Positions 1 through 42,577 of a DNA stretch of 42,577 bases are shown piece after piece; within the stretch, counting starts at the first letter, position 1; each line of letters begins with the position of its first letter. The notes below the pieces were generated by a model. The model saw nothing but the letters and a program-made list of their open reading frames with translations, was not told where the DNA came from and did no database searches. A program made the translations under genes and the position numbers. The stretch is from a virus. The stretch lies in IMG/VR virus record IMGVR_UViG_3300048592_000139, positions 1 through 42,577 of that record, one strand, 5' to 3'.

Positions 1-126
1 CGGGCAGTTGCCGCCGTGCGGTGCAATTTGCATGGAGGCAACTGACCTGTTCTGCGCCGTTCTTTCTTTGGGTATTTAAGGCCAGTAGGCCATAGGTTGA
101 ACAAGTAACACGAATGACGATGATTA
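1..126. repeat. Left copy of terminal near-identical repeat
   Basis: Bases 1-104 are identical to 42452-42555. Over the following 22 positions the copies differ at six sites (105, 112, 115 and 124-126). The repeat holds an attC-like hairpin (arms 5-12 and 37-44), the cassette boundary GTTCTGCGCC (49-58) and a T-rich leader shared with other cassettes. It could be the overlap of a circular assembly containing population variants, or the start of a second, related cassette. Confidence 0.85.
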
Positions 127-267
127 AACGAATTACAAGGGCTTGGGCTGTTGCGAACTCCGGCTTCGCGATGCTGGGCATTCTTTGGCTGGTGTTTTGG
201 CCGTTCTACTTCATCGGCACCTTGTTTGTCAAGCCGCCTGACTGGTGGTAATTGCATGGCGCAGAAC
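49..267 (+). repeat. Cassette D: small ORF bounded by a perfect 10-bp inverted repeat
   Basis: GTTCTGCGCC at 49-58 and GGCGCAGAAC at 258-267 are perfect inverses, and the only gene between them is the 43-residue membrane protein. In integron cassettes the start (from GTT) and the end (to AAC) of one cassette are complementary in the same way. The leader after the left boundary matches the leader of the 42158-42447 cassette (GTTCTTT, then GGGTATTTA, then AGGCC). No attC-like hairpin follows 267. Confidence 0.6.
120..251 (+). CDS. Small single-span membrane protein (cassette ORF)
   Basis: A 43-residue protein starting MIKRITRAWAV with one strongly hydrophobic stretch (AMLGILWLVFWPFYFIGTLF) and ending PPDWW, so probably an inner-membrane microprotein. 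An ATG at 114 is also possible, but it is ACG in the right-hand copy of the repeat, so 120 is preferred. The gene lies between GTTCTGCGCC (49-58) and its exact inverse GGCGCAGAAC (258-267), and thus has the layout of a mobile gene cassette. Function is unknown; a holin-like or superinfection role is possible but unsupported. Confidence 0.6.
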   Translation: MIKRITRAWAVANSGFAMLGILWLVFWPFYFIGTLFVKPPDWW

Positions 268-308
268 TAAGAAATAAACCACAGTCCGTCCAACAAACGC
301 CTACATCA

Positions 309-926
309 ATGACCCTACCCAAACGCTCCAAGAAGCGCCAAGCGGAGATAGACAGCGGAGCCTACCAGCCACCGAAGAGGAAGCCGATGAAGCGGACAGC
401 GTTTAAGAGGAAGACCATTGCCGAAATGATCGCCGAAGGTCTGGTAAAGAAGGGCTACAAAGTCACCATCGCGGAAGACAGTGAGCGGCCTAAGACATTG
501 ACCCGCACCCCGAAAGGAGAGCGCAGCAAGGCCAAGGCGAAAGCATGGACCCAGTTCTCCCGGTTCATCCGCCTGCGGGACAGCGACGAATACGGGCGGG
601 CCAAGTGCATCACCTGTCCTGCGGTAAAGCACTGGTCCGAAATGGACGCGGGGCATTTTATTACACGGGCCAAGGAAAGCACTTTGTTCAACGAAAGGAA
701 TGTAAGCTGCCAGTGCAAGGGATGCAACCGTTTCCAAGGGGGCAAGTTCTATGAGCATGAGCAGGCCATCGAAAGGAAGTTCGGGAAGGGCACCGTGGAG
801 ACGCTGAAGGTCAAAGCCGGTCAGCGTTGCAAAAGGACGATCAGCGACTACCAGTTCATCGAATCCACGTACAGGCTACGGGCCGATACCATCCTGAAGA
901 ACGAACCCGGAAAGGCCAAGCCATGA
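309..926 (+). CDS. ninG: NinG/Rap-like recombination nuclease
   Basis: A 205-residue protein with a Lys/Arg-rich N-terminus and the NinG (Rap) core in the second half: a KAWTQFSRFIRLRD segment, the zinc-type pairs CITC and CQCKGCNRF, and the DAGHFITRA histidine motif of this HNH-like family. Lambda NinG is a structure-specific endonuclease acting on recombination intermediates such as Holliday junctions and D-loops. The ATG at 309 is chosen over an upstream TTG (252) that would overlap the cassette boundary. The family assignment is secure; the start is less so. It complements the Erf, exonuclease and SSB genes at 36305-37865. Confidence 0.85.
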   Translation: MTLPKRSKKRQAEIDSGAYQPPKRKPMKRTAFKRKTIAEMIAEGLVKKGYKVTIAEDSERPKTLTRTPKGERSKAKAKAWTQFSRFIRLRDSDEYGRAKCITCPAVKHWSEMDAGHFITRAKESTLFNERNVSCQCKGCNRFQGGKFYEHEQAIERKFGKGTVETLKVKAGQRCKRTISDYQFIESTYRLRADTILKNEPGKAKP

Positions 927-1034
927 AGAAGCCACCCAAGCCCAAGCCTAATGTGATTGGGCAAAGAAATCCCACGTGATTTATTCGTGGGATGAATTTG
1001 CATTTATTTTTTTGCCGGTTAGAAAATAAGGCTG

Positions 1035-1042
1035 TATATTTG
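1035..1042 (+). promoter_or_regulatory. -7 promoter element of tnpB
   Basis: TATATTTG ends 3 nt before the tnpB ATG at 1046, so the mRNA is predicted to be leaderless or nearly so. Confidence 0.6.
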
Positions 1043-1045
1043 CGT

Positions 1046-2200
1046 ATGCTCAAAGCATTCCGATACAGGATTTCACCAACTGCCTCGCAAGCCATATTGC
1101 TCTCAAAGCACTTTGGTAGCGTGCGCTTTCTGTATAATCTTGCATTGGAAACAAAGCAAACGGTGTACGCAACCAGTGGGTACTCATTGAGCCGATACGA
1201 GTTGCAGGTACAGCTAAAGGATTTGAAAAACGAATGCGAGTGGCTCAAAGAAATCAACAGCCAGTCTTTGCAGGTGGCATTGATGAACCTTGACGCGGCA
1301 TACCTGCGTTTCTTCAAAGGGCAAAACGACTTCCCGAAGTACAAAAAGAAAGCCGGACGGCAATCATTCAGTGTCCCGCAATCTATCAAGGTTGAAGGCG
1401 GCAAGCTGTTCATTCCCAAGTTCCGGGAAGGCATTGAGATAGTATTGCATCGCCCATTTAAGGGAACGATACGCCAAGCCACGGTATCCAAAACACCGAC
1501 TGGCAAATACTTTGTATCCATTCTTTGCGAAACGGGTGAAGCGATACCAGAGAAGAAAGGAATCAATCCTGAAACAGCGGTTGGCATTGACCTCGGCATT
1601 TCGCACTTCGCTATCACATCGGACGGGCAGTTCTTTGAGAACCCAAAGTACATGCGTAAGGCTGAAAACCGCCTGCGTTTCGTGCAACGCAAGTTTTCAA
1701 AGCACAAAGGCAAGCGCACAAAACATAAGTTGGCACGGCTGCACGAGAAGGTAGCCGGGCAACGTAAAGACTTCCTGCACAAACTTTCAAACACACTGGT
1801 CAATAACCACGACACATTGTGCCTCGAAACCCTGCGGGTAGATAACATGTTGAAGAACCACTGCCTTGCCAAGTCCATACAGGATGCAGGTTGGGCTATG
1901 TTCGTAAGCATGGTAGAGTACAAGGCTGAATGGGCAGGTAAGAACGTGCTACGCATTGGCGCGTTTGAAGCCAGTTCCAAGACGTGTTCCAACTGTGGCA
2001 ACATCAATCGCATTCTCACTCTCAAAGACAGGGAGTGGGCTTGTGGTGGATGTGGCGTGTTGCACAATCGGGACGTAAATGCCGCTATCAACATCAAGAA
2101 CTTTTCTCTAATCAAAACGGTGTCTGGAACGGATACTGAAAATCGCGGAGAGCTGCCCACACTGGTTGGAGCTATGACCCGCGAAGCCCACACCCTTTAG
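1046..2200 (+). CDS. tnpB: TnpB RNA-guided endonuclease (IS605-family accessory protein)
   Basis: A 384-residue protein starting MLKAFRYRISPT, the usual TnpB start. The split RuvC catalytic triad is visible as D182 (GIDLG), E261 (LETL) and D343 (HNRD). A zinc ribbon CSNCG...CGGCG lies between the last two. TnpB enzymes cut double-stranded DNA next to a short motif, guided by an RNA made from the element's right end, and thereby help the element persist. All catalytic residues are present, so it is probably active. It is roughly half identical in its C-terminal half to the second TnpB at 31817-33013. The element interrupts a zinc-ribbon gene. Confidence 0.9.
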   Translation: MLKAFRYRISPTASQAILLSKHFGSVRFLYNLALETKQTVYATSGYSLSRYELQVQLKDLKNECEWLKEINSQSLQVALMNLDAAYLRFFKGQNDFPKYKKKAGRQSFSVPQSIKVEGGKLFIPKFREGIEIVLHRPFKGTIRQATVSKTPTGKYFVSILCETGEAIPEKKGINPETAVGIDLGISHFAITSDGQFFENPKYMRKAENRLRFVQRKFSKHKGKRTKHKLARLHEKVAGQRKDFLHKLSNTLVNNHDTLCLETLRVDNMLKNHCLAKSIQDAGWAMFVSMVEYKAEWAGKNVLRIGAFEASSKTCSNCGNINRILTLKDREWACGGCGVLHNRDVNAAINIKNFSLIKTVSGTDTENRGELPTLVGAMTREAHTL

Positions 2201-2419
2201 GGGTGGGTAGTTCACCGCCTGCGCCTACTGCAACGGCGAAGGACTTTCCAAGCCCTGCGCTGCTTACGGGTGGCGGGTACCCATCGGCGAAGGTCTTGGG
2301 CGAGGTGAGAAGAACGCGATCCCTTGTGATCGGTGCGGGCAGATGGGGGTGAAGGGGCGCGAGGTTGTATAGGGGTGAAATAAATTAGGGGAGGTACGCG
2401 GTGGGTCCGCTTTTTTGAT

Positions 2420-2427
2420 TACATTTG
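2420..2427 (+). promoter_or_regulatory. Promoter -7 element TACATTTG
   Basis: TACATTTG followed by a leader containing GTCG, AACAAC, AAACACACC and CAATG closely resembles the promoter and leader at 33341-33380, so the two operons probably share control. Confidence 0.6.
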
Positions 2428-2456
2428 TAATGTCGAACAACGAAACACACCCAACA

Positions 2457-2729
2457 ATGAGCCGCCAATCAGTCACCACCCGATTCATGAGAGCCACCCG
2501 CACCTCCGATGTTTTCGATGCACTTGTAGATGAGCATGGAATGGGCGTGGTGTGCGCCGATGAGATCGCCTACGATGAAGCTCTGTTCTCTGAAAGGTTC
2601 ATGAGCGCAGTTGACGCGGGCCGGTTGCCCATCCTTGGGTCGCATCGCCCCAGCTTTGAACAGAAGATGGACCAAGAGTACCACCACATGATCGTTGGCG
2701 ACGAATGCTTCGCCGTTTATTTCGCATAA
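2457..2729 (+). CDS. Hypothetical early protein
   Basis: A 90-residue soluble protein starting MSRQSVTTRFMRATRTSDVF, with no family recognised. The start at 2457 is chosen because the promoter -7 element ends at 2427 and the A-rich leader mirrors that of the 33380 gene. An ATG at 2430 would lie at or before the predicted transcription start. It is the first gene of a small run that continues with the RHH protein. Confidence 0.55.
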   Translation: MSRQSVTTRFMRATRTSDVFDALVDEHGMGVVCADEIAYDEALFSERFMSAVDAGRLPILGSHRPSFEQKMDQEYHHMIVGDECFAVYFA

Positions 2730-2730
2730 C

Positions 2731-2970
2731 ATGGCCTACGCAAAAGGAACGAGATTCATCAAGATCCCTGTCTCTCATGAAGAGTGGGTAGAGATCCAGC
2801 GCCGTGCCAAGGCCCAAGGTCGCAGCGCGGCTAACTACGGGCGGATGGTCCTACTTGACGGCAAGATCAACAAGAAACCGAATGAGGATCCAGAGCACGA
2901 TCACCCCACCCGACCGACCGCCGTTCCACGAATGGGCGAGGCTGATGAACGTAGGACGGCGGCACGATAA
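2731..2970 (+). CDS. Ribbon-helix-helix-like small protein
   Basis: A 79-residue protein starting MAYAKGTRFIKIPVSHEEW. The strand-helix-helix pattern (RFIKIPVSHEEWVEIQRRAK, then GRSAANYGRMVLL) fits the ribbon-helix-helix DNA-binding fold found in Arc, CopG and MobC-type proteins. It follows the previous stop by one base, so it is co-transcribed. It may be a small repressor or a DNA-binding accessory protein. The proline- and charge-rich C-terminal tail overlaps the next ORF. Confidence 0.55.
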   Translation: MAYAKGTRFIKIPVSHEEWVEIQRRAKAQGRSAANYGRMVLLDGKINKKPNEDPEHDHPTRPTAVPRMGEADERRTAAR

Positions 2971-3040
2971 GACCGAGCGGACCTACATCGACTGGCTTTT
3001 AATTCAACGAGACCAAAAAACAACGAACAATGGTAAGTAA
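2882..3040 (+). CDS. Short ORF with a tyrosine-recombinase-like N-terminal motif
   Basis: A 52-residue ORF in another frame overlapping the RHH gene, starting MRIQSTITPPDRPPFHEWAR. Its stretch HDKTERTYIDWLL resembles the SAM-like arm-binding segment at the start of phage and integron integrases (pattern TExTYxxWI). No catalytic domain follows, so it is not a recombinase; the resemblance may be chance over about 12 residues. It overlaps the next gene's start by 11 bases. Confidence 0.4.
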   Translation: MRIQSTITPPDRPPFHEWARLMNVGRRHDKTERTYIDWLLIQRDQKTTNNGK

Positions 3041-3425
3041 GGAGATCATAGAGGAAGCCTCCAGGCATGGCATCGTGCCGTGGGCATTTGTGAGGAGCGC
3101 ATGGGGCTGTCATATTCCTGACGGACTTGTCCCTCCTATAAACGAGTGGAAAGATAGCAAAGATAGCAAGGGGTTAAACAGCATTTATTGGGCTGAAGGG
3201 CATGATTACTTGTGGTTGTTTGATAAGGGTAAGTGGGCCACCGTGATCACTCCCGCCCCCTCTTCGGATACGCTGGAGCCGGGCATGTTGTTTGGTAGCG
3301 TATATTTGGCGCCCATGAAGCAACCCTCATTCGAGGCGATCATGGAAGAAGCCGAGAGGCTTGCAGCGGCCTCGGATGACTTCGAGGTGGCGAGGCTTTC
3401 CGGACAGGTGTTCCGCCACGTGTAA
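3030..3425 (+). CDS. Hypothetical protein
   Basis: A 131-residue soluble protein starting MVSKEIIEEASRHGIVPWAF, with a C-terminal helix rich in Glu and Ala. No family recognised. The A-rich upstream sequence (GACCAAAAAACAACGAACA) is a typical Bacteroidota translation-start context. The 70 bases after its stop stay open in another frame, ending in RYDELVDEAWRMLNAKRVEV with the stop overlapping the next ATG, but I find no start codon for that segment; it may be a decayed or frameshifted tail. Confidence 0.6.
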   Translation: MVSKEIIEEASRHGIVPWAFVRSAWGCHIPDGLVPPINEWKDSKDSKGLNSIYWAEGHDYLWLFDKGKWATVITPAPSSDTLEPGMLFGSVYLAPMKQPSFEAIMEEAERLAAASDDFEVARLSGQVFRHV

Positions 3426-3495
3426 CGCTGTGGGACAGGTACGACGAGCTGGTTGACGAGGCGTGGAGGATGCTGAATGCAAAAAGAGTTGAAGT

Positions 3496-4236
3496 ATGAT
3501 CACCGTAGCAATGCCCATGTACAACGCCAAGGCTATCGGATGGCTTGCCTTGGAGAGCCTATGCCGCCAAGAGTGTCCCTACCCGTGGGAGCTGATGATC
3601 ATGCAGGAGACAGAGGGCGGGATGCCGGAGGAAGAGATCATGGCCTACTCCGATAGGCTGAAAAAAGCCGGGTGCATCGAGATCCACCTTATGATGATGG
3701 ACCAGTGGGTGCCGCTCACCCAGAAGTGGGCCATCATGGGGAGACTGGCTGACGCAAAAAGCCTTACCTTCGTGATGCAAGCGGCGGACTGTTACTCCGA
3801 CAAAAATAGACTAAAGAGGGCACATGAGGCCATCCGAGAGGGATACGACTGGACCCACTCCCTCAAAGGGGTGTTCTGGGATCTTCTTACAAATGAGCGT
3901 GCCGTTTATGTTCACAAGCCACAATACCCCACAGCGTTGGACATGTCAGCAAGGACAAGCCTATTGAGGAACCTTCCACCGTCGGATCTTCTCAAGGGCA
4001 TCGACATGTGGATATATGGATGCATGGAGCAGGCCAAAGGCTCCCGGCTGAAGGTCCATGAGGATACCTCGGACGACTGGGGCGGTGGCATAGACACTCA
4101 CGGCTACAACAACATCAGCAAGAAGCGGGGAGACCTTATCGCTCAGAAAAAGCGGGTCTACTTTCACTGCGGTGCGGAGATCCACGACCTCTTGCCCGCC
4201 GAGGTGGCCGATAGGCTAAAGGCGATGATACCATGA
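3496..4236 (+). CDS. Glycosyltransferase, GT2-like
   Basis: A 246-residue protein starting MITVAMPMYNAKAIGWLALE, the usual GT2 opening (strand, P-x-Y/H-N, helix). FVMQAADCYSD near residue 94 occupies the place of the nucleotide-sugar/metal-binding acidic motif, though it is not a clean DxD. GT2 enzymes transfer a sugar from a nucleotide sugar. The gene overlaps the ParB-like gene by ATG A and is coupled to the radical-SAM gene beyond it, and so sits with nucleic-acid-associated enzymes and not with tail genes. It may glycosylate modified DNA bases; virion or cell-surface decoration is the alternative. Confidence 0.75.
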   Translation: MITVAMPMYNAKAIGWLALESLCRQECPYPWELMIMQETEGGMPEEEIMAYSDRLKKAGCIEIHLMMMDQWVPLTQKWAIMGRLADAKSLTFVMQAADCYSDKNRLKRAHEAIREGYDWTHSLKGVFWDLLTNERAVYVHKPQYPTALDMSARTSLLRNLPPSDLLKGIDMWIYGCMEQAKGSRLKVHEDTSDDWGGGIDTHGYNNISKKRGDLIAQKKRVYFHCGAEIHDLLPAEVADRLKAMIP

Positions 4237-4814
4237 CAATCCAAGAGATACCGATTGCCAAGCTGAAAGGGAACCCCAAAAACCCGCGCGTGTTGCGCGA
4301 TGCCAAGTTCGCCAAGCTAAAAAAGTCGATCGAGGATTTTCCCGACATGCTGAACTACCGGACCATCGTGGCCGTCACCGACGGCGACAAGTACATGGTG
4401 CTGGGCGGGAACATGCGGCTACGTGCAATGCAGGAGCTGGGCCTCAAGACCGCTCCCGTCATGCTTGCCGACCACTGGACTGAAGAGCAGCGCCGCGAAT
4501 TCATCATCAAGGATAACGTGGGGTTCGGTGAGTGGGATTGGGATTCGATAGAAGATGAATGGAATGAGGCTCTTCTTGAGGAATGGGGGATGGAAGACAA
4601 AAGGCCATCAGCATTAAAAAAGACCTATGATATGCTGAATGGGAAATTCGATGGGGCAAAAATCGAATATCCTGTCACGATCATTTTGACCCCCGCAGAG
4701 TTCAGGGAGTGGAAGAAAATGAAAAAAGAAATCGGATCACTCGAGGATAATGATGCGTTCTGGAAGATCACAAAGGGGTACGTTGAAGAACTGAAAAAAG
4801 AAGCTGAAAGATGA
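4233..4814 (+). CDS. ParB/sulfiredoxin-fold phage protein
   Basis: A 193-residue protein. The N-terminal 90 residues show the ParB N-domain pattern: IPIAKLKGNPKNPR, then the nucleotide-binding-type motif GGNMRLRAMQELG, followed by an acidic Trp-rich helix region. There is no HTH or dimer domain of chromosomal ParB and no ParA nearby, so it is not a partition protein. Stand-alone ParB-fold proteins occur in phage DNA-modification and terminase-adjacent neighbourhoods. It overlaps both neighbours by 4 bases, suggesting a shared pathway with the glycosyltransferase and radical-SAM enzyme. Confidence 0.75.
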   Translation: MTIQEIPIAKLKGNPKNPRVLRDAKFAKLKKSIEDFPDMLNYRTIVAVTDGDKYMVLGGNMRLRAMQELGLKTAPVMLADHWTEEQRREFIIKDNVGFGEWDWDSIEDEWNEALLEEWGMEDKRPSALKKTYDMLNGKFDGAKIEYPVTIILTPAEFREWKKMKKEIGSLEDNDAFWKITKGYVEELKKEAER

Positions 4815-6058
4815 TAGTGAATTTCATTGGCGAGTTCATGTTCCATCCGGCTCCTCTCGAAATGAGCGGCAACACCTGCACACATGGGTGTGCTTACTGT
4901 TTTGCGAACATCCGAAAAGAAAGCCGATACTCGAAGATCAAATCGGCTGTGACTCAGCTCAAGAAAAACAAGATCACGACGTACGTGGACCATCTAATAC
5001 ATCAGGGGTATCCCATTTGCTTGAGCAATTCGACAGACCCATTCTCTGCGACAGATTACATCAACACCATAACACTTGCGCAGTACCTAAGGGATCGACC
5101 GAACGGCATCTTCTGGCAAACCAAGGGGGGGCACGGCGTGGATCAGGTGTTGGAGATCCTGAAGGACAAGAAGGAGCAGGTGTGGTACGTGACCCTTACC
5201 ACCATCAACCCAGAAATCGCGAAGCGTGTAGAAAGCAACGCCCCGACCCCGAAGGAGAGGATGGATTTGATGGTGAGATTGAAATCACTTGGATACACCG
5301 TCGTGTTAGCGCTGAACCCATTGGTGGAGGAGTGGATGCCGCGCGAAGATCTTGACCAAGTGATCAAGTTCGCAAAGGAGAACGGCATCAACCACATCGT
5401 GGTTCAGCAATTGCACTTGAACAAAAAAGAGATTGCGTCCTTTAAGCCGAACCGGCGATCGAAGTTCACAGACGAGGAACTTGCAAGCACTCTTGAGCAC
5501 AAGGCAGCCCTCAAATATGCGCGGGACGCGGTGGATCACATTGAGGCGTGCGGACTGATGCCTATGAAGATAGGTATGCCTAAGAAATCCAAGTTCTTCG
5601 ACGAGATCCGCTCTTCGCTTGGCAAGATTTCGCCAAACCACTTCGACGTGATCAACCACTGCTTTGACAACAATGCACCGGACGGGATGGTGTTGACCTA
5701 TGACACCTTCCATGACCTGATGACGCGGAACGCGCCAGACATGTTCAATTGCAAGTTCAATGGGTTCAAGTCCTATATCTTCAAAGCGAACGCTCACGAG
5801 TGGATCGAAAACAGTGCTGTTAAGAAAATAGAAACACTCAGCGACGTGTTGAAGATCGTCTGGAACTCCAAGAGGATCAAGCAGAGCTTGCAGCATAATG
5901 CGCTATTCCAACGGCGCACCGATCACAATGGTAATGATGTCCTCGACGGCGATGGGAACATCACGTTGTTCTTTGATGGCGTGGTGAGGAGGAACAAGAG
6001 CGCTAGGGTTCTTCGGATGCTGGAGACCGATATGACCTACGATAAGGCTACCTTGTAG
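4811..6058 (+). CDS. Radical SAM enzyme, SplB-like
   Basis: A 415-residue protein with the iron-sulfur motif CxxxCxxC at C23, C27 and C30 (NTCTHGCAYCFA), followed by an alpha/beta barrel-like region with conserved SNSTDPF and FWQTKGG segments. The arrangement recalls the spore photoproduct lyase-like branch of radical SAM proteins, which act on nucleobases through a 5'-deoxyadenosyl radical. The true substrate is unknown. Overlap with the ParB-fold gene and the upstream glycosyltransferase suggests a DNA base-modification pathway. The gene ends just before a small leader region and a terminator. Confidence 0.8.
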   Translation: MIVNFIGEFMFHPAPLEMSGNTCTHGCAYCFANIRKESRYSKIKSAVTQLKKNKITTYVDHLIHQGYPICLSNSTDPFSATDYINTITLAQYLRDRPNGIFWQTKGGHGVDQVLEILKDKKEQVWYVTLTTINPEIAKRVESNAPTPKERMDLMVRLKSLGYTVVLALNPLVEEWMPREDLDQVIKFAKENGINHIVVQQLHLNKKEIASFKPNRRSKFTDEELASTLEHKAALKYARDAVDHIEACGLMPMKIGMPKKSKFFDEIRSSLGKISPNHFDVINHCFDNNAPDGMVLTYDTFHDLMTRNAPDMFNCKFNGFKSYIFKANAHEWIENSAVKKIETLSDVLKIVWNSKRIKQSLQHNALFQRRTDHNGNDVLDGDGNITLFFDGVVRRNKSARVLRMLETDMTYDKATL

Positions 6059-6093
6059 CCCGTTACTGAAGTCTAACCTTAAACCAAAACAAA

Positions 6094-6138
6094 ATGGAGA
6101 ACCATCAGGTAGAATGGGGAGGCGATTGGGAGGGCTGA
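6094..6138 (+). CDS. Possible 14-residue leader peptide
   Basis: ATG after an A-rich context (AAACCAAAACAAA) encodes MENHQVEWGGDWEG and then a stop, twelve bases before a strong hairpin. This could be a leader peptide or simply the remains of a gene; translation is plausible from context only. Confidence 0.3.
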   Translation: MENHQVEWGGDWEG

Positions 6139-6149
6139 CCCCGGTCAAC

Positions 6150-6184
6150 TGATAGGGAGGGAATGGCCCTCCCTATCAACTTTT
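6150..6184 (+). terminator. Rho-independent terminator
   Basis: A perfect 12-bp stem, TGATAGGGAGGG paired with CCCTCCCTATCA, has a 5-nt loop and is followed by ACTTTT. It separates the modification module from the packaging genes. Confidence 0.8.
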
Positions 6185-6201
6185 ACAGAAACAAAACAGA
6201 A

Positions 6202-6522
6202 ATGGCGTTTAAGAAAGGCGAGACCCCCAAGGGAGCAAAGCCGTTCAAAAAGGGGGTGTCAGGCAATCCAAACGGAAGGCCGCGAAAGCTGCCTCACCTT
6301 GACACCTTGCTTGCTGATGTGTTAGGGTCCGAAAAGGACGGGATTACCATTTCAGAAACCATCCTTAGAAGGCTGTCCATTATGGCAATCAATGGCAATA
6401 TCCGAGCTGCTGAAGTACTGCTGGACCGGGCGCACGGGAAGGCCAAGCAGGCTATAGACATGGATGTCAAAGGCGACCAGAACATCACCATCACCCGTGA
6501 GGTCATAACCCGCAAGGTTTGA
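6202..6522 (+). CDS. Terminase small subunit candidate (DUF5681-like)
   Basis: A 106-residue basic protein. The N-terminal KKGVSGNPNGRPRK box is the signature of the DUF5681 family, proteins often encoded directly before a terminase large subunit and thought to act as the small, DNA-recognising subunit. The start at 6202 follows an A-rich leader; an ATG at 6163 lies in the loop of the terminator hairpin and is unlikely. The stop overlaps the TTG start of the large subunit. Confidence 0.7.
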   Translation: MAFKKGETPKGAKPFKKGVSGNPNGRPRKLPHLDTLLADVLGSEKDGITISETILRRLSIMAINGNIRAAEVLLDRAHGKAKQAIDMDVKGDQNITITREVITRKV

Positions 6523-7790
6523 ACCTCAAGCTGACCTATACCGAGCCTCAGATAGAGATCTTCTTCGGGGATGTCAGGCGGTTCAACAGCATTTCAAAAG
6601 GTAGGCGGTTCGGGGCTACACGTGGAGCTGCCCACGCCTGTATAGAGTGGTGTCTAGAAGGGCAGGCGATCCTTTGGGGAGACACCATCGCCGGTAACAT
6701 CAAAAGGTACTGGGATCGCTACTTCATCCCGGCGCTGAAGGCATCTGGCATCGAAGGCAAGCTAACGGGTGAGAACGTGGGCAAGATAGGATCGGGATAC
6801 ATAGACTTCAGGAGCGCGGACAGGCCGGAGAACTGGGAAGGGTTTGGTTACAAGAAGATCATCCTGAACGAAGCCGGGATCATCCTTGCCAACACCTACC
6901 TGTATACCAACGCAGTGCTTCCGATGATGATGGACCACCCGGAGGCCCAGCTATTCGCCCTTGGGGTGCCCAAAGGGAAGTACCTGAAGACGGGCAAGAT
7001 CCACCCATTCTACCAGATCCATTCGAGTAAGGACACGGAGCACCGATCCATGGAGTTCTCTACATACGATAACCCGTACCTATCGCCGGAGGACGTAGCG
7101 AAGACCGAGGATGAGATCACCGCCATGGACCCCAAGCAAGTCGAGCAAGAGATCTACGGGAAGTTCATTGACCGGGTAGCTGGAAACCCGTTCGCTTTTG
7201 CATTCGACCCGCTAAGGCACATCGGCAAGGCCACGCGCCGCCCTACCGACCTGCACTACTTCAGCATTGACTTCAACGTCGAACCTTTCTGCGCTATCGC
7301 AAGCCATATCTGGCAGGATAAGGAGGGACACCACGCGCACACGTTCGGGGAGGTATCATTGCAGCAGTCCAGTATCGAAGGTATGGCGGCGTGGATCCGT
7401 TCGCAGTGCTCCACGCTGCACCTCATTCGCATCACGGGGGACCGCAACGGGTACAACCGCGCCATCGGCAAGAACGGCCCAACGGTGCTGTACGATGACC
7501 TTCGACGGGCCTTGCAGATCAGCAAGGCGCAGTTCGAGGTTCCAGGCAACCCGACGCACGTGCAGAGCAGGGAGGACACGAACTACGTCTACGCCAACCA
7601 CCCGGACAGGATCATTGACAGCACATGCACGGGGCTGATCGCGGACCTTCGAGGCGTGGAGGTGGATGGGCAAGGGAAGATCATCAAGGGAGACCGTTCA
7701 AAAAGCAACCAGCGGGCCGATCTGATCGACTGCGATAGGTATAACACGAATACCTATCTTAGAAAATGGATCCAGCAAAGCAGGCGATAA
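6519..7790 (+). CDS. terL: Terminase large subunit
   Basis: A 423-residue packaging ATPase-nuclease. A Walker A-like loop SKGRRFGATRG lies at residues 26-36 and a Walker B-like strand KKIILNEAG at 112-120. The C-terminal RNase H-type nuclease shows acidic positions in YFSIDFNVEPF, RITGDRNG and LIDCDRY. It cuts concatemeric DNA and drives it into the prohead through the portal. The start is a TTG overlapping the upstream TGA (TTGA); no ATG fits better. The Walker A lacks the classical GKT, as in several divergent phage terminases. Confidence 0.9.
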   Translation: MNLKLTYTEPQIEIFFGDVRRFNSISKGRRFGATRGAAHACIEWCLEGQAILWGDTIAGNIKRYWDRYFIPALKASGIEGKLTGENVGKIGSGYIDFRSADRPENWEGFGYKKIILNEAGIILANTYLYTNAVLPMMMDHPEAQLFALGVPKGKYLKTGKIHPFYQIHSSKDTEHRSMEFSTYDNPYLSPEDVAKTEDEITAMDPKQVEQEIYGKFIDRVAGNPFAFAFDPLRHIGKATRRPTDLHYFSIDFNVEPFCAIASHIWQDKEGHHAHTFGEVSLQQSSIEGMAAWIRSQCSTLHLIRITGDRNGYNRAIGKNGPTVLYDDLRRALQISKAQFEVPGNPTHVQSREDTNYVYANHPDRIIDSTCTGLIADLRGVEVDGQGKIIKGDRSKSNQRADLIDCDRYNTNTYLRKWIQQSRR

Positions 7791-7796
7791 AATGAC

Positions 7797-7804
7797 TACT
7801 TTCG
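7797..7804 (+). promoter_or_regulatory. Promoter -7 element TACTTTCG
   Basis: TACTTTCG followed by CCCGG fits the TAnnTTnGCCC family seen throughout the window, 22 nt before the ATG at 7827. Confidence 0.5.
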
Positions 7805-7826
7805 CCCGGATAAAACAGAACCGCCG

Positions 7827-7949
7827 ATGAAGAAAGCACTGTCTCTTTTGCTTGGCCTCGTTACCCTTGTGGCCGCTACCTTCGCCACGGGTATCCTTTC
7901 CCGCCTGCTGTGGGAGCTGTTCTTACTCGGATGGAATCTATTGCGATGA
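7827..7949 (+). CDS. 40-residue membrane peptide
   Basis: Starts MKKALSLLLGLVTLVAATFA and continues with a second hydrophobic stretch to GWNLLR. It is either a signal-anchored microprotein or has one long membrane span. It begins a coupled run, with its TGA overlapping the next ATG. Function unknown. Confidence 0.5.
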   Translation: MKKALSLLLGLVTLVAATFATGILSRLLWELFLLGWNLLR

Positions 7950-8137
7950 TCTACGACCACATCCGGATCACCTCGGAATGGCTGATGTCAAAGCACCCGG
8001 AATTGAATGAGCAGGATGCAGATGATTACAGGGCATTTTGTGAGGCCCATACAATTTGCTTGAAAGAGTGCTACGGGGAGGGCGAGATCATGTGGCCTAA
8101 GTGGAATGAGTTTCAGCTTGAAATAGCCTCGTTATGA
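7946..8137 (+). CDS. Hypothetical protein
   Basis: A 63-residue acidic soluble protein starting MIYDHIRITSEWLMSKHPEL. The start is chosen by the ATGA overlap with the previous gene. It contains two Cys residues near the centre. No family recognised. Confidence 0.5.
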   Translation: MIYDHIRITSEWLMSKHPELNEQDADDYRAFCEAHTICLKECYGEGEIMWPKWNEFQLEIASL

Positions 8138-8481
8138 TCTGCACCACCAACACCGCCCTTCCGATCGTTCAATGCGCCACCACCTTGCACGTAGGGCAGT
8201 TGGTCGCGGGCACCGCATGGACCTTGCGTGTTGTGAACGCAGCATCGGGCCGTTTGGAGTACGTCCAAGGAACCGGCGACATTGACCTCGTGGACTTCGA
8301 CTTCGCTCCCGGCTGCGTGTACGCTTTGAGCCTCACCGATGGGGACTTCACGCCCTATGCAAGCGAAGGGAACATTGGCACCGATGCCGTAGGCATGATC
8401 TACGTCAAGGTGGACAAGGCGTTCAACACGGATGGAACACTTTACACCCCAAGCGAGCAATGGATCATTTGGTCGCAATAA
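8134..8481 (+). CDS. Hypothetical protein, beta-rich
   Basis: A 115-residue protein starting MICTTNTALPIVQCATTLHV with alternating hydrophobic pattern and few helices, as in small beta-sandwich virion proteins of Bacteroidota phages. It lies between terminase and tail genes, so a structural role is reasonable but unproved. It overlaps the next gene by 22 bases. Confidence 0.5.
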   Translation: MICTTNTALPIVQCATTLHVGQLVAGTAWTLRVVNAASGRLEYVQGTGDIDLVDFDFAPGCVYALSLTDGDFTPYASEGNIGTDAVGMIYVKVDKAFNTDGTLYTPSEQWIIWSQ

Positions 8482-8741
8482 TCATCATGGCCTTGGTAGC
8501 GCAAGGGGTATTCACCTCCATGCAAGAGGGGATGATCCTTGAGCCGCTGAAGAACCTGTTGTCGAAGGTCATCAAAGAACCTTTGGCGCATTCGTTCTAC
8601 TCATGCCCCCGCTGTATGATCAGCGTATACGGAACCTTGGCGCTGCTGGCCTGCTGGATATTCGGTATGCCCGTGGTATGGTGGCTGTGGCCGGTGTATG
8701 CCTTGTCCGCCGTGGGGCTTCAAGAACTGATCGACCGATGA
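8460..8741 (+). CDS. Membrane protein with CxxC motif
   Basis: A 93-residue protein with an N-terminal hydrophobic segment, a central FYSCPRCMISVYG motif, and two further hydrophobic segments around residues 55-85. The CPxC followed by a membrane span resembles the DUF1360-type small phage membrane proteins. Function unknown. Confidence 0.5.
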   Translation: MDHLVAIIIMALVAQGVFTSMQEGMILEPLKNLLSKVIKEPLAHSFYSCPRCMISVYGTLALLACWIFGMPVVWWLWPVYALSAVGLQELIDR

Positions 8742-9358
8742 ACATCCCCTACCTCCTCTTCGGCAAGTCCATCCTGAAGGCTGTAAAGGCCAACGAGATG
8801 CGGCCCCCTGCCTTTGCGGGGATGACCTTCGCATTCCTTGATCATGAAGGCCACGAGTACTACACATGGCCGGACCTTGGAACCATGCCTACGATCCGCT
8901 TGAAAGAGATACAAGCGCAGATGGGGATGGTGGACAGCGGCACCGGCGATGCCATCCTAAAGGAGGTGGGGAGCGTGATCATTGAGAAGTGCAATGAAGC
9001 CATCAAAGCGCAGGGCGGTGCCAAGGATGAGGTCGTGGCTACCATCGCCTCCCTTGCGCGGGAGTTGATCATCCGCAGGACCTCCATCATCCCCGAGGAG
9101 GCCTACTTCGCCTTGGCTGCTGTGTGTTGCGCAAGGAAGGACGAAGACCCAAGGGGATTGGACCGGGTGATCCACGGTCAGAAAATAAAGACCTTCATGG
9201 CTGCCGGGCGTGCGGGCGACCCTTTTTTTCAGGCCTCCCCTTGCTTGGTTCAGTTGCTGGGGACTGCATTAAGTACGCTCGACGCATTTCTAGGGCTGCG
9301 GAGGCTTTGGAGCTTGCAGAGCCAAAGGGACGCGGCTATATTAAGGGCAGCACGGTAA
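8738..9358 (+). CDS. Tail assembly chaperone, zero-frame product (gpG-like)
   Basis: A 206-residue helical protein directly upstream of the tape measure gene, the standard position of the tail-tube assembly chaperone. It starts at the ATG overlapping the previous stop. Residues 159-164 are encoded across a T-rich slippery run (9223-9229). After that, the zero frame continues for 42 residues with lower-quality sequence, whereas the -1 frame continues as a good helical protein. The assignment rests on synteny and the frameshift site, not on sequence similarity. Confidence 0.7.
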   Translation: MNIPYLLFGKSILKAVKANEMRPPAFAGMTFAFLDHEGHEYYTWPDLGTMPTIRLKEIQAQMGMVDSGTGDAILKEVGSVIIEKCNEAIKAQGGAKDEVVATIASLARELIIRRTSIIPEEAYFALAAVCCARKDEDPRGLDRVIHGQKIKTFMAAGRAGDPFFQASPCLVQLLGTALSTLDAFLGLRRLWSLQSQRDAAILRAAR

Positions 9359-9540
9359 TGGGGAAGGTGCAGCAGATCCATCAGGACTTTGAGCGGATAG
9401 CCTTGCGCATTGCCGGTGATGACATCCTGCAATATCAGGATCTGATGCGGGGGACCGTGAAGGACTTCGCCTCGGCGCAATTGGCTTACATCGAGCGACT
9501 GGTGGCACTTAAAAAGCAAAGCAAAAGGCATGGCCGATGA
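8738..9540 (+). CDS. Tail assembly chaperone, frameshifted fusion (gpGT-like)
   Basis: Translation of 8738-9229 followed by the -1 frame (from 9229) gives a 267-residue fusion. The extension begins SGLPLLGSVAGDCIKYARRI and ends QSKRHGR, overlapping the tape measure start by 11 bases. In lambda-like phages the GT form recruits tail-tube subunits to the tape measure. An independent ATG at 9358 could make a 60-residue protein from the same frame, but the open frame upstream of it supports fusion. Confidence 0.65.
9223..9263 (+). promoter_or_regulatory. -1 programmed ribosomal frameshift site
   Basis: The heptamer T TTT TTT (9223-9229) is in the correct phase for tandem slippage from the zero frame. 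Six bases later a stem can form between TCCCC (9236-9240) and GGGGA (9259-9263). Slipping back one base joins the 8738 ORF to the frame that stays open to 9540, as in the lambda G/GT genes. Confidence 0.75.
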
Positions 9541-11863
9541 TATTGTCATAACCGAGTTCGGGGCGGACCTTTCCAAGTTCAACACGGAGGTTGACAAGGC
9601 GGCGAAGTCCGTGGACCACCTCGACAGCGAGATGAAGGACGCTGCCAAGACCGGGAGGGATTTGAGCGGCAATATGGGCGATGCGGGCAAGAAGGTCGCT
9701 GTGCTTGGTACTGAATCGGTGAAGGCATCGAAGGGGGTTGATGAGGTGGGCAAGTCCACCGGCAAGGCTACCGGGTTGTTCTCGGGGATGAAGAGCCAGC
9801 TTGAAAGCACCTTCCCGATCTTCGGCAAGATCAGCGCAGCGTCGAAGGCGATGGGTACATCCATCACCCTCGCTCTTGGCCCTGTAGGTATCGCGATAGC
9901 CATTGTGGTCGGAGCGTTTGCGGCACTGCTGAAGATCTTCGCAGGAACCGAGGAAGGTTCTGAGAGGTTGACAGCGATCATTGAACCGCTGAAGGCTCAA
10001 TTCGACGCGTTGGTAGGTGTGCTTCAGGTGGTGGGTAAGGTGGCCGCGAACACGGTATCGCTTTTGTTCAACATAGCAACAGGGGATTTCAGTGGGGCCG
10101 CTGAATCGTTCGACGCACTGAAGGCAAGCGCAACCGAAGCAGTGGATGCCGTCAGCAACATCGGCAACACCTTGGAGGAGGCCGGCAAAAAGGGCGCAAG
10201 GATTGCAGAGATAAAGGAAGAGCTTGAGGATCTGGCGATCAACATAGCCACGAACGAGGCCCGCATAAACAGGGAGTTCCAAGAGCAGTACGAGATAGCC
10301 GGTAATGTCAATGCATCGGCCAAGGAAAGGCAAGCGGCAGCGGAGAAAGCCATCGAACTCCAGAAGGAATTAACGGCATTGAAGATCAAAGACCTCGACC
10401 TACAGATCGAGGAGTTGAGCCTAAAGCAATCGCTGAATGATACATCCGACGAAGAGCGTTTGGCGCTTGCTAAGTTGGTGGCCGCACGGGATCAAGCCTT
10501 GGCCGATGAATTGGCCGCAACACGACGGATCAAGAACACCATCAACACCCTCAACAAGCAGGAGGCTGACAAGGCCATCGCGGAAGGAAAGCGCGTAGCT
10601 GCCGAACGAAAGAAGGCGGAAGAGAGCGCAGCCAAGGCGGTGGCAGCGGCCCGCGAGGAGGCCCGACGATCATCGCTAACGCCCGATGAGATAAAGGTGG
10701 ATGACATTGCACTCAGATACCAAAAGGAGCAGGACGCGGCAGCGGCGGCGTTCCAAGCCTTGCGTGAATTGCAGAAGAACAACCGCGAGGCATTAGCGAA
10801 GATCGACCAAGATGCCGCCGATACGGTGATCCTGATCGAAGCCAACAAGCAGAAGGCGCTGGAGGACTTGCAGATGAAGTCCAACGAGGTGGAGAGCAAG
10901 TACCGGCAGGACCGCTTGGATGCCATCTACAAGGCCACACAGGACGAGGCGGACATTCAGCGCGATGCCATCAACAACCAGTTCAATGAGCTGGAGAACA
11001 GCGTCGAAGAGCTGTATGCCGAGGGTGAAGAGAGGACGCAGATATTATTGGACCTCGAGCAGGCCCGGTATGATGCCTTGAAGGAAGTGAAGGACGCGAA
11101 CCAGATACAGGATGAGGCGGACCTGAAGGCAAGGAAGGACGCGGAGTTAGCTATCATCATGGCGGCATCCGATCAGTTGAACACGGCGCTGGAAGGCGTT
11201 GCAAGTGGGCAGATACAGACCGCCGAGGAGTTCGGAAAGGCATTGGTGGGCATCACCATTGACACCATCAGCAGCATTGTGCAAGCACAGATAGTCGAGG
11301 TTATCGCGGGATCGGTTGCAAACGGTGTGCGCACGGGTGGCCTACTTGGTGGCGCTGCTGGATTAGCGGTGGGCACGGGCCTTGCCGCTGTGCTGAAGGG
11401 CTTGCTCAACGCGCTCAAAGGCCAGTTGATCGGCAACTACCAAGGCGATCCATACGTAAGCGGAACCCCTACTTGGGCGGGAAGGGACGGATACTTACGC
11501 CGCTTGGACGAGGGGGAGCGTGTGGTCACCAAAAAGGACAACGTAGAGCATTGGGATCTTTTCGAGGCTGTGCGGCTTGGTAAGTTGGATCAGTGGAAGG
11601 CACAGAACATGAACCCGATCTCGCTCAACTTCGAGCGCATCGTGAAGATGCCCGACACTGCGGGATTGATGGCGTACAACTTCGCGCCCATGGTGAACAA
11701 TTACGTGGAGGGGAACTCCACCCTGCTGACCTTGCCAAAGGGCCACGATAAGGGGATCATCCGTGCATCAAAGGAGAGCACAAGAGAGCAGCGCCGGACC
11801 AACGACATCTTGGAGGCCATGTCAACACGTAAGACCTCGACACCTTCCAAGCGCCTATGGTGA
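9530..11863 (+). CDS. Tape measure protein
   Basis: A 777-residue protein beginning MADDIVITEFGADLSKFNTE, a typical tape measure start. There is a hydrophobic stretch around residues 110-145 (ALGPVGIAIAIVVGAFAALL), then some 400 residues of Lys/Glu/Ala-rich coiled coil, a second hydrophobic Gly/Ala-rich region near residues 560-640, and a C-terminal domain. It sets tail length and is ejected during infection. Its size predicts a tail of roughly 100 nm or more by the usual scaling. It overlaps both neighbours. Confidence 0.9.
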   Translation: MADDIVITEFGADLSKFNTEVDKAAKSVDHLDSEMKDAAKTGRDLSGNMGDAGKKVAVLGTESVKASKGVDEVGKSTGKATGLFSGMKSQLESTFPIFGKISAASKAMGTSITLALGPVGIAIAIVVGAFAALLKIFAGTEEGSERLTAIIEPLKAQFDALVGVLQVVGKVAANTVSLLFNIATGDFSGAAESFDALKASATEAVDAVSNIGNTLEEAGKKGARIAEIKEELEDLAINIATNEARINREFQEQYEIAGNVNASAKERQAAAEKAIELQKELTALKIKDLDLQIEELSLKQSLNDTSDEERLALAKLVAARDQALADELAATRRIKNTINTLNKQEADKAIAEGKRVAAERKKAEESAAKAVAAAREEARRSSLTPDEIKVDDIALRYQKEQDAAAAAFQALRELQKNNREALAKIDQDAADTVILIEANKQKALEDLQMKSNEVESKYRQDRLDAIYKATQDEADIQRDAINNQFNELENSVEELYAEGEERTQILLDLEQARYDALKEVKDANQIQDEADLKARKDAELAIIMAASDQLNTALEGVASGQIQTAEEFGKALVGITIDTISSIVQAQIVEVIAGSVANGVRTGGLLGGAAGLAVGTGLAAVLKGLLNALKGQLIGNYQGDPYVSGTPTWAGRDGYLRRLDEGERVVTKKDNVEHWDLFEAVRLGKLDQWKAQNMNPISLNFERIVKMPDTAGLMAYNFAPMVNNYVEGNSTLLTLPKGHDKGIIRASKESTREQRRTNDILEAMSTRKTSTPSKRLW

Positions 11864-13881
11864 GATTCTTCCTCAATAGCCAAGTGTTCAACAATCCCGG
11901 TGATTGGGATGGCTTCTCGACGCAGTTCAAAAGGGACTATGACAAGCGGATCATTTCCGTGCAGTATACCGACGGCATCACCTTCAGCGGGGCGGCGCAC
12001 ACCTACATTCAAGGAGTGCAGGAGGCCGATGGATATTGCGCCGAGATCGATCTACGCATAGAAGAGCAGTGCGGCAACGGCGCGTGGAATGTCATGGCGC
12101 GGGGCAAGGTGATCATGGCCGACTGCGAATGGAATGAGACCAAATGCACGGTCCAGTGCAGCGTGGTCGATAACGGCATCGGGGCGAGGGTGGCGAACAA
12201 TAAGAAGGTTCCCGTCTCGCCCCTGTCAGACCTGAGCAAAAACAACGTGTCCATCACCCCTGTTCCGCCGATCGACTTGACGATGTTCAACACGACTGGT
12301 GCAGACATAGGCGGCACGCGCAGGGTGTTCGACTGGTTCCTCTGTATGGAGCAGGCATTGGCCTACATCACGGACGGATCGGTGACCATCGCATCAGACT
12401 GGTATGCCAACCTGCCGGACGATGAGAAATATGCCGTTGCGGTGGTGCCTGAGCTTCGCACGGCAGGCTTCAACGTCCCGCGCATAGCGTGGACTTTCGA
12501 TGACCTGTTCACCGAGATGTCCAAGAAGCACAACCTGTGGCTCTTCGCCACCGAGGATTCAGCCGGGAACGCGAAGCTGATCCTTGAGCCGGAGCCGTAC
12601 TTCCTTGGAACTTCGGTAAGCAACACGGTGCTGAACATCGAAGACCTGATCCGTAAGACGGACATCGAAAGGCTCTATGCCACGGTGGACGTTGGAAGCG
12701 AAGATGGAATTGTGGAGCTTGGTAGCGCCAACCCCTTGCCGTTCGTGGTACTAACGGGATTCTCCAAAGAGACGTTCCACTTCTCGGGCGTGTGTAACAC
12801 CGACGCATCCTTGGACCTAGTGAACAAGTGGATCATCGACACCAACGTGATATACCAGATCGTTCAGGAGAACAACGAGGACTTCGACAAGAATATCGCA
12901 CTGATACAATACACCGCATCCACGGCCAAGGCCACGCGATCGCAGTATCTATTCCCCGGCTCCAATCCCTACTTATACAACGAGCAGTTGCTGAATTACA
13001 ATGTTGTCAGCCGGTTCCCCCTCCCTAGCTCCGTGGGCGTAAACCTTGCCCCCGGCTTCGATGACAGCTTCCGCGCTGAGTACACCGACGAAAGTGTAGC
13101 CGCTATCACGCCGTGGCACATGGACTACTACTACTCAGGTGCCTATCCGATCTACCAGCTCGGCTTCGATAATGACTACGACGCGCCCAACTTCGACGTG
13201 AACAACGTGTGGGGATCGGACTACACCCCCGGCGTGCCCGTCCCTATTTTAGAAAGCGACTTCAAAGCCAGCGCACAAGGTGCATACGTATTCAGACTTG
13301 GAATCGTCATGGACCTGTTCGGAGTGGTACCTGTGGTAATTGACCATACCTACATGATCACCAGCTTCCAGAAGGTATCGCTGCGGATCTATGCCGAGGT
13401 GTATGATGCTTCGGCAACGTTAGTTCAGACCATCACCGTAGGCGACACGCCGTACAAGTACCTTTACGGACTGTACGAGGCCGACGAAATGACCTTCACC
13501 GTATCTCTCGACACAGACTACCGGGTGAAGATATTAGCCAAGGCTATGCACGTTGGGAATATCGCCGGTGATGGCAATGACCCCACCGAACCGCAGCCTG
13601 ACGGGAATAGCGATTCCGAAGGTGATGTCCGGCTGACGCTCGGGGTAGGGTCGTGGATCCAGACGGACAAGATCGCCAACGGAGGCTTCGTCATACCGCC
13701 CACGTCCGCACAGACCGAGAGCTTTACCTTTGAGCGATACACCGATGCGAACACATGGCTGATGATGACGCGCAACCCCGGATTTCAGGTGGTGATAGAT
13801 GGGAATCGCAAGGTGTACCCTTTGGACATGAAGCGCAAGATCACCGGAGAGACACAGTATGAAATGATCAAGCAACCATGA
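11857..13881 (+). CDS. Tail tip / distal tail protein
   Basis: A 674-residue, beta-rich, acidic protein directly after the tape measure gene, where distal tail and hub proteins normally lie. The N-terminal 80 residues (starting MVRFFLNSQVFNNPGDWDGF) recur in Bacteroidota phage tail proteins by general pattern. The centre is rich in Tyr, Asp and Asn. No catalytic motif seen. It probably forms the tail tip and receptor-facing platform; assignment is from position and composition. Confidence 0.6.
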   Translation: MVRFFLNSQVFNNPGDWDGFSTQFKRDYDKRIISVQYTDGITFSGAAHTYIQGVQEADGYCAEIDLRIEEQCGNGAWNVMARGKVIMADCEWNETKCTVQCSVVDNGIGARVANNKKVPVSPLSDLSKNNVSITPVPPIDLTMFNTTGADIGGTRRVFDWFLCMEQALAYITDGSVTIASDWYANLPDDEKYAVAVVPELRTAGFNVPRIAWTFDDLFTEMSKKHNLWLFATEDSAGNAKLILEPEPYFLGTSVSNTVLNIEDLIRKTDIERLYATVDVGSEDGIVELGSANPLPFVVLTGFSKETFHFSGVCNTDASLDLVNKWIIDTNVIYQIVQENNEDFDKNIALIQYTASTAKATRSQYLFPGSNPYLYNEQLLNYNVVSRFPLPSSVGVNLAPGFDDSFRAEYTDESVAAITPWHMDYYYSGAYPIYQLGFDNDYDAPNFDVNNVWGSDYTPGVPVPILESDFKASAQGAYVFRLGIVMDLFGVVPVVIDHTYMITSFQKVSLRIYAEVYDASATLVQTITVGDTPYKYLYGLYEADEMTFTVSLDTDYRVKILAKAMHVGNIAGDGNDPTEPQPDGNSDSEGDVRLTLGVGSWIQTDKIANGGFVIPPTSAQTESFTFERYTDANTWLMMTRNPGFQVVIDGNRKVYPLDMKRKITGETQYEMIKQP

Positions 13882-16022
13882 GCATCTACGCCATCCGCAA
13901 CCAGCCCTTCCAGTTCGGGAACAACCTATACCCCCGGTCCTTGGCGCTGATGTGTTGCGCTGATGACCCTGTACCCTCTTTGATCGCGGCCACGGATGAG
14001 GTGTGGGCACAGGCTAAGTTGACGCAATGCGGAGCTGAAGATGGTATCGTTATCTCGGGAGGTCCGGATGGATGGGATTACTGGGTGGCGGGTGACGGGT
14101 TCTTCCTCTCAGGCACATCCTATGTCCTTGCCGCACCTACGCCAGGGACTTCCATATACATATCTGAAAACGCCGTCGCCGGGACTCATTACACCATCCA
14201 ATTGGAGGTGGCGAACGTAACGGGAACGGCTTATGTGATATTCGGAGGCGTGCAATCCCCTAACCTTTCCGACGGCCTGAACGAATTTTTGATCACTGCA
14301 AATAGTGCCTCCCCATTCGAACTGATAGTAGACTCCGGCACGATCACGGTCAACAGCGTTATCGTCACATCCCTTAACACCGATGTCTCCGCGATCTTCC
14401 ACCAAGGGAGCACCGAGCTGGTGTTCGAACGCGACGACTACCCCAACAACTTCTACTTCTTCAACGGTGGATTCACGTTCCATATGCCCATGTCCACCGT
14501 AGGCATCACCGAAGGATGCTTCACTTTGGAGCTTCGTGACAACTGTAGCGATACGGGCATGACCTCTCAGGTGTTCAGGATCGTGGATGCCAACTGCGAG
14601 ACCTTTCTTATCCGCGCCTGCAACGACTACGATAACATCGGCTTCGTTGTCCCATTCGTCCCGCGCATAAGGATCCCCGCGAGCATGGGGTGGCCGTCCT
14701 ATAATACCGACGTGCAGGAGGAGCGGCACAGCGATGGCGAGATCTTCAGACCTTATGGGGACAGGACGCGGACCATGACCGTGAAGACAGGGATATTAAA
14801 CGAGTTCGATCATGCCTTCCTATCCACACTTCCCATTTGGGACCACGTGTATATCGGCGCTGGCGTACAGGCTCAGGAGGTCGTTGTAAGCAAAGGCAAG
14901 TACGAGCCTCTTTATGGCGAGGAGCAGAACCTCAACGGAGCCGTGGTGTTCGATGTCACTCCCAAGGCCGAGCTTGTCCGCAAAGTGCTGTGCGGCCCTG
15001 CTTTGGATGGATGCGCCCCGGAAAGCGACCCGCAATGTATCGGAGGGCCACAGTATGCTTGGACCTTCATCCCCGTTGATGGTGGCTTTGACTTTCAGCT
15101 TATCATTTTCGCGACAAGCAACTTCACGCCGGGCACCGCCAGCATCACCGTGGCCGACGGGTCTCCCGTGACGCAGACGGTAGGCACCTTGCCGAGCACT
15201 TTAACATGGGGGCCATTCGCAGAAGAGGCTCCATTGACACTTAGAATCTTTGACACCATGAATCAAAACTGTGTGATCACCAAGTTCTTCGACGTGCCTG
15301 AAGAACCGGAACCGTTCCTTTGCGAAGGGGAGGAGTACGGGTCTTTCTCAGTCCCCTCCGGAGGCGCGGTATACGTGGAGTATATTGTCACGAGCACCGG
15401 CCACTACACGGCAAGGGATCAGGATGGGAACACCGTGCTGGACCAAACGGAGTTCACCGAGGGCACCTACTGCATCTATTCATCCGACGCGGTGAAGGCC
15501 AAGTCCGGGACCATGGACCAATTCGCCATCTACGGTGATGTGCGTGACCTGAACACCGAGGGCTACACCTCGGCAGTCGGATTCCAGTTCCTCTCACTCC
15601 TCGGAACCCCGTCCATGCCGCCCGTGGACACAAACCCCGGCCTTACATACTATGTCCTCATCGGGGCCGACACGCTCACGGAGGTGCCCTCAATGGCACT
15701 TTGCCCCGACCTTTATAACTTTCAGATCATTAATGCCCCGCTGATCACAGCCGCTCCGGACTTCCACCCCGGCGCATTGGTGGATATCACCATTGCCAAT
15801 TTGGGATCTCTTGCAACCATCGGTGTACTTCCCATGATATCCAGACTGAGCATCTCCGGGACCAACATCACCGACCCATCCGTGGTGGACGCGCTGATCA
15901 ATGCGCTGGACCCGCCATCTGCCGATGAATGCACCATTGGTGGCACCCTTTTGGGCCTGCGCACCTCCGCGAGCGATACCAACTACAACGCCTGCGTGAG
16001 CGCGGGGTGGACATTCGCATAA
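13878..16022 (+). CDS. Receptor-binding tail protein with C-terminal leucine-rich segment
   Basis: A 714-residue beta-rich protein following the tail-tip gene. The C-terminal 130 residues look like degenerate leucine-rich repeats (LYNFQIINAPLI, LVDITIANLGSL, ISRLSISGTNIT) and end in the motif set seen in Bacteroidota phage tail proteins: a VVDALINAL helix, a short glycine turn, and a final CVSAGWTFA. Such ends probably bind the host surface. There are many Cys residues in the first half, possibly structural disulfides. It overlaps both neighbours by a few bases. Confidence 0.6.
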   Translation: MSIYAIRNQPFQFGNNLYPRSLALMCCADDPVPSLIAATDEVWAQAKLTQCGAEDGIVISGGPDGWDYWVAGDGFFLSGTSYVLAAPTPGTSIYISENAVAGTHYTIQLEVANVTGTAYVIFGGVQSPNLSDGLNEFLITANSASPFELIVDSGTITVNSVIVTSLNTDVSAIFHQGSTELVFERDDYPNNFYFFNGGFTFHMPMSTVGITEGCFTLELRDNCSDTGMTSQVFRIVDANCETFLIRACNDYDNIGFVVPFVPRIRIPASMGWPSYNTDVQEERHSDGEIFRPYGDRTRTMTVKTGILNEFDHAFLSTLPIWDHVYIGAGVQAQEVVVSKGKYEPLYGEEQNLNGAVVFDVTPKAELVRKVLCGPALDGCAPESDPQCIGGPQYAWTFIPVDGGFDFQLIIFATSNFTPGTASITVADGSPVTQTVGTLPSTLTWGPFAEEAPLTLRIFDTMNQNCVITKFFDVPEEPEPFLCEGEEYGSFSVPSGGAVYVEYIVTSTGHYTARDQDGNTVLDQTEFTEGTYCIYSSDAVKAKSGTMDQFAIYGDVRDLNTEGYTSAVGFQFLSLLGTPSMPPVDTNPGLTYYVLIGADTLTEVPSMALCPDLYNFQIINAPLITAAPDFHPGALVDITIANLGSLATIGVLPMISRLSISGTNITDPSVVDALINALDPPSADECTIGGTLLGLRTSASDTNYNACVSAGWTFA

Positions 16023-16711
16023 TGACAACAGTACTCTACATCACCAACAAAGGCAGCGAGATACCTCTACGCTACTCCTTGCGAACCCTGCATAACATCG
16101 AGCACTCCAATGTGGTGGTCAGCGGATACCTCCCCTCCTACGTGCAGAACGTGAAGCATGTCCCCGGCGAAGATGACACCGCGCTGAGGGACATCAACAT
16201 CCAAAGAAAACTGCTGGCGGGGCTGAAGTGCCGAAGCACAAAGAACGAGGTCGTGCTGATGTGCGATGACATCTACCTACTCGCCCCATACAAGGATAAG
16301 CGAACGCGATACAAGGGCCTGCTACGCGACCGCGTGAACGGTATCAAGGGCAGGCCACGGAACGACCAATTCCGGCGCACTATGGAGGTGACCCTTGACT
16401 GTCTCGAAGCGATGGGGATACCGGAGCCGCTGGACTTTGGATGCCATCACCCCGTCTTCATGGACCGCAAGAAGGCCATCGAGACCGTGGAGTTCAGCCT
16501 CTCGCGGGAGCTTCCCGTGTGCATCACCACGCTCTACCAGTACATGCACGGCACCGAGGTAGTGAAGGGAGTTCAGGCCAAGGGATTGAACTGGAACGGC
16601 AGCATCAAAGGCAGTGTGTATAGCTCCAGCGATCACATAGAGAAGAACTACGGGTTCAACGAGTTCTTCGTCACGAAGATGCCTGTTGGAAAATACGAAA
16701 AGAGTGCGTAG
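16022..16711 (+). CDS. Glycosyltransferase-like (Stealth/GT-A type) protein
   Basis: A 229-residue protein starting MTTVLYITNKGSEIPLRYSL. The opening SLRTLHNIEHSNVVVSGY, the VVLMCDDIYLLAP acidic pair and a later FGCHHPVFMDR segment match the pattern of GT-A-fold transferases of the Stealth kind (strand, DD, then an H-x-P region). These use activated sugars or sugar phosphates. Its place after the receptor-binding gene suggests modification of the virion or of host surface sugars. Start from overlap with the previous stop. Confidence 0.6.
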   Translation: MTTVLYITNKGSEIPLRYSLRTLHNIEHSNVVVSGYLPSYVQNVKHVPGEDDTALRDINIQRKLLAGLKCRSTKNEVVLMCDDIYLLAPYKDKRTRYKGLLRDRVNGIKGRPRNDQFRRTMEVTLDCLEAMGIPEPLDFGCHHPVFMDRKKAIETVEFSLSRELPVCITTLYQYMHGTEVVKGVQAKGLNWNGSIKGSVYSSSDHIEKNYGFNEFFVTKMPVGKYEKSA

Positions 16712-16791
16712 TTTAGCGCCGCCATTACTTCGGGCCTTCACTCTCGCGGCCCGCATATGCGAGGGATCACCGTTTGATCTTTACCATTACG
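16712..16791 (+). other. Short intergenic leader of tail-tube gene
   Basis: An 80-base gap containing a weak stem (CTCGC at about 16742 with GCGAG at about 16759) and an A/T-rich ribosome-entry region before the ATG at 16792. No clear TAnnTTTG promoter is seen; a promoter of another type is possible for a highly expressed gene. Confidence 0.3.
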
Positions 16792-17382
16792 ATGGCAGAA
16801 TCCCTTTTTCTCGACTGCGGGGACAGTGAGTGGCTAGACCCCTCATCCAACCTCTGCGTAAACTACTCGTCCGGCATGGACGCGGCCTACTTCTTCAAGC
16901 GAGGAGTGACGATCGCGGACTACACCGATGAGACCAACGGCGTGTTCGTCATTAACGTCTCCAAGCTCCAAGCCCTGCTCGACAGCGGGGACGCGAAGCT
17001 GGTGAAGGGCATCCGCATGGGCATTGACCTACCCTCCGTCATTACGGGGGATAGCTTCATTGGCTGCGTTGCCGAAGCGCCGATCAACTACACCCGTACA
17101 GCCACCCTCAAGGATCCGAAGGTGGATGCGAACCAAGTTAAATTCTACGATTCCGTAGGGTTCTTCCTTGGCGGAATGTTGATCCATGAATGTGCCGCTG
17201 GCCGTGTTTCGGCCATTGACGCAGTGATCACCTTGTCCGGTGGGCGCACCTCTCCGGAAGGGGACGAGCTTCAGCGGTTTGAAAAGACCGCTACGTGGAA
17301 GAGCGTGGAGGAGCCGAAGATCCTGCCGAATGCAGCGATCTGGAACCTTACGCCTGCTGCCGGTAGCGGTAGCGGTAGCTAA
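16792..17382 (+). CDS. Major tail (tube) protein candidate
   Basis: A 196-residue compact beta-rich protein starting MAESLFLDCGDSEWLDPSSN with a Gly-Ser tail made by a repeated GGTAGC codon pair. Size, isolated transcription unit and a strong hairpin right after the stop fit an abundant structural protein such as the tail tube. It lies between the tail and head blocks. No sequence-family proof. Confidence 0.5.
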   Translation: MAESLFLDCGDSEWLDPSSNLCVNYSSGMDAAYFFKRGVTIADYTDETNGVFVINVSKLQALLDSGDAKLVKGIRMGIDLPSVITGDSFIGCVAEAPINYTRTATLKDPKVDANQVKFYDSVGFFLGGMLIHECAAGRVSAIDAVITLSGGRTSPEGDELQRFEKTATWKSVEEPKILPNAAIWNLTPAAGSGSGS

Positions 17383-17390
17383 ATGTAAAC

Positions 17391-17417
17391 GCCCCCACGT
17401 GTAAAAAGCGTGGGGGC
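17391..17417 (+). terminator. Strong hairpin, likely terminator
   Basis: GCCCCCACG (17391-17399) pairs perfectly with CGTGGGGGC (17409-17417) around a 9-nt A-rich loop. No T-run follows, so termination may be partial or the hairpin may stabilise the upstream mRNA. Confidence 0.6.
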
Positions 17418-17431
17418 ATAACACCCAAAAC

Positions 17432-17512
17432 ATGTGTTGCGGAAGACCATCAAAGCCAGCGAGTAGACCGGCAAGCCGCCCCGTCCAGCGGCCTGTAAAG
17501 CCTAAGAAGTAA
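17432..17512 (+). CDS. Tiny basic Cys-Cys peptide
   Basis: A 26-residue ORF, MCCGRPSKPASRPASRPVQR followed by PVKPKK, after an A-rich start context (ACACCCAAAAC) and ending directly before the portal ATG. The MCCG start, the repeated ASRP units and strong basic charge look non-random. It could be a minor virion or DNA-binding peptide, or a leader peptide for the portal gene. Confidence 0.45.
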   Translation: MCCGRPSKPASRPASRPVQRPVKPKK

Positions 17513-19360
17513 ATGTTGACACCTGGGGAAGTAGAAGGCATTTGGAAGGATGCTTTGGCGACCGCCAAGGACTTCCTCAAGGACGGCAACATTGTCCCGA
17601 AAGCAGAGGACCAATCTCGTCCTGAGATGTGGCCGGGGTATAACCTATCCTGCCGGATCCACCAGCGCATCCTTCCACACATTGAGCCGGGGGAGTTCGC
17701 ACACGACCTCTTCAGGCACCGCGCCCCGAACCAGACGGACGCGGAATTCCAGTACGTACGGAACAACTACAAGCAGACAACGCTCTCGGTCTACAACGAC
17801 CTTGATAACAGCGTAGGCCGCGCCATGTCTCCGGGCAATTGGTCGCTGGAGTTCATGGAGACCGCGCCCGAATTTGAGACCTACGTCACCAGTGGTATCA
17901 GAGAATGGGGAAGCGTGGAGGCATTCATCACCCATGCCATGCGCCGCCCGAAGATGTCGGATGCGATGGGGCTGATCACCACGGCCCCCACGTCCTTGGA
18001 CATCATAGAGACCGAGGAAGGCACGTTCGTAGATCCTGACAAACAGGTGAAGCCCGACATCATTTATACGCCATGCGAGAAAGTGTGGGGTTTTGAGTAT
18101 GATCGATGGTACTTGATCCAGCTGAACCAATACAGCACGCTCTCCAACAAGAAGCGCACAGGGATCGTCTGCTGGCTGTTGGATGACACTAACATCTACC
18201 GGATCGAGCAGTACGGCAAAGAGAACGAGTGGACGTTCAGCATCGCCGTGGAGTATGCCCATAACCTAGGGCAGCCGCCGTGCATCAACATGATGGGCGT
18301 GCCGAGCGTCAAAGGGGGAAACCTTGTATGGATCACCCCATTCGCGCCAGCGGCGGAACACCTTGACATCGTTCTGAGCAACACACAATATCTGCAAGTG
18401 AGCGTGGTGAAGTTCATGTATCCGCAGCCCGTCATGGTGGGGGATGATTGCGAGTACATTGACCCGATCCATAATGTCCGATGCGATGGCATTGGTACGA
18501 TAAAGTGGATGGACGGTGATAACTGGATCACCAAGGTTTGTCCGAACTGCAATGGCACCGGAAGGAAGTCGCGCCTTGGTCCGTTCAACGAGATGGTGAT
18601 CATGCCTTCTACGGGCATGGACGGCACCAGCACCGGCATTAATGCCACCAACGCGCTGGCCTACGTATCGCCGCCTACGGATAGCTCCCGCTTCGTGCAA
18701 GATGTGATCAACTACCACATGGTTCAGGCCCGCAAGGTGATCCATCTTAGCGCAGAGGACGCGGCCACGGTGGACCCTAAGACGGCTACCGAGGCAGGGA
18801 TCAACCGCAAGGCTCAACAGGCGTTCGTCAAGCCGATCGTTCTCCAGGAGTTCAGGATCTTCGACTTCATCCTTGAGTGCATGGCTGGCTACTTCGGCAT
18901 CGCCAAGGAGAAAGCGTACACGCTGACCCCTCCGGTATCGTTCGACATCCGTACGCCGGAAGAGATGCTTGCAGAGCTGACCGGGGCCATTTCAAGCGGT
19001 CTACCTCCTGCGATCATCGACTACCTGTCGTGGCAGTACACCTCGGCGAAATTCAAGGGAGACCCGAACGCGCTTGGTGCCTTCGATGCCATCGCCAAGG
19101 CGGATAGGTACGTCTCACAGCCTTGGGCAATGGTCACCAGCGAGGCTGCAAGTGGCCGCGCGCAACCTTGGGAGATCCTGCTGCATTACGGTGCGCTATA
19201 CGTGTACGAGCTACTCGCCGCAGAAGATGAGACATTCGCGGCCTTGGATTCGGATGTGAAGGCTTTGAAGATGCAGGAAAAGGCCAAGGAGTTGGCGACC
19301 TCTTCAGCCCCTGCGAACAACGCATTGGGGAAGCTGGCCGAACTTCGTAAGGTGGTCTAA
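17513..19360 (+). CDS. Portal protein
   Basis: A 615-residue protein placed before head morphogenesis, scaffold and capsid genes. Long helices near residues 430-520 (QEFRIFDFILECMAGYFGIA) and an N-terminal region with DLDNSVGRAMSPGNWS fit portal-like proteins of Bacteroidota phages. An insertion around residues 318-355 carries four Cys (DDCEYIDPIHNVRCDG, KVCPNCNGTGR), resembling a zinc ribbon. The portal forms the dodecameric channel for DNA packaging and exit. Assignment rests on size, order and pattern. Confidence 0.7.
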   Translation: MLTPGEVEGIWKDALATAKDFLKDGNIVPKAEDQSRPEMWPGYNLSCRIHQRILPHIEPGEFAHDLFRHRAPNQTDAEFQYVRNNYKQTTLSVYNDLDNSVGRAMSPGNWSLEFMETAPEFETYVTSGIREWGSVEAFITHAMRRPKMSDAMGLITTAPTSLDIIETEEGTFVDPDKQVKPDIIYTPCEKVWGFEYDRWYLIQLNQYSTLSNKKRTGIVCWLLDDTNIYRIEQYGKENEWTFSIAVEYAHNLGQPPCINMMGVPSVKGGNLVWITPFAPAAEHLDIVLSNTQYLQVSVVKFMYPQPVMVGDDCEYIDPIHNVRCDGIGTIKWMDGDNWITKVCPNCNGTGRKSRLGPFNEMVIMPSTGMDGTSTGINATNALAYVSPPTDSSRFVQDVINYHMVQARKVIHLSAEDAATVDPKTATEAGINRKAQQAFVKPIVLQEFRIFDFILECMAGYFGIAKEKAYTLTPPVSFDIRTPEEMLAELTGAISSGLPPAIIDYLSWQYTSAKFKGDPNALGAFDAIAKADRYVSQPWAMVTSEAASGRAQPWEILLHYGALYVYELLAAEDETFAALDSDVKALKMQEKAKELATSSAPANNALGKLAELRKVV

Positions 19361-20184
19361 TGGACATCACCGAGGCCATTGAAGCCTTGAAAGGTCGGGT
19401 ATCAAAGAGGGTGGCCGCGATCATTGCACAGCTCGATACCGATGGCGGGACTATCGCCACTACCACGGAGAACATTGCCTTGGTATCGGACCTACTTGCT
19501 GAGATGCAAGGTAGCATGTTGGATGATGAGTTCATCCTTGCGGTTGCTGATTACCTCGCTGGATTCGATGCGATCGGTGTTGACGCGATCGCCGCAATGG
19601 AGGACTTCGGCGAGATCGACCCAGACATTACCGATGCCATCACAGAGGAGTTCAAGAGGATCAATGCCACCGAGCTATTGACCCCGACCACATACAGTCA
19701 AAGCGTGTTCACGCCCATTGCCAACGACCTGCTCTTAGGTATTGCCACGGGCGCGGCCATTGACACGGTGATTGACGCTGCCGTGGGGCGCGTTGAAAGC
19801 CTTTCGGATCCAATCGACGCGCTCATTGGAGGTAGCGAGATCACCCTTCAAAGGACGCTTACCACGACCATTGCAGAACAGGTAGGCGTGGAGTTCTTCT
19901 ACTTCCAAGGCAGGCCCATCAAGTCCACGCGGGACTGGTGCCGGGAGCGGGAAGGCCACGCATGGCACATCGAAGAAATCCGCGAATGGGGAAGGAAGGC
20001 TGCGAGCGGCGAGGAGACTTGGCAAGGCATGGTCGAAGGGACTGATGAGACAAGCATCTTCGTCCACGTTGGCGGCTACTACGGAGACCGTAAGACGTGC
20101 CGCCACGCGTTGGTCGCATTAGACATCATGGACGTGCCACCTGAAGATCTTGCACGGATGAAATCGAAGGGCTTGGTAAAATGA
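19360..20184 (+). CDS. Head morphogenesis / minor head protein (SPP1 gp7-like)
   Basis: A 274-residue, mostly helical protein whose last 80 residues carry the Mu F/SPP1 gp7-type pattern: FFYFQGRPIKSTRDWCRERE, then a GGYYGDRKTCRHALV segment with conserved Cys and His. These proteins bind portal and DNA inside the head and are encoded after the portal gene. The ATG directly follows the portal stop (TAATGG). Confidence 0.75.
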   Translation: MDITEAIEALKGRVSKRVAAIIAQLDTDGGTIATTTENIALVSDLLAEMQGSMLDDEFILAVADYLAGFDAIGVDAIAAMEDFGEIDPDITDAITEEFKRINATELLTPTTYSQSVFTPIANDLLLGIATGAAIDTVIDAAVGRVESLSDPIDALIGGSEITLQRTLTTTIAEQVGVEFFYFQGRPIKSTRDWCREREGHAWHIEEIREWGRKAASGEETWQGMVEGTDETSIFVHVGGYYGDRKTCRHALVALDIMDVPPEDLARMKSKGLVK

Positions 20185-20185
20185 C

Positions 20186-20193
20186 TATATTTG
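20186..20193 (+). promoter_or_regulatory. Promoter -7 element TATATTTG
   Basis: TATATTTGCCC is the same motif as in the tRNA/ncRNA region and lies 16 nt before the ATG at 20210. It would drive the head-scaffold-capsid genes. Confidence 0.6.
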
Positions 20194-20209
20194 CCCAAAC
20201 GCAACCACA

Positions 20210-20473
20210 ATGAGCGAAGAGGTGAAGGTGATGTTCCCCGATGGGCGGACCACAACGCTACCCAGAAAGACAGCCGAATCAAAGGATGTCAAGGACATCG
20301 GAGGCTTCATTGTGGAGAAGGTGGTCAAGATCCCTAAGCACTTCGCACCGATTAAGATGGACGAGGGCGTGGTGTTGTCCGCAGAGGACAACGCCATCGC
20401 GGAAGGAGAGCGGATCGCCGCAGAAGCACCCAAGCCCCGCAAGAAGCGCGGCCCCAACAAAAAGAAGCACTAA
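20210..20473 (+). CDS. Small virion-associated protein
   Basis: An 87-residue protein starting MSEEVKVMFPDGRTTTLPRK with a strongly basic C-terminus (PRKKRGPNKKKH). First gene after its own promoter and followed directly by the scaffold. It could be a capsid-associated or DNA-binding accessory. No family recognised. Confidence 0.55.
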   Translation: MSEEVKVMFPDGRTTTLPRKTAESKDVKDIGGFIVEKVVKIPKHFAPIKMDEGVVLSAEDNAIAEGERIAAEAPKPRKKRGPNKKKH

Positions 20474-21294
20474 TGGCTATTGAAGCAACCGACGCTATCG
20501 CCCTCATGGGGTACGACCTTTCCAAGTTCGAGACCGTGGACGACTTCAAGGTCCAAGTCGAAAAGGACTGGGTGAAGACCGGGGACGCGCACCTGAACAA
20601 GGACATTGCCGGAAGGGTCTTCGGGAAGCAGAACAACGTATTCCGCTCCACGCTGAACAAGGTGGGCAAGGAGTTGGGGGTGGACATTGACTTCAGCGAG
20701 ATGGACCCCATCGAGGGCATCAATGCGCTGAAGGAAAACATCGCGGAGACAAAGGCCGCATGGGAAAAGGCCAAAGGCGACGGGTCCACCAACGCGGAAG
20801 TGATCGAGGCCAAGCGCCAATACGAAGAGGCGAAAAAGGCCAACGCGGACCTGAAGAAAGCCTTGGACGCGACCACGAACGAGTACACCGAGTTCAAGAC
20901 CACGATCGCACAGAAGGAGGCCACGGCCAAGCTCGAAGGCATCCGCGCCCGTGGTATGGAGGGAGTTCCCTTTTCCCCATCAACCAGCAATCTAGCCAAG
21001 GTCGGCTTCGATGCCATGGTGCGCAAGGAACTGCTTATCGCATTCGACGACGAGGGGAATGAATACGTCACGGATCCATCCGGTGAGCGAATCAAGGATC
21101 CTTCAAAAGCAAGTGCTCGACTTACCTACGATCAAGCCGTGTTGGCCATCGCAGAGCGCGAAGGTCTTACCACCCCCGAACCTACTCCGCAACCTGTGCG
21201 AAAAACAATATCCACGCTGTCCCAGAACGAACCGAAGCAGGCCACAAACCAAGAGCCTGTTCGCCAAGTGAGGAAGCTGGCAGCGCGGCAGTAA
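20473..21294 (+). CDS. Scaffold protein
   Basis: A 273-residue charged protein between head morphogenesis and capsid genes. The centre (residues 75-150) is a Lys/Glu/Ala coiled coil (KENIAETKAAWEKAKG, EAKKANADLKKALD), and the C-terminus is basic (VRQVRKLAARQ), a usual scaffold design for capsid binding. No protease domain is visible, and no separate head protease gene is seen in the window. Confidence 0.7.
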   Translation: MAIEATDAIALMGYDLSKFETVDDFKVQVEKDWVKTGDAHLNKDIAGRVFGKQNNVFRSTLNKVGKELGVDIDFSEMDPIEGINALKENIAETKAAWEKAKGDGSTNAEVIEAKRQYEEAKKANADLKKALDATTNEYTEFKTTIAQKEATAKLEGIRARGMEGVPFSPSTSNLAKVGFDAMVRKELLIAFDDEGNEYVTDPSGERIKDPSKASARLTYDQAVLAIAEREGLTTPEPTPQPVRKTISTLSQNEPKQATNQEPVRQVRKLAARQ

Positions 21295-21436
21295 TGGCCT
21301 TCGCCCCTCGGCCACGGGCGTAAACTGACCGGCGAGCCTGTCATGCTCGAAAACTGACTTCGCCCCGCCATGGGCGTAAACTGGAACGGGGACGCCCCCA
21401 CCCTTTTCGGGGGTTCTTTCAAAATCAGTTTACAAC
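21295..21436 (+). promoter_or_regulatory. Structured leader of the capsid gene
   Basis: Three hairpins are each followed by AAACTG: CGCCC/GGGCG (21302-21320) then TAAACTGA, CGAGC/GCTCG (21333-21349) then AAAACTGA, and CGCCC/GGGCG (21361-21376) then TAAACTGG. A fourth hairpin CCCCC/GGGGG (21395-21413) followed by TTCTTTC resembles a terminator. Just before the ATG, TCAGTTTA (21425-21432) is the exact complement of TAAACTGA. Pairing of one repeat with this segment would cover the translation start region, so the leader can in principle switch capsid expression. Confidence 0.6.
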
Positions 21437-22552
21437 ATGGCTACGCCAAATGGCTATAGCAGCGTTCTCGCTGCTTGCCCAAACATTCAGGTTGACCTCG
21501 ACGAGGCATGGACCAACGGAATGTTCCCCACGGAGCACGTTCCGGAGGCCGAATTTCTTACCTCCGCGACCAACAATCGCGGGATCAAAAAGATGATCGT
21601 TCCGGGCAACGGAAAGATCCGAACCGTTGACGTTACCTACACCCGCCGCAGGCTGGAGGAGAACGTTAAGACCAATCAGGCCAACCCGAACTGTACGGCT
21701 TCGTACAGCTACGGGAATGAGACGACCAGCTATACGATCGACCCATCGGTGAACGTGCAGGACAGCACGATCATCAACCTGAACGATGATCGCCTTTCAT
21801 GCGTTGATAGTTTCAAGAACGCCATGCGCGATTCGGTGGACGTTGTGGACCGAAAGGTCGCAAGCATCATCGCTACCCAAAGCGTTGCTTTGGCCGGTGG
21901 GTGGGGTGATGAGGTGCCCAGCACTACCAGCACCATCACCAACGGCGTGGTGAAGAACGGCACGTTCTACCAGCTCGCGTTCAACGCCACCTCCGGAGCA
22001 CCGATGCCCGGCGTATGGCCTGACTTGCGTAATGCGTTGGACGATTCCGGGTTCACCGATGAGGTGGCTCTGTTCGGCGGAAACACCTTGCGCCGGTACA
22101 TGCAGTTCCTCGCCGCTGGATGCTGCACCAACGATGGCATCGACCTGAGCGAAATCATGGCCCAGTACGGCTATGTGGCCGCGAAGGACAAGCGCGTTGC
22201 TAATGCCTTGGGGAACCAAGATAGCTACCTCGCGATCGCCCCCGGCGCTTTGCAGGTGCTCAACTACAGCCGCGCAGAAGGCAAACCCATGTGGGGCCAG
22301 TTGCTCGGTGGCGGTGCAGGAAGCAACTACTTCATGACCACCGTAGCAAGCCCCCGTTTCGGGCTGACCTACGACGTGAACGCGAAGGACGATTGCGGAA
22401 CGCTTCACCTGACCGTTACGGCGACGATCAAAACCATCGGACTGCCCACAGATTTGTACGTGGCACCCGTGGCCAGCGGATCCGGCGCAACGGGTGGAGA
22501 CGAATACTACGGCGTGACCGGCGTAGTGAAAGGGAAGTTGATCCTTTCGTAA
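21437..22552 (+). CDS. Major capsid protein
   Basis: A 371-residue protein in the standard slot after portal, head morphogenesis and scaffold. Mixed alpha/beta composition, DVVDRKVASIIATQS helix and late GNQDSYLAIAPGALQVLNYS segment are typical of HK97-fold capsid proteins of Bacteroidota phages, but similarity is by pattern and position. Isolated by a structured leader and a following terminator, consistent with high expression. N-terminal processing is unclear. Confidence 0.75.
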   Translation: MATPNGYSSVLAACPNIQVDLDEAWTNGMFPTEHVPEAEFLTSATNNRGIKKMIVPGNGKIRTVDVTYTRRRLEENVKTNQANPNCTASYSYGNETTSYTIDPSVNVQDSTIINLNDDRLSCVDSFKNAMRDSVDVVDRKVASIIATQSVALAGGWGDEVPSTTSTITNGVVKNGTFYQLAFNATSGAPMPGVWPDLRNALDDSGFTDEVALFGGNTLRRYMQFLAAGCCTNDGIDLSEIMAQYGYVAAKDKRVANALGNQDSYLAIAPGALQVLNYSRAEGKPMWGQLLGGGAGSNYFMTTVASPRFGLTYDVNAKDDCGTLHLTVTATIKTIGLPTDLYVAPVASGSGATGGDEYYGVTGVVKGKLILS

Positions 22553-22564
22553 ACCATAGGCAAA

Positions 22565-22587
22565 GGCGGGGGCAAGTGGTCCCCGCC
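22565..22587 (+). terminator. Terminator hairpin after the capsid gene
   Basis: GGCGGGG pairs with CCCCGCC around a 9-nt loop. There is no long T-run, but it is immediately followed by a new promoter element. Confidence 0.6.
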
Positions 22588-22594
22588 AATGCCA

Positions 22595-22604
22595 TATATT
22601 TTAG
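22595..22604 (+). promoter_or_regulatory. Promoter element TATATTTTAG
   Basis: The element ends 3 nt before the ATG at 22608 and is followed by CCC, as in the other TAnnTTTNGCCC sites. The mRNA would be almost leaderless. Confidence 0.5.
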
Positions 22605-22607
22605 CCC

Positions 22608-23600
22608 ATGAGCTGCTTCGACGGACTGATCACCTTGGCCGATACCTGCGATGCTCAGGACGGCGCTTTGAGCCTTCAAACCTTGGGCATCAACGAGAGC
22701 TTCCTGAAGGACATCACGGGCAATGAGGACACCCCGAAGACGCTCCTTGCGAATGTGCAGGCGTGGGCGGAAGCCTACATCATGCAGGACATCAAGGGGA
22801 GGTTCGGCAAGATGCTTACCCCTCGGACATTCGTGGATCGCGTGTTGATCGGGGAGTTGCAGGAAGAGGACGACGTGACCAACGCAGCCGGAACTATCGG
22901 CGGTATCGTGGTAGAGATCGACCACCCTACCAGCGTGCTATCATTGACCATCTACAGAGCGGCCTACGCGGGGAAGACCACGGGGCCGGAAGTGTTCACC
23001 ATCTACGACCTCAACACGGGGCAGACGGTGAACACCTTTACGCTCACCATCACGGCGGGGGAGTTCAATCAGACCGCCATCAAAGTGGTGCTTCATTCGG
23101 TATTGACGCGCTCAAAGTATTTCATTGCGCACCCCGCGCTGGATACCTATCGGACCGAGACGGGAAAGGGTAGCTGCTCCACGTGCGGGGACACGGCCTA
23201 TGCCTTCGGTGGCCTTCGCGCCTACGGAGCGCGGATGTCCAGTTCATTGCCCAAACGAACAAGCAACATTCGGCGAGTGGACCACACTTCTGGACTTTCG
23301 TTGTCCATGACCTTGGCCTGCGACCACAGCGAATGGATCTGTGCGATGGGCGATGACCTTGCCCTGCCATACTTGTACAAGGTAGGGCAGGGCATCATGG
23401 ACCGCGCCTTGTCCAACGGGAGCCGCATCAACAACACGATCAAAGAGGCGATGCTGGAGGTACTTGCGGCACGGGCAAAGCAGTACATGGACGAATACGA
23501 GAGCGCAATGGATGGCCTTATGAAAGGCATCTCGATACCGATGGATCCGATGTGTTTTGCGTGCAAGCGTGGATCCTTTACAACCGTTGGAATACCATGA
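22608..23600 (+). CDS. Head-tail connector / structural protein
   Basis: A 330-residue protein starting MSCFDGLITLADTCDAQDGA, with eleven or so Cys residues including CSTCGD and a C-terminal MCFACKRG, suggestive of metal sites. Its position after the capsid gene suggests a head-completion or neck protein. No motif proves the role. Confidence 0.5.
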   Translation: MSCFDGLITLADTCDAQDGALSLQTLGINESFLKDITGNEDTPKTLLANVQAWAEAYIMQDIKGRFGKMLTPRTFVDRVLIGELQEEDDVTNAAGTIGGIVVEIDHPTSVLSLTIYRAAYAGKTTGPEVFTIYDLNTGQTVNTFTLTITAGEFNQTAIKVVLHSVLTRSKYFIAHPALDTYRTETGKGSCSTCGDTAYAFGGLRAYGARMSSSLPKRTSNIRRVDHTSGLSLSMTLACDHSEWICAMGDDLALPYLYKVGQGIMDRALSNGSRINNTIKEAMLEVLAARAKQYMDEYESAMDGLMKGISIPMDPMCFACKRGSFTTVGIP

Positions 23601-24115
23601 GCAAGGGCAGCGAGTGGGCGGAACGGCGAAAGAAGGCCATGCTGGACAAGGTGGTCGGCGGGAAGATCGTCTACTTGGCCGCTACCGGAACGATGGTGGA
23701 AATGTCCAAAAGGATCTGGGACAACGGCGGGTTAACCGGCGGCGGAACGCTGAAGTACAACGACGATTACGAGATCTACGGCTACAAGCCACCACTGCCC
23801 AAAAAACCAAGCGGGAAAGGCAAGACGGGGAAGCCCATCAAAGGCGGGTATTACGCGAACTACTCCGCGCTGAAGGCACAGCAGGGCCGAGCTGATCTTC
23901 CCTTTGAATTGACCGGCGACCTTCGCCAAGCGTGGTTCGGCGGTGCTACGCCAACGCCTCGCGAAGTTGGGCCACTGCTTTGCACGATCACTTTGCCACG
24001 CAAGGAATATGAAAAGGCGGAAGGATTGACCAAGATGAAGGGTGCGTTCCTTGCGATGACCGAGGGGGAACGCGCCGGATACATTAGGCGCTGCAAAGAA
24101 CTTCTGATCCGATGA
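23597..24115 (+). CDS. Head-tail joining protein candidate
   Basis: A 172-residue basic protein starting MSKGSEWAERRKKAMLDKVV. The N-terminal helix followed by GTMVEMSKRIWDNGG and the LTGDLRQAW segment recalls the gp10-type neck proteins of HK97-like phages. Start from the ATGA-type overlap with the previous stop. Confidence 0.5.
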   Translation: MSKGSEWAERRKKAMLDKVVGGKIVYLAATGTMVEMSKRIWDNGGLTGGGTLKYNDDYEIYGYKPPLPKKPSGKGKTGKPIKGGYYANYSALKAQQGRADLPFELTGDLRQAWFGGATPTPREVGPLLCTITLPRKEYEKAEGLTKMKGAFLAMTEGERAGYIRRCKELLIR

Positions 24116-26223
24116 TCGAACAGCTCATTGACCTATTCGATGCAGCGGTAACGGCCCCCGTGACCACTAAGCATGGCCTCGCTATCCTTGGCCCCGATGG
24201 TCCCATGAAACGGACGCAAACTGGGCAATACACGCCTATCGCTGTGGACAACGAAGCGCCGTGGAGCTATTGGCGGATCGGGGACATTAAGAGCACCCCT
24301 TACGACATCTACGCTTGCAGCATGGGAGCATTGCAACAGGTACCCTTGCGCCTTGTGATGCTGCTGCCGAACGACTGCGGGCATCGCGACATCCTACTTG
24401 CTGCGGGGCGTGCGGTATCGGCCACCACGGGTGCGGCGAAGGAACTCCTTGGCGCGGCGCGTGTGCGCGTTGTCGGACAGCGGATCGCCGTGGATGGCGT
24501 AGGTCAGGCAGAGAAGATCAGCGACATCCCCTTGCAGTGGTCCTTGATCGCGATCGACATGGACCTTGAGGTGATCGGAACGGCTGACTGTTTGGTAGGC
24601 TGCGATGAAGGCCCGAGCGTGCTTTGCTCTGTGATCGCCACGGCCACGAATGCGGAGGTCGTGGAGTGCTTAGGGGATAGGATCAATGAGATCTGCGAGA
24701 GCGACCCGTGCGACCCCGTAACAGTAGCAAGCTCGGACGGTGAGTACTCCGAGGTGGTGCCCTGCGGTGACAGCTTGATCTTGCCGGACGTGACCAACAC
24801 GGACAGCGATGGGACACCGGTAACACTCCCCGCTCAAACGCCTTTCGTAGCTACGCCTTGCGGTACTCCCGACCCCGGCTATGCCCAGCCACAGGACAGC
24901 GCGGGGGCGGACATCGCCACCCTCACTACCATCCCCTCGGGGTCAACGGTCAACGTGCCCATCGGTGACGGCTCGGTGCAGCTTGAAGACACCGCAGGAA
25001 ACCCTCTTGGCTCACCCGTGGCGGTCAAGGCTGAAGAGACATTGGTGCCAGTGGTGGCTCCGAACGGGACGGTTATGACTTCGAACGGAGGTGATTCCGT
25101 GATGGACGTGTTGAGCGGTGAGACAAAGCCGTTGCCAAAAAGCAAGATCCTTTTCAAGGATGCCTCGGATACATCTGTGTTTACGGATCCCTATGACAAC
25201 AAGTTTGACGGAAACCTGTTTCCGGCTATCGCCATCCCCCGCCGCGAACTAAAGGACAGCAACGGTGACGGCATAGGCATCTACGCCTCTTTGGATGGGT
25301 TGATAGATGATACCATCCCGGACATCCCCGATAGCGCCGTCACGGTCAACGGAACAGCCTTCGGAAGTGTCAAGGCGACATCATCGCTCGATGTCCCTGT
25401 AAAGGACACGCTGGGGGCATCCGTGGGCAGCAAGGTCGGGACCGAGTGGATCGTCCCCGCAGCCAGCACTGGCGACTACGACGTGGATGCCTATATCGCC
25501 AGCGTCCAGCAGGCAGACAATGCAGCACTGGAAATCGCGGTGAAGACCTTGCTGTATAATTTCATAACAGGCTTGAAGTCGGATGGATTGTGGACAGCCA
25601 TGAAGAACACTATCCCTCTGGTAGGAGCGCGAACGCTTGCCGGTGCTTTGGTTCCACTGTCAGGTCCATCGCCGACAAACTTCAATTTCGTCGATGCCGA
25701 TTATAACAGGAAAACAGGGCTGAAGGGTAATGGCAGCACGAAGTACCTTTTGTCCGGTCGGAACAACAACGCCAGTCCGCAGAACAACACGCACAACTAC
25801 GTCTATATCACAGCGGAGGATACCTCGATGACATCCACGGCGTACATGGGAGCTGGGGTGGCCGACAACGGATCCAACCTGCTTGGCAAATCCGGCAGTG
25901 CGCCGTACAATGCCGTGGTACGTAGCCGATCCTCGACAGCCTTCACCGCTGCCACGTCTGGCCCTGGTGGTCTCGGTATCACCCGTAATAACGGCGCGAA
26001 CTACACCCTGAGGATAGCAGGTGCAGATCAGACTGTTACCCAAGCCTCGCAGACACCATACGACGGGCTCATGGGCATCTTCGCCCGTGTCGCAGGCGGA
26101 ACCCCAACCATCTACACTAACGGTCGCATTGCGTTCGCTTCGCAGGGATTGAGCTTGACCCTTTCCCAGCTGGATGCACGTGTAGCCACTTATATGTCGG
26201 CATTGTCCGCTGCGATACCATGA
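24112..26223 (+). CDS. Tail fibre protein with lectin-like C-terminus
   Basis: A 703-residue protein. The first 150 residues look globular (possible tail-terminator-like or attachment domain), residues 190-450 are repetitive beta-rich segments with repeated PVxVKxxxTL-type units, and the last 250 residues match the widespread fibre-end pattern: DYDVDAYIASVQQADN helix, IPLVGARTLAGALVPLSG, then a concanavalin-like jelly roll (NFNFVDADYNRKTGLKGNGS). It should be a host-recognition fibre or side fibre. Start from ATGA overlap. Confidence 0.65.
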   Translation: MIEQLIDLFDAAVTAPVTTKHGLAILGPDGPMKRTQTGQYTPIAVDNEAPWSYWRIGDIKSTPYDIYACSMGALQQVPLRLVMLLPNDCGHRDILLAAGRAVSATTGAAKELLGAARVRVVGQRIAVDGVGQAEKISDIPLQWSLIAIDMDLEVIGTADCLVGCDEGPSVLCSVIATATNAEVVECLGDRINEICESDPCDPVTVASSDGEYSEVVPCGDSLILPDVTNTDSDGTPVTLPAQTPFVATPCGTPDPGYAQPQDSAGADIATLTTIPSGSTVNVPIGDGSVQLEDTAGNPLGSPVAVKAEETLVPVVAPNGTVMTSNGGDSVMDVLSGETKPLPKSKILFKDASDTSVFTDPYDNKFDGNLFPAIAIPRRELKDSNGDGIGIYASLDGLIDDTIPDIPDSAVTVNGTAFGSVKATSSLDVPVKDTLGASVGSKVGTEWIVPAASTGDYDVDAYIASVQQADNAALEIAVKTLLYNFITGLKSDGLWTAMKNTIPLVGARTLAGALVPLSGPSPTNFNFVDADYNRKTGLKGNGSTKYLLSGRNNNASPQNNTHNYVYITAEDTSMTSTAYMGAGVADNGSNLLGKSGSAPYNAVVRSRSSTAFTAATSGPGGLGITRNNGANYTLRIAGADQTVTQASQTPYDGLMGIFARVAGGTPTIYTNGRIAFASQGLSLTLSQLDARVATYMSALSAAIP

Positions 26224-26282
26224 CCGGACGATACCCCAAAGAACCAATGCAGCTATTGAACCAGATCGAACCATTCCCATGA
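26220..26282 (+). CDS. Possible 20-residue coupled peptide
   Basis: The ORF MTGRYPKEPMQLLNQIEPFP has its ATG inside the previous stop and its TGA inside the next ATG, so ribosomes could pass straight through. It may exist only to couple translation. Confidence 0.3.
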   Translation: MTGRYPKEPMQLLNQIEPFP

Positions 26283-26482
26283 GGACGCTGATATTGCTCT
26301 TGGTCCTCACCGGCTGCGCGGCACCGAAGAACAGCTACAAGCGTTTCCCGGAGCCGAAGTACAAGGTGCGCACCCACGCCCGTGACGGGGTGCCCAGCGT
26401 AGCGCAGACGTGGTGGAGCCACCTGTGGTTCTGGGAGCGTTGGGGGAAGCAAAAACAGGGCAAAAGCATCCGCCTGAGATGA
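26279..26482 (+). CDS. Small lipoprotein
   Basis: A 67-residue protein with a short lipoprotein signal (MRTLILLLVLTGC, lipobox LTGC at residue 13) followed by a Trp-rich, basic mature part (WWSHLWFWERWGKQK). It would be anchored to the outer or inner membrane. Given the lysis genes downstream, an o-spanin-like or superinfection-exclusion role is conceivable. Coupled by ATGA to its neighbours. Confidence 0.6.
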   Translation: MRTLILLLVLTGCAAPKNSYKRFPEPKYKVRTHARDGVPSVAQTWWSHLWFWERWGKQKQGKSIRLR

Positions 26483-27051
26483 AGGTCTGGGAATGGTTCA
26501 CCAAGCTCCCGAAGGAGCTACGTTACTTGATCGCCGGTATAGTGGCACTGATACTGATCGTGGCCACCTCCGTTACTTCCGCACTTGCTTGGTACACGGG
26601 CTACACGCCCGACAAGCTGGACCTGCTATTGACCAAGCACGGAAGCCAGCAGCAGTTGGACAGCATGAAGGATGACCTCGCCGGTGGTGCCAAGGATGCC
26701 ATTGACGAAGCGGTGAGCCGTAGTCAGCAGTGGACTATGGAGTACCTGAGCACCGAGCGGCAGTTGGCGGTGGACACCTCCTTCAAGCCTGCCGTGCAAC
26801 TGCTGTATGCCTTGAAGGACGAGGTGCGCCGCATCAAGAACGACCTGAAGATCACCAACGACAAGATCAACGACATCCCGAACGAGGACAAGCTGAAGCA
26901 GTTGATCGAAGACAACAACGATAATGACCGCACGGCGGAGATGTTGGAGCAAGTACTACGGCGCATGGATCAAAAGGACGTGGACGACGCGGCGCTGAGG
27001 GAGAGCATAGAGGAATTAAAGACAGGCAAACGGGTAAAGATCAAATTGTGA
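26479..27051 (+). CDS. Membrane-anchored coiled-coil protein
   Basis: A 190-residue protein: a 17-residue charged start, one membrane span at about residues 18-40 (YLIAGIVALILIVATSVTSA), then a long Lys/Asp/Glu-rich coiled coil to the end. Start at 26479 from overlap with the lipoprotein stop. The topology is like i-spanins or membrane-bound virion proteins. It belongs to a cluster of four helical proteins before the endolysin. Confidence 0.55.
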   Translation: MKVWEWFTKLPKELRYLIAGIVALILIVATSVTSALAWYTGYTPDKLDLLLTKHGSQQQLDSMKDDLAGGAKDAIDEAVSRSQQWTMEYLSTERQLAVDTSFKPAVQLLYALKDEVRRIKNDLKITNDKINDIPNEDKLKQLIEDNNDNDRTAEMLEQVLRRMDQKDVDDAALRESIEELKTGKRVKIKL

Positions 27052-27485
27052 TGGAGAGCATGGGGGGAAGGTTATTCGTGTGGCTTGGGTGGCTTGGGTT
27101 CGCCTTTATCGGGTGGGCTTATTGGCGGCTGTTCCGCAGCTCCGGAGTGCAGGAGCTGCTCGAACTGAAAGCCGCGATGAAAACAGCAGAGGAACAGATC
27201 GTTCGGCTGAGCGAACACAATGATAAACTGCTCACCGAGGTGGACAGGTTGACCGTTGAAAAGGCCAATGTGGATAGCAAGCTGATCGATGCGACCAACG
27301 ACAAGCGCGAGTTGATGAAGGCGCTGAACAGGTCACGGGAGGCAAACGAGATGCTGGTCAATGCCATGGGGCTATGCGCCGAAAAGCAGGCCACGCAGCA
27401 GCGCATCCTTGACAAGCAGGACCGGCAGATGGAAGAGCTGTGGAGCGAGTTGACCAAACTAAAGGCGCAGCATGGCGAGCTATGA
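27051..27485 (+). CDS. Membrane-anchored coiled-coil protein
   Basis: A 144-residue protein with an N-terminal membrane span (FVWLGWLGFAFIGWAYWRLF) and a heptad-rich coiled coil over residues 35-140. A GTG one codon upstream is an alternative start; the ATG is preferred because it overlaps the previous stop as TGATG. It resembles an i-spanin or scaffolded holin partner in shape only. Confidence 0.5.
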   Translation: MESMGGRLFVWLGWLGFAFIGWAYWRLFRSSGVQELLELKAAMKTAEEQIVRLSEHNDKLLTEVDRLTVEKANVDSKLIDATNDKRELMKALNRSREANEMLVNAMGLCAEKQATQQRILDKQDRQMEELWSELTKLKAQHGEL

Positions 27486-27706
27486 TAGAACAGAGCAGGG
27501 GGGCACTACTGGAGGAGATCGAACACCTACGGCGGCAGAGGGATCATTTGGAGCGAAGACTTACCGATCACCGGAACTGGCTGGTAAGGCTGGCCACGTC
27601 GAACAAGCAATGGAGGGAACACATTGCCTTGCAGCGGAAGCAGATCGAAGCCCTTACCTTGCGCATTGTTCACCTTCAGACGCAACTCTCAACGAGGCTT
27701 AACTGA
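27482..27706 (+). CDS. Small coiled-coil protein
   Basis: A 74-residue, fully helical, Arg/Gln-rich protein (LLEEIEHLRRQRDHLERRLT) without a signal or membrane span. Coupled to both neighbours (ATGA before, TGATG after). It may pair with the two membrane-bound coiled-coil proteins upstream. Confidence 0.5.
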   Translation: MIEQSRGALLEEIEHLRRQRDHLERRLTDHRNWLVRLATSNKQWREHIALQRKQIEALTLRIVHLQTQLSTRLN

Positions 27707-28173
27707 TGACCAAAGCAGAGCGGGTACTGGCCTTCGCATCCATCGAAGTAGGGACTGTTGAAAGTCCGGCGAACAGCAACCGGACCAAGTACGGCAAGTG
27801 GTTCGGGCTGGATGGCGTTCCATGGTGCGGCATCTTCGTCTCTTGGGTATTCGACAAGGCGGGGGCGAACCTTGGAAACATCGGTTTCTCCAATGGCTTC
27901 GCGGGATGCCAGACGGCGGTAGCGCACTTCCGTAGAACCAAGGAGGTGACCACGAAACCGCAGCCGGGGGACATTGTGTTCTTTGACTGGAACGGCGATG
28001 CGCGCTACGACCACACCGGCCTATTCGTGCGCCGCTTGAGCGCCACGCAGTTCGAGACCATCGAAGGCAATACCTCCCCCACCAACCAAAGCAACGGCGG
28101 CATGGTGATGCGCCGCAAACGCAGCTTCGGCAAAGGCGTGCTATTCGTCCACCCGAAAGTGCTTGACATATGA
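27706..28173 (+). CDS. CHAP-domain endolysin
   Basis: A 155-residue single-domain protein of the NlpC/P60-CHAP superfamily. The catalytic Cys is C41 (VPWCGIFVSW), the His is H103 (RYDHTGLF), followed by an EGNTS segment for the third position. There is no signal peptide, so release depends on a holin or membrane lesion. It cleaves peptidoglycan (amidase or endopeptidase). It is the most certain lysis gene and is followed by a spanin. Confidence 0.85.
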   Translation: MTKAERVLAFASIEVGTVESPANSNRTKYGKWFGLDGVPWCGIFVSWVFDKAGANLGNIGFSNGFAGCQTAVAHFRRTKEVTTKPQPGDIVFFDWNGDARYDHTGLFVRRLSATQFETIEGNTSPTNQSNGGMVMRRKRSFGKGVLFVHPKVLDI

Positions 28174-28760
28174 GGCGCTGCACGACCATACTATTCTTGC
28201 TCGTGGCGCTGTTGGTGGCATCTTGCTCTTCGCCCCGTAAGGCGCAGCAGCGGGATGAGCGCAAGGCGGCGAAGTACTTGGCCAAGGCGATCATGCTGGA
28301 CCCGTCGATACTGAAGACAGGCGAAAGCACGACCTATACCATTCCCGCCGACAGCGCGACATTCACGGCCAAGCCTTCCGAGGTGAACGTGGATAGCCTG
28401 CTTGCCGCCTGCGCGGAACTGAACGCCGCGTTGTCGGTGCGTCCCCCTGAAGAGGTGCCGGTGTACAGGGACATCACCAAGGTGATCGACGGGATCAAAC
28501 GAAAGGCTTGCGCGTGGGAGGGCTTCACGGAGCACTTTGGCAAGACGCTCACCATCACCGTGAGCAATGTGGACGGCACGCCGGTGTTGATGGTAGACCA
28601 GAGCAAAGAGGTTGTGCAGGTGCCTTGCCCGCCGAGGGTGGAGCGGCCCCAGGTCGCGCCCAAGTGCGGCGTGGCAGAATGGTATCGGACGTTCACATGG
28701 TTGATCCTTGGCCTTGCTATGCTGCTGATCGCCTACTTCGCCTATAAGATCCTCCGATGA
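28170..28760 (+). CDS. Single-molecule spanin (u-spanin) candidate
   Basis: A 196-residue protein with an N-terminal lipoprotein signal ending in lipobox VASC (C19) and a C-terminal membrane span (about residues 173-193, WLILGLAMLLIAYFAYKILR). An outer-membrane lipid anchor plus an inner-membrane span in one chain is the topology of u-spanins such as T1 gp11, which fuse the two membranes at the last step of lysis. Its position right after the endolysin supports this. The periplasmic part is long enough to span the envelope. Confidence 0.7.
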   Translation: MRRCTTILFLLVALLVASCSSPRKAQQRDERKAAKYLAKAIMLDPSILKTGESTTYTIPADSATFTAKPSEVNVDSLLAACAELNAALSVRPPEEVPVYRDITKVIDGIKRKACAWEGFTEHFGKTLTITVSNVDGTPVLMVDQSKEVVQVPCPPRVERPQVAPKCGVAEWYRTFTWLILGLAMLLIAYFAYKILR

Positions 28761-28858
28761 GCTGCGAGGACTGGGCTATCATCGGCTACACCTATGGTCT
28801 GCTGGTTCTGGCCGTGGTGGTGGTGCTGAACGAGTACCGGAGGCGGCTGAAAAAGTAG
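28757..28858 (+). CDS. 33-residue membrane peptide, possible holin
   Basis: Starts MSCEDWAIIGYTYGLLVLAV and ends with a basic tail RRRLKK; one membrane span with a charged end. ATG overlaps the spanin stop. Size and place fit a pinholin-like or regulatory peptide, without further proof. Confidence 0.45.
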   Translation: MSCEDWAIIGYTYGLLVLAVVVVLNEYRRRLKK

Positions 28859-28877
28859 GTGGTTTTTGCCTATTTTT

Positions 28878-28937
28878 GGCCCATAACGGACATTGCTATG
28901 CGCCGCGCCTCGTGTGGTATAGCTGTAGTTGGCCCCC
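28878..28937 (+). repeat. attC-like site 1
   Basis: From GGCCCATAAC (28878-28887) to GTTGGCCCCC (28928-28937), with an inner hairpin pairing GCTAT (28895-28899) with ATAGC (28919-28923). The order AAC, inner inverted repeat, GTT and a length of 60 nt match the layout of integron attC sites. The inner part (GGACATTGCTATGCGCC...) is nearly the same as in site 2. Confidence 0.55.
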
Positions 28938-28972
28938 GTTCTTTTCTCTTCAGGCATTAAATCAATAGGCTC

Positions 28973-29152
28973 ATGGAAAACCAAACGATCGAAGCAGGAA
29001 CCAAGTTCTACCTCACCCCGACTGGATCAAAGTCGTGGCGCGTTATGATGTCAAGGCCAAATGGCATGGTCACACGCTGGAAGACCTATCGAAACTACGA
29101 GCGTGCCATGGCCGTGATGAGCCTATTGAACCAGCGGGTTCCTCGCATTTGA
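28973..29152 (+). CDS. Cassette A ORF, unknown function
   Basis: A 59-residue basic protein starting MENQTIEAGTKFYLTPTGSK. It sits alone between GTTGGCCCCC (28928) and GGGGGCCATC (29155), a near-perfect inverted pair, with a leader (GTTCTTTTCTCTTC, then a TAGGC motif) shared with the 42223 cassette. The stop codon lies directly before the boundary (TGAATGGGGGCC), just as in that cassette. No family recognised. Confidence 0.6.
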   Translation: MENQTIEAGTKFYLTPTGSKSWRVMMSRPNGMVTRWKTYRNYERAMAVMSLLNQRVPRI

Positions 29153-29154
29153 AT

Positions 29155-29213
29155 GGGGGCCATCGGACATTGCTATGCGCCGCGCCTCGTGGCGTATAGC
29201 TGTAGTTGTATGC
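29155..29213 (+). repeat. attC-like site 2
   Basis: From GGGGGCCATC (29155-29164) to GTTGTATGC (29205-29213), 59 nt. A 10-bp stem with one G-T pair joins GCTATGCGCC (29172-29181) and GGCGTATAGC (29191-29200) around a 9-nt loop. It is the best-formed of the four sites and the junction between cassettes A and B. Confidence 0.6.
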
Positions 29214-29239
29214 AGGCGTTTCACTCTTAAACAAGCACA

Positions 29240-29530
29240 ATGAAAAGCAAGATGATAGTTAGTAGCAAGGCGCTTAGGGAAGCCCTGCAATATGTCGAAA
29301 GGACGGGCGTAAACGACAGCGATGAATCGGTGGTAAGTTTCCGAAACGACGGAGCTGGCATCGAGGTCTCTGGCATCTACATTACCAATGTGATGCGCGA
29401 CTGGGAAGACTTCGACGTTGACAGTGACAAGGCAATGAAGCTCCGCGCCTTGCTTATGGCAATGTCGGAACAACCGATCACTGTGATGTACGATGGCAAC
29501 TGGTTCACCATTCAGGAGGTGCTTGTGTAA
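29240..29530 (+). CDS. Cassette B ORF, unknown function
   Basis: A 96-residue acidic soluble protein starting MKSKMIVSSKALREALQYVE. The opening (VSSKALREALQY) loosely recalls the start of DNA sliding-clamp domains, but the protein is far too short for a clamp, so this is only a shape resemblance. Bounded by GTAGTTGTATGCA (29202-29214) and its exact inverse ending at 29549. Good Bacteroidota start context (AACAAGCACA). Confidence 0.6.
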   Translation: MKSKMIVSSKALREALQYVERTGVNDSDESVVSFRNDGAGIEVSGIYITNVMRDWEDFDVDSDKAMKLRALLMAMSEQPITVMYDGNWFTIQEVLV

Positions 29531-29536
29531 TTCGCT

Positions 29537-29549
29537 TGCATACAACTAC
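29537..29549 (+). repeat. Right boundary of cassette B
   Basis: TGCATACAACTAC is the exact inverse of GTAGTTGTATGCA at 29202-29214. No inner hairpin follows, so the array ends here and a conventional promoter and gene begin. Confidence 0.6.
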
Positions 29550-29571
29550 GAAATAGACACCATTAAAGCAT

Positions 29572-29579
29572 TACTTTAG
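29572..29579 (+). promoter_or_regulatory. Promoter element TACTTTAG
   Basis: TACTTTAGCCCC lies 4 nt before the ATG at 29584, so the transcript is predicted to be leaderless. Confidence 0.5.
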
Positions 29580-29583
29580 CCCC

Positions 29584-29973
29584 ATGAAAGCCCTGCTATT
29601 CCTACTCCTGACCACCCCCGCCCTGGCACAGAGCGATGTGGTGCGGTGGGGATGGACCAACCCACCACCACCGATGAACGTTGTGAACGCTGGCTTTGAA
29701 TTGGACAAGGATGCCAACAGCTCAAGCCTCGCCGCGTGGTCCGCCATTGCAGGCGCGGTGATGGGCACGGCGTTCTATTTGGACGGCGATCGTGATGCCG
29801 CCTATGGTGTCTGGACGATGGGATTTGTGGCACACTTCGCGTTCACTATCAACGCCACAAAGCACCGGCACCGGGCAGCGCAACACTGGCAGCAGGGATG
29901 GTCAAAGGACCGGCTGTATGAGAGTGAGCCGGACAGCGTTGGTAGCGCACCACCGAAGAGAGTTGAGAGATAG
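29584..29973 (+). CDS. Secreted or membrane-associated hypothetical protein
   Basis: A 129-residue protein with a short signal peptide (MKALLFLLLTTPALA, cleavage likely after ALA) and a central hydrophobic stretch (WSAIAGAVMGTAFYL, WTMGFVAHFAFTI), so it is exported and perhaps membrane-embedded. Such proteins are frequent in Bacteroidota phages and prophages. Function unknown. Confidence 0.55.
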   Translation: MKALLFLLLTTPALAQSDVVRWGWTNPPPPMNVVNAGFELDKDANSSSLAAWSAIAGAVMGTAFYLDGDRDAAYGVWTMGFVAHFAFTINATKHRHRAAQHWQQGWSKDRLYESEPDSVGSAPPKRVER

Positions 29974-30049
29974 CCGCCGTGCTTTCGTAGGGGTTTGTCG
30001 CGGCGGTTGGAAGCCCTTGCAGAAATGTGAGGGCTTTCGCTTACATTCG
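29974..30049 (+). promoter_or_regulatory. Terminator-promoter unit 1
   Basis: CCGCC (29974-29978) pairs with GGCGG (30002-30006); a second hairpin pairs AAGCCCT (30011-30017) with AGGGCTT (30030-30036). Then TACATTCG (30042-30049) followed by CCCCG is a promoter element. The unit closely resembles the one at 30112-30148, so it is a duplicated regulatory module. Confidence 0.6.
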
Positions 30050-30053
30050 CCCC

Positions 30054-30140
30054 GTGTCCCGTTCCACATTTGAGCGGGTGGTGGAAGCGGACTGGAATAG
30101 GTCGCGCCCCGGAAGTCCTTGCAGAAGTGCAGGGACTTCT
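30054..30140 (+). ncRNA. Short candidate RNA 1
   Basis: About 85 nt between a TACATTCG promoter and a terminator hairpin (GAAGTCC 30112-30118 with GGACTTC 30133-30139, then TT). It contains an inner stem TTCCAC (30062-30067) with GTGGAA (30081-30086). No ORF has a good start context. Probably a small RNA transcript. Confidence 0.45.
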
Positions 30141-30148
30141 TATATTAG
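30141..30148 (+). promoter_or_regulatory. Promoter element TATATTAG
   Basis: TATATTAGCCCCG directly follows the terminator of the previous short RNA. Confidence 0.55.
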
Positions 30149-30152
30149 CCCC

Positions 30153-30409
30153 GCCAAAGCATTGAGACGCATTGAGCGCATCGTAGACCCCGGAGCGATA
30201 CCGGGCAGGTCCACCATCATTTCGTTGGCGTCAACGAAATGATACCTCACATGGGCCTGAATTGATTCGATACGGTGGGGCAAGGTGTGAGGAGCAGAGG
30301 CACAAGTCAAACGGCAACACGCCCGTAATTCAGATGTGGAGCGACCTTCGGGCCGCAGCCTAATTCGGCGGAACCCTCGGACGATAGTTCGGGGGTTCCT
30401 GCTTTTTGT
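30153..30409 (+). ncRNA. Candidate structured RNA 2 (about 250 nt)
   Basis: It begins after a TATATTAG promoter and ends in an intrinsic terminator (GGAACCC 30370-30376 with GGGTTCC 30393-30399, inner CGGAC/GTTCG stem, then TGCTTTTTG). Inside are a 12-bp perfect hairpin (30216-30227 with 30232-30243), CCCGG/CCGGG (30189-30205) and CCTCACA/TGTGAGG (30245-30292). ORFs crossing it lack start context. I do not recognise a known RNA family. Confidence 0.6.
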
Positions 30410-30410
30410 G

Positions 30411-30418
30411 TATATTGC
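30411..30418 (+). promoter_or_regulatory. Promoter of the tRNA cluster
   Basis: TATATTGC followed by GCCCC lies 18 nt before tRNA-Cys and right after the terminator of the previous transcript. Confidence 0.55.
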
Positions 30419-30436
30419 GCCCCTAATGAAGCACAA

Positions 30437-30507
30437 AGCCCATTGTCCGAGCGGTCAGGTACCGCTCCGCAAAAGCGGTCAGGCCGGTTCGACTCCGGCA
30501 TGGGCTT
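30437..30507 (+). tRNA. tRNA-Cys (GCA)
   Basis: Acceptor AGCCCAT pairs with ATGGGCT, discriminator U73 as expected for Cys, anticodon stem CCGCT/AGCGG with loop CCGCAAA (anticodon GCA), T arm GCCGG-TTCGACT-CCGGC. The base before the anticodon is C where U33 is almost universal, an odd feature. CCA is not encoded. Confidence 0.85.
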
Positions 30508-30543
30508 CATTTCCTTTTCGATATTGGCGAGGATAAATCCTTC

Positions 30544-30613
30544 GGGATGTTCGCGCGGTGCTGGCCGGGCCTGTAAAACCCTAGCCTTGGTGGTTCGACT
30601 CCATCACATCCCA
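30544..30613 (+). tRNA. tRNA-like gene, anticodon GTA (Tyr) most likely
   Basis: Acceptor GGGATGT pairs with ACATCCC and the T arm GGTGG-TTCGACT-CCATC is sound. The anticodon loop CTGTAAA would read Tyr codons, but the stem is weak (a C-A pair closes the loop), the D arm is poorly formed, and the long variable arm of bacterial tRNA-Tyr is missing. It is either a degenerate tRNA or one with unusual structure. Confidence 0.5.
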
Positions 30614-30618
30614 CATAC

Positions 30619-30689
30619 ACACGGGACAGTCATGGCGACGGGTGGGCCTCCAAAACCTTACCGCGTGGGTTCGATTCCTACCCCGTGTG
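30619..30689 (+). tRNA. tRNA-Trp (CCA)
   Basis: Acceptor ACACGGG pairs with CCCGTGT, G73 is correct for Trp, T arm GTGGG-TTCGATT-CCTAC is like known tRNA-Trp, and the loop CTCCAAA gives anticodon CCA. The D loop is very short and the anticodon stem is weak with a closing C-A pair, as in the preceding gene. Confidence 0.7.
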
Positions 30690-30693
30690 CTTT

Positions 30694-30765
30694 GCGACAA
30701 TAGCTCAGACGGTAGAGCGGCGGCCTGAAAAGTCGTGGTCCGTGGTTCGATTCCACGTTGTCGCA
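30694..30765 (+). tRNA. tRNA-Phe (GAA)
   Basis: Acceptor GCGACAA pairs with TTGTCGC, A73, canonical D arm (TAGCTCAGACGGTAGAGC), anticodon stem GCGGC/GTCGT with loop CTGAAAA (anticodon GAA), T arm CGTGG-TTCGATT-CCACG. Canonical in all arms. Confidence 0.9.
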
Positions 30766-30774
30766 CATTTGTGT

Positions 30775-30782
30775 TATATTTG
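30775..30782 (+). promoter_or_regulatory. Promoter element TATATTTG
   Basis: TATATTTGCCCCG directly downstream of tRNA-Phe; starts the candidate structured RNA A. Confidence 0.6.
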
Positions 30783-30787
30783 CCCCG

Positions 30788-31183
30788 AAGGGACCGCGTG
30801 AACGGTCGAACAATCTTACACCAGCGCCGAAAGGCACCGGAAAGGCAAGGGGTTCAGTTGTTCACGCAACTGGCCCCTTCGCTTTTTGAGGGAGTTCTAT
30901 CGGCACTCTCCCGCGCTGGTGTAAGAAAGGCGCACAAAGTACCGGAGTAAGGAATAACCATGGAAAGCCCTGCGCCGTTCTACCCGCCAACGACAGGCAC
31001 CGCATGCGTCGAGAGACGTTTGGACCCCATGGTTCCCATCGGGGATTGGGCCGTTCCGATACTCATCTGAAGAGCTACACCAAGGCTCGGATTGCGTCCC
31101 CAATACATGCGGGGAAGGGCGGGGTTGTGGAATACACTGAGGCACTTTTATACTTTCGCCCCCAAAAGTTAAAAAGGGGCGAA
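30788..31183 (+). ncRNA. Candidate structured RNA A (about 400 nt)
   Basis: It begins after the TATATTTG at 30775. Stems include GACCG/CGGTC (30792-30807) and a perfect 14-bp long-range stem TCTTACACCAGCGC (30814-30827) with its exact inverse at 30913-30926. That stem encloses hairpins AAGGGG..CAGTTG/CAACTG..CCCCTT (30847-30879) and GGGAG/CTCCC (30890-30912). Further stems are AACCATGG/CCATGGTT (30956-30963 with 31027-31034), a GNRA-capped CGTC-GAGA-GACG (31007-31018) and ATCGG/CCGAT (31038-31060). A hairpin TTCGCCCC/GGGGCGAA (31155-31183) may end it. No convincing ORF. No family recognised. Confidence 0.65.
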
Positions 31184-31199
31184 GGCATTTCAACTGTGC

Positions 31200-31207
31200 T
31201 ATATTTG
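31200..31207 (+). promoter_or_regulatory. Promoter element TATATTTG of RNA B
   Basis: TATATTTGCCCCGG, the same extended sequence as at 30775. Predicted transcription start near 31212. Confidence 0.6.
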
Positions 31208-31211
31208 CCCC

Positions 31212-31806
31212 GGTTCTTTGTGTACTGAGTAGGTGGGCGGAGAAATCCGTACGCTAGGCCATTCGTCATCGGGTTGATCGCCGGTTGAAAAAGGGAATGG
31301 CTCAGGGTGATAGCCACGAAGTGTAGGCGTGTTGGCCCCACCTACTGAGTATACCAAGATGTTCTTTTCAGGATGTGATCGTGGGAAAGTGGCCGTCGTT
31401 CGACGCCGGTATCGCGCCTCAACTCTACGGGCCATCCGTTCTGATGGTAAAGCCTCCGGCCCCACGAACACATCCAGTACTGTAAGAGATTGAGGTAACG
31501 AGTTCAGTCGTGCATCGTCAGCGGTGAAGCGCCAGAGCCTCAATAACATTCACGAGGAAAGGAAAAACGGCGACGTTAAAGGCGGGGAGCTTGACCGCCC
31601 AAGAAGTCAGTAGTTCGGGTTTTATGTCGTGTCCAAGTCCTGCTCCTGCCTCGTGAACCCCTTCCCCATCGCCACAGGGCTAATCCCCCTGCCGATGTAA
31701 AACAGCCGGAGAGAAGCCGGTTCCGTTAAATGGCCTGAAGTCCGTGTCAATGGTCAGCCTCGAAATGGGTGCGGAAAGGCAAAGGGAAAGCCTCGATCTA
31801 ACGGGG
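31212..31806 (+). ncRNA. Candidate large ornate RNA B (about 600 nt), GOLLD/ROOL-like in setting
   Basis: A promoter is followed by some 600 nt without a credible ORF but with dense complementary pairs: 31223-31237 with 31337-31351 (14 of 15), 31371-31385 with 31461-31475 (14 of 15), TTCACGAGG 31549-31557 with 31649-31657 (perfect), ATTGAGG 31489-31495 with 31538-31544, CATCG 31667-31671 with 31693-31697, and CCGTTA 31723-31728 with 31799-31804. GNRA-type tetraloops cap CGGA-GAAA-TCCG (31238-31249) and AACG-GCGA-CGTT (31566-31577). Length, phage setting and adjacency to tRNAs match the GOLLD and ROOL classes of large RNAs, which assemble into cage-like oligomers. Class membership cannot be decided by eye; it may be a new family. 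It ends at the right end of a TnpB element. Confidence 0.7.
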
Positions 31807-33045
31807 TAATGTCCCATTAACGGATAATGGCGACTTGACGCTTCATAGACCGACGTAACCGCCGCGTCTCCACGTCCTCTGCGGCGATGACCTCGCCTGA
31901 TTTTGTTCCGATCAAGTTCTGTGGGCGAAGCCCGAACATCTTGATGTTGCGCGCCGCGAGAAGATCGCGATCATGCACTTCTCCGCACGAAGGACATTTC
32001 CATGTCCTATCCTTCAGTGTCAACTCCTTGTTCACTACTCCGCAAGTACACATGCGCGAGGAAGGCTCGAAACGCCCGATGCGGATCAAATTCTTCCCAT
32101 TCCATTCACACTTGTACTCCAACTGCCTGAAGAACTCGCTCCACGAAGCACTGCTGATATGCTTGGCAAGGCAATGGTTCTTCAGCATCCCTGCGACATT
32201 CAAGTCCTCTATCACAATACTGTCGTGGTTCTTGACCAGTTGTGAAGTGAGCTTGTGCAGGAAATCTTTCCGTTGACAGGCGATACGGTAATGATGTTTT
32301 GCGACAGCAAGCCTTGATTTCTTTCGCCTGTTGCTCCCTTTCTGCTTCTTGGATAGGCGACGCTGCAATACAGCCAACCGCTGTTCGGCTTTCTGGTAAT
32401 GCTGCGGAGCGGGTATGCGCTCTCCGTTGCTTAGGACAGCAAAGTCTTTCAGGCCAACGTCAATAGCTACGGCTGTGTTCTCTTTGACGGCGGCCTTAGC
32501 TGGAATGGGATCGCCAGTATCAACCAAGACGCTGATGAAGTACTTCCCGGCGGTTGTTCGCGTAACCGTGACCGTACCCATCTTTCCGTCAAATGGTCTG
32601 CTTATGAAAGCCCTGACCCATCCAATCTTAGGCAGCTTCACTTTTCCGGCCTCAAAATCCACCACCACATAGCCTGTGAATTGTATGCGTTGCTTGTCGT
32701 ACTTGCTCCGAAATTTCGGGAATCCATTTTTCTCACGGAAGAAGCGAGTGAAGGCACTATCCATATTGCGGATGGCTTGCTGAAGACAGACATTTGGCGT
32801 CTCATATAGCCATGTCTTTTCCGGGTCTTTCTTCAGCGGCGTCAGCATCTTGCAAAGATCATATGCCGTGTATCGCTTCTTCTCTGTCTCGTAAGCCTTG
32901 ACCCGCTCCGCCAATGACCAGTTGTAGATGTACCGCGCAGACCCCATCGCCCGTGCGAACCATTGTCGCTGGGTGGCGCTGGGGTCAAGTTGGTACTTGT
33001 AGGCGCGAAGCATTGGAGCAAAGTAAAGCAATAGTTTTTTATTTT
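31807..33045 (-). mobile_element. Second IS605-type element carrying tnpB only
   Basis: On the minus strand, a hairpin CCATTA/TAATGG overlaps the tnpB stop codon, the usual right-end arrangement, and the element appears to end at 31807 directly against RNA B. The left end lies between the tnpB start and the upstream gene, but I cannot fix it. No tnpA is present. Left boundary coordinates in the window (31807) are better supported than 33045. Confidence 0.6.
31817..33013 (-). CDS. tnpB: TnpB RNA-guided endonuclease
   Basis: A 398-residue protein starting MLRAYKYQLDPSATQ. RuvC residues D185 (AIDVG), E269 (IEDL) and D350 (HDRD) are all present. The zinc ribbon is altered: the first knuckle is CTCG (CxC) where CxxC is usual, while the second, CPSCG, is normal; one residue appears deleted. 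Guided DNA cleavage may therefore be impaired or the metal site tolerant. A TACTTTG element lies just before the ATG on the minus strand. The guide RNA would be read antisense to the end of RNA B. Confidence 0.88.
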   Translation of the reverse strand: MLRAYKYQLDPSATQRQWFARAMGSARYIYNWSLAERVKAYETEKKRYTAYDLCKMLTPLKKDPEKTWLYETPNVCLQQAIRNMDSAFTRFFREKNGFPKFRSKYDKQRIQFTGYVVVDFEAGKVKLPKIGWVRAFISRPFDGKMGTVTVTRTTAGKYFISVLVDTGDPIPAKAAVKENTAVAIDVGLKDFAVLSNGERIPAPQHYQKAEQRLAVLQRRLSKKQKGSNRRKKSRLAVAKHHYRIACQRKDFLHKLTSQLVKNHDSIVIEDLNVAGMLKNHCLAKHISSASWSEFFRQLEYKCEWNGKNLIRIGRFEPSSRMCTCGVVNKELTLKDRTWKCPSCGEVHDRDLLAARNIKMFGLRPQNLIGTKSGEVIAAEDVETRRLRRSMKRQVAIIR

Positions 33046-33257
33046 GCAAGACAACGGTCGGGGCTTTTTGCTTCCCTCACGTTGGTCGAATGCTTGCCCT
33101 TCGGGTTGTGCTTGTGCGGATCGCAGAACATGCACGAGCAAGGCTTGCCAGTGGTGCGGTAAGAGTTGAACTTCCCCTCGCAAGCCTTCAGGCCGAGGTT
33201 TTTCAGGCGGCGGCGAAAGTGCCGCATCTTCATAAGGTGGCGTTGCTGCTTGTCCAT
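33039..33257 (-). CDS. Small CxCxxC zinc-type protein
   Basis: A 72-residue basic protein starting MDKQQRHLMKMRHFRRRLKN with a central TTGKPCSCMFCDPHKHNPKG motif, similar in layout to small Cys-rich proteins widespread in bacteria and phages (CSCxMCGNPR type). Promoter TACCTTCG on the minus strand (33263-33270) ends 5 nt before the ATG. It is the only non-TnpB gene on the minus strand and is transcribed away from the early operon. The TnpB element lies just after its stop and may have altered its end. Confidence 0.65.
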   Translation of the reverse strand: MDKQQRHLMKMRHFRRRLKNLGLKACEGKFNSYRTTGKPCSCMFCDPHKHNPKGKHSTNVREAKSPDRCLAK

Positions 33258-33262
33258 CCGTG

Positions 33263-33270
33263 CGAAGGTA
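33263..33270 (-). promoter_or_regulatory. Minus-strand promoter element TACCTTCG
   Basis: Read on the minus strand, TACCTTCG lies 5 nt before the ATG of the CxCxxC protein and next to the palindrome at 33276. Confidence 0.5.
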
Positions 33271-33275
33271 GTCCT

Positions 33276-33296
33276 TATTTAGAATGGTTCTAAATA
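33276..33296. promoter_or_regulatory. Palindromic operator candidate between divergent promoters
   Basis: Perfect 9-bp arms TATTTAGAA and TTCTAAATA around 3 nt. It lies just upstream of a minus-strand -7 element and a plus-strand element TATATTTTCG (33302-33311), overlapping where both -33 regions should be. A dimeric regulator bound here could control both directions. Confidence 0.6.
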
Positions 33297-33301
33297 TCGG
33301 G

Positions 33302-33311
33302 TATATTTTCG
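33302..33311 (+). promoter_or_regulatory. Upstream early promoter element
   Basis: TATATTTTCG beside the palindrome could be a first, repressible early promoter. Confidence 0.4.
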
Positions 33312-33318
33312 CGGTGCC

Positions 33319-33348
33319 TTGTTGGTGTCAAAATTATGTCTACATTTG
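33319..33348 (+). promoter_or_regulatory. Early operon promoter
   Basis: TTG (33319-33321), 19 nt, then TACATTTG (33341-33348): a textbook Bacteroidota promoter. The leader that follows closely matches that of the 2457 gene. Confidence 0.7.
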
Positions 33349-33379
33349 TCCTGTCGTCAAACAACAAACACACCGCACA

Positions 33380-33622
33380 ATGAACAAGCAAGACATCATC
33401 GCACTGGTAGAAAAGTACCGCACTACCTACTGCAAAGGAACGCAGATGACCAACGACGAAGGTGTTGCCATCTTCGAGAAGTGGGCAGCCAAAGGCAAGA
33501 TGGCCCCCATCCAGTGGGTGGAGAAGGAGATGAAGAAGAGCATCGCCAAAATGAGCATGTCCGAATACAACGAGGGAACGCAGCACGGAGCACATCGCGC
33601 AAACCTTGGAAGCAAGTGGTAA
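33380..33622 (+). CDS. Early protein 1, unknown
   Basis: An 80-residue basic helical protein starting MNKQDIIALVEKYRTTYCKG, first gene of the long early operon. The start follows an A-rich leader. First early genes often reprogramme the host, but no motif supports a specific role. Confidence 0.6.
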   Translation: MNKQDIIALVEKYRTTYCKGTQMTNDEGVAIFEKWAAKGKMAPIQWVEKEMKKSIAKMSMSEYNEGTQHGAHRANLGSKW

Positions 33623-33648
33623 TCATCAACCCTAACACCTCAAACAAA

Positions 33649-33888
33649 ATGAGCTTCCGCAGCCCCAAGAACCGTTTCCGCGTCGAACTGAACTACTCAC
33701 GGCCCATTGAGGGCATAGGTTCGGCATCCTCATTCACCTGCAACGAAATGGACGAGGACCACCCCATGCTTCAACACCACACCGAACAGGCCGGGCGCAA
33801 TGGCGTAGCCCTCTCGGTGAAGTGGCTGGAAAACAAAGCCACCTATCCTGCTTTCGACTGGCGGGAAGTAAAGAATTACGTCGCATGA
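33649..33888 (+). CDS. Early protein 2, unknown
   Basis: A 79-residue protein starting MSFRSPKNRFRVELNYSRPI. Start after CAAACAAA context. Its stop overlaps the next ATG. No family recognised. Confidence 0.55.
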   Translation: MSFRSPKNRFRVELNYSRPIEGIGSASSFTCNEMDEDHPMLQHHTEQAGRNGVALSVKWLENKATYPAFDWREVKNYVA

Positions 33889-34097
33889 CCACCCATACCC
33901 CACCGCCCCGCGCCACACCAGCGCGGGGATTCGGTGGTACAAAACAGAACCAAATGGAACGACCAAGACTGACCTTCCGCTTCGCCAGCAAGGCCTTGAA
34001 GAAGGCCGCTGAAGAGCGAATGGCAATGATGGGAATATCGACCCTCACGGGTTACATCAATGCGCTCATCGGGCGCGATATAAGCAAACGCAAATGA
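33885..34097 (+). CDS. RHH-like early protein
   Basis: A 70-residue protein: Pro-rich start, then RPRLTFRFASKALKKAAEER and a TLTGYINALIG helix, a strand-helix-helix pattern like ribbon-helix-helix regulators. A shorter form from ATG 33954 is possible. A candidate binder of the palindrome at 33276, by inference only. Confidence 0.5.
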   Translation: MTTHTPPPRATPARGFGGTKQNQMERPRLTFRFASKALKKAAEERMAMMGISTLTGYINALIGRDISKRK

Positions 34098-34279
34098 GCA
34101 CCCTACGCGCACTGATAACCCTTGAGGACGCCCTTGAATACCGCACTAAGCGCGGCCTTATCGACGCTGATGGCATCCGCATGCTTCGCCGGTCGATCCA
34201 AATCTTGAAGCAACGCGAACGCTTTGAGAGGGTGGCTACCTTGTTCGCTCCACTGGTACAAACATTCGGGACACGATGA
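34094..34279 (+). CDS. Hypothetical helical protein
   Basis: A 61-residue protein starting MSTLRALITLEDALEYRTKR, coupled to both neighbours by ATGA overlaps. No family recognised. Confidence 0.5.
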   Translation: MSTLRALITLEDALEYRTKRGLIDADGIRMLRRSIQILKQRERFERVATLFAPLVQTFGTR

Positions 34280-34665
34280 GCAAATTAGAGTTCACCAAGG
34301 GGACCAGCATTCGTTGGGATAAAAAGTATCAAACCGACGAAGGGTATCATTGGTCACTTTCAAGTGACGAGAGCAATGCAAGGGGATGCACTATAAACGC
34401 GCACCTTGTTTTGATGACAACCTCTGATACCGACTTCTACGGCACGCCAATGGACAAAACTCCGGACATGCAACTGATCGCCGAAGCCTTCAACGTGGCC
34501 AACGAGACGGGCCTTTCCCCGCGCGAAATGAAGGACAAGCTGGATGAGGCAGCGAAGGCCATTGAAAGGCTGAAAAAGCAAGTGGAGCTATGCGACTATC
34601 GCGATAGCCTTGGCCATGAATTAAGGATGAACGCAGCGTACCTCGACCTGATCACTCTCCCATGA
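34276..34665 (+). CDS. Hypothetical early protein
   Basis: A 129-residue protein starting MSKLEFTKGTSIRWDKKYQT with a C-terminal coiled coil (LDEAAKAIERLKKQVELC). The C-terminal third has a motif set (AEAFNVANETGLSPREMKD) seen in many phage ORFs of unknown role. Confidence 0.55.
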   Translation: MSKLEFTKGTSIRWDKKYQTDEGYHWSLSSDESNARGCTINAHLVLMTTSDTDFYGTPMDKTPDMQLIAEAFNVANETGLSPREMKDKLDEAAKAIERLKKQVELCDYRDSLGHELRMNAAYLDLITLP

Positions 34666-34808
34666 CCATCCGCGAACACCTCATCTCCGCTTCCGACTAT
34701 ATCATGGACATGGCTCAAGAGAGCGGACGGCCTTACCTGTGGATCACAGCCGTAGTTGCGGGGCTGACCATTGCCGCAGCGGTCACCATTTACCACTTTG
34801 TCAAATGA
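34662..34808 (+). CDS. 48-residue membrane peptide
   Basis: Starts MTIREHLISASDYIMDMAQE, then one membrane span (LWITAVVAGLTIAAAVTIYH). Overlaps both neighbours by 4 bases. Function unknown. Confidence 0.5.
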   Translation: MTIREHLISASDYIMDMAQESGRPYLWITAVVAGLTIAAAVTIYHFVK

Positions 34809-35017
34809 ACCCATCCCAAGCCCAAGCCGACGACCTGAACCCCGATGCCCCGTGGAACCGCGTGGACGAAAAGGGGCTACCCTGCGAGGACTGCGAACGG
34901 GAAACCGAGGTCTTCGCCAGCGACTACGGGTACGAAGAGACACCTTGGAAGGTCCGCAATAGGATCGACGTGCTTTGCGCTGAGTGTGAACAGAAACGAT
35001 TAAACCGAGAACCATGA
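34805..35017 (+). CDS. Small zinc-knuckle-type protein
   Basis: A 70-residue acidic protein with two Cys pairs (LPCEDCERE and LCAECEQKR) that could bind one zinc ion. Start from the overlap with the previous TGA. Function unknown. Confidence 0.5.
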   Translation: MNPSQAQADDLNPDAPWNRVDEKGLPCEDCERETEVFASDYGYEETPWKVRNRIDVLCAECEQKRLNREP

Positions 35018-35334
35018 GAAACGACAAGGAAGAGGCCGCAGTCCTAGCGGCTATTATGGCACTGGTGAACGATCAGATGCCGCCCATTGAGTACATGCTG
35101 GCCGAGAACGCGGCGAACCATGCGGACCGCGAAGAGCGCGACCTGCACGGGGAGAGCAGCGGGCTACTGGAGGACTTGCGCGGCTACCGGGAGAGCGTGC
35201 TGGACGAGGCGCGGGATCTTGCCCGGTCGATCGTGGCCCTGCGGCGGGAGGTGCGGTGGATGAAGGACGGTACACCCGCCACGCCCGGCCTTTTTGAAAC
35301 CCTTGGATCCATCTTCAACCCCATCCGCAAATGA
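35014..35334 (+). CDS. Hypothetical helical protein
   Basis: A 106-residue Glu/Arg/Ala-rich helical protein starting MRNDKEEAAVLAAIMALVND. Coupled to both neighbours. No family recognised. Confidence 0.5.
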   Translation: MRNDKEEAAVLAAIMALVNDQMPPIEYMLAENAANHADREERDLHGESSGLLEDLRGYRESVLDEARDLARSIVALRREVRWMKDGTPATPGLFETLGSIFNPIRK

Positions 35335-35468
35335 CCAAGCTCGACCGCCTACGCTGGCTCCTTCAGACCACCGAGGTCGAAGAGGACATCCCGGCCATCG
35401 CTGAACTGATCCGCGCCGAAGAGTTGAGAGAGGTCAAGGCGTTCATGGAGTCGCGGGATCTGACCTAA
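35331..35468 (+). CDS. Hypothetical 45-residue protein
   Basis: Starts MTKLDRLRWLLQTTEVEEDI, fully helical, last gene of the coupled run that began at 33885. Confidence 0.45.
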   Translation: MTKLDRLRWLLQTTEVEEDIPAIAELIRAEELREVKAFMESRDLT

Positions 35469-35548
35469 CTGAACCCCTCCGGAAAGCCTTGGTAAATGCG
35501 GGAAAGTAGATAATTGAACAAAAAAGTGGACCGTAAAAGTTTGTTGCG

Positions 35549-35556
35549 TATATTTG
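35549..35556 (+). promoter_or_regulatory. Promoter element TATATTTG
   Basis: TATATTTGCCCG ends 4 nt before the ATG at 35561, predicting a leaderless mRNA for the HNH-XRE gene. Confidence 0.6.
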
Positions 35557-35560
35557 CCCG

Positions 35561-36301
35561 ATGAATGACTGGAAAAACATCTTTAGATACAATGCAGAAA
35601 TGGGAACGCTTCACTGGATAGACACCCCAAAGTATTACAAAGAGCGAAACCTTCCGGCTCCCGATGTGGCTGGAAGTAAATCGCAATATCGAGGCCAAAG
35701 GAAGGGGGTTGTTGTAAGTGTAGACGGCAGGCCATTCGGAGCGCATCGCATCATCTGGGAGATGTTCAACGGACCCATACCGGCATCAATGGAAATTGAC
35801 CACATCAACGGTGATCCGTGGGATAATAGAATCTCAAACCTGCGCCTTGCAACGCACGCTCAAAACATGTTGAATCGAGGGGTTCACAAGAACAACAAGA
35901 TCGGAATAAAAGGTGTCATGCGCGAGGGGAAGGGGTTTGTATCTCGGATATGTACCGATGGGGTCATTAAGAACTTAGGCACATTTAAGACCGCGAAAGA
36001 AGCCTCTGAAGCATATCAGGCTGCATCAAAGCTATTTCATGGAGAATTCTCAAGGATATGCAGCGAGCATCCAGAACCAGAAATTCATGCAGAGTTCTGT
36101 TTAGATATCATGACCACCAAGCAGATCGGCGCATCCGTCCGCAAGGCAAGAGGCCAGCGGAGCATCCGGGAAGTAGCCTCAGCCGCTCACCTCAGCCGCC
36201 ACCAAGTGACCAGCATAGAGCAGGCCACGACGAACTACACCATTCAAAGCCTACTGGCCTTGGCTAAGGTCGTGGGAGTAACCATTCAAACCAAACCCTG
36301 A
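35561..36301 (+). CDS. HNH/AP2 endonuclease fused to an XRE-type HTH domain
   Basis: A 246-residue protein. Residues 70-110 hold the HNH core (MEIDHINGDPWDNRISNLRL and an AQNMLNRG tail), residues 113-165 an AP2-like DNA-binding domain (IGIKGVMREGKGFVSRI, then NLGTFKTAKEAS). From residue 183 (ATG at 36109) begins a separate-looking XRE helix-turn-helix domain (MTTKQIGASVRKARGQRSIR). The nuclease part is visibly more AT-rich than its surroundings, so a homing endonuclease seems to have inserted in frame before an older regulator gene. The regulator could also be made alone from the internal ATG. Confidence 0.8.
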   Translation: MNDWKNIFRYNAEMGTLHWIDTPKYYKERNLPAPDVAGSKSQYRGQRKGVVVSVDGRPFGAHRIIWEMFNGPIPASMEIDHINGDPWDNRISNLRLATHAQNMLNRGVHKNNKIGIKGVMREGKGFVSRICTDGVIKNLGTFKTAKEASEAYQAASKLFHGEFSRICSEHPEPEIHAEFCLDIMTTKQIGASVRKARGQRSIREVASAAHLSRHQVTSIEQATTNYTIQSLLALAKVVGVTIQTKP

Positions 36302-36304
36302 ACA

Positions 36305-36916
36305 ATGGAAGAGCAGAACACAAATGACGCGGCGGCGACCTACGCGAACAAGAGCCAAGGACTTGCAGAGCTGACCAAGGCGCTGATCAATGTGCAGCGC
36401 AATGTCAACGGGGCCAAGACCAACAAGGTGAACCCGCACCTGAAGAACAGGTATGCCGACCTTGCTTCAGTGTGGGACACGTGCCGCGAACTACTGGCGG
36501 ACAATGGGTTGGCCGTGACGCACACCTTTGAGGACAGCGCAGCCGACACGGTAAAGTGCGTGGCGACCTTGCTCCATGTGAGCGGTCAGTCGATCACCTC
36601 TTCGCTCACGATGAAGCTGGCGAAGTCCACCCCGCAGGAGGTGGGCAGCGCGGCCACCTACGCCCGCCGCTACACCCTTGCCGCACTGGTGGGCATTGTG
36701 ATCGACGATGACGATGACGCGAACAAGGCAAGCAAGCCCGCCAAGCCAGCTAACGAACTTGAGGACACCAAGGCGGAGATCCGTGCCGCGCTGAAGGTGT
36801 ACAAAGGCGCGGACAAAGAGGACATCATTGGGGAGTGCCAGATCGCGCAGGAAACCGGCAACTTCGATATGAAGTTCGCCCGCGACATCATGGCAAAGAT
36901 CCTTGTCAAGAAATGA
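36305..36916 (+). CDS. erf: Erf-family single-strand annealing protein
   Basis: A 203-residue protein. The Erf hallmark GSAATYARRYTLAALVGI followed by an acidic run (DDDDD) is at residues 117-145, with the expected upstream KNRYADLASVWDTC segment. Erf proteins coat single strands and anneal homologues for phage recombination and circularisation. It is directly coupled to its natural partner, the 5' exonuclease. Confidence 0.9.
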   Translation: MEEQNTNDAAATYANKSQGLAELTKALINVQRNVNGAKTNKVNPHLKNRYADLASVWDTCRELLADNGLAVTHTFEDSAADTVKCVATLLHVSGQSITSSLTMKLAKSTPQEVGSAATYARRYTLAALVGIVIDDDDDANKASKPAKPANELEDTKAEIRAALKVYKGADKEDIIGECQIAQETGNFDMKFARDIMAKILVKK

Positions 36917-37524
36917 TCGCCTACGGCACAGAGGAATGGTTCGCGGCCCGGCTTGGCAAGGTTACTGCCAGCCGGGGCGCTTGCCTCCTTGTCAACGGGA
37001 AAGGCCCGCACGGATTGGGTGACGGTGCTTTGACATATGCGGGTGAAGTGGTGCGCGGCATGATGGGGATACCCCCGGAAGAGTTCACCACCGCAAGCAT
37101 GGAAGAGGGCGTTCGCCGGGAGCCGGAAAGTATCGCGGCATACGAAGAGCGCACCTTCCGAACGGTTGACCCCGGCGAGTTCATCCTGATCCCCGACACG
37201 ATCATCGGGGCAACACCTGACGGGTTCATCGGCGACGATGGTATCTTGGAGGCGAAGAACCCGAACGCAAAAGGACACTTCGATACTTTGGTGAGCGGGG
37301 AAGTCCCTTCACAATACCGGGTGCAGGTCCAGTGGCAACTAATGGTCACGGGCCGCGCATGGTGCGACTTCATCAGCTACCATCCGGGGTTCCCGGAAGA
37401 TAAGAAGTTGGTGATCATCCGCGTGGAGCATGACAAGGAATTTACCGCCACCAAGCTCCGCCCAAGGATCGACGCATTCATTACCTACGTCAACGAACTA
37501 AAGCAAAAACTGAACATCCAATGA
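36913..37524 (+). CDS. YqaJ/lambda-exonuclease-type recombination nuclease
   Basis: A 203-residue PD-(D/E)XK nuclease. Early motif EEWFAARLGKVTAS (substrate-end binding), catalytic core GATPDGFIGDDGILEAKNPN with D, E and K in the usual order, then QYRVQVQWQLMVTG. It resects double-strand ends 5'-3' so the Erf protein can anneal strands. Overlaps erf by 4 bases. Confidence 0.88.
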   Translation: MIAYGTEEWFAARLGKVTASRGACLLVNGKGPHGLGDGALTYAGEVVRGMMGIPPEEFTTASMEEGVRREPESIAAYEERTFRTVDPGEFILIPDTIIGATPDGFIGDDGILEAKNPNAKGHFDTLVSGEVPSQYRVQVQWQLMVTGRAWCDFISYHPGFPEDKKLVIIRVEHDKEFTATKLRPRIDAFITYVNELKQKLNIQ

Positions 37525-37865
37525 TCAACAAGGCGATACTGATAGGCAACCTCGGGAAGGATCCGGAGGTGAAGGAATTGACAAGTGGCAAGGTGTGCAA
37601 CTTCAGCGTTGCCACCACCCGAAAGTGGAAGGATAAGAGCGACCAAAAGCAAGAGGAAACAGAGTGGCACAACGTCTCGGCATTCGGGGCGCTGGCTGGC
37701 ATCTGTGAACGCTTCCTGAAGAAAGGGTCGAAGGTCTACATTGAGGGCCGCATCCACACCCGCAAGTGGGAGGACAAGGAAGGCAAAACGCAATACGCCA
37801 CAGGGATCATTGCGGAGAACCTTACCATGCTCGACAACAAGCCCACCAACGAGACGTCCTTCTGA
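37521..37865 (+). CDS. ssb: Single-stranded DNA-binding protein
   Basis: A 114-residue OB-fold SSB: MINKAILIGNLGKDPEVKEL start, then WHNVSAFGALAGICERFLKK and KVYIEGRIHTRKWED. The C-terminal tail is short (NETSF) and lacks the acidic DDIPF tip that recruits host partners, so it may act with phage proteins only. Confidence 0.92.
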   Translation: MINKAILIGNLGKDPEVKELTSGKVCNFSVATTRKWKDKSDQKQEETEWHNVSAFGALAGICERFLKKGSKVYIEGRIHTRKWEDKEGKTQYATGIIAENLTMLDNKPTNETSF

Positions 37866-38287
37866 TGAAGCACGTTCTCTACGGCACCATGCCCCTACAA
37901 GGCAAGCTCCAATGCCGTCCGTTCGCGGAGGCATTGGAGAACCTTCGGGGGAAGAGTGTGATCCTGACCGTAGCTGAATCAAAGCCGAAGCGGGGAACCC
38001 AAGCCAACCGATACTATTGGGGCGTTGTGGTGGACCTCATTTACAGGGCGTTGAAGGAAAGCGGCTGGGAGATCAGCAGGGAATCGACGCATGAACTATT
38101 GCGGGTCCGGTTCCTTTCCGAAGACCACCCGATCGGCAAGGATGGAGAGTTCGTGACCCGCGTGAAGAGTACCACGGAACTCAACAGCATGGAGTTCGGC
38201 GAATACTTGGAACACTGTTGTCGGTTCGCCGCCGAATACCTCAACGTAGTGATCCCCGCACCGGGTGAACAAATGGAAGTGGCATGA
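37865..38287 (+). CDS. NinB-like recombination protein
   Basis: A 140-residue protein. The pattern KRGTQANRYYWGVVVDLIYR, then STTELNSMEFGEYLEHCCRF and a terminal VIPAPGEQ, follows the NinB-type layout (basic turn with QNR, central histidine, STT, C-terminal helix). NinB binds single-stranded DNA in lambda. It stands next to SSB and exonuclease. The match is by pattern; other phage families share it. Confidence 0.6.
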   Translation: MKHVLYGTMPLQGKLQCRPFAEALENLRGKSVILTVAESKPKRGTQANRYYWGVVVDLIYRALKESGWEISRESTHELLRVRFLSEDHPIGKDGEFVTRVKSTTELNSMEFGEYLEHCCRFAAEYLNVVIPAPGEQMEVA

Positions 38288-38565
38288 GCGATCCGATATT
38301 CACCACCAACGTGAGGACGGTGTTTGCCAACTTTGATAGCTGGAGGTCCGACTATTGGACCCCGGAGCCACGAAGCGCACTTGGTGACGCTTGGGACTAT
38401 CGGGTGAGATCAGCGCCTCACAAGGCACACGTGAAGGGCAATAAGAGTTGCAACACCATCTCACAGGGGCTGGCTCTTGAAAGTCAGATGACCTTGGAGG
38501 CTTTCGCTAAGGTGGAAGAGACGAAGCGGTGCAAGGTGTGTTCACGAATGTTGAAAACGAAATGA
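38284..38565 (+). CDS. Hypothetical protein with C-terminal CxxC
   Basis: A 93-residue protein starting MSDPIFTTNVRTVFANFDSW, ending in RCKVCSRMLKTK. Coupled on both sides by overlaps. No family recognised. Confidence 0.5.
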   Translation: MSDPIFTTNVRTVFANFDSWRSDYWTPEPRSALGDAWDYRVRSAPHKAHVKGNKSCNTISQGLALESQMTLEAFAKVEETKRCKVCSRMLKTK

Positions 38566-38753
38566 TGAACGAATTCCAGATCCGATACCACGGCCACAAG
38601 CGATACCGGAACAGCGGCTTCTGGTGCGTGTACCACGGGCCTCTATTGCTGATCGGAAGGCCGTGCAGGGACCGTTACCGCGCCAAGGCAAGGGCGGAGA
38701 ACTACGTTAACTCCGGACGGGCTGCGAGGCGCGTTGAATACCTGAGATCATGA
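38562..38753 (+). CDS. Hypothetical basic protein
   Basis: A 63-residue protein starting MMNEFQIRYHGHKRYRNSGF, rich in Arg and Tyr. Two adjacent ATG codons precede it; the first overlaps the previous stop. Confidence 0.5.
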   Translation: MMNEFQIRYHGHKRYRNSGFWCVYHGPLLLIGRPCRDRYRAKARAENYVNSGRAARRVEYLRS

Positions 38754-38923
38754 AGTATCTGAAACAGGCCATAGATCACATCAGGGCCGCTCAAAAGGAT
38801 TGTCGGACCCAGTGCTACGTGCAGGCATTGATGAGCCACGAGGCGGCAATAGCGGCCATTGAAAGGCACATTGAACAAGTGGAAAAGGATGTTGAAAAAG
38901 TTACCATTGAAGATGCGGAATAG
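38750..38923 (+). CDS. Hypothetical helical protein
   Basis: A 57-residue helical protein starting MKYLKQAIDHIRAAQKDCRT. Its last codons contain the TTG of the next promoter. Confidence 0.5.
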   Translation: MKYLKQAIDHIRAAQKDCRTQCYVQALMSHEAAIAAIERHIEQVEKDVEKVTIEDAE

Positions 38924-39060
38924 TTCCCTATACTTGCACCGTCACCGCTGAAGGTGGCTGCTGGTGTCAGACAGCAAATGAAAAAGCAACTTACCCGCCC
39001 CCTGAACGAAACCGACCCGCTGACACGGGACGGGAGTAGTTTATGGGGGCGTTCTTTTTC
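38907..39060 (+). promoter_or_regulatory. Promoter and attenuator-like leader of the replication genes
   Basis: TTG (38907-38909), 19 nt, TATACTTG (38929-38936) form a good promoter. The leader has GTGTCAG near 38963 complementary to CTGACAC near 39018, and CGCCCCC near 39000 complementary to GGGGGCG near 39045, the latter followed by TTCTTTTT. The second stem is terminator-like; the first could compete with it. A short ORF (MKKQLTRPLNETDPLTRDGS...) starts at 38978 inside the leader. Confidence 0.55.
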
Positions 39061-39879
39061 ATGCCAATGAACAATCCATTGCCGTGGTTCAAAATAGAAC
39101 TACTTCAGATAGCTGATGACCTTTCGGATGTAAAGTCACTTGAAGGGGAAGGTGCATATTTTCGTATGCTCCGGCACCTTTGGCTTCATGGTCCGCAGCC
39201 TATCGAGTTGATCAAAAGGAAGTGCCAACACGCGTTCAACGAAATTGAACACCTGTTCATCGACTGTTCAACAAGTGATCAACAGGTGTTCAGCGTTAAG
39301 TGGATTGAAGGGCAGAGGGAAGTAGCAGAGGCTTGGAGGAGTGATAAGCGCAAGGCTGGTCTTCAGAGTGCTGTTGTAAGAGCTTCAAAATCAAAAGGAA
39401 AGAACAGGCGTTCAACAACTGTTGAACAGCCTACCTCTACATCTACTCTTAATTCAGAGAAGAAGGAACGCGCGAACGAAGTTGAAGTCGTTTGGCCTGC
39501 ATGGGCTGGACCTCAGACCTTGGCGCGGTGGGAGGAGTTCAAGGAGTACCGATGGGAAGAGTTCAAGGTCAAGTACAAGTCACCGAAGACAGAGCAGCGG
39601 GCAGTGAACATCTTAGCGAAGTTCTACACGAACGAAAAGCAGTGCGTTGATGCACTTGACAATGCGACAGGGCGGCTATGGAGGATGCCAGTTGACCCCA
39701 AAGAGCTTGCGGCAAAGTCAAACGGGTTCTCAGGCAAGCCGATCGAAGCCACGATCACCAACCGCGAATACCAAGCCGGAATAGCCAAGGCCCGCGCCGA
39801 CCTCGGCATTGAACCGGGCGGGCTGATCCTCACCGAACAGATCCCCGAACACCTGCGCAAAGCCAAAGTGATCGACTGA
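39061..39879 (+). CDS. Replication initiator-like protein
   Basis: A protein of about 272 residues (ATG 39061; 39067 also possible; 39043 would lie in the leader stem). The N-terminal 75 residues (PWFKIELLQIADDLSDVKSL, then GEGAYFRMLRHLWLHG) match the DUF1376-type domain of phage replication proteins. A Ser/Thr/Lys linker follows, then a helical C-terminal part for helicase loading. It is coupled to dnaB. The linker and flanks hold repeats that may form the origin, as in lambda gene O. Part of the gene is AT-richer than its neighbours. Confidence 0.7.
   Translation: MPMNNPLPWFKIELLQIADDLSDVKSLEGEGAYFRMLRHLWLHGPQPIELIKRKCQHAFNEIEHLFIDCSTSDQQVFSVKWIEGQREVAEAWRSDKRKAGLQSAVVRASKSKGKNRRSTTVEQPTSTSTLNSEKKERANEVEVVWPAWAGPQTLARWEEFKEYRWEEFKVKYKSPKTEQRAVNILAKFYTNEKQCVDALDNATGRLWRMPVDPKELAAKSNGFSGKPIEATITNREYQAGIAKARADLGIEPGGLILTEQIPEHLRKAKVID
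39234..39427 (+). repeat. Intragenic repeats, origin candidate
   Basis: Repeats of GTTCAAC/TGTTGAAC type: GTTCAAC 39234, TTGAACA 39245, TGTTCA 39254, TGTTCAACA 39265, TGTTCA 39287, and a perfect 8+2+8 palindrome GTTCAACA-AC-TGTTGAAC at 39410-39427. They lie inside the initiator gene, as iterons do in lambdoid phages. Confidence 0.55.
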
Positions 39880-41195
39880 TGGACACGAACATGATACCCG
39901 TGGATGCGGAGGACGTAGTACTTGGGGCGGTGATCCTTGACAGTACCGCGATGTCGAGGGCCATGAAGTTCCTTCGCCATGAACACTTCGGCCAGCAGTC
40001 GCACCGGATCGTTTACGAGGTCCTGACCAAGATGTGGAAGGACGGCACCCCTATCGACATCGTGACGCTATCGCACGAAATGCGGACCTCAGCAGCATTG
40101 CCGACCCTTGGCGGATGGGGGCCAGCTTGCGCCATGATGCTCGGATGGTCGAACCGCGTGGCAAGCTCCAAGCACATCGACAAGCATTGCGCGATCGTCC
40201 GTGAACACTATTCGCGGCGGGTGCTGAACAATACCGGGAAGCGCCTATTGAACAGCACCTCCCAAGGCATTCAGGACGCCGACGAGATTCTTTCAGGCAT
40301 GACCAAGGACATCCAGCAGGCCAGCAGCGGCGATCTTAGCGTTGACGTGAACGCCGGGGAACGCGCCTACGCCATGATGAACAACCCCGAAAGGCCCAAG
40401 CCGATCTACTTAGGGATGGGTCCGCTGGATCAAATGGTGTTCATACTTGACGGTAACATCGTTACGATCAGCGCACCGGCAGGGGTTGGCAAAACAGCGT
40501 TCGTCCTTTCGGCGGTGCTGAACCTCATGCCTGAAAGAAAGCCCTGGTTCGTGAGCCTCGAAATGCCAGCCGATGAGCTGATCCAGCGGGCGCTTTGCCA
40601 AATGTGTTTCGTGGACATTGACCGCGCTTTGGAGGGGCGGCTGACCGAAGATGAGAAAGCACGGATGGCAGATGCTGCGAACAAGTACAGCGACATCCTG
40701 AGCTTGATGGAAATTGACGACAGCGGATCCATGAGCATAGGAACCTTCCAAGCCAAGGCAGAGCACAAGGTCACCAACGAGGGCGTGACGTTGATCGTGA
40801 TCGACTATGTGCAACTGATGTCTGGAAGCGGTGAGCGGAACAAGGCTGACGAATACGAAGCGATAAGCAAAGGGATCCGGTCAACGGCAAGGAAGCTGAA
40901 GGTGCCGATCCTTGAGATCATCCACGTCAACCGCGAAGGGCTTGCACACGGCTCCACCCAGTTCGAGAAAGATGCCCATGTGATGCTGATGCTGAAGCGC
41001 GAACAAGGGCACCCCATCATGGGCATCGAGGCACGAAAAAACCGGAACGGCAGGACAGGAACGATCGACATCCCCGTGGCGATGCAGTACGGCCTTGTCG
41101 GCAGGGACGGCCCGCCGCATTGGGTAACTTCAGCGCCCAAGCCGTTCACGCCAACGGCCAAGCAAACCGACATGGACCTTGATAACCCGTTCTGA
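39879..41195 (+). CDS. dnaB: Replicative DNA helicase, DnaB family
   Basis: A 438-residue DnaB-type helicase. The N-terminal domain (residues 5-110) begins DAEDVVLGAVILDS. Walker A is SAPAGVGKTAF near residue 200, Walker B is LIVIDYVQLM near 305, and the later arginine-containing EARKNRNGRTG loop is present. It unwinds the phage replication fork and presumably works with a host primase, since no primase is seen here. Confidence 0.95.
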   Translation: MDTNMIPVDAEDVVLGAVILDSTAMSRAMKFLRHEHFGQQSHRIVYEVLTKMWKDGTPIDIVTLSHEMRTSAALPTLGGWGPACAMMLGWSNRVASSKHIDKHCAIVREHYSRRVLNNTGKRLLNSTSQGIQDADEILSGMTKDIQQASSGDLSVDVNAGERAYAMMNNPERPKPIYLGMGPLDQMVFILDGNIVTISAPAGVGKTAFVLSAVLNLMPERKPWFVSLEMPADELIQRALCQMCFVDIDRALEGRLTEDEKARMADAANKYSDILSLMEIDDSGSMSIGTFQAKAEHKVTNEGVTLIVIDYVQLMSGSGERNKADEYEAISKGIRSTARKLKVPILEIIHVNREGLAHGSTQFEKDAHVMLMLKREQGHPIMGIEARKNRNGRTGTIDIPVAMQYGLVGRDGPPHWVTSAPKPFTPTAKQTDMDLDNPF

Positions 41196-41197
41196 AC

Positions 41198-41452
41198 ATG
41201 AAACCAAAAACAGCCCGCGAAGCCCTAACGTCTGCCCTTAGATCGCGCCGGATGACCTTGACGGTAGGTAGATACCACAGACCCGACGAAACGACCTTAA
41301 ACGCAGCAATGGGTAGATTACAGACATTCCTTGACTGCTACCCGGTGGCAAGTGATGAAAAGGTACGTGAGTGGTGCCACCTGAACCGGCTTGACGTTCT
41401 GGCGGTGATACCTTCACGGTGGAAGGAAGTAAGACAACAGCTACTCGGATAA
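41198..41452 (+). CDS. Hypothetical protein
   Basis: An 84-residue basic protein starting MKPKTAREALTSALRSRRMT, two bases after the helicase stop. No family recognised. Confidence 0.5.
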   Translation: MKPKTAREALTSALRSRRMTLTVGRYHRPDETTLNAAMGRLQTFLDCYPVASDEKVREWCHLNRLDVLAVIPSRWKEVRQQLLG

Positions 41453-41463
41453 AACACAACAAA

Positions 41464-41904
41464 ATGAGAGGATTTTTTGCAGTAGGCATAGTCCAAGGTA
41501 AAACGGTGGAGAACCTTGGCACACTTTGGAGGACGGCTAACCTTTTCGGCGCGGCATTCATCTTCACAGTGGGGCGGCGCTATAAAAGGCAATGCAGTGA
41601 TACCATGCAAACGCCAAGGCACGTGCCCTTGTTCCATTTCGACACGGTGGATGACTTGATTAAACACCTTCCGAACAGTTGCCCGCTTGTTGGGGTGGAG
41701 TTAAACGAAGATGCTACTCCCTGCCATCTATTGAAACACCCGGAACGGGCATGCTATCTTTTGGGTGCTGAGGATAACGGCCTATCAAAAGCGGACCAAG
41801 CCAAATGCCACGAGATCGTGGTGCTTCCCGGCGATTACAGCCTTAACGTTGCGGTGGCAGGAAGCCTTGTAATTTACGATCGGTGGAGACAGGTACAGCC
41901 ATGA
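41464..41904 (+). CDS. SpoU/TrmH-family RNA 2'-O-methyltransferase
   Basis: A 146-residue SPOUT-class enzyme. Motif 1 includes NLGTLWRTANLFGAAF, motif 2 is LGAEDNGLS, motif 3 is YSLNVAVAGSLVIYDRW, together forming the SAM-binding trefoil knot. The family methylates tRNA or rRNA riboses. There is no extra RNA-binding domain, as in TrmL-type proteins. In a phage that also brings tRNAs it could modify its own or host tRNAs. Start after ACACAACAAA. Confidence 0.9.
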   Translation: MRGFFAVGIVQGKTVENLGTLWRTANLFGAAFIFTVGRRYKRQCSDTMQTPRHVPLFHFDTVDDLIKHLPNSCPLVGVELNEDATPCHLLKHPERACYLLGAEDNGLSKADQAKCHEIVVLPGDYSLNVAVAGSLVIYDRWRQVQP

Positions 41905-42083
41905 GCTACACTTTCAAGACATTCAGCCAACCGGACGGCACCTACCGATACAAGGTCTACAACGGCCCGATGGTATTGCGCCAAGGACTGTGTCGGAACC
42001 GCAAAGAAGCGGAGATTGTTGCAAGGCATTACATTGCAAGCGGTCAGGCCGAAATGGAGGCTTTCAAATTTAGCGAACGATGA
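41901..42083 (+). CDS. Hypothetical protein
   Basis: A 60-residue protein starting MSYTFKTFSQPDGTYRYKVY, overlapping the methyltransferase stop by 4 bases. The two-strand-plus-helix pattern (YKVYNGPMVLRQGLCRNRKE) is typical of small phage proteins; no family named. Confidence 0.5.
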   Translation: MSYTFKTFSQPDGTYRYKVYNGPMVLRQGLCRNRKEAEIVARHYIASGQAEMEAFKFSER

Positions 42084-42167
42084 CCACTAACGTGGAGCTT
42101 GCCGCAGTGCGCCCGTGCGGTGGGCTTGTGTTGAGTGGCGCATTGAGGCAAGCGTGTGTTGGCCCCC
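42083..42167 (+). repeat. attC-like site 3
   Basis: From ACCACTAAC (42083-42091) to GTTGGCCCCC (42158-42167). Outer arms GCTTGCC (42097-42103) and GGCAAGC (42147-42153) and inner arms AGTGCGCC (42106-42113) and GGCGCATT (42137-42144) form a long hairpin. The CCGTGCGGTG stretch in the loop side recurs in site 4. Confidence 0.6.
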
Positions 42168-42222
42168 GTTCTTTTCTCTTCGGGTATTTAGGCCAATAGG
42201 CTACCGATAACAACTTCAAAGC

Positions 42223-42435
42223 ATGGCAAAGGATCAAGAGCAACAGGTGAAAGAGGCATTCGAGCAAGGGTTCGCTTGCGCGTGTGCCACGATGTGGGAA
42301 TTGCACAGGGATGATACTGCGGTGATGCACGTTCTAACGACGTGCTTTCCAACCATCGAGAGCCTAAAGGCCGCGAAGGTTGATCCGTATGATAAGCGTA
42401 GGCTAATGGCCTTGTATCGGCGTTGGCTTTCTTGA
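42223..42435 (+). CDS. Cassette C ORF, unknown function
   Basis: A 70-residue helical protein starting MAKDQEQQVKEAFEQGFACA. It lies alone between GTTGGCCCCC (42158) and its exact inverse GGGGGCCAAC (42438). Leader and stop-boundary joint (TGAATGGGGGCC) match cassette A. No family recognised. Confidence 0.6.
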   Translation: MAKDQEQQVKEAFEQGFACACATMWELHRDDTAVMHVLTTCFPTIESLKAAKVDPYDKRRLMALYRRWLS

Positions 42436-42437
42436 AT

Positions 42438-42509
42438 GGGGGCCAACGGTTCGGGCAGTTGCCGCCGTGCGGTGCAATTTGCATGGAGGCAACTGACCTG
42501 TTCTGCGCC
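42438..42509 (+). repeat. attC-like site 4
   Basis: From GGGGGCCAAC (42438-42447) to GTTCTGCGCC (42500-42509). Arms CAGTTGCC (42456-42463) and GGCAACTG (42488-42495) form a perfect 8-bp stem. It joins cassette C to the cassette whose left boundary is repeated at position 49. Confidence 0.6.
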
Positions 42510-42577
42510 GTTCTTTCTTTGGGTATTTAAGGCCAGTAGGCCATAGGTTGAACAACTAACACTAACGACGATGACGG
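42452..42577. repeat. Right copy of terminal near-identical repeat
   Basis: This copy matches the first 126 bases except for six mismatches clustered in the last 22 positions. Here the ATG corresponding to position 114 is ACG, while the ATG corresponding to position 120 is kept (42571). That favours position 120 as the true start of the small membrane-protein gene. Confidence 0.85.

Follow-up and report, generated by a model that had tools for sequence, protein, structure and literature searches.

An RNA island at a gene-module boundary

The DNA analyzed here (the window) comprises the 42,577 bases of an IMG/VR virus record, in which genes for tail, terminase and portal proteins precede the 30–33 kb interval, and genes for ERF, YqaJ and DnaB follow it. 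Between both gene blocks lies an RNA island made up of a permuted tmRNA, tRNA-Cys/Tyr/Trp/Phe and two further segments that we call RNA1 and RNA2. The island's position is the boundary between late and early gene modules, and it holds several separately promoted RNA units:

30161–30363, + strand: permuted (two-piece type) tmRNA (RF04321, 53.5 bits, above the cut-off; tag ORF)
30437–30766, + strand: tRNA-Cys(GCA), tRNA-Tyr(GTA), tRNA-Trp(CCA) and tRNA-Phe(GAA) (ARAGORN)
30775–31010, + strand: RNA1, a second promoter copy plus a strongly folded non-coding segment (14-bp helix 30815/30912)
31200–31207, + strand: Bacteroidota-type −7 promoter box TATATTTG (motif enrichment), with a putative transcription start near 31212
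31212–31801, + strand: RNA2, candidate gene body of a ~600-nt non-coding RNA (six-frame test, no protein family, promoter, split terminator)

The candidate tag of the tmRNA ends ...SDLRAAA* (sequence ...SNGNTPVIQMWSDLRAAA*), and the gene is followed by its own terminator-like hairpin and T-run at 30370. Two-piece tmRNAs are on record for cyanobacteria, alpha- and betaproteobacteria, and phages that are mostly aquatic (PMC9004378), which makes the host lineage of a phage with Bacteroidota-type promoters unexpected. Among the tRNAs, Cys and Phe were called by ARAGORN at default settings, and the degenerate tRNA-Tyr and tRNA-Trp were added only at a relaxed threshold. The codons read by all four start with U (A36–A37 type)—a set that does not look random. 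A further translation-linked gene, for a phage-encoded SpoU-type rRNA/tRNA methylase, lies at 41419–41904.

Large non-coding RNAs (ncRNAs) near tRNAs have been described in phages (PMC7567579, PMC12286853), and the initial annotation of this DNA placed RNA2 in such a location. The four tRNAs do lie nearby, with the promoter box 434 nt downstream of them, but tRNA-Phe is separated from RNA2 by RNA1 (30785–31010), a better-supported structured segment (z = −4.0, i.e., about −4; 0 of 200 shuffles as stable) on which the annotation was silent. The 14-bp helix of RNA1 (p < 0.003) encloses a terminator-like hairpin with a T-run (30846–30889), and RNA1 had no credible Rfam match down to E ≤ 10. Other strong folds in the window (z −4 to −7) occur at 6101–6300, 42301–42500 and 17301–17500; within the first, 6150–6185 is an evident terminator that precedes the genes for the terminase.

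Promoter, non-coding character and fold of RNA2

The promoter proposed for RNA2, TATATTTGCCC at 31200, proved to be a real promoter-like box that recurs before RNA genes of this phage. We assigned the box by the consensus TAnnTTTG. Allowing one mismatch, the window contains five copies of TAWATTTGCCC where 0.95 would be expected, a count reached in 0 of 100 shuffles, and all five copies are on the + strand. Further copies of the 31200 box lie at 20186, 30775 (likewise downstream of tRNAs) and 35549, with a variant at 30141, and boxes of the TAnnTTnG type precede several units of the RNA island. The closest terminase relative of this phage (G001) carries the same promoter box as the window; at its position 21512 (L094:1512), TATATTTGCCCC stands before ~200 nt of apparently ORF-free DNA, upstream of the terminase genes.

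RNA2 is non-coding. The claim that it holds no credible ORF was borne out by codon log-odds (trained on 13 phage genes, with seven further genes held out as a test), which were negative in all six frames of 31212–31786 (−0.18 to −0.31 bits/codon) and resembled those of the tmRNA/tRNA block (−0.18 to −0.26 bits/codon). The true frame scored positive in six of the seven held-out genes (e.g., +0.33 in 4811–6058 and 28170–28760; +0.025 in the weakest); the exception, 33319–33888, had its best score in another frame. RNA2 matched no Pfam or PHROG family, even with stops read through, and we rejected the reading of it as a decayed protein gene, as the read-through frames carried no such signal.

The predicted fold comprises three parts:

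31215–31359, + strand: domain I, with a closing helix of 4 + 7 + 10 bp and three arms (a four-way junction); GAAA tetraloop at 31242–31245
31371–31475, + strand: domain II, with a closing helix of 14 bp around one A-A mismatch and a poorly determined interior
31487–31786, + strand: 3' half, with a helix at 31549–31557/31649–31657 and a GCGA loop at 31570–31573; folding at chance level

An "ornate" fold had been claimed for the whole RNA, and folding beyond chance holds for the 5' 270 nt only. Against a reference of window-wide 146-nt segments (mean z = −0.32, sd 1.21), domain I (31215–31360) reaches z = −4.94, none of 200 shuffles folds as well, and its helices have probabilities of 0.67–1.00, with lower values confined to the end of the long arm. 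The domain II segment (31361–31486) gives z = −2.55, with pair probabilities of 0.99–1.00 in the closing helix and 0.2–0.7 in the interior; 31213–31480 together give z = −3.9 (matched by 1 of 300 shuffles). The 3' half, by contrast, has z = −0.52 (range about −0.5 to −0.8) and is equaled by 90 of 300 shuffles; the whole RNA2 region has a z of about −2.

Individual elements of the annotated fold fared differently. The two helices of about 15 bp are present, i.e., 17 bp around one mismatch in domain I (31220–31226 + 31228–31237 with 31337–31346 + 31348–31354) and 14 bp, again around one mismatch, in domain II (31371–31377 + 31379–31385 with 31461–31467 + 31469–31475), and both carry weight; compared with shuffles, only the top-scoring helix that contains a single mismatch stands out (p = 0.007). 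GNRA loops are likewise present, as described (GAAA and GCGA). The "perfect 9-bp stem" exists (31549/31649) but carries no weight, because uninterrupted helices of 9–11 bp are expected in shuffled sequence (p about 0.49).

This uneven profile raises the possibility that the first 145–270 nt alone are a functional structured RNA, e.g., a mid-sized regulatory or leader RNA, and that what follows is either spacer without structure or belongs to another, unrelated transcript. The drop in z from −4.9 (31215–31360) to −0.5 (31487–31786) and a fold profile that falls along the window after 31400 speak for it. However, the + strand of 31212–31786 contains no terminator-like site, the only one found for the unit being at 31787, and large ncRNAs may include weakly scoring domains. 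On balance, we regard so short an RNA as a somewhat doubtful, though by no means negligible, possibility.

The TnpB element and a probable split terminator

RNA2 today abuts a transposon, with the junction at 31805/31806:

31806–33059, − strand: TnpB element (IS200/IS605 type); right end 31806, left end estimated near 33059–33066
31817–33013, − strand: tnpB2, RNA-guided nuclease TnpB (Pfam OrfB_IS605 and Cas12f1-like_TNB; NCBIfam guided_TnpB)
31787–31801, + strand: left terminator arm AAAGCCTCG (31787–31795) and loop ATCTAA (31796–31801)
33059–33069, + strand: right terminator arm CGGGGCTTT (33059–33067) and T-run TTTTT (33065–33069)

The start of tnpB2 was read as the ATG at 33013. Aligned to relatives, the right end of the element reads ...GAAGCGTCAAGT-hairpin-GACATTAC| and falls on base 31806. 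Archaeal TnpB relatives end ...GAAGC-hairpin-TAGTTCAC|, and phage relatives (L159–L162) end GAAGCGTCAA...AATCAC|; the match is to conserved right ends both of these phage relatives (54–57% identity), from which the left end was also estimated, and of others (50–51%). The 3' end of 31806 originally given for the RNA is therefore the edge of a mobile element, where the relatives' aligned right ends place the border, and not a natural RNA end. A 5-bp direct repeat, CGGGG, is present at both element ends (31802–31806 and 33059–33063). A second, canonical TnpB element in the window (tnpB1; 992–2200, 2100–2250) has a typical left-end hairpin, of a kind that tnpB2 lacks, and a right end ...GGGTGGGTAGTTCAC.

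Halves of a terminator flank the element. Joined as an empty site, the flanks give AAAGCCTCG-ATCTAA-CGGGGCTTTTTGC, a predicted intrinsic terminator of about −14 kcal/mol with a 9-bp stem, a 6-nt loop and a T5 tail. Among 85,094 positions on both strands of the record, the best four arms that complete a hairpin with 31782–31801 and carry a T tail are at 33056–33059, close to the left element end expected from relatives (about 33060–33070). We read the arms at 31787 and 33059 as an RNA2 terminator that was probably split by insertion of the TnpB element, which strengthens the claim that RNA2 is a discrete unit; RNA2 is older than the insertion. One caveat is that a 72-aa ORF of the opposite strand (33039–33257) encloses the right arm, and its lysine codons might account for the A/T run. 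The 5' arm also overlaps a predicted closing helix (31487–31496/31790–31799) at 31790–31795. Because these bases are common to both, arm and helix are mutually exclusive, and given this competition the helix may be spurious or may act as an anti-terminator.

Since the insertion lies in the hairpin, the current RNA2 would lack a terminator, and its transcription should continue into tnpB2 in the antisense direction. Such read-through, together with the position of RNA2 at the element's right end, would fit a role within the TnpB system, either regulating tnpB2 as a long antisense RNA or forming part of its guide RNA. The omega-RNA guide of tnpB2 would moreover be copied from, and antisense to, 31790–31805. 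We consider this assignment highly improbable: the guide of such elements is whatever sequence flanks them, neither the flanks nor the records of close TnpB relatives (L159–L162 and others) contain such an RNA, and the minus strand of 31486–31810 folds at chance level (z = 0.1).

Homolog searches and comparison with known large phage RNAs

The initial annotation proposed that RNA2 belongs, or is a counterpart, to the GOLLD and ROOL classes and is possibly a new family, and membership gained no support. Neither the ROOL model (RF03087; Rfam cut-off 99.1 bits) nor the GOLLD model (RF02032, its conserved 3' region included) matched RNA2 at E ≤ 10, in searches run without a known ROOL or GOLLD phage as positive control and in which RF03087 control genomes also gave 0 matches. 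A cmscan of 31190–31830 against 4,227 Rfam families yielded no credible match even at E ≤ 10. Over the whole window, 29900–33400 and two sub-regions searched down to E ≤ 10, only tRNA and tmRNA were credible; two microRNA matches were dismissed as noise, as was a group II intron match at 31703 (11 bits, E 6.8). RNA2 could be a GOLLD or ROOL RNA too divergent for the Rfam models, and its size, phage context, tRNA neighborhood and GNRA loops fit the class description (PMC12286853). Yet both models and cmscan gave no match at E ≤ 10, and the conserved 3' region of GOLLD should be the easiest part to detect, whereas the 3' half of RNA2 is its least structured part; we give this reading very little credence.

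Searches for homologs were similarly negative across about 90 whole viral records and several larger collections. By blastn, 31150–31850 had no match in a phage collection, and no RNA2 homolog appeared in plasmid records, in 26 terminase relatives or in 40 records of TnpB relatives. The method finds conserved RNA, as a further blastn against phages matched the tRNAs (and these alone). Back-translated word seeds, which by estimate catch ~90% identity and mostly miss <80%, found no homolog in IMG/VR (18 seeds) or GTDB genomes (6 seeds), and a single-sequence covariance model of domain I found none in 50 terminase relatives, in the flanks of 42 TnpB relatives or in 40 of their records. Two candidates were set aside: an 18-nt match in one genome (G026) sits in a protein gene, and six IMG/VR contigs with the tmRNA pattern, all without a tmRNA, were chance hits. 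G001, the nearest relative by terminase (54%), has its structural module and its type of promoter in common with the window phage, and no RNA cluster was seen at its corresponding junction.

A separate ORF-poor region of about 700–850 nt beside tRNAs was noted in Lactobacillus phage phi jlb1 (L239:2000–2850) and relatives (L240–L243), with z to −5. It is 71–93% conserved in L. gasseri/johnsonii phages, Rfam is credible there for tRNAs only, several T-arm-like pieces suggest degenerate tRNAs, and double changes occur in 18 of 163 predicted pairs.

The absence of RNA2 from all relatives searched, the toleration of a TnpB insertion and the chance-level frequency of individual perfect stems are what one would expect if the region were non-functional intergenic DNA, its promoter-like motif and stems coincidental or a relic of a decayed RNA or gene. 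Three separate lines of evidence—the fold of domain I (z = −4.9), the enriched promoter and the matching terminator arms—make this unlikely.

An untranslated stretch with a promoter motif at its 5' end, a well-folded 5' half and terminator halves at both ends of the adjoining element is probably best explained as a discrete ~600-nt phage gene for an untranslated RNA, its 3' end disrupted by insertion. The evidence supports the initial reading as a promoter-driven, partly well-folded RNA gene (~600 nt) within the RNA island of this Bacteroidota-type phage, but not GOLLD/ROOL membership (no match at E ≤ 10). Against the RNA-gene reading stand the absence of a homolog in any search, a 3' half at shuffle level and the whole-region z of about −2. 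From these features we infer that RNA2 would be transcribed rightward from the promoter at 31200 to the intrinsic terminator, which it would have used before the insertion, in a unit extending from 31212 to about 31806 and originally including the first bases after 33064. Its 5' half would form a pair of domains, each closed by a helix and the first of them a four-way junction, and the TnpB element would have entered the terminator hairpin later. Judging from the setting only, RNA2 would most likely act as a structural RNA that is produced in the course of infection, is stable and works in trans, on or beside the translation machinery that the island supplies. A translation-linked action of this kind would match, by analogy, what has been proposed for GOLLD and ROOL RNAs, neither of which has a known function. 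Both assemble into RNA-only cages, and RNA2 may form oligomers or cages.

More tentatively, RNA2 might found a class of its own, one of large self-folding RNAs in Bacteroidota phages that are functionally parallel to GOLLD/ROOL; its island would combine a permuted tmRNA with tRNAs restricted to UNN codons, and RNA2 itself would be in the process of being broken by TnpB. If so, the occurrence in a further phage group of an RNA that is unrelated but matches in size and setting would show that large phage RNAs were invented repeatedly, with translation-linked islands as their likely shared context. The natural insertion in the terminator would also permit a test of how dispensable such an RNA is; GOLLD was reported to be dispensable in one prophage (PMC7567579).

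Comparison with described systems bears on how RNA2 is best placed. ROOL is, like RNA2, phage-encoded, about 570–600 nt long, near tRNAs and complex in fold, but RNA2 does not match its model at E ≤ 10 and is not clearly structured in its 3' half. GOLLD is likewise a large phage ncRNA beside tRNA islands; it often exceeds 800 nt and has a universally conserved 3' region (PMC12286853), and RNA2, at about 600 nt and near a tRNA island, does not match its model at E ≤ 10. The element adjoining RNA2 is of the IS200/IS605 kind that encodes TnpB omega-RNA/reRNA; an omega-RNA, however, has the orientation of tnpB and sits at the element's right end, directly 5' to its guide, and RNA2 runs in the other direction and lies beyond that end (31806). 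Phage ICP1 makes an abundant ~800-nt ORF-less transcript and phage K has tRNA-adjacent long ncRNAs (PMC7567579, PMC9241854). These were defined as transcripts by RNA-seq, whereas RNA2 is known from its sequence, and ICP1, unlike the phage studied here, has no tRNAs; like RNA2, they are large, fall outside named Rfam classes and are of unknown function. RNA2 is thus at most analogous to GOLLD and ROOL, with membership not demonstrated, and shares with large phage ncRNAs in general the form of a long ORF-free unit with a predicted promoter and terminator.
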